Assembly: GCA_903864265.1 (NCBI GenBank)
Contig: CAIPFN010000243.1
Location: forward strand, 1 to 60,459
Direction: 5' to 3'
Source: an uncultured Bacteroidales bacterium
GTDB taxonomy: Bacteria > Bacteroidota > Bacteroidia > Bacteroidales > UBA4417
Length of the DNA stretch: 60,459 bases
The notes below the pieces were generated by a model. The model was given only the letters and a program-made list of their open reading frames with translations, did no database searches and was not told the DNA's origin. The first letter of the stretch is position 1. The number at the start of each line of letters is the position of its first letter. The position numbers were made by a program, and so were the translations under genes. This document shows, one piece after another, positions 1 through 60,459 of this stretch.

Positions 1-7
1 TGACGGA

Positions 8-117
8 GACAAGCATTACTACTCATTATTCATTTTCACTTTTCGTTCACGAGTAACCCCAAACCCCTAAAGGGGCTTATTGTAGACAAGCATTACTACT
101 CATTATTCATTTTCACT
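8..117. repeat. Direct repeat (gacaagcattactactcattattcattttcact), two copies at 8-40 and 85-117
   Basis: Identical 33-nt strings read directly in the first two sequence lines. Confidence 0.85.
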
Positions 118-124
118 CTTCACT

Positions 125-140
125 CCCGATAGCTATCGGG
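125..140. repeat. Perfect 16-bp palindrome CCCGATAGCTATCGGG, with a partial second copy (tagctatcgggatca) about 20 bp downstream
   Basis: Read directly from sequence; no overlapping credible CDS. Confidence 0.7.
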
Positions 141-187
141 ATCATTTTTCACTACCTTTAGCTATCGGGATCACTTTTCCCCACCCT

Positions 188-234
188 CCTTTAACCTTTA
201 ACCTTTAACCTTTAACCTTTAACCTTTAACCTTT
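188..234. repeat. Heptanucleotide tandem array (TTAACCT)n, about 6 copies
   Basis: cctttaacctttaacctttaacc... read directly. Confidence 0.9.
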
Positions 235-273
235 CCACCTCCACCCGCTCTGCACACATTTCTGAACGCTTAT

Positions 274-1146
274 CTACTTAATCTCGTATGTTTCGCCCGG
301 AAGCAGCACATCCAGTGTGATTCCCCGGCCGCCAAGCAGCTTAGCCTGTACTTTTTTGCTTTTACCCGGGTTATGCAAAACGATCACCTGGTTTTCGCCG
401 GCTACCTTAAATTTATTTCCCGTTACAACAATGGCCGTGGATTCATCAATGCCTACACACACTTCTTCCGGGTTTTCGAGTTGCACGGCAATAAGCCTGT
501 TGAGGCGCTGCCGCTTGATAAAATGCTGGTCCACAATCATGTTTTCAACCAGCCCTAAACCTTCAGTTATCTCAATATTCCCGGGCTCAATGGTGGGATA
601 CCGGCCGGTATATTCTGGGTATTTCAGGGCATTGCCGGTAATCATTTTTTTACTCATTACGGCAGCCCCTGCGCTGGTCCCGGCAATAGTGGAGCCTTTG
701 GCATAGGCCTCATGAACAGCCTTGTAAATAGGTCCCTTGCCCACAATTTTCATAAAGCGGGTCTGGTCGCCGCCGGTAATAAATATGAGTTTGGCCTTCA
801 CTATGGAGTCGAGTTTCGACTGGGCAACCGGTCCGCTCAAGGTGAAGTTAAACCCTATAACTTTTGTAATGCCCGCCGAAGCAAAATCTTCTCTGGCAAA
901 AATCACCGAGCTGTCGGGATCTTCGCCCGACATGGGAAGTATGATTACATAATCGCCTTGGCCGGTACCCGATACCTTTAAAAGCTCCTGCATAAGCGCG
1001 GCGGTCTTTTCACCGCCTCCAATTATAAACAGGTGCCCACGGGCAGGTGTTTTCGGCTGACCTGCCATTTTCTGACTGAACGCCGCAGGCAAATGAATGA
1101 TAATAGTGAACACCAAAGTGATCGTTACAAGCAGTTTGCAATTCAT
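274..1146 (-). CDS. Secreted cyanophycinase-like peptidase (S51 family)
   Basis: Signal peptide MNCKLLVTITLVFTIIIHLPAAFSQ; GGGEKT near the N-terminus, FITGGDQ and nucleophile motif GTSAGAAVMS typical of cyanophycinase. Confidence 0.85.
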   Translation of the reverse strand: MNCKLLVTITLVFTIIIHLPAAFSQKMAGQPKTPARGHLFIIGGGEKTAALMQELLKVSGTGQGDYVIILPMSGEDPDSSVIFAREDFASAGITKVIGFNFTLSGPVAQSKLDSIVKAKLIFITGGDQTRFMKIVGKGPIYKAVHEAYAKGSTIAGTSAGAAVMSKKMITGNALKYPEYTGRYPTIEPGNIEITEGLGLVENMIVDQHFIKRQRLNRLIAVQLENPEEVCVGIDESTAIVVTGNKFKVAGENQVIVLHNPGKSKKVQAKLLGGRGITLDVLLPGETYEIK

Positions 1147-1184
1147 ATCCTATTCTTTTAGTGAATGAAAATTCAGCTTACTCC

Positions 1185-2786
1185 TTAAAATCCGTTTAAT
1201 TTCATAGTTACCGTGGGGATGAGCAGCAGCCAGCCTATAAAAGCCAGGAACAGCATGAACGGTATCACAAATTTAACCCATTTGCCATACGGTACTTTGG
1301 CTATGCCTAAAACCCCGATCAGAACACCCGATGTTGGGGCGATCATATCGGTAATGCCGGCTCCGAACTGGAATGACATGATGGTGGCCTGCCGTGAGAG
1401 CCCTATAATATCCGAGAATTGAGCCATGATAGGGATGGTGAGGGCGGCCTTGGCCGAGCCGGAGGTAATGATGAGGTTAAGCAGCGACATGAATCCATAC
1501 ATGATGGTTACGGCCGTCAACTGCCCGGTGCCTTTCAGTGAATTAGAAAGCGAATGCAGCACGGTATCAATAATTTGTCCGTCGTTGAGTATAGCAATGA
1601 TGCCTCCTGCAAACCCCACTACCAGGGCTGCCGAAACGATATCCTTCACCCCCTCCTGGAAGAGTTTGGTGATTTCCGAGTTCTTTTTCCCTGCAGCAAA
1701 GCCTGTAAACACCCCCATGGCCAGGAACAGGGCGGCAATTTCCATAATGTACCAGTCGTACCCTAAAACTCCCAGCACAAGGTAGAAAATGGTAAACGCC
1801 AGAATATTCAGTATATAAAAATGAAGCGATTTGCGAAGCGCGAAAAAGCTGGTCACGGCATAAATGCCTGTTAAAACGGGAATGAACGGGCCTTTCACAG
1901 TATTTAATCCCACCCTTAAATTGGTTGAAGGGTAATAGAACGAATAAACCAGCATGATAACGAAAAGCACTCCGCCTACTATCCATGCTGACCGCGGGGT
2001 GTAATACTCAATTTTTTCCACATCCGATTCGCTTCTTTTGCGCCAGTATTCATCTTCGGAATACATGATGGATTTGGAAGGGGTTTTTTTCACCCGGCGG
2101 GCGTACCACAGCACAAAGGCGATAGCCAGGAAAGTGAAGATAAACCAGCAGATCACCCTGTATTCGATGCCGGTGAACAGGGGGACGCTCGCCAACCCCT
2201 GGGCGATCCCTATGGTGAATGGGTTCAGTATGGCGCCTGCAAAGCCGATATGAGCGGCAAAATAACAAAGTCCTATCCCAACCAGCGAATCGTAGCCCAT
2301 GCGAATGGAGAGTTGAACAAATATGATGGTAAAGGCAAGCGTTTCTTCGCTCATGCCGAAAATAGCCCCAAACGCGCTGAAAATGATCATGATAAAGACC
2401 ATAATAATGTTGTCGACACCCAGCATACGGATGAACTTATACTTTTCGAAGCGCTTGGTCAGGTTCAGGAAGGAGAGAATACCAATATCGATTGACCTGG
2501 TTTCGTTCATGATCCAGAAAGCCCCGCCTATCATCAGTATGAACACGATAATATGGGCCATTTTAACAAAACCGTTATAAAAAGCCGAGAATATCTGCCA
2601 GGTCTGGGGCTGGTTATCTACATTTTTAAAGGTATCATTCACGATCACCGATCGTTCCACACCATTTACCTTGATCGTCTGCCGGTCGTATTTTCCCCCG
2701 GGGACAAACCAGGTAAGCACGGCAGCCAGGATGATGATGGAAAATACAATGACAATATTATTCGGGACTTTAAAATTTTTCAGCAT
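1185..2786 (-). CDS. YfcC/DcuC-family (C4-dicarboxylate carrier/AbgT-like) membrane transporter
   Basis: 533 aa, many TM segments; N-terminal VPGGKYDR motif and C-terminal TSGSAKAALTIPIMAQFSDIIGLSRQ and APTSGVLIGVLGIAKVPYGKW segments typical of YfcC-type proteins. Confidence 0.8.
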   Translation of the reverse strand: MLKNFKVPNNIVIVFSIIILAAVLTWFVPGGKYDRQTIKVNGVERSVIVNDTFKNVDNQPQTWQIFSAFYNGFVKMAHIIVFILMIGGAFWIMNETRSIDIGILSFLNLTKRFEKYKFIRMLGVDNIIMVFIMIIFSAFGAIFGMSEETLAFTIIFVQLSIRMGYDSLVGIGLCYFAAHIGFAGAILNPFTIGIAQGLASVPLFTGIEYRVICWFIFTFLAIAFVLWYARRVKKTPSKSIMYSEDEYWRKRSESDVEKIEYYTPRSAWIVGGVLFVIMLVYSFYYPSTNLRVGLNTVKGPFIPVLTGIYAVTSFFALRKSLHFYILNILAFTIFYLVLGVLGYDWYIMEIAALFLAMGVFTGFAAGKKNSEITKLFQEGVKDIVSAALVVGFAGGIIAILNDGQIIDTVLHSLSNSLKGTGQLTAVTIMYGFMSLLNLIITSGSAKAALTIPIMAQFSDIIGLSRQATIMSFQFGAGITDMIAPTSGVLIGVLGIAKVPYGKWVKFVIPFMLFLAFIGWLLLIPTVTMKLNGF

Positions 2787-3285
2787 ATCCTGATGGTTTC
2801 TGTTTAAGCAATGCTATGGATTAACAGGCTAAAATAAGAAGATTAACCAGAATAAAATGTTATTTGCTGTTTTTTTTTGACGCCATTGAAATCAGCGTCC
2901 AAATCCCGGTGGATCGCCTATTGGACTGGCGGCAAGTTGGAATGTCACCTGTAAGGGGAAAACCTGTCCGGTGGAATACTACGAATGATTTATCAGGCTT
3001 TAATTTGGGCCTTCGCTGTCTAAAAAGTGGGTTTTCACCCTGTTGTTGAGATAATCGCTCAGATATTTATTTGAATGCAAACTGCTTTTTTTGTATAAAA
3101 CGAAATTAAATTGTTAATCAATGTTAATATTCGTCATTTATTCCCTACATTTGAATTAACATTTCAATAACTTATCCGAAAGCCTGAAAAATATCAATAT
3201 TGCAATGAATATGAATTGAGCGAGAGGAACATTGAATAGCCAGATCCACCAAAACCAAATATTAACTAACCAAAAACAACATTGT

Positions 3286-6200
3286 ATGAAAAAAATCTAC
3301 GTTTTAGTAACGCTGATGTGCTTTATTTTCCTGCATGCGGCGAATGCTCAGAACCGGCTATTGTCGGGGCTGGTGACTTCAGCCGATGATGGATCCACCA
3401 TCCCGGGTGTTTCTGTCACGGTTAAAGGAAATCTGACCCTGGGAGCTATTACTGATATTGAAGGTAAATACCAGATTTCGGTGCCATCAACGGCACAGAC
3501 TCTTGTATTCAGCTCGGTTGGCATGCAGAAACTGGAAGTAGCCATTCTGAGTTCGAATGTGATCAATGTTTCCCTGATGCCCATCGCTACTAACCTCGAC
3601 GAAATCGTGGTCATAGGCTATGGTACCCAGATTAAATCGAAAGTAACGGGTAACATTTCGAAAGTGAACGGCGATCTGATCAGGAACACCCCGGTACCCT
3701 CGGTACAACAAGCTTTGCAAGGTAAAACGGCCGGGGTTTTTGTGGAAGCCAATAACGGGAAAGTGAGCGGTGCAACCCGTATGCGTATCCGCGGTTCTTC
3801 GTCCATTACGGCAAACAATGAACCTCTCTTTATCGTGGATGGAGTGCCTTTGACCACCGAGTCGCTGAACCAGACCGGGGCATCCATTAATCCCTTGACA
3901 AGCATTAACTTCAACGATATTGAATCCATTGATGTGCTGAAAGATGCTTCTTCCACCGCTATTTACGGTTCGAGAGGTGCCAATGGCGTTATACTGATCA
4001 CAACCAAGAAAGGCAAGGCAGGCGACACCAAGCTGAATGTGAATTTTCAGTATGGATACAGCAAAGCATCGCATATGCGCGAATTTTTAAATACCGACCA
4101 GTATATTTCCTATTTCCGCGAAGCAGCCTATAACAGTGACTTGCTGGAAGGATATGACCCTATTAATAATCCGGATGATTATGCAGGCTCCTGGCTTCAA
4201 TCGGCCGAAAAAAGATTTAAACGTTACAGTGGCTGGGCTGCAAAACTGGATGCCAGCCAAACGGTTCCTGGCAAAGATTATATAGGATCGCAGGTGAATA
4301 CCGACTGGCAGAAGCAGGCATTCCAGATCGGGGGATTACAGATGTTTGATTTCTCCGCTTCAGGGGGTACCGAAAAACTGAAGTACTTTGCCAGCGCCGC
4401 CTACAATAAACAGGAAAGTATCATTGTTTCCAATGGCCTCGATCGTTTCAGCGGCCGCCTGAACATTGACAACAAAGTGAATAACTTTATCGATCTGGGC
4501 TTCACACTGAGCCTGGCACGTACCAATATCAGGCAGGTTTCGGCCGATAACGCGTTTTCGACCCCGATGCAGCTGGTCGCCATGGCCCCCATTACCCCTA
4601 TACGGGATCTGCAGGGCCAGTTATACGGCACGCCCACTACCACCTATTATAATCCTCTGATTGATGTAGAGGATACCAGGCGAAACATACTGGAAACCCG
4701 AACCGTTACCAACGCGTATGTTAAATTCACTTTGATGAAAGGACTTGCCTGGAGAAACGAACTGGGTTATGACCTTTACAACCTGAAGGAAAACAGCCGT
4801 TACGGGAAACGTACCGATGCCGGGCAGGGCATCAACGGCTATGCTATTTCCAACTACGGGCAAACCCAGAACCTGGTAACCAAATCTTACCTCGATTACC
4901 TGAAGAACTTTGGCGATTTCGGGGTAAGTGCTGTTTTAGGAACCGAATTCCAGAAAACATCGGTGGATAACACCTGGGTGGATGGTCAGAATTTCTCGAC
5001 TGACGACCTGAAGACCCTCGCCAGTGCAGGACTGATTACCTCAGGTACTTCCACATTAAACGAGTATGCCTTCCTGTCGTATTTCTCGAGGGCCACTTTC
5101 GATTACAAGAGTAAATACCTGGTAACCCTGGCCGGACGTATTGATGAATCCTCGAGGTTCGGGTCCAAAAAACGGGAAGGATTTTTCCCTGCTGTTTCAG
5201 CCGGATGGGTGATTACGAAGGAAGAATTCCTGGCCAACAACAGTATACTCAGTTTCCTGAAAATCAGGACGAGTTACGGTAAGACCGGGAATGCCGGTAT
5301 AGGAAACTTCCGTTATCTGGGATTATACGGGGTAACTCCCTATAACGGTCAGCCGGGCTTAGCGCCAACCCAGATTGCCAATGACAATTTAGGATGGGAA
5401 AGCACCCGGCAACTCGATTTTGGACTTGACTTCGGGATTTTCCAAAACCGTATCTCAGGCGAAATTGATTATTACGTGAAAAAAACCAAGGACCTGTTGC
5501 TGGATGTACCGGTACCGGGCACCAGTGGTTTCAGCGTTCAAACCCAGAATATAGGTTCCGTTGAGAATAAGGGATTTGAATTTGTACTGAATACTTCCAA
5601 CCTGGTGGGTGACTTTAAGTGGAGTACGTCATTCAATTTTTCAGTGAACAAGAATAAGGTTACCGACCTGGGCGGACAGCAAATCATTGACCAGGGCAGT
5701 TCGCGTTTTATGAATGTGGTAAAAGTGGGAGAACCTTTAGGGGTTTTCTACGGAGCTCAATATGCCGGCGTTGACCCTGCAAACGGCGATGCCATATGGT
5801 ATGTGAACGAAAAGGATGCGAATGGCAATATTATAAACCCTGCCGCCACCACCAACGATTTCGCGTCAGCCAATTTCGTAGTGCTGGGGCATCCTACTCC
5901 TGATAACATGGCAGCCCTTACCAACACTTTCGAATATAAGGGAATAGAACTGTCCTTCACTTTCCAGGGAGTGAGCGGCAACAAAATCCACCTTACCGGT
6001 GATCCTTATATGGCTGCAAATGCGGCATGGTACGACAACCAGACTACCGACCAGCTCGCCAGCTGGAAAAAGCCGGGCGACATTACCAATATTCCCCAGG
6101 CCCGCCTTGGGTACGACAACGGCGACCAGGGACGCAACAGCCGCTACCTTTCGGATGGCTCCTACATCAAACTGCGTTCGCTGACCCTTGGGTACGAACT

Positions 6201-6405
6201 CCCTTCCGACCTGATCAAAAAAGCAAAATTCGAAAGGGTGCGCATCTACATCCAGGCTCAGAACCTGCTCACTTTTACAAAGTACATAGGCTGGGATCCG
6301 GAAGTTTCGTCGGATTTTGCGGTTGATAATGTTACATCGGGGGTTGATTTCTATTCGGCACCTCAGCCGCGTTCCATCACGCTGGGAATTAACATAGGGT
6401 TATAA
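3286..6405 (+). CDS. SusC/RagA-family TonB-linked outer membrane protein
   Basis: Signal peptide, carboxypeptidase-like domain (GLVTSADDGSTIPGVSVTVKG), plug with DVLKDASSTAIYGSRGANGVILITTKKGK, C-terminal beta-barrel; start moved to ATG 3286. Confidence 0.95.
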   Translation: MKKIYVLVTLMCFIFLHAANAQNRLLSGLVTSADDGSTIPGVSVTVKGNLTLGAITDIEGKYQISVPSTAQTLVFSSVGMQKLEVAILSSNVINVSLMPIATNLDEIVVIGYGTQIKSKVTGNISKVNGDLIRNTPVPSVQQALQGKTAGVFVEANNGKVSGATRMRIRGSSSITANNEPLFIVDGVPLTTESLNQTGASINPLTSINFNDIESIDVLKDASSTAIYGSRGANGVILITTKKGKAGDTKLNVNFQYGYSKASHMREFLNTDQYISYFREAAYNSDLLEGYDPINNPDDYAGSWLQSAEKRFKRYSGWAAKLDASQTVPGKDYIGSQVNTDWQKQAFQIGGLQMFDFSASGGTEKLKYFASAAYNKQESIIVSNGLDRFSGRLNIDNKVNNFIDLGFTLSLARTNIRQVSADNAFSTPMQLVAMAPITPIRDLQGQLYGTPTTTYYNPLIDVEDTRRNILETRTVTNAYVKFTLMKGLAWRNELGYDLYNLKENSRYGKRTDAGQGINGYAISNYGQTQNLVTKSYLDYLKNFGDFGVSAVLGTEFQKTSVDNTWVDGQNFSTDDLKTLASAGLITSGTSTLNEYAFLSYFSRATFDYKSKYLVTLAGRIDESSRFGSKKREGFFPAVSAGWVITKEEFLANNSILSFLKIRTSYGKTGNAGIGNFRYLGLYGVTPYNGQPGLAPTQIANDNLGWESTRQLDFGLDFGIFQNRISGEIDYYVKKTKDLLLDVPVPGTSGFSVQTQNIGSVENKGFEFVLNTSNLVGDFKWSTSFNFSVNKNKVTDLGGQQIIDQGSSRFMNVVKVGEPLGVFYGAQYAGVDPANGDAIWYVNEKDANGNIINPAATTNDFASANFVVLGHPTPDNMAALTNTFEYKGIELSFTFQGVSGNKIHLTGDPYMAANAAWYDNQTTDQLASWKKPGDITNIPQARLGYDNGDQGRNSRYLSDGSYIKLRSLTLGYELPSDLIKKAKFERVRIYIQAQNLLTFTKYIGWDPEVSSDFAVDNVTSGVDFYSAPQPRSITLGINIGL

Positions 6406-6417
6406 TCACTAAAAGAC

Positions 6418-7773
6418 ATGTATAATATGAAAAAGATAAAATCAATAATGGCTATCATCACGCTACTGATTCTGGGCAGTTCGTGCACGAAATATCTTGA
6501 CCTGAAGCCTCAGCAGAACCTGGATGAAAGTGTAGCTTTAAATTCGGATGCCAATGTCAAAACGGTGCTTATCGGTGCCTATCGGGCTATGCGTTACAGC
6601 GCCATATACGGAGGCTGCATATTGCGCAATTCGGAGCTTTTAGGAGGAACAGGAGAAATTTCGTGGCAGGGAACCTATAACGGTCCGCGCGAAATCTATA
6701 ACCACGCCATCATTGCCGCCAACGGTGATATCACGAGTCAGTGGCTGGATAGCTATATCTGCATAAATATTTGCAATAACGTACTCTCGGCCCTCGCGGT
6801 GGTTGACGAAGCTGACAGGGGAACGGTTGAAGGCGAAGCCTTATTCCTGCGCAGCATGATGTATTTCGACCTGGTGCGTTTTTATGCCCAAGGCTATGAA
6901 CCCGGTGCAGCAAATTCGCAACTTGGTGTTCCCCTGGTGCTTACGCCCACCCATGGCATTAGTGTTACCAATAACGTGGGACGTAATACCGTGGAAGAAG
7001 TTTATACCCAGGTGCTGGCTGATTTAACCCGTGCGGCTACCTTATTGCCTGATGCAAACGGATATTATGCTACTTCGGGTGCCGCTAATGCTTTGCTTTC
7101 CCGCGTGAATCTTCAGAAAGGCAACTATGCCGGTGCCAGGGATGCTGCCGACAAGGTAATCAGTTCAGAGTTGTATTCCCTGACAGCTACCTATGCCCAG
7201 GCATTCAATAACACCGAATCCTCTTCAGAGGATATTTTCTCCACCAAATTTATTCCGGCCGACGGCATTAACCAAATGACCGAATTCTGGTCAACTACCG
7301 AATATGGCGGAAGGGATGGCGATATTGAAATTCTGGACGGGCATCTCAGCCTCTATGATCCTTCGGATGAGCGACTGGCTATGTTCTGGATTGGAAATGA
7401 CGCTTACCGGTCAGGGAAATGGAATACTCAATATGGTTTGGTTAATTTGTTCCGACTGGCCGAAATGTACCTCATCAGAGCCGAATGCAACCAGCGATTA
7501 GGTACCGAGGTAGGTGATACGCCAACCAACGATTACAATATGACACATACCCGTGCGGGCTTAGCTGCAGCCGAATCGGTCACGCTTGAGGATATTCTCC
7601 TCGAACGCAGACTCGAACTGGCTCATGAAGGGTTTAAACTCCATGATATGAAAAGACTCAAACTCAACGTTGGCGATTTGCCTTACAACGATCCAAAAAT
7701 GATATTCCCGATTCCCGACAGGGAAATGTCGGCCAACCCGGCATTAAAAGGACAGCAGAACGAAGGATACTAA
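6418..7773 (+). CDS. SusD/RagB-family outer membrane lipoprotein
   Basis: Lipobox ILGSSCTKYLDLKPQQ; C-terminal RLAEMYLIRAEC and LERRLELAHEGFKLHDMKRL; directly follows susC. Confidence 0.93.
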   Translation: MYNMKKIKSIMAIITLLILGSSCTKYLDLKPQQNLDESVALNSDANVKTVLIGAYRAMRYSAIYGGCILRNSELLGGTGEISWQGTYNGPREIYNHAIIAANGDITSQWLDSYICINICNNVLSALAVVDEADRGTVEGEALFLRSMMYFDLVRFYAQGYEPGAANSQLGVPLVLTPTHGISVTNNVGRNTVEEVYTQVLADLTRAATLLPDANGYYATSGAANALLSRVNLQKGNYAGARDAADKVISSELYSLTATYAQAFNNTESSSEDIFSTKFIPADGINQMTEFWSTTEYGGRDGDIEILDGHLSLYDPSDERLAMFWIGNDAYRSGKWNTQYGLVNLFRLAEMYLIRAECNQRLGTEVGDTPTNDYNMTHTRAGLAAAESVTLEDILLERRLELAHEGFKLHDMKRLKLNVGDLPYNDPKMIFPIPDREMSANPALKGQQNEGY

Positions 7774-7793
7774 AGTTGACAGATGACGAAAGT

Positions 7794-7824
7794 AAAGAAG
7801 CCGGTTTTAACAGCCGGCTTCTTT
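7794..7824 (+). terminator. Intrinsic terminator downstream of susD
   Basis: Inverted repeat AAAGAAGCCGG...CCGGCTTCTTT ending in T-rich sequence. Confidence 0.8.
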
Positions 7825-7848
7825 GCGTTTATACATGAAGGATGTGTT

Positions 7849-8328
7849 TTATTCCTCATGTCTGAACAAAGGCAGGGCGGTTAGGCGGGCTACAACTTCC
7901 GAACCCAGGTCCCCTTCAGGGCTGAAAGCCCAGACGAACATCGCTTTTACAGGATGGTCCTTTCGAATGTTTTCGATTGCCGAAAGTGCAAGTTGTTTTG
8001 CTATTCCTTTTCGCCGGAACTCAGCCAGCACCATGGCCGAACAGAGGTACAGGGCCTCATAGGGTGTATCCAGGGGGGTAAGCTCGAATAACTCTTTTTC
8101 CGAGATTTCTTTGTTTAGAAACCGGTTCATCAAATCTGTTGTTGTAGGTATGAGCAGCACCCATGCTACAGGGCCATTCCCGTCGTCGTATTCCGAAACT
8201 GTTGCAGGATGTATCCTTTGCAGGCGTTGCAACACCTCCTGGTTAACATCAAGCTGGCTGGGGTCATTTTTGCTGGCAAAAACTTCGTCGGCCAGTTGTA
8301 TCATGCGTTCGAAATGACTTAGAGACAT
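7849..8328 (-). CDS. GNAT-family acetyltransferase-like protein
   Basis: CSAMVLAEFRRKGIAKQLALSAIENI resembles the GNAT motif A (V..e.RgkGia..L). Confidence 0.6.
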   Translation of the reverse strand: MSLSHFERMIQLADEVFASKNDPSQLDVNQEVLQRLQRIHPATVSEYDDGNGPVAWVLLIPTTTDLMNRFLNKEISEKELFELTPLDTPYEALYLCSAMVLAEFRRKGIAKQLALSAIENIRKDHPVKAMFVWAFSPEGDLGSEVVARLTALPLFRHEE

Positions 8329-8441
8329 AGTTTAGAAATTGAGTTAAATTGTGAAAGGTGATTCTCGATGCCCGCTTTCAAGTGCAGAGGGATTTTGCTT
8401 ATGCTTGCCGGCGAGGTCAGCCGGTGAGCCTGGTCATACTT

Positions 8442-8795
8442 TTAATGAAAATCACCGGCAGTCGCTATTTTTCTTACTTCAACGCTGTTTCCTTCTCCCT
8501 GAAGTACAGGGCAGCCTTTTGCAAACTCAACGGCTTCGTCAGGCGAACCGGCTTTTACAAGGATGTATCCTCCTATCGTTTCTTTTTTTTCGCCAAAAGG
8601 ACCGTTTGTAACCGACGTGTCGTGATGCACTACCCGGCTTTCGCTAAATAATAAGCCGTTTCCGCCGGTTAGTTGGTTCCGGGCCGCAATACCTGCCATC
8701 CAGTCGGAGGTTTGTTTCATCCACATCTGAATTTGTTCAGGTGATGCTACCTTATGTCCATCTTCGTGCCTGAAAATCAAAATATAATCATCCAT
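8442..8795 (-). CDS. YCII-related domain protein
   Basis: MDDYILIFRHEDGHKVASPEQIQMWMKQTSDWM... GGYILVKAGSPDEAVEFAKGCPVL. Confidence 0.8.
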   Translation of the reverse strand: MDDYILIFRHEDGHKVASPEQIQMWMKQTSDWMAGIAARNQLTGGNGLLFSESRVVHHDTSVTNGPFGEKKETIGGYILVKAGSPDEAVEFAKGCPVLQGEGNSVEVRKIATAGDFH

Positions 8796-9298
8796 TGGTT
8801 CCGGATTTTAAGGGTACATAAGTTTAAATTCACAATCCAAAAGTAAGTTTTGGGTTTCGAAATTACAAATTATTGTAACTAATCATCCGCCCAAAAAAAT
8901 ATTTCAGTCGCAGATTTCATAGGTTAACACCGATTTCCATTCCTCTTTGATGGCTTTTATGTTTAATTTTTCTGATTGATATAATCCAAATCTGCGAAAT
9001 CAGTAGCATGTATTAGATTCTCAATACTTTGTAAGGAGTGAACAGCTGCAATTTTTAACTTCCGGGAATATCAACCCAAAACAGATATCACAGCCCTTGA
9101 TTCCGGCTGTGTCAACTGTAAACTAAAATTCAGCCTGTGAGAAAGCAGGTTCTAGTCGCCCGAATCTTTTTTAGCTGAAGATGGAAGTTTTTTCTTCTTC
9201 TTTTCACGGCTATGGCATCCATATTTTTATCCTCTTACCTTTGCAACGGATTACAAACCGAATTTTAAGAGCTAAAGCTGGCCGGGAATATTTTAGGA

Positions 9299-12268
9299 AT
9301 GGAAAAGCAAACATTTGTAGCAGCATTGTTATCGTATGTTAAACCAATAGGATACGTCATTTTACCCTATTCCTGTTTCAGGGGAAACGATAACTTTATC
9401 ACTGTTCATGAACGATTGACACTGATGAATACCAGGCAATACCCGGGTTTGGGGGATGGCGTACTGGAAATCATCAGGCAAACCGAAAGTTTTTCGAACC
9501 TGGCGCTGATCAGGCAGTTTTCGAAGAAAGCGCTCACGCCCAAGGACTTTTTTGCAACCCTCGACAAGAAGCTCCTGGATGAAATGATCAGGCCTTTTGT
9601 GGAACGTAAGCTCGCCAAAATAATCGGAATTCTCCATGATCAAGACATCCCGCTATACATTGGCAATGGCAACACCAATTTATACCCCGAAGACAAAATT
9701 ACATTCAGCAACGAAACCCCCAGGGCTACCTTAAAGTTTACACGGACCGGCGAAGGTACCCAGTACAAACTCCGGGCTTTTCATGCTAATGAGGAAATAA
9801 TACTGAATGATCCTGCCAATAAAGTGCTGGTAAATGATCCGTGCTGGTTTGCCGAAGGGAATAAATTAATCCGTTTCCCGGAAAATATCAGCGGTAAACT
9901 TCTCAACCCTTTTAAAAACAAGGACTTTATCGCCATCCCAAAAAGCCTGGAATACAAATACTTCAGTACATTTATCCGCAAAATAGCCAACCGTTGCGAA
10001 ATTGAAGCCGAGGGGTTCCAGGTGAAGGACCTTCAGCAGCAGCCAAGGGCCATCCTCTCGCTGGAAGCTGACTGGCAGGGAACCATAGTATTGGTGCTTT
10101 TCTTCCAGTATGGCGATAAAGTGATATTGGCCAACAACCCGCAAAAATCATTTACCAGCTTACTCGCCGACGAAAGCGGTTTCATTTTTAACCGGTTCAG
10201 GCGTCACCAGACCTGGGAAGCAGCCCAGGTGGCTTTCCTGAAAGCCAGGAAGCTGAAACAACTGGAAGCCACTTTCCGGATTGAGGAAACGGAGACTTCC
10301 CTGCATAAAGGATACCGCCTGCTGGAATGGCTGGCAGTTAACCAGGAGGAGCTTACTGCCCATTTGTTTACCATCAGGCAGACCGAAAGCAACAAGTACC
10401 TGCTGGAAATCCCGGTATTAAACCTGAGCATGACCACCGGACAGGATTGGTTTGATATACAGGGCACTGTAGTGCTGAAAAATTTCGAAATCCCTTTTAT
10501 CAGCTTTAAAAATCATATCATCAACAATATTAAGGAATTCGAACTTCCAAGCGGGGAAATAGTGATCCTGCCCGACGAATGGTACGCACGCTTCCAGGAA
10601 ATGATGATGTATTCCCGGGAAAACAAAACGGCGATCCGTATACGGAAACATCATTTCAAATTATTACCCGACGTACTCACAGCTGAGAATGAGCAACTCG
10701 AAGGCTCGTTGTCATCACCCGAAGCTGTCGTACTTCCTGAACTGGCCAATGTAACCATGCGGTCTTACCAGGTCTCAGGGTTTTATTGGATGCATGCCCT
10801 TCAACAACACGGTTTTGGAGGAATACTGGCCGATGATATGGGCCTTGGCAAAACTCTGCAAACTCTGGCTCTGCTGGCATCATATTATCCATATACCAAC
10901 TGGGATACAGCTTCATCACTACCCATTTCAAGCGGATTTTCGTTGCCGGAAGCTGTTCAGCTTGATTTATTTGCAGCACCTGCATCCATTCCTGAAAGTA
11001 AACCTTTCGCCCCAAAGCCTTCAGGGGCTGACCGGCCTCCCTGCAGCCTTATAGTGCTCCCGGCCTCCCTTATTCATAACTGGCTGAACGAAATCATCCG
11101 CTTTGCGCCCTGGCTGAAGGTGCATATACATTCGGGAACCAACCGCAGGACGGATACAAAATCATTCAGCCGGCATGATATCATTCTTACCACCTATGGT
11201 ACAATGCGAAACGACATTGAAATGCTCGGCGCTTATATTTTTGGATACGTGATACTCGACGAAAGTCAGACTATTAAAAACCCGTCTTCGCGGGCCACAC
11301 AGGCTGTGTTTAAGCTGCAGAGCCGGCATAGGCTGGTGCTTACAGGAACACCTATTCAGAATTCCTTATCCGATGTATGGTCCCAGTTTAATTTTTTGAA
11401 TCAGGGTATGCTCGGGACTCATCATCATTTCATGAAATATTATGTCGTCCCTTTGTCGAAAAACCCTGACGACAGGGTAGGGGAGAAGCTTAGGAACCTG
11501 ATCAGCCCGTTTATACTGCGCAGGACCAAGGAAGAGGTGGCTCCGGAACTTCCCCCCGTTACAGAAACAGCAGTGTATTGCGAGATGACCGAAGAACAGC
11601 AGCACCTTTACGAAACGGAAAAGTCGAAGGTCCGGAACCTGATCATCGAAAATTTCAATACTGAGGGCGGCAAAAATTCAGCGGTCTTGGTGCTGCGGTC
11701 GCTGACCATACTGAGGCAGCTGGCCAACCATCCGCGAATGATCGAATCCGGTTCTGATGCCGGCAGCGGGAAATTTAAAGAAGTTACCGAAAGCCTCGAG
11801 ACGGTACTTGCCGAAAACCACAAAATACTGATATTTTCTTCCTTTGTTAAACACCTTAAACTACTGGAAGAATTCTGTACCGAGAAAGGCTTCAAATATG
11901 CCTTGCTTACCGGCTCAACCACCAACCGGGAGAAGGTGATCAGTTCGTTTAAAAGCAAAAGCGACATTCAGCTGTTTCTCATTTCGCTCAAAGCCGGTGG
12001 GGTTGGGCTCAACCTTACCGAAGCGGATTACGTATTTATCCTCGATCCGTGGTGGAATCCGGCGGCCGAGATGCAGGCCTTAAACCGGGCGCATCGCATA
12101 GGGCAGGATAAGAAAGTATTTGTTTACCGCTTTATCACCAAAGAAACCGTGGAGGAAAAAATAGTCCTCTTGCAGCAAAAGAAAAAGAACCTGGCTGATT
12201 TGTTTGTCACATCCGATACCCTGATAGCCGGTATGACCCGGGACGAAATTCTGGGCATATTTTCATAA
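9299..12268 (+). CDS. SNF2-family DEAD/DEAH helicase
   Basis: GILADDMGLGKTLQTLALL (Walker A), ILDESQTIKN, LVLTGTPIQNSLSDVWSQFNFL, LKAGGVGLNLTEADYVFILDPWWNPAAEMQALNRAHRIGQ. Confidence 0.95.
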   Translation: MEKQTFVAALLSYVKPIGYVILPYSCFRGNDNFITVHERLTLMNTRQYPGLGDGVLEIIRQTESFSNLALIRQFSKKALTPKDFFATLDKKLLDEMIRPFVERKLAKIIGILHDQDIPLYIGNGNTNLYPEDKITFSNETPRATLKFTRTGEGTQYKLRAFHANEEIILNDPANKVLVNDPCWFAEGNKLIRFPENISGKLLNPFKNKDFIAIPKSLEYKYFSTFIRKIANRCEIEAEGFQVKDLQQQPRAILSLEADWQGTIVLVLFFQYGDKVILANNPQKSFTSLLADESGFIFNRFRRHQTWEAAQVAFLKARKLKQLEATFRIEETETSLHKGYRLLEWLAVNQEELTAHLFTIRQTESNKYLLEIPVLNLSMTTGQDWFDIQGTVVLKNFEIPFISFKNHIINNIKEFELPSGEIVILPDEWYARFQEMMMYSRENKTAIRIRKHHFKLLPDVLTAENEQLEGSLSSPEAVVLPELANVTMRSYQVSGFYWMHALQQHGFGGILADDMGLGKTLQTLALLASYYPYTNWDTASSLPISSGFSLPEAVQLDLFAAPASIPESKPFAPKPSGADRPPCSLIVLPASLIHNWLNEIIRFAPWLKVHIHSGTNRRTDTKSFSRHDIILTTYGTMRNDIEMLGAYIFGYVILDESQTIKNPSSRATQAVFKLQSRHRLVLTGTPIQNSLSDVWSQFNFLNQGMLGTHHHFMKYYVVPLSKNPDDRVGEKLRNLISPFILRRTKEEVAPELPPVTETAVYCEMTEEQQHLYETEKSKVRNLIIENFNTEGGKNSAVLVLRSLTILRQLANHPRMIESGSDAGSGKFKEVTESLETVLAENHKILIFSSFVKHLKLLEEFCTEKGFKYALLTGSTTNREKVISSFKSKSDIQLFLISLKAGGVGLNLTEADYVFILDPWWNPAAEMQALNRAHRIGQDKKVFVYRFITKETVEEKIVLLQQKKKNLADLFVTSDTLIAGMTRDEILGIFS

Positions 12269-12304
12269 CAGCTTCGGCAGATCATTGTAAGTACAGGCAT
12301 AAAT

Positions 12305-12340
12305 AAAAAAGCCTCCCGCGCTTTACCGTGGGAGGCTTTG
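12305..12340. terminator. Bidirectional terminator between convergent genes
   Basis: aaaaaaGCCTCCCGCGctttaccGTGGGAGGCttt hairpin with A/T tails. Confidence 0.8.
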
Positions 12341-12356
12341 GTCATTCAAGGGAAAG

Positions 12357-14507
12357 CTATTCGGATATTCCTTCCCTGTTTAGGATAAATGCGACCTGGA
12401 AGGCAGTTTCCTTCAAGGCGTCGAAACGTCCGGTGGCGCCTCCGTGGCCCGATTCCATATTGGTATGCAGGATCAGCAGGTTGTTGTCAGTTTTCAAGGC
12501 CCTGAGTTTTGCCACGAACTTGGCCGGCTCGTGGTAACAAACCTGTGAATCGTTCAAGCCGGCAGTAACAAGCATATTCGGGTATTTTTGCGCCTTTACA
12601 TTGTCGTAAGGGGAATACGATAACATATAACGGTAGTATTCTTCAACGGTGGGATTTCCCCATTCTTCGTATTCCTGGGTGGTGAGGGGCAGGCTGGCAT
12701 CGAGCATGGTATTCATTACATCCACGAACGGCACCTGAGCGATCACGGTATGGAAAAGTTCAGGGCTCATGTTCGCAACCGCACCCATCAGCAATCCGCC
12801 GGCACTGCCGCCCATGATGGCCAGTTTTGAAGCGGAGGTATATTGATCCTGCTGAAGTTTCTGAGCGCAGGCGATAAAATCGGTGAAGGTATTTTTCTTT
12901 TTCAGCAGTTTACCGTCTTCGTACCATTGTTCGCCCATATCGCTACCGCCCCGGATCTGGGCTATGGCAAACACAAATCCCCTATCCACCAGGCTGTAAA
13001 AATTGGAAACAAAGCGGGCATCGGAGCTGATGCCGTATGAGCCATAGGAATAAAGCAAAGCCGGGTTAGAGCCATCTTTTTTTAACGATTTTTTGTACAC
13101 TACCGACATTGGAACTTTAACTCCATCCGTTGCCGTAGCCCAGATCCGCTCAACGGTATAATCGTCCGCTTTAAAGCCACCCGGGATTTCCTGTTCTTTC
13201 AGCTTAATGCTTTCGTCCTTTGCCACATCGTAATCGTAAACGGTATTCGGACGGTTTAGGGAAGTATACCTGTAGCGCAGCATGGGGGAGGTAAATTCGG
13301 GAGTGCCTGTTAATGCCGCCGTGTACACCGGTTCAGGGAAGCTGATGGTTTTAGTTTTCCCATCCACAAGGTTCATAACCAGGATTTCATTCAGGCCGTT
13401 TTTGCGGGTTTGCAGGGCGAGGTATTTATCGAATACTTCGAGATAGTCAATTTTCACATCTTTATTGTGAGCTATCACTTCTTTCCAGGTTCCGCGGTCA
13501 GCATAACCTGTCAGGGGAGCCTCGTAAACCTTGCAGTTCAGGTTGTCGCGGTCCTTGTACTGTATGTAGAATTTATCCTTGTGCGGGTATACGTGATAGG
13601 TTACATCCTTAACACGGGGAATAAAAACCCTGAACTTCCCCATAGGTTCCGATGCCGGCAGGTACAGGTATTCGGAGGTGGTGAAGCTGGCCGACACAAT
13701 AAAAATGAAGTCTTTGGTTTTGCTTTTTTCAAGGTTAATAATGAACAGTTCGTTAGGCTCCTCGAAAACGAGTTCATCGGGGGTGGTGCTTCCCACTACA
13801 TGACGGAACACTTTGCAGGCGCGCAGGGCTTCGTTGCCGAGGGCGTAAAAAAGCGTCTTGCTGTCGTTAGCCCAGGCAAAGGACTGAACCTTATCGATTT
13901 TAAGGGGCAGTGCCTTTCCTGTGACCAGGTCCTGGAGTTGCAGGGTATAATCGGCATACGAACCGGTTTCATTACTCATAAAGGCGGCCAGCTTATTGTC
14001 GGGGCTGACTTCAAAATCCGAAAAGATATAGGCATGCTTGCCTTCCGCCATTTTATTGATGTCGAAAACTACTTCTTCGGGAGCCGAAAGGCTGCCCTTT
14101 TTCCGGCAATTGATGCGGTACTGCTTTCCTTTTTCGGTGCGGGTATAGTAATAATAGCCGTTATCGAGCTGGGGAACGGTTTCGTCGTCTTCTTTGATGC
14201 GGCCTTTCATTTCAGCAAACAGCTTGTCCTGCAAGGCTTTGGTCGATTTCATAACGGTATCGGCATAAGCATTTTCAGCTTTCAGGTAATCGATTACCCC
14301 GGGTTTGCTTTTATCTTTCAGCCAGTAGTAGTTGTCGGTGCGTTTGTTGCCAAACTCGGTAAACACGCTGGGTTTTACCGCCGCTACCGGAGGAGCAGGG
14401 AAATCGCTTTGTTGGGTTATTTTCACGAGGGTTCGGGTTGATGGATTACAGGCTGCCAGTCCAAGGGCAATGGCCATGACCGGCCAGGATTTACAATAGG
14501 GTGTCAT
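12357..14507 (-). CDS. ptrB: S9-family prolyl oligopeptidase / oligopeptidase B-like
   Basis: RTDNYYWLKDKSKPGVIDYLKAENAY; IRGGSDMGEQWYEDGK; catalytic GGSAGGLLMGAVANMSPELF; GLNDSQV; HTNMESGHGG. Confidence 0.88.
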   Translation of the reverse strand: MTPYCKSWPVMAIALGLAACNPSTRTLVKITQQSDFPAPPVAAVKPSVFTEFGNKRTDNYYWLKDKSKPGVIDYLKAENAYADTVMKSTKALQDKLFAEMKGRIKEDDETVPQLDNGYYYYTRTEKGKQYRINCRKKGSLSAPEEVVFDINKMAEGKHAYIFSDFEVSPDNKLAAFMSNETGSYADYTLQLQDLVTGKALPLKIDKVQSFAWANDSKTLFYALGNEALRACKVFRHVVGSTTPDELVFEEPNELFIINLEKSKTKDFIFIVSASFTTSEYLYLPASEPMGKFRVFIPRVKDVTYHVYPHKDKFYIQYKDRDNLNCKVYEAPLTGYADRGTWKEVIAHNKDVKIDYLEVFDKYLALQTRKNGLNEILVMNLVDGKTKTISFPEPVYTAALTGTPEFTSPMLRYRYTSLNRPNTVYDYDVAKDESIKLKEQEIPGGFKADDYTVERIWATATDGVKVPMSVVYKKSLKKDGSNPALLYSYGSYGISSDARFVSNFYSLVDRGFVFAIAQIRGGSDMGEQWYEDGKLLKKKNTFTDFIACAQKLQQDQYTSASKLAIMGGSAGGLLMGAVANMSPELFHTVIAQVPFVDVMNTMLDASLPLTTQEYEEWGNPTVEEYYRYMLSYSPYDNVKAQKYPNMLVTAGLNDSQVCYHEPAKFVAKLRALKTDNNLLILHTNMESGHGGATGRFDALKETAFQVAFILNREGISE

Positions 14508-14606
14508 AGACGCAGATTTTTGGAAAATGTTCAGTAAAAGTAGTGAAATCTATAGCAGCGGGGATTCCATTTGCAGGCAATTCGCCAAACTTTCGGCATA
14601 AATCAC

Positions 14607-14614
14607 TAATTTTG
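14607..14614 (+). promoter_or_regulatory. Putative Bacteroidetes -7 element (TAATTTTG) for trpS
   Basis: Matches TAnnTTTG about 85 nt upstream of the ATG. Confidence 0.45.
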
Positions 14615-14697
14615 CATCTTCAGGCGCACCTTTTACAGGTGAATCAGGCAAATCAGACCGATATTATAGAAAACCTACGGGCTTTAAACATAACATT

Positions 14698-15693
14698 ATG
14701 CAAACAGTAGTAAGCGGAATCAGGCCTACGGGCAACCTACACCTCGGGAATTATTTCGGAGCCATGCAGAATTTTGTAAAAATGCAGGAAACGGATAATT
14801 GCTATTTCTTTATTGCCGACTATCATTCGCTTACTACCCATCCTACCCCTGCCGATCTGCATGGTAATGTAAAACAGGTGCTGGTCGAATACCTGGCTTG
14901 TGGTCTGGATCCTGAAAAAGCGACCTTATACCTTCAAAGCGACCTTCCGGAAACGGCGGAGTTGTACCTCTTTCTGAACATGAATGCCTATATGGGCGAA
15001 CTGGAGCGATGCACTTCGTTTAAAGATAAAGCCCGTACTCAACCCGATAATGTAAATGCCGGCCTGCTCACCTATCCCACGCTGATGGCTGCCGATATAT
15101 TACTGCATAAAGCTAACAGGGTTCCGGTAGGGAAAGACCAGGAGCAGCACCTGGAAATGACCCGCACCTTTGCCAGCCGATTCAACCGTATGTACAACGT
15201 GGAATATTTCCCCGAACCGGTAGCCTATAATTTCGGCGAATCGCTGATTAAAATCCCCGGACTGGATGGCAGCACCAAGATGGGCAAGAGCGAGGGCGAA
15301 GGCAACGCGATATTCCTGTTCGACGCCCCGGAAGTGATACGTAAAAAAGTAATGAAAGCCGTTACCGATAGTGGTCCTACCGAAGCCAACCAGCCTAAGC
15401 CCCAGGCCATTGAGAATTTATTCGGTTTGATGAAAGCCTTGTCGGAACCCGAAACGCTTCAGTTTTTCGAAGATTCCTATAATGCCTGTAGTATACGCTA
15501 TGGCGATATGAAAAAACAGTTGGCCGAAGACGTGATCCGTTTTACCACTCCTTTCCGCGATCGTATCCTGGATCTGCTCCACAACGACGAATACCTTCAG
15601 AAAGTGGTGAACAGGGGACGCGATAAAGCGCACGAAAGTGCTGCAAACACGGTAAAGGAAGTTAGATCCATTATAGGATTTAAAAGTTTTTAA
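14698..15693 (+). CDS. trpS: Tryptophanyl-tRNA synthetase
   Basis: SGIRPTGNLHLGNYFGAMQNF (HIGH-like) and KMGKSEGEGNAIFL (KMSKS-like). Confidence 0.96.
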   Translation: MQTVVSGIRPTGNLHLGNYFGAMQNFVKMQETDNCYFFIADYHSLTTHPTPADLHGNVKQVLVEYLACGLDPEKATLYLQSDLPETAELYLFLNMNAYMGELERCTSFKDKARTQPDNVNAGLLTYPTLMAADILLHKANRVPVGKDQEQHLEMTRTFASRFNRMYNVEYFPEPVAYNFGESLIKIPGLDGSTKMGKSEGEGNAIFLFDAPEVIRKKVMKAVTDSGPTEANQPKPQAIENLFGLMKALSEPETLQFFEDSYNACSIRYGDMKKQLAEDVIRFTTPFRDRILDLLHNDEYLQKVVNRGRDKAHESAANTVKEVRSIIGFKSF

Positions 15694-15765
15694 GTACAGG
15701 ATTTCAATACCTGTTGCTCGAAACGTACCGGAAACCATTCTGTTTCCTCCTGCAAAACCCTTTGC

Positions 15766-16998
15766 CTACCTGCTTCGTTTTTTGAATGTAACCCTGCCTA
15801 TACAAATTGTCTTATCATCCAGTGCCGGATCGAGGGATAAAAAGCCCGTAAATGCAGCTTGTTTTAAATGTCCGTCGGAATACCTGAGGATGACTGAATA
15901 ATTCCGTATTTCGTAAGTGCCGCTTCCGGCAGTTGTAACCGAAGTGCCATCCCTGTGATATTGCAATGCAGTATTAAAAATACCTTCATCGGTAAATTGC
16001 CCGTTGGCGGAAAATCGGATCAAAGCCTTTTGACCCAATGCACCCTTGTCAAGATCAGGGTTATCGGGCTCTTCCCAGGAGGTCCACGACCCGTTCAGCC
16101 GTAAACCATCCACCGGTTTACAATGTTGATAATACTGTGAGCTGATAATCATGTTACCCCTTTCGTTCAGTTTCACATCTATATCAATTACACCCGGTCG
16201 TTTAATAATCCAGTTTCCTGCTCCATTATTTATATACCTGCTCCAGAATTGAGCTTCCGCGGATTCGCTTTCCGGTTTATTGAAACCTGCAAACCCCATG
16301 TCGGGTATAGCTTCGTATACCTGCCCGTTACTGTAAAATGTTTTCCAGATGGTATGGCCCAGCGTCAGCGGGTCGCCATAAAATGCTTTCATATAAATGC
16401 CCATCCATACACCTTCAATTCCATTTTTTGTATTAAAGCATGGAGGCGAATTAACTTTGGATGTAGATTGAATAACAGTGGTTGCAGCAACAGCATGCGC
16501 AACTGCGGGAGGAACTTTTTTTAATGTCAATCCATTAAAAAAAGTTTCAATTGTGCTCTGATAACCTGCATCATTTGACAAAGTCAAGATATTGGTTGTC
16601 AGCCCGAAACCTACGATGGTCGAGAGCATGGCTGTCCCTGACAGGTTGCCGTTTACAAAACCTGCAGCGCCCAGTATCACTTCGCGACCTTCGTCGTCGG
16701 AAACCTTGTCGGTTTGAGGTAAGTCTTTAATATGAAGGGGAGTGGCGGCCAGCACAGACCAGTTCCTGTCGAATTCTTCGCGTGCAGTTCCTTTGCTGGC
16801 CTGGCTTGCATAGATACTGATAGTGCAATATATTCCTTTCGCATTGTCCGTAGCGATATAGCTGACAACTCCTTCCCTTGTCGATTTTTCCCAGCCTTGG
16901 GGAATGGTATAGGTGGCAATGTCAAAGGTTTCGGTTTGCGCAAAGGCGCTAATAGTCAGGCCTAAGCCTATGAGTATCAAAAGATATTTTTTTATCAT
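15766..16998 (-). CDS. Secreted protein of unknown function
   Basis: Signal peptide MIKKYLLILIGLGLTISAFAQ; no recognised family. Confidence 0.75.
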   Translation of the reverse strand: MIKKYLLILIGLGLTISAFAQTETFDIATYTIPQGWEKSTREGVVSYIATDNAKGIYCTISIYASQASKGTAREEFDRNWSVLAATPLHIKDLPQTDKVSDDEGREVILGAAGFVNGNLSGTAMLSTIVGFGLTTNILTLSNDAGYQSTIETFFNGLTLKKVPPAVAHAVAATTVIQSTSKVNSPPCFNTKNGIEGVWMGIYMKAFYGDPLTLGHTIWKTFYSNGQVYEAIPDMGFAGFNKPESESAEAQFWSRYINNGAGNWIIKRPGVIDIDVKLNERGNMIISSQYYQHCKPVDGLRLNGSWTSWEEPDNPDLDKGALGQKALIRFSANGQFTDEGIFNTALQYHRDGTSVTTAGSGTYEIRNYSVILRYSDGHLKQAAFTGFLSLDPALDDKTICIGRVTFKKRSR

Positions 16999-17047
16999 CA
17001 GTTAATGATGGTTTTGTTGAACGATGTAGTTGCCTGATAGACTGATT

Positions 17048-18202
17048 TTACTTTACCAGCATTTCCTGTAATTTATTGAAATCGAAATTATCTTCAAACA
17101 CTTTTTTTGCTTTCAAAGTTGTAGCTGAGGAAGTTTGATTGCGGATTTCAACTGTAACAAATTGTGGTGCGGATATGGGTAGTTTACTGTTAATATAGTC
17201 CGGATTTAAAGTAACAGCCGGTGAACCTCCATCGTCAGGATTCTTAAACATATCATTTGTAATCGGGTCGTAGCCTATATTCATATTCCCGATAAATGGT
17301 TTATCTAATTGTGCTTCTGAAGAAGCACGAATGTATTTGTCAATATTGTCAATATACTTCTGAATCAAATTTTTTTCTTTTGCCGTTTTAACATTTTCTT
17401 TTCCCTCAATATATGACTTTTTATATTTTTCTTTGATTTCGTCTGCTTCAGTTTTACTATACTGCGCTGCTAATTTTGCATATTCTAACTGAACCAGGTA
17501 TTGTTCGAAGGTTTGGGCAAGAATATCGTTGTAGATTTTATTTTCATGATCACGCATCACGGTAAAATAAGCCTTTTTGATACTGAGAATTTCTTTAATG
17601 CTAACGGGCACAAAAAGCGGGATACCGGGCTTGCTTACCACAATACGTCTTGCATCACCATCATTAATATACCAGGCAAAAGAACCGTATTTTTCGCTTT
17701 CAGTCCGCGGATGCAGGATGTAAATCTGCCTTCCGTCAACGGTTTCCGTAACTTCTTTTTCTTCGTTTTTGTCACCATATTCTTGATGGGAACAGGCAGC
17801 AGCTATGGAATTCAGAGAGTTAAAACTTAAGCTTAAAACCAATCCGGATTCCTCTTTTTCGTACAATTTCTTCTCTTTGGTGCAACCCAATTCAAGCATA
17901 TGAGTTTTAATATTGTAAGGCAATATTTTTTCTGTATGTACTGAGTTGATGCTAGCACTCCAGGTGCCTCTTAAGCCTTTGGTTTTATTGATGGCTTCGT
18001 TAATTACCGAGGTAAAAATGGCAGTCATCCATTTTTCCGCTTCTTTTGCGGCAGCCTTATCCTGCGAGATGTCCATAAATATCTTATTCTCGCCCCGTTT
18101 GCAGGAGGAGGGAGTATTACGGGCATCTTCGGAAGTTTCGCATTGCCCGAAAAGGGAAGCAGTAAAAATAAGGACGGCGGGTACCAGGAGTAGCTTTTTC
18201 AT
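17048..18202 (-). CDS. Secreted protein of unknown function, paralog of 18232-19248
   Basis: Signal peptide; shared blocks KGLRGTWSA, VSKPGIPLFVPVSIKEIL, VTLNPDYINSKLP, NFDFNKLQEMLVK with its neighbour. Confidence 0.8.
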   Translation of the reverse strand: MKKLLLVPAVLIFTASLFGQCETSEDARNTPSSCKRGENKIFMDISQDKAAAKEAEKWMTAIFTSVINEAINKTKGLRGTWSASINSVHTEKILPYNIKTHMLELGCTKEKKLYEKEESGLVLSLSFNSLNSIAAACSHQEYGDKNEEKEVTETVDGRQIYILHPRTESEKYGSFAWYINDGDARRIVVSKPGIPLFVPVSIKEILSIKKAYFTVMRDHENKIYNDILAQTFEQYLVQLEYAKLAAQYSKTEADEIKEKYKKSYIEGKENVKTAKEKNLIQKYIDNIDKYIRASSEAQLDKPFIGNMNIGYDPITNDMFKNPDDGGSPAVTLNPDYINSKLPISAPQFVTVEIRNQTSSATTLKAKKVFEDNFDFNKLQEMLVK

Positions 18203-18231
18203 GGGTCTGGTTTTTCAAAATATAATTTCCC

Positions 18232-19248
18232 TTATAATTTCCCAAGCATAGCCTGTAGTTTTTTAAAGTCAAAGTTGTTTTTAAATTCTTTAAACGCTGA
18301 AAATATTGTAGTATCATCTTGTATAAACCATTCGATAGTAATAAATTGTACGGATGCTGCAGCGGCGTTTTTATTGATATAGGAGGGATTGAAAGTTACC
18401 CAGGGGTTTCCCATTGTTGCATCATCCACATACGTTTCTCTTCTAACGTATGGAATTTGCTCAGATCTATCCCAAATAGTGATGCAAGGTTCATTGTAAA
18501 ATTCTTTATTGCCCGATTTATAAGTGTTGATGAATTTTTCAATTCGCTCAGCAGATACATTATACTTATCGTTAGGTTTTTGTAAATTATATGCTGCAAT
18601 CCAGTTTTTATATAATTCTAAAAATTCACCAACAGTAATAGGTTTAAATAATGGAACATCAGGTTTTGTGATAATTACACATGATTTTTCAGGTGTTTTG
18701 TTCCATCCTGTATAATAAAGTGGGAAACCTTTAAAGCTTTCTTCCTGTTGTTTTTCGGAGATCACATAAATTAAATGACCATCTATAAAATCCTGACCAT
18801 TTTTTTCGGTAAAGCCGCTGGCTTTCTTTTTATCCCGGATTACATAAGGTTCAAAACCATTGATTAAAACAGAAAACCTCAGTTGTGGACCTCCTTTTTT
18901 GTTTAATTCACCATTGCTTTCGCGGTAAACAGCAGTTAGTGTAATCTCCAGTTTGCCTTTAACCAATCCCTCGTTACTTATATCATCCACCAGTGCCCTC
19001 CAAGAGCCACTGATACCTTTAGAGTTTTTAAATGCTTCATCAAACAAAGCACAAATTTCTTTCATTTTTTTGTACATGATTTCGGTATTGGCTTTGTTTT
19101 GTTTACCCCCGCTACCAATGTAAACATAGTAGTTGCTGTTGTCTTCAGCAGACGAAAAGGGTACTTGTGCGGCTTGCCCTGCTGTGTTTTGGGAAAACGA
19201 CTGCATTGCGCAGGAAATGAAGATTAACAGGATGGTCAGATTTTTCAT
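18232..19248 (-). CDS. Secreted protein of unknown function, paralog of 17048-18202
   Basis: Signal peptide; KGISGSWRA, ITKPDVPLFKPITVGEFL, VTFNPSYINKNAA, NFDFKKLQAMLGKL align with the neighbour. Confidence 0.8.
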   Translation of the reverse strand: MKNLTILLIFISCAMQSFSQNTAGQAAQVPFSSAEDNSNYYVYIGSGGKQNKANTEIMYKKMKEICALFDEAFKNSKGISGSWRALVDDISNEGLVKGKLEITLTAVYRESNGELNKKGGPQLRFSVLINGFEPYVIRDKKKASGFTEKNGQDFIDGHLIYVISEKQQEESFKGFPLYYTGWNKTPEKSCVIITKPDVPLFKPITVGEFLELYKNWIAAYNLQKPNDKYNVSAERIEKFINTYKSGNKEFYNEPCITIWDRSEQIPYVRRETYVDDATMGNPWVTFNPSYINKNAAAASVQFITIEWFIQDDTTIFSAFKEFKNNFDFKKLQAMLGKL

Positions 19249-19414
19249 AGCCTTTATTTATGACGATTATTTTATTCTACCTCACTTCAGAAGCTTTAAT
19301 TTCCGGTGTTTTGGTTTTTATTGCAGGCTGTATTGCATGTTTTTGAGAAGTTTTAAGTGTATTCGCTGCTTCCGGTTGACCTGATGACATTAAAGTCTCC
19401 TTTAACAGATATTT

Positions 19415-20803
19415 TTATTTGGGTTCACAAACAACAGATAAAGCAAAATTGCCGGATACTTTATGTTCAATTGAACTTATGCAAGGCTTTTCTGTCTTAT
19501 CATGGCTGTCTTCATATAAAGTACCATCGAAGTTACCGGCGACCAACCCTCCTGTTCTGAGCGTTAGGGATGTTATGTTTACCTTCAGGTTATTGCATAT
19601 CTCATTCGAAACCTGGCAGGAAGTGCCATTGGGTCTTCTTATGTATGAATTTAAGCCGGCTGACCATCCTTGTGATAGTAGACTAATTGCATCAGTGGAA
19701 CAATCAATACTATTCGGTCCTAGTTTAGGGTTTTTTATCCTGATAGTAAGTGAATTGGGAAAACCTGCTGATATTAAAAGAACAAGTCCTTTTTCTGCAA
19801 CCGAGCCATCATCGTAGTGTGCTTCTGCTAACGCTATATGAGCCGGATCTTTCCCTTTTGCTGCATCTATATATTTTTTGTCTAACAACTGATGACCGTA
19901 CCACTGCTTACCATCAATTGTGGCCTCAAACTTTCCCTCATTGAGAAGCATCACCTGCGACTTAAGCGTAAATTTCTCTTTTGTTTTTTTATATATTAAT
20001 TCGCAGGTTATTTCTACCAACCGGATATCGTTTAACGGAACCACTATCGGGGCTTTGTAAATACCAAAATGATTAGATCCCTCCAATTGCCCTAATTGAT
20101 TAGATATCGGTGCAGGGAGTCCGTTCATTTTCCATCCTGTTATTATAAAATCAGGAGTTACAGGACTATTATTCCCCATTTCTTTATCATCTTTCCTTAC
20201 CAGGATATTCAATTCTGCATCATGGTTTTTTCGCACTTCTTCTGATTCTCTCTCCCGTCGATGACGTTCAATGGTTGCGGGTGCAATTTCGTCGGGATTA
20301 ATTTTACTGTAATCCGGTTTAGCCGGGTTTAGCTTGTCAGCAGCTTTCATTTGTTGATCCAGGTAGTCCCCATGTTCTTGACTTGTAAGTAATTGATCAT
20401 CGATCTGAGTCTCCCTATAGCTTTCTTCTCTTTGTCTATATCCAATGAATGTTAGCGTACTAACTTCAAAAAATTCTGTTTCGCCCCGCTTTAATTCAAT
20501 AGAGGATGGAATCATTACCAATTTTTCGAAAGCATCTCTGGCTTGTTTCGATTTGCCTGTTACATTATCAATTTTAGAAATTGGTTTGTTTTTATCCCCC
20601 AAACTGGAACCCTTCATTGCATCATTTACCCTGGCTTTCGCTTCGGGAGGCAACTGATCGATCATTTTTTGGGCATCCTTCAATGCCTTGTCCATATCCT
20701 GTTGTGTGGGCGCCGGCTTGCTCTTTGTATTTACCTGAGCAACAGCAAAGAATGCTGAAAAAACCAGAGAAATGGTGCAATATATACAGGCTGCCTTTTT
20801 CAT
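19415..20803 (-). CDS. Secreted protein of unknown function
   Basis: Signal peptide; N-terminal MDKALKDAQKMIDQLPPEAKA similar to the short ORF at 22827-23021. Confidence 0.75.
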   Translation of the reverse strand: MKKAACIYCTISLVFSAFFAVAQVNTKSKPAPTQQDMDKALKDAQKMIDQLPPEAKARVNDAMKGSSLGDKNKPISKIDNVTGKSKQARDAFEKLVMIPSSIELKRGETEFFEVSTLTFIGYRQREESYRETQIDDQLLTSQEHGDYLDQQMKAADKLNPAKPDYSKINPDEIAPATIERHRRERESEEVRKNHDAELNILVRKDDKEMGNNSPVTPDFIITGWKMNGLPAPISNQLGQLEGSNHFGIYKAPIVVPLNDIRLVEITCELIYKKTKEKFTLKSQVMLLNEGKFEATIDGKQWYGHQLLDKKYIDAAKGKDPAHIALAEAHYDDGSVAEKGLVLLISAGFPNSLTIRIKNPKLGPNSIDCSTDAISLLSQGWSAGLNSYIRRPNGTSCQVSNEICNNLKVNITSLTLRTGGLVAGNFDGTLYEDSHDKTEKPCISSIEHKVSGNFALSVVCEPK

Positions 20804-20962
20804 AATGTCGATTTATTTTGATAAAACTAGTCCAAATCCTTCTCGCAGATATAATCCTGATGGCCCGACTGCCGCTCCAATCATAATCCTAACATGATTT
20901 ATTGTAAACAATGGTTTTAGCCCAGGCCGGCACACTACAAAAGCTGCCACAACTTGCTGATG

Positions 20963-23021
20963 TTAGTTTGCCAGAGGGTCATGTACCACTTTTATTTTAA
21001 TGATGCCTTTAGTTAATTCCATGTCTCCGTCTTTATGTTTGGTATCAATGGTTTGATCGATTAAGACGGAGGAATTATTAACCGCATTATAGAGAATAAC
21101 AGCCCTGAAGTTAAAACTTGCCGCTGCAGTTTTCTGCTCTGCATCCTGCTTTAGATGCACCATTAAATTTTTATTTTTTAAGTTTTCCAAGGGGGTACTG
21201 CTGACAGACATACTGGTTAACTGGGGAATCCTACCCATCATTTCGTTGGCAACAGCCATGATATCTTTATTTTTGCCGGGCTCTTCTGACTGTACAGTAA
21301 AAACAAGGTTCATAAAACCCAATAAGTCTGCTTTATAGGCTTCTGCTATATTCCCCGATAAATCTGCATCTGGAGGATAATGTGCCGGAGCCAGAGTAGC
21401 CGAATCCTGCTGGCTGCCCTCTGAAAAATCGATACGGAAAACAGGCAGGGGCAACAGCATATCTTTTGGCCCGCTGTATGGGTAGTCATTCCATTTATCT
21501 TTATCATCCTTAACCGATTTTATACCCGTTGTAACCTTCATGGGAATATAAAAATCGGCTGGTTTGGCATTTCCGTAATCGGGTTCAGACAGCATTAGTG
21601 TCCATTTGCAACCAATCCTCGACAGGGATACAAATACTTTATCAGAAGTTTCTGTTTTGCCCGAGGCTTTTGTTACCAATTTGTCATCATCAGTGACCTC
21701 AATGTTGAATTCAATACCGGCGGTCAGCGCAAAGCGATTCAATTTCATAATTCTTTCAAAAAGCTGGGCTAATCTTTCTGCTGTTTTATCATTACCCAAT
21801 AGCTGCATTTGCCTGCAACGACCCAAGGTAATAGACAGATTGAATATCACATCCCAATTCTTCTTCTCTATTTCTCCATTCATATAATTTTCAAATTCCT
21901 GACCATTTAGCAGGTCGGTAATCACAGTCATATCACCGGATTCTATACCCAACAGTTGTTTTTGTCTTTCGAATTTCAGACTGATAGTAAAAACACATTC
22001 CTGCATGAAAATATCTTTGCCGTATTGGGCGAGAAGTAATTTTATTTTTTCATCTGACCTTGAAATAGAAAGGTTGAAGCCCTCTTTTAAATCATTTTCG
22101 AGGGATGTAGCAGGGTCCGGCTCCGTTCCTGTTAAAGCAAAGTAGCGGTAAATTTCAAATACTTTTCTTATCAACTCACGCTCATAAGCCAAAAATCCGT
22201 CTTCCCATTTTTTCCTTTCCGCGTCGTAAAGCTTTTGTGCATTTTCATCACAGAGGGTTGCAAGACTAAAGTTTTTTTTGGGAGGTGGTTCAAAACTCAT
22301 GGGTGGTTTGTTCAGTAAAAGCTGTTTGAGCTGCCTGTGCATTTCACCAAGATTTCCTTTTGGGGGCAGTTTTGAGGCTTCACTGCCCTTGGGCTTTTCA
22401 GGTGCAGTTTGTGCTAATGGAAGTGCTGTTTGCGCAGAAGATGCCGGAAGTGCAGCCAGGTCAATGGTATTCTTAACAGCATCATTCAATCGGTCATCTA
22501 TAATATTAAACTCGTCAACGGTCATTTGAATCAAAGGGTAATTCATAAAACTGTTTTTCTTTGCCGCTTCCTCATTCACATAATCGTCAGTCATCTGTGC
22601 CGATTTGGATAAATTACCTACCAAAATGCGAAACGGATCCCGGCTCTTCAATGGCTGAGCAATAACCTCATCCCTTTTCCTGCTGTATAGCACTACCATG
22701 CTTTTAGTGGTAACCAGCATGCTGTCATTTATTTTTGTTCCATTGTACCAAAGCAAATGGTCTTTTGCCTGTGCCTCTGTTGGCACCTTTAAGGGTTGAG
22801 TTAAATGAATGGGCACTATGGAGGATCTAGGTTTTATGACTCCGTTTTTTTTTAGGCAATGTTTTTAAAGAGGAAGAATCTTTTCCCTGTTGCTGAAATT
22901 TTGAGAGCATTGACTGGGCATCTTTAACCATTTTATCTATCTCCGCCTGGGAAGGTTCCTGGCAAAACCCATTCAGAAAAAACAGAACAAAAGAGAGGGT
23001 GGTGAGGATGATTTTTTTCAT
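20963..23021 (-). pseudogene. Single secreted-protein gene split into two frames (22827-23021 signal peptide part; 20963-22816 body) at an A9 run (22845-22853)
   Basis: Manual translation: removing one A gives ...LKTLPKKNGVIKPRSSIVPIHLTQPLKVPTEAQ..., joining both ORFs without a stop; the downstream ORF lacks its own signal peptide and would need a GTG start. Confidence 0.75.
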
Positions 23022-23045
23022 GACATTTTGGTGCTAATTGAAAAA

Positions 23046-24335
23046 TTATTTCAATTCCTTCTGGCAGACATACAATTGATGTCCATCCGCATTTTTCATC
23101 ATTTCAAACCATACGATATAGTCTTTGCCATTAAAATTCAGTATTTGTGCATCTCCCATATTGTCAATCGTTTCTTTGCTGCCGTCAGGGTAATACAAAG
23201 TGTGTTGCTGGTAAACAATGGATTTTGCCGGGTTGCTTGCCACCAATAAATTGGTTTTGGTTATGTTTATCGGGAAATCAAGTTTAGTGGTATAATCAAT
23301 GTATGCTTCCATAGTGTTATAATTTTCGGTATCGGTTTCGTTGTGCACTTTGTTCTTTTGTTTGACGATACTCACCACACGACCATTGTCGGTGCCATAC
23401 ACTTCAGAATAGAATTTTCCGCCTGAATACATATTGTCATTTTTTATATCAGGGATATTAATTACAGGCAACGTTTTGCCATTCGAAAAGGTATGGGCGT
23501 TTTTACCTTGTGCGAAAGCCAAAGTGCCGCATGGATAAGTAGTTGAAAGACTTCCCATTAAGTAGTCCTTTACGCGCAGCACATTCTTTTCGGTCAGTAT
23601 CAGGCCGTTAAAGCCGGCTTTTTTCTCTCCAATAAAACTTTCGCTGCCAAATCCGAAAAAATTTTCTGTAGGTTTGCCATCTTCCATGGATTTTAAAACC
23701 AGCATCTTTTCCCCGGAACCCTTATACGGCCCATAGCTTTTCCCTTTGTATCTGAATGCAAATGATACGTCCGGTATGTTTACCGAAGTTCCTGGACCCG
23801 TTGAATGAGCTACCATAACTTCTGATTCGGTGAAAAATTCAGATTTATTTTTTTCATAACTAATAAACTGCGGTCGCAATGGAATTCGTAAAGAATCATT
23901 TTCCAATCTTTTACCATCAAAATAAATGACATAATTGGTTATTTCGCCTACGTCATAATAACTGATAATCCGCACCCGGACATAATTGAGAATTTTGGGA
24001 TCAGCATCATCTTTTTTGGGCTGCCCCGGCGCTTGTATATAACCACCCCAAAACCTGTCGCCTTTCTTTTGCTGCAATATCATTATACCATTAACCGGAG
24101 CCTGATCAATAAAAACAGGCTTCTCGTTATTTTCCGTGGCGTCGCTATATTCGCTGCCTGCGGCTTCTTCATTTTTTTCTGTTTGGGTTGTGGGCTTTTC
24201 AATGGCCATAGCTTTGTCAACCGTTTTGTTTACTTTGTCTTTTAACTTATTCAGGATTTGTGCCTGAGAGGGTATTATTGAGATCAATAATACAGACACA
24301 AGAATTAGATTTTTATAAACAAATACTTTTTTCAT
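23046..24335 (-). CDS. Secreted protein of unknown function
   Basis: Signal peptide MKKVFVYKNLILVSVLLISIIPSQAQ followed by ILNKLKDKVNKTVDKAM. Confidence 0.75.
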   Translation of the reverse strand: MKKVFVYKNLILVSVLLISIIPSQAQILNKLKDKVNKTVDKAMAIEKPTTQTEKNEEAAGSEYSDATENNEKPVFIDQAPVNGIMILQQKKGDRFWGGYIQAPGQPKKDDADPKILNYVRVRIISYYDVGEITNYVIYFDGKRLENDSLRIPLRPQFISYEKNKSEFFTESEVMVAHSTGPGTSVNIPDVSFAFRYKGKSYGPYKGSGEKMLVLKSMEDGKPTENFFGFGSESFIGEKKAGFNGLILTEKNVLRVKDYLMGSLSTTYPCGTLAFAQGKNAHTFSNGKTLPVINIPDIKNDNMYSGGKFYSEVYGTDNGRVVSIVKQKNKVHNETDTENYNTMEAYIDYTTKLDFPINITKTNLLVASNPAKSIVYQQHTLYYPDGSKETIDNMGDAQILNFNGKDYIVWFEMMKNADGHQLYVCQKELK

Positions 24336-24421
24336 GGTCTATTTTTTTGAGATTTTAGATTTTCAGCATGCTTGACATCAACAGCGTTCTTTCCGGAAAG
24401 TGAATCATGGTCAATGGGAAC

Positions 24422-24865
24422 TCACTTTTTGATCCGTACATATTTTTCAACAGTAGCCTCTTTTTTATCCATGACACCCTTATCGTCAACCGGATACGTT
24501 TGGGTGAGGGTATCATTCTTTATTTCCAGGGTCATTTTGATTGTTTTGCCTTCCCAGGGCTTGTAAAAAAGAATACTTACATTTTCCTCGTATAGGTTTC
24601 CTTCCAGTTTGAATGTTCCGGTACCATAGGCATCCGTAACAGTTGTATCTGCTTTTATACGGGCAACAAACATCCAATGATTGCCCGACCAGATTTTTGT
24701 CAGATCCATATCCATTTTACCCGGGAAATCTACCACCGACGAATCGCCTTTAAATGTTTGGGAATGAGCGAGTTTCCAGGCGCCTTCGATATTGAGGCTA
24801 TTCTTCTGGCTACAAGCGCTGATGATGAATGTTGCTATTAAAATGCAAAAGAGATTTGTTCTCAT
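24422..24865 (-). CDS. Small lipoprotein, lipocalin-like
   Basis: Lipobox IISACSQK; IEGAWKLAHSQTF... beta-rich small protein. Confidence 0.6.
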   Translation of the reverse strand: MRTNLFCILIATFIISACSQKNSLNIEGAWKLAHSQTFKGDSSVVDFPGKMDMDLTKIWSGNHWMFVARIKADTTVTDAYGTGTFKLEGNLYEENVSILFYKPWEGKTIKMTLEIKNDTLTQTYPVDDKGVMDKKEATVEKYVRIKK

Positions 24866-24935
24866 AATTTCAGGTTTTTCAGGTTAATTTTAGTTGATCT
24901 GGTACCAGTAAAAAAAATCCTTGCTCTTTTCTTTA

Positions 24936-25319
24936 TTATGCCGGTGCCTGCGTCATGCCCAGTTGGTCTATAAGTGCCATCGAATCGGCCATTAACCAGT
25001 GATGTACGATTTTACCGTTATCAATCTGGTAGCTGATTACCAATGGAAATTCAACCATACGATGGGTGGGCGGGATGCCGTTAAATTCACCTTCATGGCG
25101 ACCTTTCAATCGCCCACGAACCATTACCCGGTTGCCTTCCGCCATCATCTCATCGGTAAAAATTTCGTAGTTTGGAAACACCGATTCGAAAAAAAGTATA
25201 TGCCCGATAAGTTCCCTGTCTGTAATATATTCCTCCAGAAGTTCTCTTGTTACTGCAGACCCGGCCATGGCATTAAAATACCGGATGATAAATTCCTTGT
25301 TTTCCTTTTCCTTTTCCAT
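24936..25319 (-). CDS. SnoaL/ester-cyclase-like (NTF2-fold) protein
   Basis: NKEFIIRYFNAMAG... RGRLKGRHEGEFNGIPPTHRMVEFPLVISYQIDNGKIVHHWLMAD. Confidence 0.8.
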   Translation of the reverse strand: MEKEKENKEFIIRYFNAMAGSAVTRELLEEYITDRELIGHILFFESVFPNYEIFTDEMMAEGNRVMVRGRLKGRHEGEFNGIPPTHRMVEFPLVISYQIDNGKIVHHWLMADSMALIDQLGMTQAPA

Positions 25320-25550
25320 ACTGATTATAAATTTATTACTGTTGCCTCAAAAGGTAGTTACCCGTTTGCAGCAAACAAATATTCAATTGTTGCAGATGCA
25401 TTGAAACGACCGGAAAATGAGAAGGTAATACTATTTCGTTTTTAAAAGTGTTTTGCGAAATAGCTGATTGACTAAAAAAAAGTAATAAAAGCTATAGGAC
25501 GCCCTGGTTTATTTATATGGCCGACGGTCCTGGCCTTATCGGGCAGGTCT

Positions 25551-25934
25551 CTATGCCGGCATTTTCAGTACGCCCAGTTGTTCCATGAGCGCCATGGAAT
25601 CCGCAATAAGCCAGTGATGGACTATTTTCCCGTTTTCAATGTCGTAACTGATCACAAAAGGAAATTCAACTTTGCAGTGGGTAGGCGGGATGCCGTTAAA
25701 TTCTCCCTCGTGGCAGCCTTTCATTCTAGCCCTGACTACAACCCGATTACCTTCGGCAGTGATTTCGTCGGCAAACATTTCGTATTTCGGGAAGGCCGCA
25801 TCAAAAAAAGATATGTGACCCAGGAGTTCTTCATCGGTCATGTATTGCTCCATCAATTCCCTGGTTTTGAAAACCCCGCTTAATGCATTGATATAGCGGA
25901 TGATAAACTCTTTGTTTTGCCTTTGCTGTTCCAT
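25551..25934 (-). CDS. SnoaL/ester-cyclase-like protein, tandem paralog of 24936-25319
   Basis: Near-collinear with the previous ORF (EGNRVVVRARMKGCHEGEFNGIPPTHCKVEFPFVISYDIENGKIVHHWLIADSMALMEQLG). Confidence 0.8.
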   Translation of the reverse strand: MEQQRQNKEFIIRYINALSGVFKTRELMEQYMTDEELLGHISFFDAAFPKYEMFADEITAEGNRVVVRARMKGCHEGEFNGIPPTHCKVEFPFVISYDIENGKIVHHWLIADSMALMEQLGVLKMPA

Positions 25935-25999
25935 GGTTATATTTTTTAACAAAGTTACATGCAGAAAACTGGATGTGTTATTCCATTTGTTGCGATCTT

Positions 26000-26866
26000 T
26001 TATTCATTTGTTGCAGTTGTGTTGCTGCGGCGAAAAACAGAAGGCAGTATGCCATATTGCTTCTGAAAAATATTAGTAAAATGACTCAGGGTCTGAAACC
26101 CTGTTTTATAGGCTACTTCACTAACCGTGAGGTCCGTTGTTTCCAACAGTTGTTTTGCTTTTTGCAACCGCATGATTTTGATATAGTTGGCAGGTGCCTG
26201 ATGGATGAGTGATTTCAAACGGCGGAACAACTGTGTGCGGCTCAGCGACATGGCTTTGCATAAAGCTTCGGTGTCGAAATTTTCATCTTCCAGGTTAACT
26301 TTAATAAGGGTATTTATTTTTTGAATAAAAGCCGCTTCCTGGGGACGGCTCTGTTCAAGAGTGGCTATGAGCTTTTCGGTTTGCGTAAAATGCGAGCGCA
26401 AACGTTTTTGAATTTCTTTATAAAACTGGGGAAGATTATTTGCCGATATGTGGGTTGGGAGCACCTGATCAGGAGTTAAGCCCTGTTGGTGTAAAGGTAA
26501 AATCAGGATATACAGCGTTCCGTTGAGCAAAGCGTGGCCTGTAAAGGAGTAGGCCGTTTGTGTGGTAATTTCATTGACCCGGATCAGGTTGATACTGCTG
26601 TTTTCTATTTCAAGCTGAAGGTTTTGATTATCAGGGCTGTAAAATAAGCGCACCTCTATTTTGCTGTTCGGGGGCAGCAGACTGATAATGTTGCAAATGA
26701 GTTGAACCAGGGATTGGGAAAGTAAAAAAGGCTGGTAGTGTACGAGTTGTTTCTTTAAGGCTGATGAAAATGAAAGCTGCACTTTGTTGGCTTGTGCATA
26801 AGGCAGTAAGCCTTGCGTGAGACCCTTAAAAAATGATATAATATCGGCTTCGGCTGAATAAATCAT
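26000..26866 (-). CDS. AraC-family transcriptional regulator
   Basis: C-terminal double HTH: FDTEALCKAMSLSRTQLFRRLKSL...ANYIKIMRLQKAKQLLETTDLTVSEVAYKTGFQTLSHFTNIFQKQYG. Confidence 0.9.
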   Translation of the reverse strand: MIYSAEADIISFFKGLTQGLLPYAQANKVQLSFSSALKKQLVHYQPFLLSQSLVQLICNIISLLPPNSKIEVRLFYSPDNQNLQLEIENSSINLIRVNEITTQTAYSFTGHALLNGTLYILILPLHQQGLTPDQVLPTHISANNLPQFYKEIQKRLRSHFTQTEKLIATLEQSRPQEAAFIQKINTLIKVNLEDENFDTEALCKAMSLSRTQLFRRLKSLIHQAPANYIKIMRLQKAKQLLETTDLTVSEVAYKTGFQTLSHFTNIFQKQYGILPSVFRRSNTTATNE

Positions 26867-27379
26867 ACAGTTTCCCCTTTTAATTGATAACAATACGTAT
26901 GGGTAGTTAATGAGCAGCAATTCAGTATAGCGAATGAAAACCCTTGCGACGACCACAAATCCGCTGTTTTAGCAGAGGGAAATGATCATTTAAAACTCAA
27001 TCAGCAAAATGCAGAAAACGTTAGGATGCTAAGTCATATAAGTTCAATAAAGATACATATAATATTCGACATATTTAAAAGCGAAAAAATCAATTTTATC
27101 CTGGGGGTACATGAAGATGCCGTTATTATAATAAGGAAGTACGGGCCGTTACCGGGTTCAAGCGTTTCTTGTCCGGAACACCTGGTTACTATACATAATG
27201 AATAGATAGATTGGGCGGATGGGCCAACTACACCAATTTACATGCTGCACTCCCGCTAATTTCTGTAGGAATGAGTTGATCTGTCTGCCTTAGGCGGATT
27301 ACAGCCCTTAGGAACATTATCCCCTGTTTCTGAGAGCGAATGCTCCTGGCACTCCCACAAATTCACCCGGAATATTATT

Positions 27380-27420
27380 ACGCAAAATGCGTTACGCAAA
27401 ATGCGTAACGCATTTTGCGT
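27380..27420. repeat. Array of three palindromic units ACGCA(AAA/TTT)TGCGT at 14-bp period (27380, 27394, 27408)
   Basis: ACGCAAAATGCGT-T-ACGCAAAATGCGT-A-ACGCATTTTGCGT read directly. Confidence 0.95.
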
Positions 27421-27446
27421 AATAATTGAAAAATGTCGTACCTTTG
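27414..27446 (+). promoter_or_regulatory. Putative Bacteroidetes promoter for the AAA ATPase (TTTG-N21-TACCTTTG)
   Basis: TTTG at 27414-27417 inside palindrome unit 3, TACCTTTG at 27439-27446. Confidence 0.65.
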
Positions 27447-27466
27447 TGGGGAAAACACAGCTTAGC

Positions 27467-28588
27467 ATGAAACCACAAAACCCTTTTCCGACCTTAGAAT
27501 ACATTTCACCTGTTTATTTTTGCGACCGGGAAGCTGAGCTGGTTCAGCTTATTGATTCCATTGATAATCAAAGAAATATAACAATTATATCCCCTCGAAG
27601 GTTGGGGAAAACCGCCCTGATCAGGCACTGTTTCCATCAGCTGAAAAACAGGAAAGACCTTTCGCTGCATTATTTTGATATTTATGCCACCCGGAATTTG
27701 CACGAGTTTATCAACCTGCTCTCCTCGTCCCTGATCGGTTATTTTGAATCGAAACCGGAAAAAATGCTCGCGCAACTTGTAAAAATGCTCGGTCAGTTCA
27801 GGCCCAAGCTCTCCTTCGACGAGCTCTCGGGGGCGCCGGCCGTGGAATTATCCCTGCAATCCGATTCGGAAAAAGAACAAAGCCTGGCAGCCATTTTCAA
27901 CTACCTTTCGAAACAAAAGCAAAGAGTGGTGATTGCCATCGACGAGTTTCAGCAAATCACCAATTACCCCGAACAAAATGTGGAGGCCCTGTTGCGGTCG
28001 CATATTCAGTCCAACCCGAATGTGACCATGATCTTTTCGGGCAGCAACCGCCGGATGCTGGTTTCGTTATTTAGCGAGTATGCCCGCCCGTTTTATCAAA
28101 GCAGCGGTTTCCTTTTTCTGGATAAAATCGATCCGGAACTTTATAAAGTATTTATTGCCAGTCATTTCAAAAAGGCGGGAAGGAAGATCGCGGAGGAAGC
28201 CCTGGGTTTTATACTGGACTGGGCGCAGGGGCATACGTACTTCGTTCAGGAAATATGCAACCGTTTGTACGCGTCTGGCCTGGCTGCAATCGGCATACCG
28301 GAGGTAAAGCAGGTCACCTTTCAGATCCTGGAGGAAAGGGCGCCTTTATACCATGTGTTCCAAAACATGCTCACCGCTTCACAATATGCCCTGTTAAAGG
28401 CCATTGCCCATGAAACAAGCATTGAAAAGCATACGGCCTCTTCCTTTCTGACCAGGCACAAGCTTGGTGCGGCCAGTACCGTGGCCCGCTCCCTGGAAGC
28501 CCTGGAAACCAAAGATTTGATCCTGTTCGAAAATAACAGCTACTCCCTTTCCGATATTTTTCTGATGCGATGGCTGCAAAGACAATAA
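27467..28588 (+). CDS. AAA+ ATPase (archaeal-type/MNS family) with C-terminal winged helix
   Basis: FCDREAELVQLIDSIDNQRNITIISPRRLGKTALIRHC (Walker A), RVVIAIDEFQQI (Walker B), MIFSGSNRRML, C-terminal HKLGAASTVARSLEALETKDLI...YSLSDIFLMRWL; start at ATG 27467. Confidence 0.88.
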   Translation: MKPQNPFPTLEYISPVYFCDREAELVQLIDSIDNQRNITIISPRRLGKTALIRHCFHQLKNRKDLSLHYFDIYATRNLHEFINLLSSSLIGYFESKPEKMLAQLVKMLGQFRPKLSFDELSGAPAVELSLQSDSEKEQSLAAIFNYLSKQKQRVVIAIDEFQQITNYPEQNVEALLRSHIQSNPNVTMIFSGSNRRMLVSLFSEYARPFYQSSGFLFLDKIDPELYKVFIASHFKKAGRKIAEEALGFILDWAQGHTYFVQEICNRLYASGLAAIGIPEVKQVTFQILEERAPLYHVFQNMLTASQYALLKAIAHETSIEKHTASSFLTRHKLGAASTVARSLEALETKDLILFENNSYSLSDIFLMRWLQRQ

Positions 28589-28609
28589 GAAACCGACATG
28601 CTGTTTTTT

Positions 28610-28636
28610 GCGCAAAATGCGTAACGCATTTTGCGC
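28610..28636. repeat. Second array of the same palindrome: two units GCGCAAAATGCGT-A-ACGCATTTTGCGC
   Basis: Read directly; 21 bp after the ATPase stop codon; same 14-bp period. Confidence 0.95.
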
Positions 28637-28670
28637 GATGGATTCCTATGAGGCTCAATCCAAAGATTTG

Positions 28671-28678
28671 TACCTTTG
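28671..28678 (+). promoter_or_regulatory. Putative -7 element TACCTTTG upstream of hflX
   Basis: Matches TAnnTTTG about 19 nt before ATG 28697; the -33 element is weak. Confidence 0.5.
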
Positions 28679-28696
28679 CTTTCTCAATACCCATCA

Positions 28697-29881
28697 ATGC
28701 TCCCTTTCGACATCAAACCTGAAAAGGCCGTACTTATTGGCCTGATAACCTCTAAACAGTCAGAAGAAAAAGTTCACGATTACCTCGACGAACTCGAATT
28801 CCTGCTCGAAACCGCGGGAGCCATACCCGACAGGCGTTTCGTGCAAAAGCTTCCCAAGCCCGAACCCCGCACCTTCGTCGGCGCCGGGAAACTGCAGGAA
28901 ATAGCTGAATACGTGAAAGCGGCCAATATTGATATAGTGGTTTTCGACGATGAACTCAGCACTTCACAAACCCGGAATATTGAAGCCGAACTGGGCTGCC
29001 GGGTCCTGGACCGGCCCTTGCTTATACTCGACATTTTTGCCAAGCGTGCACGCACCACCACGGCACGTACGCAGGTTGAACTGGCCCAATACCAGTACCT
29101 GTTGCCTCGCCTTACGCATATGTGGACTCACCTCGAGAAACAACGCGGAGGGATTGGGATGCGCGGACCCGGTGAAAAGGAAATTGAAACTGACCGCCGT
29201 ATTATACGCGACAAAATCATCGACCTGAAAGAAAAACTCAAAACTATTGACAAACAGAAAGTCACCCAGCGGAAAAACCGCGACGAAATGATACGGGTTG
29301 CCCTGGTGGGATATACCAATGCCGGCAAGAGTACCATCATGAACCTGATAAGCAAAAGCGATGTGTTTGCCGAAAACAAACTGTTCGCCACGCTCGACAC
29401 CACGGTGCGTAAGGTAGTTATCGAAAACCTTCCTTTCCTGCTTACCGATACGGTTGGGTTTATACGCAAACTGCCCCACAACCTGGTGGAATCCTTCAAA
29501 TCGACCCTCGACGAGGTGAGGGAGGCGGACCTGTTGCTGCATATTGTCGACATTTCGCATGCCTCTTTCGAAGAACAGGTGGATATAGCCACCCAAACCC
29601 TGGCCGAAATAGGTTGCGCCGATAAGCCTTCGATCATGATATTCAACAAGATAGATGCTTATTCGCATGTGGAGAAAGATCCTTTCGACCTGGCACCGGC
29701 TACAAAGGAAAACCTTACGCTCGAGGATCTGAAAAATACCTGGATGGCCAAGGTGAATGCCCCTGCTCTTTTTATTTCGGCCAGGCAGAAAACCAATATG
29801 GATGAATTCCGTAAACTGCTGTACGATGAAGTAAAAAAACTCCACCTGGTACGCTACCCGCGCAGTAATTTCCTGTATTGA
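28697..29881 (+). CDS. hflX: HflX ribosome-associated GTPase
   Basis: RGGIGMRGPGEKEIETDRR, GYTNAGKSTIMN (G1), LTDTVGFIRKLPHNLVESFKSTL. Confidence 0.96.
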   Translation: MLPFDIKPEKAVLIGLITSKQSEEKVHDYLDELEFLLETAGAIPDRRFVQKLPKPEPRTFVGAGKLQEIAEYVKAANIDIVVFDDELSTSQTRNIEAELGCRVLDRPLLILDIFAKRARTTTARTQVELAQYQYLLPRLTHMWTHLEKQRGGIGMRGPGEKEIETDRRIIRDKIIDLKEKLKTIDKQKVTQRKNRDEMIRVALVGYTNAGKSTIMNLISKSDVFAENKLFATLDTTVRKVVIENLPFLLTDTVGFIRKLPHNLVESFKSTLDEVREADLLLHIVDISHASFEEQVDIATQTLAEIGCADKPSIMIFNKIDAYSHVEKDPFDLAPATKENLTLEDLKNTWMAKVNAPALFISARQKTNMDEFRKLLYDEVKKLHLVRYPRSNFLY

Positions 29882-29939
29882 TTCACGCCTTGGCAGGCAT
29901 TTTAGCATCTCCCATCCCATAAGTCAAAAATAAGTTTCG

Positions 29940-31577
29940 ATGAAACCATTTTCCATGAACCGGTTCATTCTATTTCTGGCGGCCTTGATGATAAGTACCG
30001 TTTTGAAAGCCCAGGTATTCACCTCGAGTAACCTGCCCATTATTATTATCAGTACCAATAATGTTCCTATCCCGGATGAACCCAAGATTCCGGGTACTAT
30101 GAAAATTATCGACAATGGCCCGGGTGAGATGAACCACATAACCGATCCGGGTAATGTGTACGACGGCCGCATCGGCATCGAAATCCGTGGTAGCTATTCG
30201 GCCTCCCTGCCTCAGAAGCCTTATGCCATCGAAACTCGGGATATCAATCAGATGGACTCGGCGGTTTCATTGTTTGGCTTCCCGGAAGAGAGTGATTGGG
30301 TACTGCTGGCCAATTACAACGACAAGGTATTTATGCGTAATATGCTGGCATTCAAGTTATTTAACGAAACAGGACATTATGCTTCCCGGACCCGTTTTGC
30401 CGAGGTTACCGTAAACGGAGCCTACCAGGGCATTTATGTTTTCGGTGAAAAGATTAAGCGTGATAATGGCCGTGTGGATATTGCCAAGCTGGATCCCGAC
30501 GAGAACTCAGGCGAGCCGCTTACCGGTGGATATATTTTCAAGATCGATTACTGGGACGACTTAAGCAGCTGGAAATCGCCTTACCATCCAATCGGGCATC
30601 AGGATTTTGACGTGCATTACGTGTATTATTATCCTAAACCCGAAGAAATCAGTGATGCACAGCATGAATATATAAAAGACTATGTAACCGCTTATGAATC
30701 AGCCTTATACAATCCATTCATACACGATTCTTCGGCCGGGTATTACTCCTACATGAATGTGGCTTCATTTATTGATTACTTTATAGTGAACGAGGTAGCC
30801 CGGAATAACGACGGGTTTAAGAAGAGCTTTTACTTCTATAAAAACCGCAATGGCATCGACAGGCGGATCAACTGCGGGCCTGTATGGGATTTCGACTGGG
30901 CCTGGAAAAACATTGATGAGTGTTCCATTTTCGCCAATACCGACGGCAGCGGCTGGGCCTACAAGGTAAATGATTGTTACCCCGATGTAAACTCCCCGGG
31001 CTGGCATATACGCTTGCTCCAGGATACGGAATTTAAAAATGAACTGCGATGCAGGTGGGAGTTGTTTCGCAAAGATGTGCTGAATACTGACAGCCTCAAA
31101 AACTGGGTGGATGCCAACGCCTCTTACCTCTGGCAGGCGCAGCAAAGGCATTATACACGCTGGCCTATACTGGGTCTGAATGTGGGAACTCCTGTTATTC
31201 CGCCCATCCCGACTACTTTCCAAGGTGAAATTAATGCGTTTAAAAACTGGATTCAGCTCAGGATTAACTGGCTCGATGCCAATATCCCGGGGAATTGCTT
31301 CAATGTGATGCAAAATGAGCAATTGCAGCCGAAAGCCGGCATTCTGGCGTTTCCTAACCCGGCTTCGGAACACCTGTTTATCGAATTGCCTTCACAAAAT
31401 AACAAAGCCGTTTTACAATTATTTACCATGAGCGGGAAGCTGTTAAATATACCGTTTACTTTCGATGGAAACCTGTTTACGGTGGATGTTCATCAACTGC
31501 CGGCAGGCGTGTATTATGCCCGCATCACCGGCAGCAGCAATGAAATCAGTAATATCAAACTCATGATCGCGAGGTAA
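29940..31577 (+). CDS. CotH-family protein with T9SS-type C-terminal sorting domain
   Basis: GRIGIEIRGSYSASLPQKPYAIE..., GPVWDFDWAW; C-terminal AFPNPASEHLFIELPS...GVYYARITGSSNEISNIKLMIAR. Confidence 0.88.
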   Translation: MKPFSMNRFILFLAALMISTVLKAQVFTSSNLPIIIISTNNVPIPDEPKIPGTMKIIDNGPGEMNHITDPGNVYDGRIGIEIRGSYSASLPQKPYAIETRDINQMDSAVSLFGFPEESDWVLLANYNDKVFMRNMLAFKLFNETGHYASRTRFAEVTVNGAYQGIYVFGEKIKRDNGRVDIAKLDPDENSGEPLTGGYIFKIDYWDDLSSWKSPYHPIGHQDFDVHYVYYYPKPEEISDAQHEYIKDYVTAYESALYNPFIHDSSAGYYSYMNVASFIDYFIVNEVARNNDGFKKSFYFYKNRNGIDRRINCGPVWDFDWAWKNIDECSIFANTDGSGWAYKVNDCYPDVNSPGWHIRLLQDTEFKNELRCRWELFRKDVLNTDSLKNWVDANASYLWQAQQRHYTRWPILGLNVGTPVIPPIPTTFQGEINAFKNWIQLRINWLDANIPGNCFNVMQNEQLQPKAGILAFPNPASEHLFIELPSQNNKAVLQLFTMSGKLLNIPFTFDGNLFTVDVHQLPAGVYYARITGSSNEISNIKLMIAR

Positions 31578-31636
31578 TATTTTTAATGTTTAGCCGTTAT
31601 TGAACCGGTATTTATTTACTTACTAAAGTTAAGCCT

Positions 31637-32683
31637 TTGGATCCGAACTTCAGATTTCTTATCATCCGTTTCAGTTCCATAGGCGATGTCATACTTACAA
31701 CGCCCCTGGTGAGGTGTTTGCGTGCAAAATTTCCTGCCTGCCGTATTGACTTCCTGGTGAAAAAGGAATTCGCTGTCGTACTTTCTCAAAACCCTTATCT
31801 CAGCAATATTATCACATTCGATAAAAAGGCAGGAAAAAAAGAATTGGGACGGATCCGGAACCTTGTTAAAGCAAACAAGTACACCCATATTCTCGACATA
31901 CAGCGGAATATACGGAGTGTACTGGTTTCGACGGGTTCGGGTGCCATAGTAACAGGGTTTTCGAAAAAACTGCTTGCCCGTGACCTTCTGATCCGCTTTG
32001 GCATAAACAAGTACAAAGAGATCAAACCTGTATACCTGAGATATTTTGAAGCTGCGGCAGGCCTTCAGGTGGAGTATGACGGAAAGGGCACGGACGTATT
32101 CCCGGCTGAACCGGAAGAAGTAAAAACCGCCGAAATCTTTGAACAGAACCATTTTGCTGCCGTAACGCCGCTTTTAGTTGTTGCTCCGGGAGCTCAGTGG
32201 GAAAACAAACGCTGGACCACCCAGGGATTCGCCACCGCTGCCGATACTTTTTGTACCGAAAAGGGAGCTACAACTATTTTAATCGGGGGGCCAGGAGATA
32301 TGGAAATCTGCAGCCAGGTTCAAAGTCTCATGAAAACGCCGGCTCTCAACCTGGCCGGGAAACTGAGTCTCCTGGGATCGGCCTCCGTGCTTGGCAGGGC
32401 AGCCATGGTTTTTACCAACGATACCGGCATGCTGCATATGGCCCAGGCTATGAAAGCCCCTTTGGTAGCCATATATGGCCCTACAACCCGTGAACTGGGC
32501 TTTTTCCCTTTGCCCTTGAACAGCCGGGTAGCCGAAACCGGCATTTCGTGCAGGCCATGCACGCAAAAGGGGCTGCATTCCTGCCCCAAACGCCACTTCC
32601 GTTGCATGAACGATATCAAGCCCGAAATGGTATCAGACCTTGCGGCAGAATTATATCAAACTCAAAACAATAAACAAATTTAA
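31637..32683 (+). CDS. Glycosyltransferase family 9 (heptosyltransferase-like)
   Basis: RFLIIRFSSIGDVILTTPLVRCLRAKFP; APGAQWENKRW; FTNDTGMLHMAQAMKAPLVAIYGPT. Confidence 0.92.
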   Translation: MDPNFRFLIIRFSSIGDVILTTPLVRCLRAKFPACRIDFLVKKEFAVVLSQNPYLSNIITFDKKAGKKELGRIRNLVKANKYTHILDIQRNIRSVLVSTGSGAIVTGFSKKLLARDLLIRFGINKYKEIKPVYLRYFEAAAGLQVEYDGKGTDVFPAEPEEVKTAEIFEQNHFAAVTPLLVVAPGAQWENKRWTTQGFATAADTFCTEKGATTILIGGPGDMEICSQVQSLMKTPALNLAGKLSLLGSASVLGRAAMVFTNDTGMLHMAQAMKAPLVAIYGPTTRELGFFPLPLNSRVAETGISCRPCTQKGLHSCPKRHFRCMNDIKPEMVSDLAAELYQTQNNKQI

Positions 32684-32702
32684 TTTCAAACCCGGATATC
32701 GT

Positions 32703-33368
32703 ATGAAAAAGCTCATGAACCTCTCAGCAGTCCTTCTTTTATTCGCAGTGGCCCTTTTTCAGGGCGGATGCATTAAGGATGGTAATAACGCGGAGTATCC
32801 GGCTGTAACAGCCGCTAACGATACCATTTACGGTATATTGAAATTCAAACAATCCACAGGCGGAGCTTCCGAAGTTGTGGCATGGCCGTTTGGGGTGGCT
32901 ACTTTTAATGCCATTGTCAATACCAGTGAAATTCTGGCCACTGCTACGGTGAATGCCGACGGATCCTTCATGCTGGTTTTGCCGGGCACGGTTGCGGGTG
33001 GCTATTTCAGCAGCCTGGCCAATGTGGCAACCGAACTGGGCGGTTCCCTGAAAGCTACCCCCTCGACCATACGGTTCATCCGTGTCCTTCATTTTGAGGT
33101 TCAATACCACGACAACAGCGTGCCTAAAAGTTTTACACCTGCCCTGAACACACTCAATACCGATTTGTCAGTGAATAAAACCTATTATTTCAATTTTTAC
33201 GATCTCGATGGTTCTTTTGCCGGCACCAGCTCAGCGGGGAATATATTCAACTGGACCTTTACCAAAGGGTGGGGAATGGTCGAATCTTCCGCCATCGGCG
33301 GCTCTTCCTCCGCATTTAATTCTAAATCGGTGTCCTCAGCCCAGGAAGGTGCAATCTGGCTGAATTGA
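32703..33368 (+). CDS. Putative lipoprotein of unknown function
   Basis: MKKLMNLSAVLLLFAVALFQGGCIKDG lipobox; start at ATG 32703. Confidence 0.75.
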   Translation: MKKLMNLSAVLLLFAVALFQGGCIKDGNNAEYPAVTAANDTIYGILKFKQSTGGASEVVAWPFGVATFNAIVNTSEILATATVNADGSFMLVLPGTVAGGYFSSLANVATELGGSLKATPSTIRFIRVLHFEVQYHDNSVPKSFTPALNTLNTDLSVNKTYYFNFYDLDGSFAGTSSAGNIFNWTFTKGWGMVESSAIGGSSSAFNSKSVSSAQEGAIWLN

Positions 33369-33424
33369 TTTGTTTAAATGGTATAGATATATTGATATAT
33401 TTGCCGGACTAAATCCGGTAAGTC

Positions 33425-34534
33425 ATGAATGAAGCTCAGATCAGAAAAATTGAACAGATCAGAAGTCTGATCGGGAATACTCCCTTGCTGGAAATCAGGT
33501 TCAGATACAAAGGCGAAGAACGTAAAATTTACGCCAAGTCCGAAAACCTGAATATGACAGGGAGTATCAAGGATCGCATGGCTTATACGATATTACGCAA
33601 ATCATACGAAAGCGGCGATTTGAACAGCGGGGCAACCATTATCGAAGCTACCAGCGGGAATACGGGTATTGCCTTTTGTGCCCTTGGAAAAGCCATGGGT
33701 CACCAGGTGGTGATCTTTATGCCCAACTGGCTGAGTGGCGAGCGCATTAACCTGATACAGAGCCTGGGCGCCAAAATTAACCTGGTCACCAAGGAAGAAG
33801 GAGGTTTTCTGGGAAGTATACAGATGGCTGAAAAACTGGCCCGTGAAACCCCGAATTCATTCCTGCCCAGGCAGTTCTCCAACGAGAACAATATCCTGGC
33901 CCATTTCGAAACCACCGGTCCCGAAATCTGGAACCAGCTGCAGTTCCGCGGTATCATGCCCGATGCTTTTGTGGCCGGCGTTGGAACCGGGGGAACCATC
34001 ATGGGCACCGGCAAATTCCTGAAAACAAAGAATCCCGGCATACGGCTTCATCCTCTCGAACCGGCAAACTCGCCCACACTCACTACCGGCTATAAAGTTG
34101 GAAAGCACCGCATACAAGGCATTTCCGATGAATTTATACCCGAAATTGTAAAACTGAAAGAACTGGATGAAATTGTGCAGGTGGATGACGGGGATGCGAT
34201 TATTATGTCGCAGATGCTGTCGACCCAACTGGGGCTTGCAGTAGGCATTTCATCGGGTGCCAATTTTATAGGAGCGCTGATTGCGCAGAATATGATCGGA
34301 AGCACTGCCAACGTGGTGACCATTTTTTCCGACTCCAACAAAAAATACCTGAGTACCGACCTGATGCGCGAAGAGCAGGCGAAAGACCATTTTTATTCGA
34401 AACATATAGAGCTGGATAGCTTCCGGGCGTTCAAAAGGGTGTGCAGCACCTGTTGCGACCCGGTAGAATGTGCCGATAGCTATATGCCGGGGATTTGCGA
34501 TATGAAAAGTTTGCCGGGCTGTATACGAAGATAA
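33425..34534 (+). CDS. cysK: Cysteine synthase-type PLP enzyme with a Cys-rich C-terminal tail
   Basis: [21 protein letters not shown] (PLP Lys), [23 protein letters not shown]; tail [31 protein letters not shown]. Confidence 0.9.
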
Positions 34535-34735
34535 AAGTGTTGAGTTCTCCGTGAAAGCCATGGAGCATGTACAAAACAACGCGAGCCCGGCTTTACGTAC
34601 CGGGGCTTTAACCCTGCCGGGGCATTTAGGTCCTGCCTGGGTTAGAGGGTACAAGGTTCATAAAACGGATTCAGCCTTCCCGAAAACGATTAGTACGGTC
34701 TTTCCCATCCCTCACCCTTTCATCCTTACCCCCTT

Positions 34736-34784
34736 TAACTTTAACCTTTAACCTTTAACCTTTAACCTTTAACCTTTAACCTTT
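34736..34784. repeat. Heptanucleotide tandem array (TTAACCT)n, same unit as at 188-234
   Basis: actttaacctttaacctttaacc...cttttt read directly. Confidence 0.9.
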
Positions 34785-34879
34785 TTCCAGGTCAGGTCTG
34801 ATAAAAACATTTTCTCTCCCTCTTACTAATAACAACCGTATTTTTGCGTTACTGAATGTAAAAACCACATTACCGTATC

Positions 34880-37447
34880 ATGCGATTAAAAACCTTAAAG
34901 GCTATAGCAATATGGACAGTAAGCATTGCAGCGGGTATTATTTTACTGCTTTTGCTGGCCCAGCGTTTTCTCGGGCCGGAAGTGAAGAGGCTCTTTCTCG
35001 CCGAAATTAACAAATCCCTCACCGCCCAGGTGCAGATTGACGATGTACAACTCAGCCTGATCCGTGATTTCCCTTTAGCTTCTGTTACTTTCAGCGGGGT
35101 GCGCATGAAGGAAGCCACCCGCTTGCCTTCGAAATATTACCTGTTTATAGCCGGAAATATTTCCCTGAGATTCAATATCTGGGATTTGCTGAAAAAAAAC
35201 TACCGCATAAAAAGCATCAGACTGGCCGATGTGGAGATAGGTCCTCACGTGTTAGCCGATGGCAGTGATAATTTCCATTTCTGGAAACAAAAAACCGGTG
35301 CAGAGAGCAAGAATTTTAATTTTGAATTGCAGCGCATCGTCATTCATAACCTGCATCTGCGTTATGTGAATGATACATCTCGCACTTTTGTGGATGCCCG
35401 TTTACCGGGATTTGTTGCCCGGGGGAATTTTGGCAGCAGCCAATATGCACTCGATCTGGCCGGGAATATCCTTATCCTCGACTTTAAATCAAAAGGTATA
35501 TCCTACATATCGGAACGCGATCTCAATTTATGGTTGTCGCTGAATGTCGACAATGCTACCGGTGTTTATACCATCGCTAAAGGAACCATTGAAACCGGGA
35601 AACTGAAGCTCACCGCTGCGGGAAGTTTCAGATACACGGAAAAACTAAAGCAGGCAGACCTGGATGTGGCTGCCTCCGGGTCAACACTCGAGGAGATGCT
35701 ATCGCTGGTGCCGGCAGCTTATATCAAAAATCTGGATGGGTATACCTTCCAGGGCAAAGGGGATATTACTGCTAAAATTTCGGGTACGCTGGGCGGGAGC
35801 CATATCCCTGCAGTTTCGGTCCGCCTCGGATTACAAAACGGTACTATAACTGAACGGACGTCGGGTTTAAGCCTGCGAAATGTTTCGGCCCTGGCCGTTT
35901 ACGAAGTGAAACAGGATGGGAAGAACGAAACGCTATCCATCAGCAACCTCAGGGCAAAGCTGGGCGACGGCTTTATCAGCGGTTCGCTCGTGATGCGGGG
36001 ATTTGCTTCACCGGGGATACAATGTAACCTCAATGCCAGCCTGAACCTGCACCAGTTGCAGCAATTCCTGAAATACGATTACTTTACTTCCATGAGCGGA
36101 TGGCTGAAGCTAAATGCCGCATTTGATGGCCATATAGCTAATCTGCAACATCCGGTCTCGACTGATTTCCTGAACAGTACTTTTACAGGGAACGGCAGTA
36201 TTGATAAAGCTGACCTGAGCCTGAAAAATTATAAACTGCCTTTGAAAAACATACGGTCGGCATTTGCATTTAACGGGAATGACCTGGATCTGCAGCAGCT
36301 TTCATTCCAGGCCGGGCACAGTGATTTTAGCCTGGATGGTTCCCTGGGTAACCTGCTGTCGTGGATTTTTGTTAAAATCGAAACCTTATCAATTACCGGC
36401 AATCTGCTGTCGAAACGTTTCGACTGGGACGAGCTTTCAGGCGCACAGCAGGGTTCAGGTGGCGAATACCAGTTCCGTTTGCCGGGCGACATCAGCATTA
36501 ACAACCTGCAAATCCGAAGCAACAATTTCACATTCGGGAAATTCAGCGCTGCCGGCCTGACGGGCCTGGGACAATTGCAGGATAAAGTATTATCCGTTGC
36601 CGGCATCTCCATGCTCACCTGCCAGGGAAAAGTAACCGGACAGGTGAATATTAATGCCAGGGCCGAAAAATACGCCCTCATACAGGCTAAAGCACGGCTG
36701 GAGAAAGTGAATGTAAAGATGATGTTTGCCCAGTTCGGGAACTTCGGCCAGGACGATCTGAAAGACCAAAATCTCGAGGGACAGGTTAGCTCGGATGTGA
36801 TTTTTGCCGGCAGCATGAAAAATAACCTGGATATCGACCTGAATTCCATCAAGGTACATGCAGATCTGTTGATCGAAAATGGAAGGCTCGTGAATTTCAG
36901 CCCTATGCAAAGCCTGTCATCCTTCCTGAAAGTGGAAGACCTGGCCGATATACGGTTTGCCACCCTGCATAACCAGGTGGATATTGCAAACCAGATTATT
37001 TACATCCCGGCCATGGAAATAAAATCGAACGCCCTCGATCTGCAACTCATGGGAACCCATACCTTTAACAACGAACTCGACTATCATTTTTCAATTGCGT
37101 TGGCTGATCTGGTGGCTGCAAAATTTAAAAAACACATCCAGCCTTCCGATAAGCAGGCCGAGTTCGGACCGGTGGAAGATGACGGCCGTGGCCGGACCAA
37201 AATTTATATTTCACTCACTGGAACCATGGCTAAACCCATTGTGAAATACGATAAAAAAGCCATGCGCGACAAAATCACAGGTGATCTGAAAGCGCAGAAA
37301 ACAGAGCTTAAACAGGTATTCAAACAGGAATTCAAATGGATGCAGGGCGACACCATCAAAAAAACACAGCTGCTGAAAGAAAAGGACATACAGAAAAAGC
37401 AGGAGCAGGGGAAGTTCGTGATTGAGTGGGATGATGATAAGAAGTGA
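34880..37447 (+). CDS. AsmA-family (AsmA/YhjG-like) protein
   Basis: 855 aa; N-terminal single TM, KRLFLAEINKSLTAQVQIDDVQLSLIRDFPLASVTFSGVRM typical of AsmA-like proteins. Confidence 0.85.
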   Translation: MRLKTLKAIAIWTVSIAAGIILLLLLAQRFLGPEVKRLFLAEINKSLTAQVQIDDVQLSLIRDFPLASVTFSGVRMKEATRLPSKYYLFIAGNISLRFNIWDLLKKNYRIKSIRLADVEIGPHVLADGSDNFHFWKQKTGAESKNFNFELQRIVIHNLHLRYVNDTSRTFVDARLPGFVARGNFGSSQYALDLAGNILILDFKSKGISYISERDLNLWLSLNVDNATGVYTIAKGTIETGKLKLTAAGSFRYTEKLKQADLDVAASGSTLEEMLSLVPAAYIKNLDGYTFQGKGDITAKISGTLGGSHIPAVSVRLGLQNGTITERTSGLSLRNVSALAVYEVKQDGKNETLSISNLRAKLGDGFISGSLVMRGFASPGIQCNLNASLNLHQLQQFLKYDYFTSMSGWLKLNAAFDGHIANLQHPVSTDFLNSTFTGNGSIDKADLSLKNYKLPLKNIRSAFAFNGNDLDLQQLSFQAGHSDFSLDGSLGNLLSWIFVKIETLSITGNLLSKRFDWDELSGAQQGSGGEYQFRLPGDISINNLQIRSNNFTFGKFSAAGLTGLGQLQDKVLSVAGISMLTCQGKVTGQVNINARAEKYALIQAKARLEKVNVKMMFAQFGNFGQDDLKDQNLEGQVSSDVIFAGSMKNNLDIDLNSIKVHADLLIENGRLVNFSPMQSLSSFLKVEDLADIRFATLHNQVDIANQIIYIPAMEIKSNALDLQLMGTHTFNNELDYHFSIALADLVAAKFKKHIQPSDKQAEFGPVEDDGRGRTKIYISLTGTMAKPIVKYDKKAMRDKITGDLKAQKTELKQVFKQEFKWMQGDTIKKTQLLKEKDIQKKQEQGKFVIEWDDDKK

Positions 37448-37740
37448 GGGGTGCAGGGATTGAGGGGATTGATGAGATTGATGAGATTGATGAGATTGAT
37501 GGATGGACAAGGAGACATGGGGACAAGGAGACAAGGAGAGGATTTATGGGATTGATGGGATTGATGAGATTGATGGATGGACGAGAAGACAAGGAGACGA
37601 GAAGACAAGAAGACAGCGAGACATGGAGACATGGAGACAAGGAGAGGGGAGACAAGGCGAGGGGAGACAAGACGAGGATTGATGAGGCAGGGACAAAGTC
37701 AAACAGAAGAGTGGAAATGAGAAGGAGAGCTACAGGTAAT
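37444..37740. repeat. Purine-rich low-complexity repeat region (GATTGATGA-type and GACAAGGAGA-type units)
   Basis: Plus strand almost entirely G/A with interspersed T; open in several frames because of the repeat. Confidence 0.9.
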
Positions 37741-37917
37741 CAGGGAAGGTAGAGACAGGGATAAGGGCATTGTTCTGAAAACATGCTGTTGGCGGCTCAT
37801 GCAAGTATTGTTGTATATTTATTGCCCTGAAATCAGGAAGGACAGTACCATTAGTAGAAAAGTGAACCGGAGTTTGAAGGAGGGAATAGTCATCACAATA
37901 TATAGAAATGATTTTAA

Positions 37918-39453
37918 ATGAAACAACCCGTATTCAGCCGTTACAGCATTTATAACCGGAAAAGGCACTGGAAGCTGCTGCTGCTGCTTTTCGCTATCGT
38001 TATTATTTCGTTTTCGCTCTGGTATTCCAGTGTGCTGGTTAAAAAAATAGCCAGGGACGAACGCATGAAGATACATACCTGGGCCAACGCCCTGCAGACC
38101 AGGGCCCGCCTGGTGAATTCGACTCAGAAATTCTTTACCCAGATACAGGAAGAAGAGCGTAAAAAGGTTGAGTTATATGCCGAAGCCCTGAAACGCTTTG
38201 CCAAGGCAGGGCAAAACGAAGACCAGGGATTTTACTTGAAAATTATCGAAAACAATACATCCATCCCTGTTATTCTTACTGACAGCAAGGGGAATATTAC
38301 CGGTACCCGGAATACTGTTTTTAGTTCCGATACCGTTCCCGGCATGAAGGAATATATTAAAAAAGAATTTTCGAAGTATCCCCGTATCGAGATTCCATAC
38401 TACAAAAACGAAGTCAACTACATTTATTACAACGATTCGAAGTTGTTTACCGAAATGCAGGGAGTGATGAACAACCTGGTCAATTCGTTCTTCAGCGAAG
38501 TGGTCAACAATTCGGCTTCAGTACCGGTACTGGTCACCGACAGCCTGCAAACCCAGGCCCTGACTTACGGCCAGATCGACACCCTGCATATTCACGATTC
38601 CGCCTATCTGCAGAAGATTATACATGATATGTCAGCCGAAAACGAGCCTATAGAGATTAAAATTGCAGGCCAGGGTAAACGTCTGATTTTCTACAAAGAC
38701 TCATACGTACTAACCCAGTTGCGCTATTTTCCTTATATACAGCTGGCTATAATCAGCATCTTCCTGTTGGTAGCCTATATGTTGTTCAGTACCGCCAGGC
38801 GAAGCGAGCAAAACCAGGTTTGGGCAGGGCTTGCCAAAGAAACTGCCCACCAGCTCGGCACACCGCTTTCGTCGATGATTGCCTGGGTCGATTACCTGGA
38901 AATGAAGGATATTGACAGTGAAACCATTGAGGAGCTGCGTAAGGATGTAAATCGTTTGAGCACTATTACCGACCGCTTTTCCAAGATCGGATCCAATCCA
39001 TCGCTCATACCCGAAAACCTGGTTTCGGTCATCTACAACTCGGTATCGTATCTGAAAACCCGAACTTCGCAGAAAATAAACTATATCATCAATGTTTCCC
39101 CCGAGCAATCCATAGTTCTGCCTTTAAACCTGCAGTTGTTCGAATGGGTAATCGAAAACCTGGTGAAGAATGCAGTAGATGCCATGACCCGGCAGGGAAC
39201 CATAAAAATTGATATTTTTGAGGAAGACCATGTTGTTAATATTGACATTGCCGATACCGGCAAAGGCCTTCCCAGGAATATGTACCGAACCATCTTCAAT
39301 CCCGGCTACACGAGCAAGCAACGTGGCTGGGGCCTGGGCTTATCCCTTTCGAAACGGATTATCAGCGAATATCACAAAGGTAAAATCTTCGTTAAAAGCT
39401 CTGCCATTGGCAAAGGAACTACCTTCAGGATAGTGCTGAAGAAATCAGTTTAG
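37918..39453 (+). CDS. Membrane sensor histidine kinase
   Basis: Two TM segments; AKETAHQLGTPLSSMIAW H-box, ENLVKNAVDAM N-box, DTGKGLPRNMYRTIFNPGYTSKQRGWGLGLSLSKRI. Confidence 0.92.
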   Translation: MKQPVFSRYSIYNRKRHWKLLLLLFAIVIISFSLWYSSVLVKKIARDERMKIHTWANALQTRARLVNSTQKFFTQIQEEERKKVELYAEALKRFAKAGQNEDQGFYLKIIENNTSIPVILTDSKGNITGTRNTVFSSDTVPGMKEYIKKEFSKYPRIEIPYYKNEVNYIYYNDSKLFTEMQGVMNNLVNSFFSEVVNNSASVPVLVTDSLQTQALTYGQIDTLHIHDSAYLQKIIHDMSAENEPIEIKIAGQGKRLIFYKDSYVLTQLRYFPYIQLAIISIFLLVAYMLFSTARRSEQNQVWAGLAKETAHQLGTPLSSMIAWVDYLEMKDIDSETIEELRKDVNRLSTITDRFSKIGSNPSLIPENLVSVIYNSVSYLKTRTSQKINYIINVSPEQSIVLPLNLQLFEWVIENLVKNAVDAMTRQGTIKIDIFEEDHVVNIDIADTGKGLPRNMYRTIFNPGYTSKQRGWGLGLSLSKRIISEYHKGKIFVKSSAIGKGTTFRIVLKKSV

Positions 39454-39592
39454 TGCTGTACATTTAACAATGGTTTTGAAAACGGGAAAGACCTGATTCG
39501 TTTTCGTAACGGACCACAATTTAGAAGGCTATTACGGGCGTTTCGCCCGAAGCATTTCCAGTATCCAATCAGAATTAACTCTTACCCAAGCC

Positions 39593-40726
39593 GTGGCCGG
39601 AATCTACATACATATCCCCTTTTGCAAGCATAAATGCAATTACTGTAATTTTTATTCCCTGGCCAGTACCCGTTATATGGACCGGGTTTCGGGTGCCATC
39701 AGCCGCGAGTTGCAACAAAGGAAAAGCTACCTGGAAGCACAAAAGGTGGAAACGATCTATTTCGGCGGCGGTACGCCTTCGGTTATTGAAACAGCTGATA
39801 TTGAAGACATTATTAATATCATTCAACGAAATTTCGATGTGGATGCAGCGGCCGAAATCACGCTAGAAGCCAATCCCGACGACTTGTCAAGCGTAAAGCT
39901 CATGGCCTTAAAGAAGGCGGGCATCAACCGCCTAAGCATAGGCATACAATCGTTCCGGCAGGAAGATCTGCAGTTTTTAAGCCGTTCGCATTCCGTTTCA
40001 GAGGTTACAAGCTGCATAACCGATGCTCAGCAGGCGGGTTTTCAAAACCTCAGCATCGACCTTATTTACGGTATACCCACGCTGACTGACGAAGGCTGGG
40101 AAGAGAACCTTCAAAAGGCATTTTCACTGGGAATTCCGCATATATCAGCCTATTCCCTTACGGTTGAAGATAAAACCCCGCTGTCAGTTATGATACGGAA
40201 AGGCAGGATGACTGCGGTGGATGAAAACCTGGCCCTCTCGCATTATCACATCCTCACCCGCATGATGCAGCAGCATGGATACGAGCACTACGAGATATCC
40301 AATTTCTGCCTTCCCGGGGCTTATTCGCGGCACAATACGGCATACTGGCAGGGGAAACCCTACCTTGGCGCCGGACCGTCCGCCCATTCGTACAATGGCA
40401 TTTCCCGTTGCTGGAATATCGCTAACCTGAAATCCTATATCGAATCGGCTGCATCGGGGCAGGTAGAACCGGAGCAGGAAATATTGAGTCCTGTCACTCA
40501 GCTAAATGAATACATCATGACTTCGCTTCGGACCATGTGGGGCTGCGACCTGTTGGCCGTGCGGCATAAGTTCGGAGCCGAAACGGCCGAAAAGCTATTT
40601 GGCGACGCCCTGCCATTTATTGAAACCGAACAGATGATTTACCAGTCGGGTAAACTCATTCTCACCGGGCAAGGCCGGCTTTTTGCCGATGGTATTTCCT
40701 CGGCTTTATTCGGGGAGGAGCAATAG
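39593..40726 (+). CDS. hemW: HemW-like radical SAM protein (coproporphyrinogen III oxidase family)
   Basis: IYIHIPFCKHKCNYCNFYS (CxxxCxxC), YFGGGTPSVI, SIGIQSF, SIDLIYGIP; GTG start. Confidence 0.93.
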   Translation: MAGIYIHIPFCKHKCNYCNFYSLASTRYMDRVSGAISRELQQRKSYLEAQKVETIYFGGGTPSVIETADIEDIINIIQRNFDVDAAAEITLEANPDDLSSVKLMALKKAGINRLSIGIQSFRQEDLQFLSRSHSVSEVTSCITDAQQAGFQNLSIDLIYGIPTLTDEGWEENLQKAFSLGIPHISAYSLTVEDKTPLSVMIRKGRMTAVDENLALSHYHILTRMMQQHGYEHYEISNFCLPGAYSRHNTAYWQGKPYLGAGPSAHSYNGISRCWNIANLKSYIESAASGQVEPEQEILSPVTQLNEYIMTSLRTMWGCDLLAVRHKFGAETAEKLFGDALPFIETEQMIYQSGKLILTGQGRLFADGISSALFGEEQ

Positions 40727-40911
40727 GATGTTTTCACACAATCTTTTCAGCACTAAAAGTTCTGTTTATGCAGTTTGAATTCTGTGACAAATTCAGGAGA
40801 TACCAGGTTGTACCAACCTAAAAGGTACAGGAACTTTAACCTAACCGGCCATTTCTGCCTCATTTTATCCGGGTAAATACTGAAATAGAGAACAATCCGC
40901 TTTTATTGGTA

Positions 40912-41997
40912 TTAGTTCAGGACTACGATCATTTGCACCGGCTGATGGTCCGAAAATTCAAATCCATATTGCAAAGTATGGGTGCTAAGCAGACTGATAT
41001 TCGGCGAGAGCACAAAGAAGTCGATAGTGGTAGTTTTTGTTTTGCCCTTAAAATAAGGTTTATCCACATCGCGGTTTGTAGGATGAGTGGGGTCATAGGC
41101 CCAGGTGTAAGCGGCCGGCAGAAATCCGGCAGGAATACCGGGAGAAATGGTTTTCACAATGTTCCCATCCCGTATGCTGTCCATAGCAAAGGGAAGGGGG
41201 TTTTGATTCCAGTCGCCACCAGCAATCACATAATTCCCTTTCGAATACTCGTTTACAATCATATCTTTCAACAGTTTTAGCTCCTTAGCACGCATTTCGG
41301 CTGCATCGTCAAAGGCGGAATTATGGGTATTGATAACAACCAGCTGACGGCCATTGCTTACCTTGTAACGCGTGAGCTCAAAACAGCGATCGAGCAGAAA
41401 CAGCCTTTTAGGCCAGCTGTATGACGAAGGGTATTGGTATCGTGTAGCCTCAATGGGTTGAAAACGGCTCATCGTTAAAATGCCGCTGTTCACTTTGCCC
41501 ATGGGCGAAGTAAGGGGCACGGGTACGAAAGGAACCTTGTAGTTAAGGGCAAAAAAGGTGGCGTAATCGCTGAATGCCGACTTAAACCGATCCACCTGGT
41601 TGTCGAGGTAGGTGCGTTCCGAATGCTGATCCACTTCCTGCATCAGTATAAAATCAGGCTTTGAAGCCGATTTCAGGCGGTTTATAACCCCATCGCGGCA
41701 AATGGCATAGTATTCTTTGTCGGGCTGCACCATAGTTCCCCCTTCGTAAAAGAAATCCATTTTGGCGCCCAGGCCGCAATAGCCGATATTCCAGGTAAGG
41801 AGTTCCAGCTTTCCCGGGGGAATGCTTTGAGGCAGGGTGCTATGAGCGATAGCCAGGGTTTCTTTCTTTTCGGGTTTATAATCGGTGAGGGTCGAATAGC
41901 CTAAAAACAGGGCCAGGCACAGCACTATCAACCCAACTATTGTTAAAACTACAAAAGCGGAAATCCGTATATATTTTTTTATTGGGCTTGTTTTCAA
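40912..41997 (-). CDS. Endonuclease/exonuclease/phosphatase-family protein
   Basis: LELLTWNIGYCGLG, ILMQEVDQHSERT, AGGDWNQNP, TIDFFVLSPNI, FSDHQPV. Confidence 0.88.
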   Translation of the reverse strand: MKTSPIKKYIRISAFVVLTIVGLIVLCLALFLGYSTLTDYKPEKKETLAIAHSTLPQSIPPGKLELLTWNIGYCGLGAKMDFFYEGGTMVQPDKEYYAICRDGVINRLKSASKPDFILMQEVDQHSERTYLDNQVDRFKSAFSDYATFFALNYKVPFVPVPLTSPMGKVNSGILTMSRFQPIEATRYQYPSSYSWPKRLFLLDRCFELTRYKVSNGRQLVVINTHNSAFDDAAEMRAKELKLLKDMIVNEYSKGNYVIAGGDWNQNPLPFAMDSIRDGNIVKTISPGIPAGFLPAAYTWAYDPTHPTNRDVDKPYFKGKTKTTTIDFFVLSPNISLLSTHTLQYGFEFSDHQPVQMIVVLN

Positions 41998-42097
41998 GGG
42001 AATCGGTTTAAAAGGAGTAAAGTGTGCACGTTTTGTTGTGCACGAATTTAGAAATTATTTCTAATTTAGCCATCTTTAAAATTAAAGTTCGAAAACA

Positions 42098-43657
42098 ATG
42101 CCCATCCTTGGATCCATTATTAAGAGTGCCATAGAGTTCAGGAGCAGAATTCCTATGGAGAACCTGAAATCCCAGGATGCTTACAGAGTGCAGCTTCGAA
42201 CGCTTAAAAAATTACTCAGGCAGGCACAGCTCACCTCTTTCGGCGAGGAATACGGTTTCCAGGAAATGCTGCGGCAGCGCAACCCGCTTCACATCTTTAG
42301 CCAGCGTGTCCCTCTTTTTGATTACGACAGCATGCACCGCCGCTGGTGGTACCGCACCCTGAATGGCGAAGCCTATGTGAGCTGGCCCGGGCAGGTGAAA
42401 TATTTTGCCCTGAGTTCGGGTACCTCGGGCGCCTCAAGCAAATACCTGCCTATCACCAGGGATATGCTGAGGGCAATAAAAAAAACCAGCACGCGCCAGA
42501 TATGGTCGCTGGCCAAGTATGAATTCCCTACCGAATTTTATTCAAAAGGAATATTGATGCTGGGTGGCAGCACCCAGCTACAGTTTAACGGCACCTATTA
42601 CGAAGGCGATCTTTCAGGAATTACCGCCGGCAACATCCCTTTCTGGTTTCAGCATTTTTATAAACCGGGTAACCGTATTTCGAAAGAAACCAACTGGACA
42701 ACCAAGCTGGATGAAATTGTAAAAAAAGCACCCGAATGGGATATAGGCGTAATATGCGGGGTTCCGGCCTGGCTGCAGATTTTGCTCGAAAAAATCATAG
42801 AAACCTACAACCTCGACACCATTCATGATATGTGGCCCAACCTCAATATCTATGTACATGGTGGGGTGTCCTTTGCACCTTACCAGATGGGGTTTGAGAA
42901 ACTACTGGCACATCCGCTTACCTATATGGAAACATACCTGGCTTCGGAAGGCTTTATAGCTTACCAGAGCCGCCCCCATACCAGCGCTATGCAGCTGGTA
43001 CTCGATAACGGTATTTTCTATGAGTTTGTCCCGTTTAACGAATCCAATTTTGATGACGACGGCAACCTGAAACCCGATGCCCAGGTACTCAACATACGCG
43101 AAATTGAAGAAGATAAAGACTATGGGTTGCTCATTACTACCTGCGCCGGCGCATGGCGGTACCTGATAGGCGATACAATACGGTTTACCTCCAAAGCCCT
43201 GAACGAGGTGGTCATTACAGGCCGAACCAAACAATTCCTGAGCCTTTGTGGAGAGCATATCTCGCAGGAAAACCTGAACCACGCCGTGGAAATGCTGTCA
43301 GCAAAACTGAACATTACCATCCGGGAGTTCACCGTTGCCGGGGTTAAGCACGAAAAGGGACTGTTTGCGCATAAGTGGTTCCTGGGCTGCGATTCCCCGC
43401 TCGACGCGGCTGCCGCTGCCCGTTTGCTGGATGAAAACCTGAAAATTCTCAACGACGACTACCGCACCGAACGCCTGCATGCCATACGCGAAGTTACTGC
43501 CGAGGTGATGGAACCATCGGTTTTTTACCAATGGATGAAACAGAACGGGAAGGAAGGAGGCCAGCATAAGTTCCCCCGCGTTCTCAAAAATGCCAAACTG
43601 GATAGCTGGCTGGAATTCCTTAAGCCCCGGAAAACAGAAACCCGTCCCGGATCATAG
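42098..43657 (+). CDS. GH3 auxin-responsive promoter-family protein (acyl-acid-amido synthetase-like)
   Basis: FALSSGTSGASSKYLPIT, TYLASEGFIAYQ, GLLITTCAGAWRYLIGDTIRF, FLSLCGEHISQENL. Confidence 0.88.
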   Translation: MPILGSIIKSAIEFRSRIPMENLKSQDAYRVQLRTLKKLLRQAQLTSFGEEYGFQEMLRQRNPLHIFSQRVPLFDYDSMHRRWWYRTLNGEAYVSWPGQVKYFALSSGTSGASSKYLPITRDMLRAIKKTSTRQIWSLAKYEFPTEFYSKGILMLGGSTQLQFNGTYYEGDLSGITAGNIPFWFQHFYKPGNRISKETNWTTKLDEIVKKAPEWDIGVICGVPAWLQILLEKIIETYNLDTIHDMWPNLNIYVHGGVSFAPYQMGFEKLLAHPLTYMETYLASEGFIAYQSRPHTSAMQLVLDNGIFYEFVPFNESNFDDDGNLKPDAQVLNIREIEEDKDYGLLITTCAGAWRYLIGDTIRFTSKALNEVVITGRTKQFLSLCGEHISQENLNHAVEMLSAKLNITIREFTVAGVKHEKGLFAHKWFLGCDSPLDAAAAARLLDENLKILNDDYRTERLHAIREVTAEVMEPSVFYQWMKQNGKEGGQHKFPRVLKNAKLDSWLEFLKPRKTETRPGS

Positions 43658-43784
43658 GTTTACTTATCATGACATCTTATCCTTAACCCAAAACAAAATA
43701 TCATACTCCACCCTCACGCCTTCACACCCTCACGCCTTCACACGCACTTCTAACCCTCGACGCACAACTCCCAACCCCTAAACC

Positions 43785-44408
43785 ATGCATCCCTTCATAC
43801 AAGGTATCATTCTCGGACTTACATTGTCGGCTCTACTGGGCCCGGCCTTGTTTACGCTGCTGCAAACCAGCATTCACCGCGGCGTGAAATCAGGGATGTT
43901 TCTGGCTTTCGGGATATTCCTGAGTGATGTGAGCGTGGTTTACCTGGCGCTTTTGGGAGCCCTGCAGTTGATCAGCCAGAAGAACAATTATATGATTGCG
44001 GGCATAGTTGGTGGATTCATCCTGATCGGATTCGGCATTTATACCTTCCTGCATAAAATCCACCTCGACGAAAACAATAAGGGTATAGAAGTCCGCGGAC
44101 CGGGTCCGCTGACCTATGTGCTGAAGGGATATTTCCTCAATATAATGAACCCTTTCGTCTGGTTCTTCTGGATTTCAGCCATGGTAGGAGTAAGTTCATC
44201 CTTTGTGGATGACAAACATTCCATCATAATCTTCTTTATCGGAACACTGGTTACTGTTTTCGGATCCGATATATTAAAGGTGTTTATCGCCAGCCGCATT
44301 AAGCGGCATTTAAACACGAACATCCTGGTGAGGGTGAATCACTTTGTGGGAATACTGCTGATTATTTTCGGGGTATTTCTGATTATCAGGGTAATATTCC
44401 ATTTATAA
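43785..44408 (+). CDS. LysE-family translocator
   Basis: GIILGLTLSALLGPALFTLLQTSIHRGVKSGMFLAFGIFLSD; YFLNIMNPFVWFFW. Confidence 0.85.
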   Translation: MHPFIQGIILGLTLSALLGPALFTLLQTSIHRGVKSGMFLAFGIFLSDVSVVYLALLGALQLISQKNNYMIAGIVGGFILIGFGIYTFLHKIHLDENNKGIEVRGPGPLTYVLKGYFLNIMNPFVWFFWISAMVGVSSSFVDDKHSIIIFFIGTLVTVFGSDILKVFIASRIKRHLNTNILVRVNHFVGILLIIFGVFLIIRVIFHL

Positions 44409-44465
44409 AGAATACAGTCAGCAACAGTTTTAAAACAGGTTACAGATAACCCATTAATTTATAAC

Positions 44466-46244
44466 TTATTGAATATCATCACAAAAACGTATATCCTTAA
44501 TGTTTAGTTGTATATTTTTTATCCCGTTCCACTCGTTTTCCTCTATATGATAGCAGATGTTCATACTTTGTCCTTTCTGAATGCTGTCGAATTTTTCGCC
44601 CTGCTGAAACGCAATTCCTGAATAGGGGGCACTGCGAACGGATTCCTGGTAAACAGTCATTTTAACATGGTTTTTGCCTACGATGCGGGCATGCCCTGAA
44701 TCAACGGTGCCGCGCGTCATAAATACCGGCGACATATTTCCCGGTCCGAAAGGGGCAAACTGTTTAAGGATGCGGAGGAATTTAGGGGTGATCTGGTTCA
44801 GGTTGACTTCCAGGTCTACTTCCACTTCGGGAATCAGCATTTCGTCGGTGATACTGGCCGAGACTATGGCATTGAATTTTTCGCTGAAAGGCTTCAGGTT
44901 TTCGGGTTTCAGCGATAATCCCGCCGCATACATATGCCCTCCAAAGTGTTCGAGCAGTTCGCTGCAGGCATCGATGGCATCGTACACATCGAAATCTTTA
45001 ACCGATCGGGCCGAACCGGTGATCAGCCCGTTCGACTGGGTGAGCACCACCGTGGGACGATAATAGGATTCGGTAAGCCGGGAAGCAACAATGCCGATTA
45101 CCCCTTTATGCCAGTCGGGATTAAATACCACCGTTGATTTGGCATGACGGAGAATCTCATCATTATCAATGATTTCGAGAGCTTCCAGGGTGATCTGGGT
45201 ATCGAGTGTGCGCCTTTCGTTATTAAAGTCGTTGATTTGATGGGCGATGCCGGCAGCGGTATCCATATCGGGCGACACCAGCAACTTCACCGAATTGCGC
45301 CCGCTTTCGATACGCCCTGCGGCATTGATACGCGGACCAACCACGAAAACCATATCGCTGATGGTAAGCTCACGGTTAAAGAGCAATCCGTTATCTCCTC
45401 CCTGGTGGTTTATTTCATCCTCAGTTTTACGAACAATATTGGCTACGTTCAATATAGATTCAATGCCGGCCCTTGGATTGGTATTGATGAGCTTCAATCC
45501 GAAATGGGCCAGTATGCGGTTCTCACCAATGATGGGAACAATATCAGAAGCAATACTGATAGTCACCAGGTCGAGGTATTTGTAAAGGCTTTCGAAAGCA
45601 ATGCCATGTTTTTGGGCATAGGCCTGTATCAGTTTAAATCCGACACCGCAGCCCGAGAGTTCATCGAAAGGGTAGGTGGAATCAAGTCTTTTGGCATCGA
45701 GTACCGCAACGGCCGGGGGCAATTCGTCGCCGGGCCTGTGGTGATCGCATATAATAAAATCAATGCCGCGCTCATTGGCAAACTGAACCTTGTCAACGGC
45801 TTTTATGCCACAATCGAGGGCAATTATCAGGGAGAAATTCTCCTCATGGGCATATTCAATACCCTTGAAGGAAATGCCGTAGCCTTCGCTGTACCTGTCG
45901 GGGATATAATAATCAAGATGCTCGAAACCGTTTTCTTTCAGGAAGGAATATACCAGCGAAACCGCCGTGGTTCCGTCCACATCATAATCACCGTAAACCA
46001 TGATCTTCTGCCCTTTGAGTTTTGCTTCCGCAATTCTCTCAACGGCTTTATCCATATCATTCAGCAGAAACGGATCGTGCAGCTGCGAAAGATCAGGCCT
46101 GAAAAAAGCTTTTGCCTCTTCAAAACTGGAGATGCCGCGTTGTACCAGCAATTCTGCCAATGCATTTTCAATCCCCAATGCTACGGCAATGCCCGAAACC
46201 AGGGGTGCGTCACCTTTTTGTTTTAGTACCCAGCGTTTTTCCAT
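44466..46244 (-). CDS. recJ: Single-stranded-DNA-specific exonuclease RecJ
   Basis: VYGDYDVDGTTAVSLVYSFL, ICDHHRPGDELPPAVAVLDAKR, FVVGPRINAAGRI, GGHMYAAGLSL. Confidence 0.95.
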   Translation of the reverse strand: MEKRWVLKQKGDAPLVSGIAVALGIENALAELLVQRGISSFEEAKAFFRPDLSQLHDPFLLNDMDKAVERIAEAKLKGQKIMVYGDYDVDGTTAVSLVYSFLKENGFEHLDYYIPDRYSEGYGISFKGIEYAHEENFSLIIALDCGIKAVDKVQFANERGIDFIICDHHRPGDELPPAVAVLDAKRLDSTYPFDELSGCGVGFKLIQAYAQKHGIAFESLYKYLDLVTISIASDIVPIIGENRILAHFGLKLINTNPRAGIESILNVANIVRKTEDEINHQGGDNGLLFNRELTISDMVFVVGPRINAAGRIESGRNSVKLLVSPDMDTAAGIAHQINDFNNERRTLDTQITLEALEIIDNDEILRHAKSTVVFNPDWHKGVIGIVASRLTESYYRPTVVLTQSNGLITGSARSVKDFDVYDAIDACSELLEHFGGHMYAAGLSLKPENLKPFSEKFNAIVSASITDEMLIPEVEVDLEVNLNQITPKFLRILKQFAPFGPGNMSPVFMTRGTVDSGHARIVGKNHVKMTVYQESVRSAPYSGIAFQQGEKFDSIQKGQSMNICYHIEENEWNGIKNIQLNIKDIRFCDDIQ

Positions 46245-46542
46245 ATAATTAGCCCTTTGGCAAAAATAGGGTAATTTTCGAACAATTGTATCGCTTTATT
46301 GCGATTAAGTAAGCGGGTCATTTAGCTTTATGATTTGATCCGAAACATTCCTGCATTTCAGGATCCAGGGTAAGCATAGCCACAAAGCATCCGGGAGGAT
46401 TTGACCCTCATATTTAAGCTGAGTTTCACATCAGCCCAGGTGGTAAATGCTTAGCCTTATCACAAATATAAGCGGATGAAAACAATAAGCCTTTCGGCTA
46501 AGCCATCCTATGCAGCCATATGGAATCACCAGTACACCATGG

Positions 46543-47805
46543 TTAAAAAGTGGAACGCATAGCTTCTACCGGATCGAGACGGGAAGCGGACCAGGCCGGG
46601 AAAAGACCGGAGACCAAACCGATAAAGGCAGAAACCGAAAGGCCCAGAACAATATTCTTGATGCTGAGTATCAGCTCCATTCCGGCAAATTTTGTAACCA
46701 GCACAGTCCCTGTATAGATGAGCAGCAACCCTACCAGGCCGCCGAGCATGGATAAAAATACGGCTTCGAACAGGAATTGCTGAAGGATAAAAGCATTCCT
46801 GGCGCCAAGAGATTTCTGAATGCCAATCTGGGCTGTGCGTTCTTTCACCGATACAAACATGATATTGGCAATACCAAAGCCGCCCACCAGCAGCGAAAAG
46901 CCACCGATTATCCAGCCTACTATAGCCACTACGCCAAAAATCTGGTCAAAACCCTTGGTGATAATGCTGGTTTCGTTAATAGCGAAATTATCCTTGGCTG
47001 TGGGCTTGAGTTTTCGAACCGATCGCATAATCCCGGTCATTTCATCGCGCAAGGCCTCGTTCGAAATATTCTTTTTGCCCCGCACCATGATGGATGAGCC
47101 GATATTGTCGCTATTCAGATCAATAAAGTTGCGGGCAAAATTTACCGGTACCATCACCCAGTCATCATTCGATCCTCCGAAGGCGTTATCCCCTTCTTTT
47201 TTGAAAGTGCCGATAATCTGGACCTTTCGCCCGAAAACCAGCAGGTCCTGCCCGATTGGGTCGCCTTCGCCAATCAGTTCCCTGATAATCTTGTCGCCTA
47301 CCACTGCAACCGGTCCACCGCTCTGTGATTCCGACAGGGAGAAATACCGGCCCTGACCCAGGTTGATGGTTTCCACTTTTTCATAATCGTGCGAAGCGCC
47401 TATCACAGTGGCACCTTCAAAGGTAACCCCGTTTTTCTTGACGTTCCTGTTGGTGCCCACATAATAGGCAACTGCATCACAGAGGTTACTGCGTTTCTGG
47501 ATTTCCTCCATTTCCTGCAGTCGTGTTTCGGGGCGTTTCATATATTCCCACCAGGCGTAGTTGGCATCGCCCATGGCCCAGGGCCATTTTTGAACGAAAA
47601 GCACATTGCTGCCCAATTCTTCGATGTTTTTACGCAACTTAAGTTCGATGCTGTCGAAAACGGTAAGTACCGAAATGACAGAAAATATACCTATGGTGAT
47701 GCCTAACAACGATAAAAAAGTCCGCACCTTGTTGGCGACAATGGCCTGCATTGCAAATGCCAGGGACTCACGAATCAACCTCAGATAAAGCATAGTTTTA
47801 ATCAA
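46543..47805 (-). CDS. MacB/FtsX-type ABC transporter permease
   Basis: NKVRTFLSLLGITIGIFSVISVLTV; FGIANIMFVSVKERTAQIGIQKSLGAR; ARLDPVEAMR-like tail (SRLDPVEAMRSTF). Confidence 0.92.
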   Translation of the reverse strand: MIKTMLYLRLIRESLAFAMQAIVANKVRTFLSLLGITIGIFSVISVLTVFDSIELKLRKNIEELGSNVLFVQKWPWAMGDANYAWWEYMKRPETRLQEMEEIQKRSNLCDAVAYYVGTNRNVKKNGVTFEGATVIGASHDYEKVETINLGQGRYFSLSESQSGGPVAVVGDKIIRELIGEGDPIGQDLLVFGRKVQIIGTFKKEGDNAFGGSNDDWVMVPVNFARNFIDLNSDNIGSSIMVRGKKNISNEALRDEMTGIMRSVRKLKPTAKDNFAINETSIITKGFDQIFGVVAIVGWIIGGFSLLVGGFGIANIMFVSVKERTAQIGIQKSLGARNAFILQQFLFEAVFLSMLGGLVGLLLIYTGTVLVTKFAGMELILSIKNIVLGLSVSAFIGLVSGLFPAWSASRLDPVEAMRSTF

Positions 47806-48127
47806 TTTATTAATTTAAGTATTTATTGCCTGATGCGTACTTCCCGGATTTTTAGTGCCGGGGCCAGGAGTCAGGTGATTTCAGGACCTACAGCCGGGGG
47901 GACTTCATGCTGAAACTACTTCGGCACCAGACCCCGGCTTTCATGTTCCTGTAACGAGTCTGTCATGAGCATTCAACCAACTCTGAGGTAAAATTACACA
48001 CATTTTCGATGTTATTTACTATATTGCTGCACATTCAATAATTAAAGCATGTTTTTAACGTTTTAATGAAAAACATGACTCAAAATTGAATAAAATTGCA
48101 AACACAATCTGAAAAGTTGAAAAGCCC

Positions 48128-49654
48128 ATGAATACAACAAAGCCCATACACTCGGCACTGATTTCGGTATATAATAAAGACCGTGTTGATGAAATTGCCC
48201 GAAAACTCGATGCCTTAGGCATTATAATTTATTCAACCGGGGGTACCTACGACTATATCCGGGGACTGGGTATTAACGCCATTACAGTTGAAAGTCTTAC
48301 ATCCTATCCTTCCATTTTCGGTGGACGTGTAAAAACCCTGCATCCCAAAGTATTTGGAGGTATATTGTTCAGGCGCTCCGGGGAAGAAGATTTAAAGCAG
48401 GCCGCCGAATTTGAAATCCCTCCCATCGACCTGGTAATTGTTGACCTTTACCCCTTTGAAGCCACTGTAGCTTCCGGTGCCGGGGATGAAGAAATTATTG
48501 AAAAAATTGATATAGGGGGGATTTCCCTGATCAGGGCTGCAGCCAAAAACCATGAGGATGTTATCATTGTGCCTTCGTCCGATCAATACAGCGACCTGAT
48601 TGCTTTGCTGGATGCCAAAAACGGCTGCAGCGACCTGGAAGACCGTTATTATTTTGCAGCACAGGCGTTTAGTGTCTCATCCCATTACGATACAGCCATT
48701 TTCAATTATTTCAACCGTAAAGCCGGTATTAAAGCCTTCAGGCAGAGCCTGAACAAGAGCGAAGTGTTACGCTATGGCGAGAATCCGCACCAGGAAGGTG
48801 TTTTTTACGGTGATCTGAATGAGGTTTTCGAACAACTGCATGGTAAAGCCGTTTCATATAACAACTTAGTTGATCTGGAAGCAGCCCTGGCGCTCATCCG
48901 TGAATTTACCGAACCTACTTTTGCCATTATAAAACACACCAACGCATGTGGGGTGGCCAGCCGTGACACCCTGAAACAAGCCTGGTGCGATGCCCTTGCC
49001 GGTGACCCTGTTTCAGCCTTCGGCGGAGTGGTATCCACCAACCGTATCATTGATATAGAAACAGCCACGGAAGTGAATAAACTGTTCTTTGAAATAATAA
49101 TTGCACCCGGGTATGAAAAAAATGCACTGGAACTCTTAAAGTCAAAGAAAAATAGAATAATTTTGCAGATTAAACCAGTTGATTTTCAGGCAAAACAATT
49201 TAAGTCGGTACTTAACGGGGTAATCGAACAGTTAAAAGATACGCATACCGAAATCATTGACGATCTGAAGGCTGTTACTGATACGCATCCGGATGAACAA
49301 ACGGTTAATGATTTGCTTTTTGCCAATATCATTGTTAAACATCTGAAAAGTAATGCGATTGTCCTGGCGAAAAACGGACAACTTCTGGGTGCCGGTTGTG
49401 GAATGACCTCCAGGGTGGATGCGCTCAAACATGCTATTTCAAAAGCTGAGGAGTACAATCTTGACCTGAAAGGGGCTGTAATGGCTTCCGATGCCTTTTT
49501 CCCGTTTGCCGATTCGGTTGAACTGGCTTTTCAGGAAGGAATAGTTGCCGTAATACAGCCGGGAGGTTCCGTACGCGATGTGGACTCCATTAACTATTGC
49601 AACCAGCATGGAATGACCATGGTTTTCACGGGGATCAGGCATTTCAAACATTAA
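48128..49654 (+). CDS. purH: Bifunctional AICAR formyltransferase / IMP cyclohydrolase
   Basis: ALISVYNKDRVDEIARKL, GGRVKTLHPKVFGGIL, RYGENPHQEG, IKHTNACGVA, SDAFFPFADSVE, QPGGSVRD. Confidence 0.97.
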   Translation: MNTTKPIHSALISVYNKDRVDEIARKLDALGIIIYSTGGTYDYIRGLGINAITVESLTSYPSIFGGRVKTLHPKVFGGILFRRSGEEDLKQAAEFEIPPIDLVIVDLYPFEATVASGAGDEEIIEKIDIGGISLIRAAAKNHEDVIIVPSSDQYSDLIALLDAKNGCSDLEDRYYFAAQAFSVSSHYDTAIFNYFNRKAGIKAFRQSLNKSEVLRYGENPHQEGVFYGDLNEVFEQLHGKAVSYNNLVDLEAALALIREFTEPTFAIIKHTNACGVASRDTLKQAWCDALAGDPVSAFGGVVSTNRIIDIETATEVNKLFFEIIIAPGYEKNALELLKSKKNRIILQIKPVDFQAKQFKSVLNGVIEQLKDTHTEIIDDLKAVTDTHPDEQTVNDLLFANIIVKHLKSNAIVLAKNGQLLGAGCGMTSRVDALKHAISKAEEYNLDLKGAVMASDAFFPFADSVELAFQEGIVAVIQPGGSVRDVDSINYCNQHGMTMVFTGIRHFKH

Positions 49655-49731
49655 TACCGATTCCGGGGATGTTTCCGGAACGAAATTAAACCTTACATAA
49701 CGAAGTTAAAAAAAAGGAAGAATACACACTC

Positions 49732-50754
49732 ATGGGACTTTTTTCATTTCTTACCAAAGAAATTGCAATGGATCTTGGCACGGCCAATACCATTATCATA
49801 TATAACGACAAGGTAGTAGTTGATGAACCTTCGATTATTGCTATTGAACGGAATACAGGCAAAGTGCTTGCAGTGGGTAAACGCGCGCAGATGATGCACG
49901 GCAAGACCCACGAAAACATTAAAACTATTCGTCCCCTTCGCGACGGCGTTATCGCCGATTTCCAGTCGGCTGAATATATGATACGTGAGTTTATCAAAAT
50001 GACCGGTCCCAACCGCAGTCTTTTCCCGCCAGCCTTGCGCATGGTTATCTGTATCCCCTCGGGCATTACCGAAGTGGAAGAGCGTGCCGTAAAAGACTCA
50101 GCCGAACAAGCCGGAGCCAAGGAGGTACGGCTGATTCACGAACCTATGGCAGCAGCTATCGGCATCGGAATTGATGTGCTCGAACCCGTTGGAAACATGG
50201 TAATCGACATCGGCGGCGGAACAAGCGAAATTGCAGTTATTGCCCTTGGCGGTATTGTAAACAATAAATCCATCCGCATTGCCGGCGACGATTTTAACGC
50301 CGACATCGAAGAATATATGCGCAAACAGCATAACATCAACATCGGTGAGCGTACTTCGGAACTGATCAAGATTGAAGTGGGATCGGCCCTGACCGAAATT
50401 GACAATCCTCCACCTGATTATGCCGTGCATGGCCGCGATATGCTTACCGGTATTCCGAAAGAAGTATATGTAAATTATGCTGAAATTGCGCATGCGCTGG
50501 ATAAATCCATTTCGAAAATTGAAGCCGCCGTGCTGAATGCCCTCGAAATGACACCTCCTGAACTGGCTGCCGATATTTTTAAAACCGGTATCTACCTGGC
50601 CGGCGGAGGCTCACTGCTTCGCGGGCTCGATAAGCGTATCCATATGAAAACCAAGCTTCCCGTTCACGTAGCCGACGATCCTTTACACGCAGTAGCCCGG
50701 GGAACGGGTATCGCTTTGAAGAATTTCGACAAGTTTACCTTCCTTATTAAATAG
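49732..50754 (+). CDS. mreB: Rod shape-determining protein MreB
   Basis: MDLGTANTIIIYNDKVVVDEPSIIAI; VIDIGGGTSEIAVIALGGIV; YLAGGGSLLRGLDKR. Confidence 0.97.
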   Translation: MGLFSFLTKEIAMDLGTANTIIIYNDKVVVDEPSIIAIERNTGKVLAVGKRAQMMHGKTHENIKTIRPLRDGVIADFQSAEYMIREFIKMTGPNRSLFPPALRMVICIPSGITEVEERAVKDSAEQAGAKEVRLIHEPMAAAIGIGIDVLEPVGNMVIDIGGGTSEIAVIALGGIVNNKSIRIAGDDFNADIEEYMRKQHNINIGERTSELIKIEVGSALTEIDNPPPDYAVHGRDMLTGIPKEVYVNYAEIAHALDKSISKIEAAVLNALEMTPPELAADIFKTGIYLAGGGSLLRGLDKRIHMKTKLPVHVADDPLHAVARGTGIALKNFDKFTFLIK

Positions 50755-50812
50755 CTTGCTAAATAACAGGGCTGATCTTCTTTCTGCCGGATAAAGAAGT
50801 GCCGCGTTCAGA

Positions 50813-50856
50813 GTGCCGGGTTCCGTATTTCCGAACAGGAATATGGAATCCGGCAC
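50813..50856 (+). other. Long near-perfect hairpin in the mreB-mreC intergenic region
   Basis: GTGCCGGGTTCCGTATTTCC-gaaca-GGAATATGGAATCCGGCAC; mismatches are G-U wobbles in the + strand RNA plus one bulge. Confidence 0.75.
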
Positions 50857-50916
50857 AGGAACATACGCCTGATAAAAATTCAACTAACACCGTATATAAA
50901 CGACACCGTAGACGAA

Positions 50917-51756
50917 ATGCGAAATATCCTGGTTTTTCTTATCCGGTATCACTTTCTGCTGTTGTTCCTGCTGCTTGAAATTTTTTCGGTTACCCTGCTG
51001 GTAAACTCAACATATTACCAGAGTTCAGCCATACTCAAAGCCGGGAGCCGGGTTACAGGCAGCTTTTATAACAGCATCAGCAATGCCACCGATTACCTGA
51101 AACTCCGGACTACCAATGAGCACCTGGCTAATGAAAATGCCCTGCTCAGGCAGATGAAAGGAGTGTCGTTCCTGAAAAACGACACCAGCAGTTTCTGGAT
51201 AAACGACACCCTGTACAAACAGCAGTACAAATACATAGTTGCGAAAGTGGTACTCAACACCGTGGGAAAACGCAACAATTATATCATGCTCGATAAGGGC
51301 AGCCGCAGCGGCATACAGAAAGACATGGCCGTTATCACCTCCAATGGTATTGTGGGTACCGTGGTAACCGTTTCCGAAAATTTCAGCTGGGTCATGAGCA
51401 TGCTGAACAAGCACACCCGCATCAGCGGCCGGATCATGAAAAATAACCAGATGGGCACCATCGTATGGAATGGCATCGATCATTTGTACGGCACCTTAAC
51501 GGACATTCCGGCTCATGTTAAAATATCCAAGGGCGACACCATAGTCAGCAGCGGCTATTCCTATATATTCCCGGCCGGTTTAATGATTGGCACTATTACC
51601 GATTTCAGGGTCGAGCAGGGAGAACATTTTTATACCATCCCTTTCAGGTTCAGCGTCGACTTTAATGCCCTGCAATATGTATATGTGGTAAAAAACCTGA
51701 TGAAGGACGAACAGGAATCGCTCGAAAAAAGTATGGAAGGGGTCAAGGATGAATAG
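50917..51756 (+). CDS. mreC: Rod shape-determining protein MreC
   Basis: MRNILVFLIRYHFLLLFLLLEIFSVTLLV; LDKGSRSGIQKDMAVITSNGIVGTVVTVSENFSWVMSMLN. Confidence 0.92.
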   Translation: MRNILVFLIRYHFLLLFLLLEIFSVTLLVNSTYYQSSAILKAGSRVTGSFYNSISNATDYLKLRTTNEHLANENALLRQMKGVSFLKNDTSSFWINDTLYKQQYKYIVAKVVLNTVGKRNNYIMLDKGSRSGIQKDMAVITSNGIVGTVVTVSENFSWVMSMLNKHTRISGRIMKNNQMGTIVWNGIDHLYGTLTDIPAHVKISKGDTIVSSGYSYIFPAGLMIGTITDFRVEQGEHFYTIPFRFSVDFNALQYVYVVKNLMKDEQESLEKSMEGVKDE

Positions 51757-52267
51757 GCTGGTCATTAATAATATTTTCAGGTTTATTCTACTGGTCCTTA
51801 TCCAGGTGCTGGTCATGAATAAGGTAAATTTCTACGGGTTCCTGAATCCCTACATCTATATTCTTTTTATCCTGCTGCTACCCTTCGAAACTCCGGGCTG
51901 GCTATTACTGCTTTTGTCATTTCTGATGGGTTTCACAGTGGACTTGTTTACCGGAACCCTGGGCTTACACGCGGCAAGCAGCGTATTTGCCGCCTTCGTA
52001 AGGCCCATGATCATCAAACTTGTTGGCGAAAAGCCGGACTACGACATCACCACCCAGCCTAAACTCCAGCAAATGGGGCTAAAATGGTTTATCGCCTATG
52101 CTTTGCTGATGACCTTCGCTCACCATTTGTTTTTAAATATGCTGGATGTATTCAGTTTCGACGAAATCTGGCAGACTCTTCTGCGCATCCTTGTAAGTTC
52201 ACTCTTTACCTTCCTGTTCATCATGTTGTTCGAATATATTTTCGCACCTAAAAAAGCGAAGGCATAA
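51749..52267 (+). CDS. mreD: Rod shape-determining protein MreD
   Basis: Overlaps mreC; multi-TM, LLSFLMGFTVDLFTGTLGLHAASSVFAAFVRP. Confidence 0.85.
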   Translation: MNRLVINNIFRFILLVLIQVLVMNKVNFYGFLNPYIYILFILLLPFETPGWLLLLLSFLMGFTVDLFTGTLGLHAASSVFAAFVRPMIIKLVGEKPDYDITTQPKLQQMGLKWFIAYALLMTFAHHLFLNMLDVFSFDEIWQTLLRILVSSLFTFLFIMLFEYIFAPKKAKA

Positions 52268-52401
52268 AAGACATTTGTGAGGGCTTTATTATTCACCGGG
52301 TACCTAAGAGTCTCCCGTGATCAGATATTTTAGTTTCATTATGATATCACATAATCAAAAAGCTATATATTTGAGCAGAATTATACCTCAGTCAACATAC
52401 T

Positions 52402-52878
52402 ATGAAACAGAAAATCATTCTCCTTATACTGATTGTGATTTCATTTTGGGTAACATCAACATCTCTTTCTGCAAAGAACCCACCCGAAAAGGTTAAAATC
52501 GAAATCACCGAAGCTTTGAAAACATGGAATGCAGCAGCCAAAAGTGCAGATGCAGATCAATGCATGGCCCTGTTCGATGATTCCGAAAACATTATGTTGA
52601 TAGGCTCTGACAAGGGAGAAATCAATAAAGGTAAAACCCAGGTTAAAGCATGGCTTTCACAACTTTCCGGCTTTGCCGGTTTCTCCTGGGAAATGGACAG
52701 CATCACCATTGATTCCAACGGCAAAACCGCCTGGGTATTTGTCGAAGGCACTATGATTGTTGAATTTAAGCAGGGAGGAATTCGAAGAACGTCTTACCGC
52801 TTTACCGGCATCCTGGTTAAGAAAAAAGGCGAATGGAAATGGAGATTGTTTAATGGCTCCATACCCAGGGGCGAATAA
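52402..52878 (+). CDS. Secreted SnoaL/DUF4440-like (NTF2-fold) protein
   Basis: Signal peptide; LKTWNAAAKSADADQCMALFDDSENIMLIGSDKGEINKGKTQVKAWL...WKWRLFNGSIPRGE. Confidence 0.8.
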   Translation: MKQKIILLILIVISFWVTSTSLSAKNPPEKVKIEITEALKTWNAAAKSADADQCMALFDDSENIMLIGSDKGEINKGKTQVKAWLSQLSGFAGFSWEMDSITIDSNGKTAWVFVEGTMIVEFKQGGIRRTSYRFTGILVKKKGEWKWRLFNGSIPRGE

Positions 52879-52927
52879 CGGAATTATTTGCCAATAAACT
52901 CTTAATATTAATCTAATCCGAAGAGCG

Positions 52928-53461
52928 ATGAAAATAAAATTAGTATCTACAATCCTTATCTTTTTTATTACTTCAAATTATATCTTCTCACAGGATATCA
53001 ACCAGGTGGTTAAATTGCCAAAGCTTACTGTGGAACAAAAATGGGAAACGGCCGAGGGAAACCTGGTGTATTTTGTTATTTCCGGTATAAGCTATGCGAA
53101 ATCCAAGGGTGAGACTCCTGAAGATTACGGAGCCTGGACAGGCACAATTGGTTGCCCTTACTGGCAGTCGATGGATTCGATGAGCCCGGCAAAATTCGTT
53201 CAGGAAATATCGGCCAATAAACAACAGTTTAGAGGTTTTCAAATGGAAATCCTGGAAGCAAAAAAAACGTTTGTAAAAGGAAGGATGAAAGGATACGGGA
53301 ATGACCTGGTTACCATGTACAATATGGGTGGCGTGACAGAGGATGACTATACACGCTTTTTTAATAAAAAATGGGAGACCATTGCACGCTGTGTCGGCTT
53401 TGAATATATGCAGGAAAAAGACGGGGATTGGGTTTATTTTACTGTTTCTGAGAAGAAATGA
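52928..53461 (+). CDS. Secreted protein of unknown function
   Basis: Signal peptide MKIKLVSTILIFFITSNYIFSQ. Confidence 0.65.
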   Translation: MKIKLVSTILIFFITSNYIFSQDINQVVKLPKLTVEQKWETAEGNLVYFVISGISYAKSKGETPEDYGAWTGTIGCPYWQSMDSMSPAKFVQEISANKQQFRGFQMEILEAKKTFVKGRMKGYGNDLVTMYNMGGVTEDDYTRFFNKKWETIARCVGFEYMQEKDGDWVYFTVSEKK

Positions 53462-53486
53462 TGCCTGTACTAGGCGTACAGGTGAG

Positions 53487-53550
53487 ATGACAAAGAATAA
53501 AAATGAATGGAAATGGAGATTGTTTAACGGATCAATACCCAGGGGGGATA
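53487..53550 (+). pseudogene. Fragment duplicating the 3' end of the 52402-52878 gene
   Basis: aatgaatggaaatggagattgtttaacggatcaatacccagggg closely matches ggcgaatggaaatggagattgtttaatggctccatacccagggg at about 52828-52872; no upstream body. Confidence 0.75.
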
Positions 53551-53635
53551 ATTGGCTATTTCAACCGCTAAAACACCCTGGAGTTCTTAAAAATAAGTTT
53601 TCTAATCAAGTTTTAACGCCAAAAACCGTTTCACT

Positions 53636-54133
53636 ATGAAAAAGGCTTTTTACTCCATAGTTGTGGCACTGATACTGCTTACTTCGTGCCAGCCAAAAAC
53701 TGATACTGTTCCTTTTGATAAGGTTGCTGCAAAAGAAGATTTGACTAAGACGTTAGACACGATGTATGCGGCATTCCGCGACAGGAATATTAAAACATTT
53801 TTATCGTTAATGGCCGATGATGGCCTTTTTTGCGGAACAAGCCCCAAAGATATCTGGGACAAGGCTACCTATGCAAAACTGATGTCAGCCATGCTTGCTG
53901 ATACCTCCTTATCCACCGGAATTAAGGTCGACAGGCGTGAAATCCGCTTTGATACGGATGGGAAGTCCGCATTTGTAATTGACCAGTTCTTTTTTGAATG
54001 GAACAAACGAATTCCCATTCGCCATACAGTTCATTTCATTAAGAGCGGAGAGGCATGGAAATGCGATTTTCTGAGTACCGCTCTTATCCCTAAGGATGAG
54101 GATTTTGAAAAGATTTATAATGCAGTGAAGTAA
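53636..54133 (+). CDS. SnoaL/DUF4440-like lipoprotein
   Basis: Lipobox LLTSCQPK; LDTMYAAFRDRNIKTFLSLMADDGLFCGTSPKDIWDKATYAKLM. Confidence 0.75.
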   Translation: MKKAFYSIVVALILLTSCQPKTDTVPFDKVAAKEDLTKTLDTMYAAFRDRNIKTFLSLMADDGLFCGTSPKDIWDKATYAKLMSAMLADTSLSTGIKVDRREIRFDTDGKSAFVIDQFFFEWNKRIPIRHTVHFIKSGEAWKCDFLSTALIPKDEDFEKIYNAVK

Positions 54134-54140
54134 ATTTGAT

Positions 54141-54515
54141 TTAAATCAAATCGGCTATTTTCTGAAACGCATCATCATCCTTAATAACATAATACTCGGC
54201 ACCTTTCTGTATGGTCTGAGCGGCAATGCCATAGCTTTCCTGGCTCGAAAGCATAATGAAGTGGGTGTTTGGCAGGTATTTACGGATTGCTTCCAATATT
54301 TCCAGTCCATTGGCGGCATCTTTCTTCACAGTATTCATATAATAATCGAGAATCACCACATCCGGATTCTCCGAAATATGCTGCAGACAATCTTCGCCGG
54401 TACTGAAGACACTGATGTTGTGTGCTACTTTTCGGGTTAAAAAATCCGACAGGGCTTCAGTCATCATTTCGTCGTCGTCAACTATAAATATCTTTTTGGG
54501 TTTAGAGAATTCCAT
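54141..54515 (-). CDS. Stand-alone response regulator receiver protein
   Basis: KIFIVDDDEMMTEAL, DVVILDYYMN (phospho-Asp), IMLSSQ, YYVIKDD. Confidence 0.92.
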   Translation of the reverse strand: MEFSKPKKIFIVDDDEMMTEALSDFLTRKVAHNISVFSTGEDCLQHISENPDVVILDYYMNTVKKDAANGLEILEAIRKYLPNTHFIMLSSQESYGIAAQTIQKGAEYYVIKDDDAFQKIADLI

Positions 54516-54556
54516 ATCTTTTTAGGTTTAGACAAATGTACTGTTTTTTACTAGAA

Positions 54557-56734
54557 TTATTCGCCGAGTTCGCCTAATGCCCTCTCAATTTTCCTCTTCA
54601 GGTTGACTACTGTTTCTCTGATTAATTCTACTTCAGATCCGTCCCTGCACAATCGCTCCAGTTTTAGGGCAATGTCTTTGGTTTCAGTCATGCCCATCAT
54701 GATCCACTTGGTTTTAAATCCGTGAACCTGGTTGGCGATCTCTTCAAAATCATTGGTCAGGAGAGCGGTATTAATTATTTCAATCAGACCGGGTGCGCTG
54801 GAAGTAAACATGCTTATGTACTTCATGATACGCGTTTTATCCCCTTCGCAGAATTTAACCAGATAGGCCATGTCGGTAACTCCGGGCGGTTTCATTTTTT
54901 GAACATTAGGGTTCGCTTCCTTATTTGCTTTCAGCGTGATATTCAGAACCTGGGCAATACCAGTTATCAGTTGTTGAGGGTTGAAGGGTTTTGGGATATA
55001 GGAATCCATTCCGGCCGCCTTACATTTATCAAGATCGGTACGCAGCACGCTGGCCGTTAAAGCGATGATGGGTGTGTCCCTGACCGGACTGTCAAAATTG
55101 GCCCGGATAAATCGCGTGGCATCAAATCCGTTCATCATTGGCATTTGAACATCCATGAGTATAACATCAAAAGGCATCTTGCCAACTAAATCAATGGCTT
55201 CCTGCCCGTTTGCTGCTTCAAATATTTTAACTTTTGCTTTTGATTTCAGCGTATCGCGGGCAACAATACGGTTGTATTCGTTGTCGTCGGTAATCAGAAT
55301 TTTCAATCCGTCCAGAATACTTCCATCCACACTTTGTTCCAGGGCCAGGCGCTGTTCCAATCGTTCAGCAGAACCATTTTCAAACTCTACGATAAATGAA
55401 AATGTTGTCCCGGAGCCTTCCTGGCTTTCAATATCAATGTGGCTTCCCATCATTTCAACCAACTGGCGTGAGATGCTTAATCCTAATCCGGTACCGCCAT
55501 ATTTCCGGGTGTCGGAAGTGTTCGCCTGTGAGAAATTCTCAAACACCGATTGTAGTTTATCTGCCGGAATCCCTATCCCGGTATCAACAATAGCAAAGCG
55601 TATCCCTTTGTATTCCTTGGATACCTCTATGGAAACGCTGCCTTTTTCCGTAAATTTTATGGCATTTCCTGCCAGGTTAATAAGTACCTGGTTCAAACGG
55701 GCAGGATCACCCATCACAATATCAATTCCACCCGAGTTTATCATGGTGATGAGTTCTATGCCTTTTTCATCAGATCTCTGTCGAAGTGTTTGCTTCACCT
55801 GTTCCAACAATTCGTTTAGGGAAAAGTCGATATGTTCCAGCTCCATTTTACCGGCTTCAATCTTTGAAAGGTCCAGGATATCATTAATAATATGAAGCAG
55901 GTTATCGCTCGATTTTTTGATTCCTTCCATATAAAATCTCTGCTTTATTTCAAGCGGTGTATCCAGTACAAGACCAGTCATTCCCATCACGGCATTCATG
56001 GGGGTGCGGATCTCATGACTCATATTGGCAAGGAATTGTTGTTTGAACTGCTCTGACTTTTCGGCTTTGGCCCGATGGCTTTCGGCTTCGTCTTTTTGTT
56101 TCCTTATTTCGGAGGTGGCAACTTCTATTTCTGTCTCCAGTTCTTCCTGGCGTTGTGTGAAACTTGCAACTCGCCAGCGGTTATAAACAAAAATAAAGAT
56201 TAATACGATCAAACCATAGGCTGTGCGAGCCCACCAGGTTTGCCACCAGGGCGGGGTAATTTTAAAGTTGTAGGAGCTGATTTTGCCAAAATCGCCATTT
56301 ATCAATCGGGCCTTCACCTGAAAGGTATATTCTCCTGGATCCAGCTTCCTGTAGTTTGCTATTCTTTCGTCAGAAGGAACTGACCAGGTTTTATCGTAAC
56401 CAAGCAGCTGGTAGCTGAATAGTACATTCCCCTGTATATTGAGGTCGGTGGTTCCGTAAACCATAGCGACCTGGTTCACATTATAAGGGAAAACTATGTT
56501 TTTGGGCAGGAGCATGAAATTCTGAATGCTGTCAAATTTAAGTTTCCCCAGGTTGACATTTGCTTCAGGAAGCAACCATTTTCTTCCTTTTCGGATGGAA
56601 TCCTGCAAACTCCGGTAATCGATTTCCTGTTGAAAAATATTCAGTTTGGTAATGGAAACATGGGGTGGGTTTTTCACTTCAAGCAGGCGCTCCACATTTA
56701 CCGAGCCCGTCATTTCCTCATTGCTGAACCACAT
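54557..56734 (-). CDS. Hybrid histidine kinase part (Y_Y_Y-TM-HisKA-HATPase-REC-Hpt) of a split sensor
   Basis: YQLLGYDKTWSVPSDERIANYRKLDPGEYTFQVKA, NMSHEIRTPMNAVMG, DTGIGIPADKL, ILMDVQMPMMNGFDATRF, ANQVHGFKTKW. Confidence 0.92.
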   Translation of the reverse strand: MWFSNEEMTGSVNVERLLEVKNPPHVSITKLNIFQQEIDYRSLQDSIRKGRKWLLPEANVNLGKLKFDSIQNFMLLPKNIVFPYNVNQVAMVYGTTDLNIQGNVLFSYQLLGYDKTWSVPSDERIANYRKLDPGEYTFQVKARLINGDFGKISSYNFKITPPWWQTWWARTAYGLIVLIFIFVYNRWRVASFTQRQEELETEIEVATSEIRKQKDEAESHRAKAEKSEQFKQQFLANMSHEIRTPMNAVMGMTGLVLDTPLEIKQRFYMEGIKKSSDNLLHIINDILDLSKIEAGKMELEHIDFSLNELLEQVKQTLRQRSDEKGIELITMINSGGIDIVMGDPARLNQVLINLAGNAIKFTEKGSVSIEVSKEYKGIRFAIVDTGIGIPADKLQSVFENFSQANTSDTRKYGGTGLGLSISRQLVEMMGSHIDIESQEGSGTTFSFIVEFENGSAERLEQRLALEQSVDGSILDGLKILITDDNEYNRIVARDTLKSKAKVKIFEAANGQEAIDLVGKMPFDVILMDVQMPMMNGFDATRFIRANFDSPVRDTPIIALTASVLRTDLDKCKAAGMDSYIPKPFNPQQLITGIAQVLNITLKANKEANPNVQKMKPPGVTDMAYLVKFCEGDKTRIMKYISMFTSSAPGLIEIINTALLTNDFEEIANQVHGFKTKWIMMGMTETKDIALKLERLCRDGSEVELIRETVVNLKRKIERALGELGE

Positions 56735-58842
56735 GGTTCCGTCGTCGTCGAACGAATACGAAACGGTGTAAACAAGAAGCCATCATCGGGGCCGAATTGT
56801 GTCCGCTTTCCTTTTTGAATGCAATTTAATTTCCCGTTTAATATCGCCCAGATCCGTCCTTTCTGATCTGTTTTCAGGAATTGCTGCAATCCTAATTCCG
56901 TTATATCGGCACCTGTTCCTATTTTCAGATCCCCATCATTGTGTAGTTTGAAACTCTTGCCATCGTAGGCTACAATTCCGGCTCCCATATATGAAATGAA
57001 TAAAGTGCCGGCTGCATCCTCCACAATCGCATTAATACCAATAGAACCATGTTTTGTGAGGATACTGTCTAACACTGGAAACCTGTAAAAGTACTTTCCG
57101 TCAAATTTTGCCAATCCACTGTTATTTCCCCCGATCCAGATGTTCCCTTTTGAATCGCAGAAAGTTGTATTTACACTGCCCATACTTTTCAATGATGAAT
57201 TTTCACCATAGCCTATCAGTTTATCTTTTTTCAGCTGCAGTAATTTGTAAGTCCAGGATGAAAACCAGATATCCCCGTTTACTCCTTTTCCTACATTTCC
57301 AAAACATCCCCAACCCGATTTGCCGTCAATCAGTACTGATTTTATTTTATCGCCTTCTATTACCCCTATTCCTTCGCACCAATTGGAGAACCAAAGCCGG
57401 CCCAGGTTATCTTTGGCAACGCCATTGGTTTTAAAGCCAATCCCGCAATAAGTCACGGCCTTGTCGTTTTTGAGCCAGGTATATTTTTCCAGGTTTAAGA
57501 TGAGCCGGTTATTCTGGCCTATACTATAAACCCCTTGTGTGCCGGGTATAGGAACATAGTGAAATTCTGATATCCTTAACCTGTTCATCTGCGATCCCAG
57601 TGCCCAGATATTGTGATCCGGATCGATTGCCAGTTTTACAATCGCAGTCTCGTTCAAGCCAGCATCCCTGTCAATTTTTTCAAACTTATTTCCATCAAAA
57701 AGCAATAACCCTGATCCTATGGTTCCTATCAGAAGTTGATTCTGATCTGTTCCTTTCAAACTCATTATAGGGGAAGACATTTCCGGCCCAAAATCGTACA
57801 CGGTTAAAGTGTCATTACTTATCGAACTAATCCCGGCGGGGTAATGCCCACACCATATTTTACCGTCAGCAGCTGCATAAATAGCGTAAACATAGGTTGA
57901 TGACAATCCTTCTTCCTTCGAATAGTTTACAAAGGTTTGCCCGTCAAACTTCAGGATCCCACCCGCTTCGGTGCCAAACCACATATTCCCTTTAGGGTCT
58001 TCTTCTATTGCACATATACCCATATATTTGATGCCCTGTTCCTTCCCGTAGTGCAAAAAGCCTTTCCCGTTATAGCAAAATATTCCATCTCCGCGCGTGC
58101 CAAACCACATTTGCCCTTTCGAATCTTTAAACATGATGTAAACATCCTGGTCAGTAAATCCTTCCTTCTTGAAAAAAGTATAGAAATACCTGCCATCAAA
58201 ATAGCCGGCTCCATTAAAGGCGGACCATACATTTCCCAGGTTGTCGGTTTTAATGTTAGTAGCGGCAGTTAAAGCTCCCTGGGCGGCACCATACGATTCC
58301 ATATAGTCGCCCTGTATATGCGAAATCGCAAGCCCGCTGGCTATCCATGCTGATCCATCCTTACTCCAGCAAATATCCTGGGCACGCTCATCGATATGCT
58401 GAATATCGTACATGGCAGTTTCGGAATGTTTTAAGGGATTCATCTTTTTAAATGTCGGATACCCGGCAAGCTTCACTCTCGGCCTGGCCAGGGTGAAAAC
58501 CGGCTCTTTGGTTTTTTTTAAGCTACGCCCCTTCACTCCTGTTTTCACAGTTACTTTAACATTATTCAGAAACCGTTTCCCAGGACACTGGGTTTCGCTG
58601 ACCTTTTTTAGCGGGATGTCTTTTGTCTTTAACGAATATTCAATATAGGAGGTATCTGTATATTCCACAACCGAATCAGGGATAAGAATCGGGTTAGGCG
58701 ATAATTGCGATGCATTGGCATTGTCAGAGCAAACAACAGTACCGTTTGAAACCTTACAAACAGTGGCTGACTTGTTTTTGTTTTCGTGTGAGCATGAAAT
58801 GACTCCGATGCAAAGGAACAAGAATAAATAAACGGAACGCAT
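56710..58842 (-). CDS. Two-component regulator beta-propeller sensor part of the same split sensor, with lipoprotein-like N-terminus
   Basis: Repeated KDSKGQMWFGTRGDGIF / EDPKGNMWFGTEAGGIL / CDSKGNIWIGGNNSGLAKF motifs (Reg_prop); N-terminus VISCSHENK. Confidence 0.9.
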   Translation of the reverse strand: MRSVYLFLFLCIGVISCSHENKNKSATVCKVSNGTVVCSDNANASQLSPNPILIPDSVVEYTDTSYIEYSLKTKDIPLKKVSETQCPGKRFLNNVKVTVKTGVKGRSLKKTKEPVFTLARPRVKLAGYPTFKKMNPLKHSETAMYDIQHIDERAQDICWSKDGSAWIASGLAISHIQGDYMESYGAAQGALTAATNIKTDNLGNVWSAFNGAGYFDGRYFYTFFKKEGFTDQDVYIMFKDSKGQMWFGTRGDGIFCYNGKGFLHYGKEQGIKYMGICAIEEDPKGNMWFGTEAGGILKFDGQTFVNYSKEEGLSSTYVYAIYAAADGKIWCGHYPAGISSISNDTLTVYDFGPEMSSPIMSLKGTDQNQLLIGTIGSGLLLFDGNKFEKIDRDAGLNETAIVKLAIDPDHNIWALGSQMNRLRISEFHYVPIPGTQGVYSIGQNNRLILNLEKYTWLKNDKAVTYCGIGFKTNGVAKDNLGRLWFSNWCEGIGVIEGDKIKSVLIDGKSGWGCFGNVGKGVNGDIWFSSWTYKLLQLKKDKLIGYGENSSLKSMGSVNTTFCDSKGNIWIGGNNSGLAKFDGKYFYRFPVLDSILTKHGSIGINAIVEDAAGTLFISYMGAGIVAYDGKSFKLHNDGDLKIGTGADITELGLQQFLKTDQKGRIWAILNGKLNCIQKGKRTQFGPDDGFLFTPFRIRSTTTEPCGSAMRK

Positions 58843-59163
58843 AATTTTTACCTTTCGCTAATTCAATGTGTGCAAATTATCCGCTGGTGTTACGGAAACG
58901 ACTGATAGTACCTGCCCCCGGAAGGAGAATGTAACTGAATTAAAGACGGTGGAACTAACCGGCTTACCTTCATGTGAAAGTGCAGCGGTATGATTCGTAA
59001 CTGAGGTTGTGTCAATACAAATTTAGCATTAATTATCGAATATATATTAAATGCTGGTTTTAATATGTGTACAATCCGTGCTTCAGCTTTATAATTTGCA
59101 GTAGGAAGCCCCCGGCTTATCATATTCCTTTTCTTAAAAAAAACATCAGAACTAAAAAAAATA

Positions 59164-59171
59164 TACTTTTG
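59164..59171 (+). promoter_or_regulatory. Putative -7 element TACTTTTG upstream of the TlpA-like gene
   Basis: Matches TAnnTTTG about 27 nt upstream of the ATG. Confidence 0.5.
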
Positions 59172-59198
59172 CACGAAATTAACCCATAAAAATTCAAT

Positions 59199-60308
59199 AT
59201 GAAAAGATTACTTACCGTCAGCCTCATTCTTGCTGTTTTATTCTCTGTTATATCATGTAATACGAAGAAAACAGACGGATACACCATCGAAGGCACTATT
59301 TCAGGCGCCGATACAGGATGGGTTATGCTGAAAAAACGCAGCGAAGGGAAAATGATCACTTCAGATTCAGTAAAGATTAAAGATGGCAAATTCACCTTTA
59401 CCGGCAAAGTGGAAATGCCCGAAATGGTTTACCTGAAACTGAAAAACACGGATGGCGCCCTGCCTTTCTTTCTTGAAAACGCTGCCATTACTTTAAAAAC
59501 CTTTGCCGACAGCATCGACAAATCGGTAGTTACAGGTTCGAAATCGCAGGATATGTATGTGGCATACCTGAAAGAAACAAAGGTGTATGACCTTAAACTG
59601 GAGGAACTCTACGGCCGCGACATGAAAGCCAAGGAAGTGAAGGATACCGCAGCTGTAAAAACCCTGGAGGCTGCTTACGATTCTGTTGAAAGTGCTCAGT
59701 CGCAGTTTACAAAAGAATATATTTTGAAAAACGGTAAAAGCGTTGTTGCTGCTTACCTCGCTATCAGCAACGCCTATGCTTACTCCCTCGATGAGTTGAA
59801 AGCTATCAACAAAGCTTTCGACCCTGCCATTGGTAATTCATCCTATGTCAAAACGCTGGCAGAACGCGAAACCATTCTTGGCACAGTTCAGCCGGGTCAA
59901 ATGGCTCCCGCTTTTACCATGTTTGATACAGTCGGGATGGATATCAAACTAAGCAGTTTCAAAGGCAAGGTAGTCCTGGTCGATTTCTGGGCCTCCTGGT
60001 GCAGTCCCTGCAGGGCTGAAAATCCAAATGTCGTTGCAGCATTCAGGAAATATAATAACAAGGGATTTACTGTTTTAGGTGTCTCACTCGATACGGATAA
60101 ATTGAAATGGAGGAATGCCATTGCAAAAGACGGGCTTACATGGACCCATGTGAGTGATATGAAAGGCTGGTCAAATTCCGCAGCAAAACTTTACGGAGTG
60201 ATGTCGATCCCGGCCAACTTCCTGATCGATAAAGAAGGTAAGATTATTGGCAGCAGCCTTCGTGGCAAGGACCTGGACAAAAAACTTGAAGAAGTAATGG
60301 GCAAATAA
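59199..60308 (+). CDS. TlpA/AhpC-type thiol-disulfide lipoprotein with N-terminal DUF4369-like domain
   Basis: Lipobox FSVISCNTK; GYTIEGTISGADTGWVMLKKR; VVLVDFWASWCSPCRAENPNVV (CxxC). Confidence 0.93.
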   Translation: MKRLLTVSLILAVLFSVISCNTKKTDGYTIEGTISGADTGWVMLKKRSEGKMITSDSVKIKDGKFTFTGKVEMPEMVYLKLKNTDGALPFFLENAAITLKTFADSIDKSVVTGSKSQDMYVAYLKETKVYDLKLEELYGRDMKAKEVKDTAAVKTLEAAYDSVESAQSQFTKEYILKNGKSVVAAYLAISNAYAYSLDELKAINKAFDPAIGNSSYVKTLAERETILGTVQPGQMAPAFTMFDTVGMDIKLSSFKGKVVLVDFWASWCSPCRAENPNVVAAFRKYNNKGFTVLGVSLDTDKLKWRNAIAKDGLTWTHVSDMKGWSNSAAKLYGVMSIPANFLIDKEGKIIGSSLRGKDLDKKLEEVMGK

Positions 60309-60325
60309 TTTCAGCTCATAAAAGG

Positions 60326-60363
60326 AAAAAGGCCCGGAATCTGATAGGATTCCGGGCCTTTTT
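60326..60363 (+). terminator. Strong intrinsic terminator after the TlpA-like gene
   Basis: Perfect 16-bp stem AAAAAGGCCCGGAATC...GATTCCGGGCCTTTTT. Confidence 0.93.
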
Positions 60364-60392
60364 AATGCCATGACTTTCATCCGGCCGCTGTA

Positions 60393-60459
60393 CTATTTTG
60401 TTTTCTCTTCTTTAATAATGATGACCTTTTTCTGGCGTTTCTCAGGAGCAGCCTTCTCA
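60393..60459 (-). CDS. C-terminal fragment of a CDS running off the window end
   Basis: Minus-strand translation ...EKAAPEKRQKKVIIIKEEKTK* in an open frame to the edge. Confidence 0.5.
   Translation of the reverse strand, partial: EKAAPEKRQKKVIIIKEEKTK

Follow-up and report, generated by a model that had tools for sequence, protein, structure and literature searches.

The window, by which we mean the whole 60,459-nucleotide stretch of DNA analysed (a contig of an uncultured Bacteroidales bacterium), carries a solitary AAA+ ATPase gene lying between two arrays of short palindromes. What are these arrays to the gene that they bracket? An initial annotation had offered two answers, operators bound by the winged helix of the ATPase itself or the termini of a small mobile cassette. 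The features of the locus are collected in Table 1. The palindromes were found as first described, with three units at a period of 14 bp upstream of the gene and two units beginning 21 bp past its stop codon. The 5' array consists of ACGCAAAATGCGT (27380–27392 and again 27394–27406) and ACGCATTTTGCGT (27408–27420), all perfect palindromes, and its inner two units form a perfect 31 bp palindrome at 27392–27422. The 3' array is made of GCGCAAAATGCGT (28610–28622) and ACGCATTTTGCGC (28624–28636) separated by a single A. The overlap of the upstream array with the promoter was also confirmed, the -33 box TTTG being located within the final palindrome. The exact pattern CGCAWWWTGCG occurred five times in the 60-kb window, and these five matches were the five array units. 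In the 3.6-Mb assembly (64% complete), the sole further ACGCAWWWTGCGT was one ACGCATATTGCGT, single and differently centred. The 3' array lies approximately 34 bp upstream of the TACCTTTG box of hflX (28671–28678), so that the ATPase could also affect hflX in the window. The situation differs in genome G003, where hflX is 4.5 kb away.

Table 1. Features of the ATPase locus (positions in the window).
Feature	Position	Strand	Basis
5' array, three 13-bp palindromes, half-site ACGCA, period 14	27380–27420		Sequence; equivalents upstream of ~90% of homologues
Bacteroidota-type promoter, TTTG (27414–27417), 21 bp, TACCTTTG (27439–27446)	27414–27446	+	Sequence
Solitary AAA+ ATPase, 373 aa, PF01637 (ATPase_2), stop 28586–28588	27467–28588	+	Homologue alignment, Pfam, AlphaFold2 (AF2), Foldseek
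Walker A, SPRRLGKT, residues 42–49	27590–27613	+	R45, G47, K48 invariant (n = 24 homologues)
Walker B, residues 155–160, ending D159 E160	27929–27946	+	D159 and E160 both invariant (homologue alignment)
C-terminal winged helix: helices 304–316, 325–330, 336–348; wing 352–361	28373–28585	+	AF2 model
Recognition helix, residues 336–348	28472–28510	+	AF2 model; S337, A340, R341 covary with half-site bases
3' array, two palindromes, perfect 27-bp dyad	28610–28636		Sequence; own-motif 3' arrays in 14/164 loci

Alignment to homologues placed the start of the coding sequence at 27467, and not at the in-frame upstream ATG (27401), which is itself inside the array. The protein scored 50.2 bits against PF01637 (ATPase_2, COG1672-type; gathering cut-off 33.2). 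The Walker A and B motifs and the C-terminal winged helix that characterise this family were recovered by alignment, AlphaFold2 modelling (pLDDT 89.5) and Foldseek, in agreement with the AAA+/wHTH architecture first read from the sequence. The best Foldseek matches were 2qen (PAB2304) and 2fna (SSO1545), followed by Orc2, Cdc6 and Orc1 folds, DNA-bound forms among them; the Orc1/Cdc6 folds 2qby and 1w5t were among the top matches, with TM 0.55–0.6. Scores for the curated Orc1/Cdc6 families were 15.1 bits against a cut-off of 311 (NF001623) and 12.1 against 181 (TIGR02928). The anti-phage model DS41 gave 21 bits for a cut-off of 370, and PDC-S01, which has no cut-off, a partial match of 29 bits. 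Judged by its sequence, the ATPase is not a recognised defence protein. ATPase domains alone were detected in the single ORF between the arrays, with no transposase or recombinase and no fused nuclease domain.

Homologous loci were taken from related genomes, from 80 loci of a species-level collection and from 395 genomes of the class, 74 of which possess the ATPase family. Arrays were detected with a score that takes in both the tandem period and the dyad symmetry; this replaced a comparison of inverted-repeat coverage with shuffled sequences, which was too blunt (33 of 104 loci at P ≤ 0.05). An array was present within 170 nt upstream of approximately 90% of 185 homologous ATPases from Bacteroidota and neighbouring phyla, and was undetectable upstream of the other 10% or so. 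The rate was 16% for the 182 nt that follow the gene, and 5% for the control DNA further upstream of the same loci. Of 17 loci taken from other lineages within the phylum, all showed an array (score ≥11.8). The period was 14 in 113 loci and 15 in 49, and the half-sites varied among loci (ACGCA, ACACA, ACGTA, TTACA, ATACA, TAACA and rarer ones). A TAnnTTTG box was found in 131 of 167 loci, and in 111 of these 131 the array was on the box or at most 30 bp away, the position expected of a repressor operator. Matches on a Bacteroides CACC 737 plasmid resembled assembly repeats and were discarded.

The window motif was searched with up to two mismatches in the 395 genomes. Five genomes had it, at five separate places in all, and at four of these places a family ATPase gene followed directly. 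A genome-wide scatter of these palindromes, unlinked to the ATPase, had been named as the outcome that would speak against a functional pairing, and it is not what was found. The fifth place (L274, G180:C21, position 48343) was a ACACATTTTGCGT double array with no family ATPase within 1.5 kb; its neighbours are genes for an OppC-like permease and a transporter. In another genus, represented by 40 genomes, the ACACA array was confined to the four genomes possessing an ATPase orthologue and was located at that gene, on both sides of it in three of the four. The arrays were not multicopy: each genome had at most two, nearly all at the ATPase gene or at its syntenic site. Co-occurrence of array and ATPase was observed on the 5' side of approximately 90% of the homologues, but on both sides in only about 9%. 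No motif was shared within 31 co-resident paralogue pairs, compared to 3.8% of random pairs, too few to call avoidance.

The bases of the half-site were compared with all 373 alignment columns in 106 loci of period 14. The top covarying columns were A340 for position 1, S337 for positions 2 and 3, and R341 for position 4. These three residues are at the beginning of the recognition helix, on one helix face. At position 2, S337 goes with C, A337 with T or A, and P337 with A; at position 1, L340 goes with T; at position 4, R or K341 goes with C, T, A or Q341 with T, and S, N or H341 with A. The window ATPase, with S337, A340 and R341, matches its half-site A-C-x-C-A as the rule expects. When changes were placed on a tree of the ATPase domain alone, those at position 4 and residue 341 shared a branch nine times (2.2 expected, P=3.6e-5), and those at position 2 and residue 337 seven times (2.0 expected, P=1.2e-3). 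The helix columns did not rank first in this test and several non-helix columns scored comparably, indicating that shared ancestry contributes to the covariation. Distances at the level of domains failed to separate the winged helix from the ATPase domain (partial rho 0.18 versus 0.21), and the winged-helix signal emerged only in the residue-level analysis within the period-14 clade. The rule, fixed beforehand, was then applied to a small held-out set, eight unused loci that belong to other lineages within the phylum. Position 4 was correctly predicted in seven of the eight, spanning C, T and A, compared to three of eight for a constant C; for positions 1 and 2 the prediction held in all eight, but these positions were invariant in that set. 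Both traits of an autoregulator, an operator in its own promoter and DNA-binding residues matched to this operator, were therefore present, the second being weaker once the tree is controlled for. The covariation and the held-out prediction make it very likely that the ATPase recognises its own array through the recognition helix. The proposal that the palindromes are operators for the ATPase's own winged helix gains support from the occurrence of the arrays and their promoter position as well.

The comparison of loci at different sites indicated a unit with a fixed 5' end. DNA homology between such loci began at the 5' array and ended at the stop codon or at the 3' array, with no base-precise empty site. 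In a Proteiniphilum pair the cassette was mostly 80–97% identical, whereas the flanks were unrelated. The reverse was seen at a locus shared by two viral contigs of IMG/VR (L329 and L331): flanks mostly 90–100% identical, array and ATPase approximately 60%, and different arrays. The two viral ATPases were strongly diverged (61% at the amino acid level), by exchange of the module or by very fast evolution. In genomes G271 (L278) and G244 (L279) the cassette lay between cas9 and cas1, two genes that overlap by ATGA in other genomes, and the orthologous ATPase of G121 was located elsewhere. These homology limits, pairs of loci and cas9–cas1 sites argue that the array travels with its ATPase and, as far as such comparisons go, that the two move together as one unit of approximately 1.2 kb. 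No target-site duplication was seen at the loci compared, and motif and protein searches returned one copy per genome.

An array of the gene's own motif was present behind 14 of 164 loci (~9%), as against 1.4 expected from the motifs of other loci, nearly always 4–25 bp past the stop codon. The other 91% lacked the 3' array, and were likewise at varied sites. In the genus of the window, trpS is followed in the syntenic order by the ATPase, two genes and hflX. Genome G003 has trpS followed by array, ATPase and array, and in G008, as in the window, the array–ATPase–array block is ahead of hflX. In each of three genomes without a close ATPase (G009, G015 and G011; loci L060, L077 and L079), the corresponding place near trpS/hflX holds exactly one array pair, a perfect one. 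Such lone array pairs were rare in the 16 genomes examined, with one more in G014. Their location at ATPase-less syntenic sites indicates, from gene order, that loss of the ATPase, or the state before its gain, leaves one array. In the three genomes the lone pairs have stayed perfect palindromes even though the adjacent intergenic DNA is unalignable, which suggests a recent loss of the ATPase or some retained use. Empty and filled sites of the genus could not be aligned base by base because the intergenic DNA was too diverged, and in g75 the empty sites ahead of gene X had no single array. In genome G013 (L059, 1–200), the 3' end of trpS was tandemly duplicated along with REP-like hairpins at the end of the contig.

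We propose that the locus is a self-contained unit, a single evolutionary cassette formed by a solitary Orc1/Cdc6-like AAA+ ATPase, which probably represses its own gene, together with a cognate operator array that co-evolves with it. On the sequence comparisons made here we hold this explanation to be highly probable. In this model, the recognition helix of the winged helix would bind the array with one protomer per half-site, so that an array of two to three palindromes would hold four to six protomers. As the -33/-7 promoter region is covered by the array, the bound ATPase would most likely repress its own gene, in a manner tuned by ATP. The co-evolution of array and helix would give each cassette its own address. 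The array and the gene are inherited and transferred jointly. In the genus of the window, and in a minority of others, the 3' side is closed by another array with the same motif. Autorepression alone does not account for the single arrays or the 3' array.

Alternatively, the arrays could mark where a small mobile element ends. The ATPase would bind both and pair them, and would assist a recombinase, of the host or borrowed, in excising, inserting or exchanging the 1.2-kb cassette, with loss leaving one array. The homology limits, the contrasts between cassette and flanks in the Proteiniphilum and viral pairs, the cas9–cas1 sites, the three lone array pairs and the excess of own-motif 3' arrays are what such an element would produce, but deletion between the 27-bp repeats combined with ordinary horizontal transfer would look alike. 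The lack of a transposase, of a target-site duplication and of intragenomic copies, together with a 3' array that is mostly missing, argues against an autonomous transposon, and the cassettes lacking a nuclease domain, the loci at varied sites without a 3' array, the unalignable flanks and the g75 sites fit poorly too. We therefore regard mobile-element ends as a rather doubtful explanation. The cassette-termini proposal in the initial annotation was partly supported, by the limit of homology at the array and the lone arrays at ATPase-less sites; bracketing by two arrays was seen in only about 9% of loci. Less likely again is a wider form of the idea, in which single-gene mobile cassettes without a transposase would make up a class found throughout the phylum. 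Their Orc-like ATPase would recognise arrays at the cassette ends, array address and helix would change together to yield new non-cross-reacting elements, and the arrays would delimit the unit exchanged, inserted or lost.

The nearest solved folds after 2qen and 2fna, and the fact that archaeal Orc genes often adjoin their own binding repeats, could point to a protein that, like Orc1/Cdc6, serves in initiation or segregation and acts at an origin- or centromere-like array. This is very improbable for a chromosomal gene of a family that is present in just 74 of 395 genomes, with several different cassettes per genome, scores far under the curated Orc cut-offs and no AT-rich unwinding element identified. 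Generic palindromes (REP/RAYT repeats, transcription terminators or sites of a global regulator) are likewise intergenic and can separate convergent or co-oriented genes, and RAYT-like genes are nearby in some genomes. Such an origin is barely credible for arrays that are few per genome and tied to the ATPase or its syntenic site, that change in sequence along with the ATPase helix, and whose 3' dyad in the window is not followed by a T-run on either strand.

The autoregulated cassette that we favour can be compared with several known systems. The archaeal-type ATPases of PF01637/COG1672 (PAB2304, SSO1545) share the Pfam family, the fold and the AAA+ plus C-terminal winged helix organisation with the window protein, which has no fused nuclease domain. 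To our knowledge, cognate operator arrays, a recognition code or cassette behaviour as described here are not known for them; no array or code for the family was found in the open-access papers searched, and a report elsewhere is possible. Orc1/Cdc6 initiators are alike in domain organisation, in fold and in having repeats near their own gene, whereas the present family is far under their sequence cut-offs, chromosomal and variable, with several cassettes per genome and no evidence of an origin. Phage- and toxin–antitoxin-type autorepressors also combine a DNA-binding protein with tandem palindromes in its own promoter, binding being predicted here. The candidate binder of the present arrays is, in contrast, an AAA+ ATPase encoded on its own, in which the Walker motifs are conserved; its specificity diversifies phylum-wide, and some loci have a second array past the gene. 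REP/RAYT and single-gene insertion elements similarly consist of one gene bracketed by palindromic DNA, but here there is neither a Y1 nor another transposase and the arrays are not multicopy.

A common AAA+ family with solved structures, for which we found no assigned function, thus gains a candidate DNA target and a three-residue recognition rule. The code makes function testable by prediction, since a residue swap predicts an operator, and it could annotate the operators of many family genes from the protein sequence alone. The loci also constitute a natural set of candidate repressor–operator pairs with different specificities. If the arrays defined a mobile unit as well, this would point to a mode of transfer without a transposase.

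The commonest recurrent neighbour of the ATPase was cas1 (6 of approximately 94 loci). In several species, type II-C CRISPR loci had a family cassette between their cas9 and cas1 genes (L278, L279, L284 of G296, and L102). In other genomes, RhuM-like genes occupied the cas9/cas1 junction, or RAYT-like genes were present between cas1 and cas2. In genome G002 (L006/L050), the ATPase orthologue had a triple 5' array, and the gene after it was for a RAYT-like Y1 transposase and had hairpins of its own.
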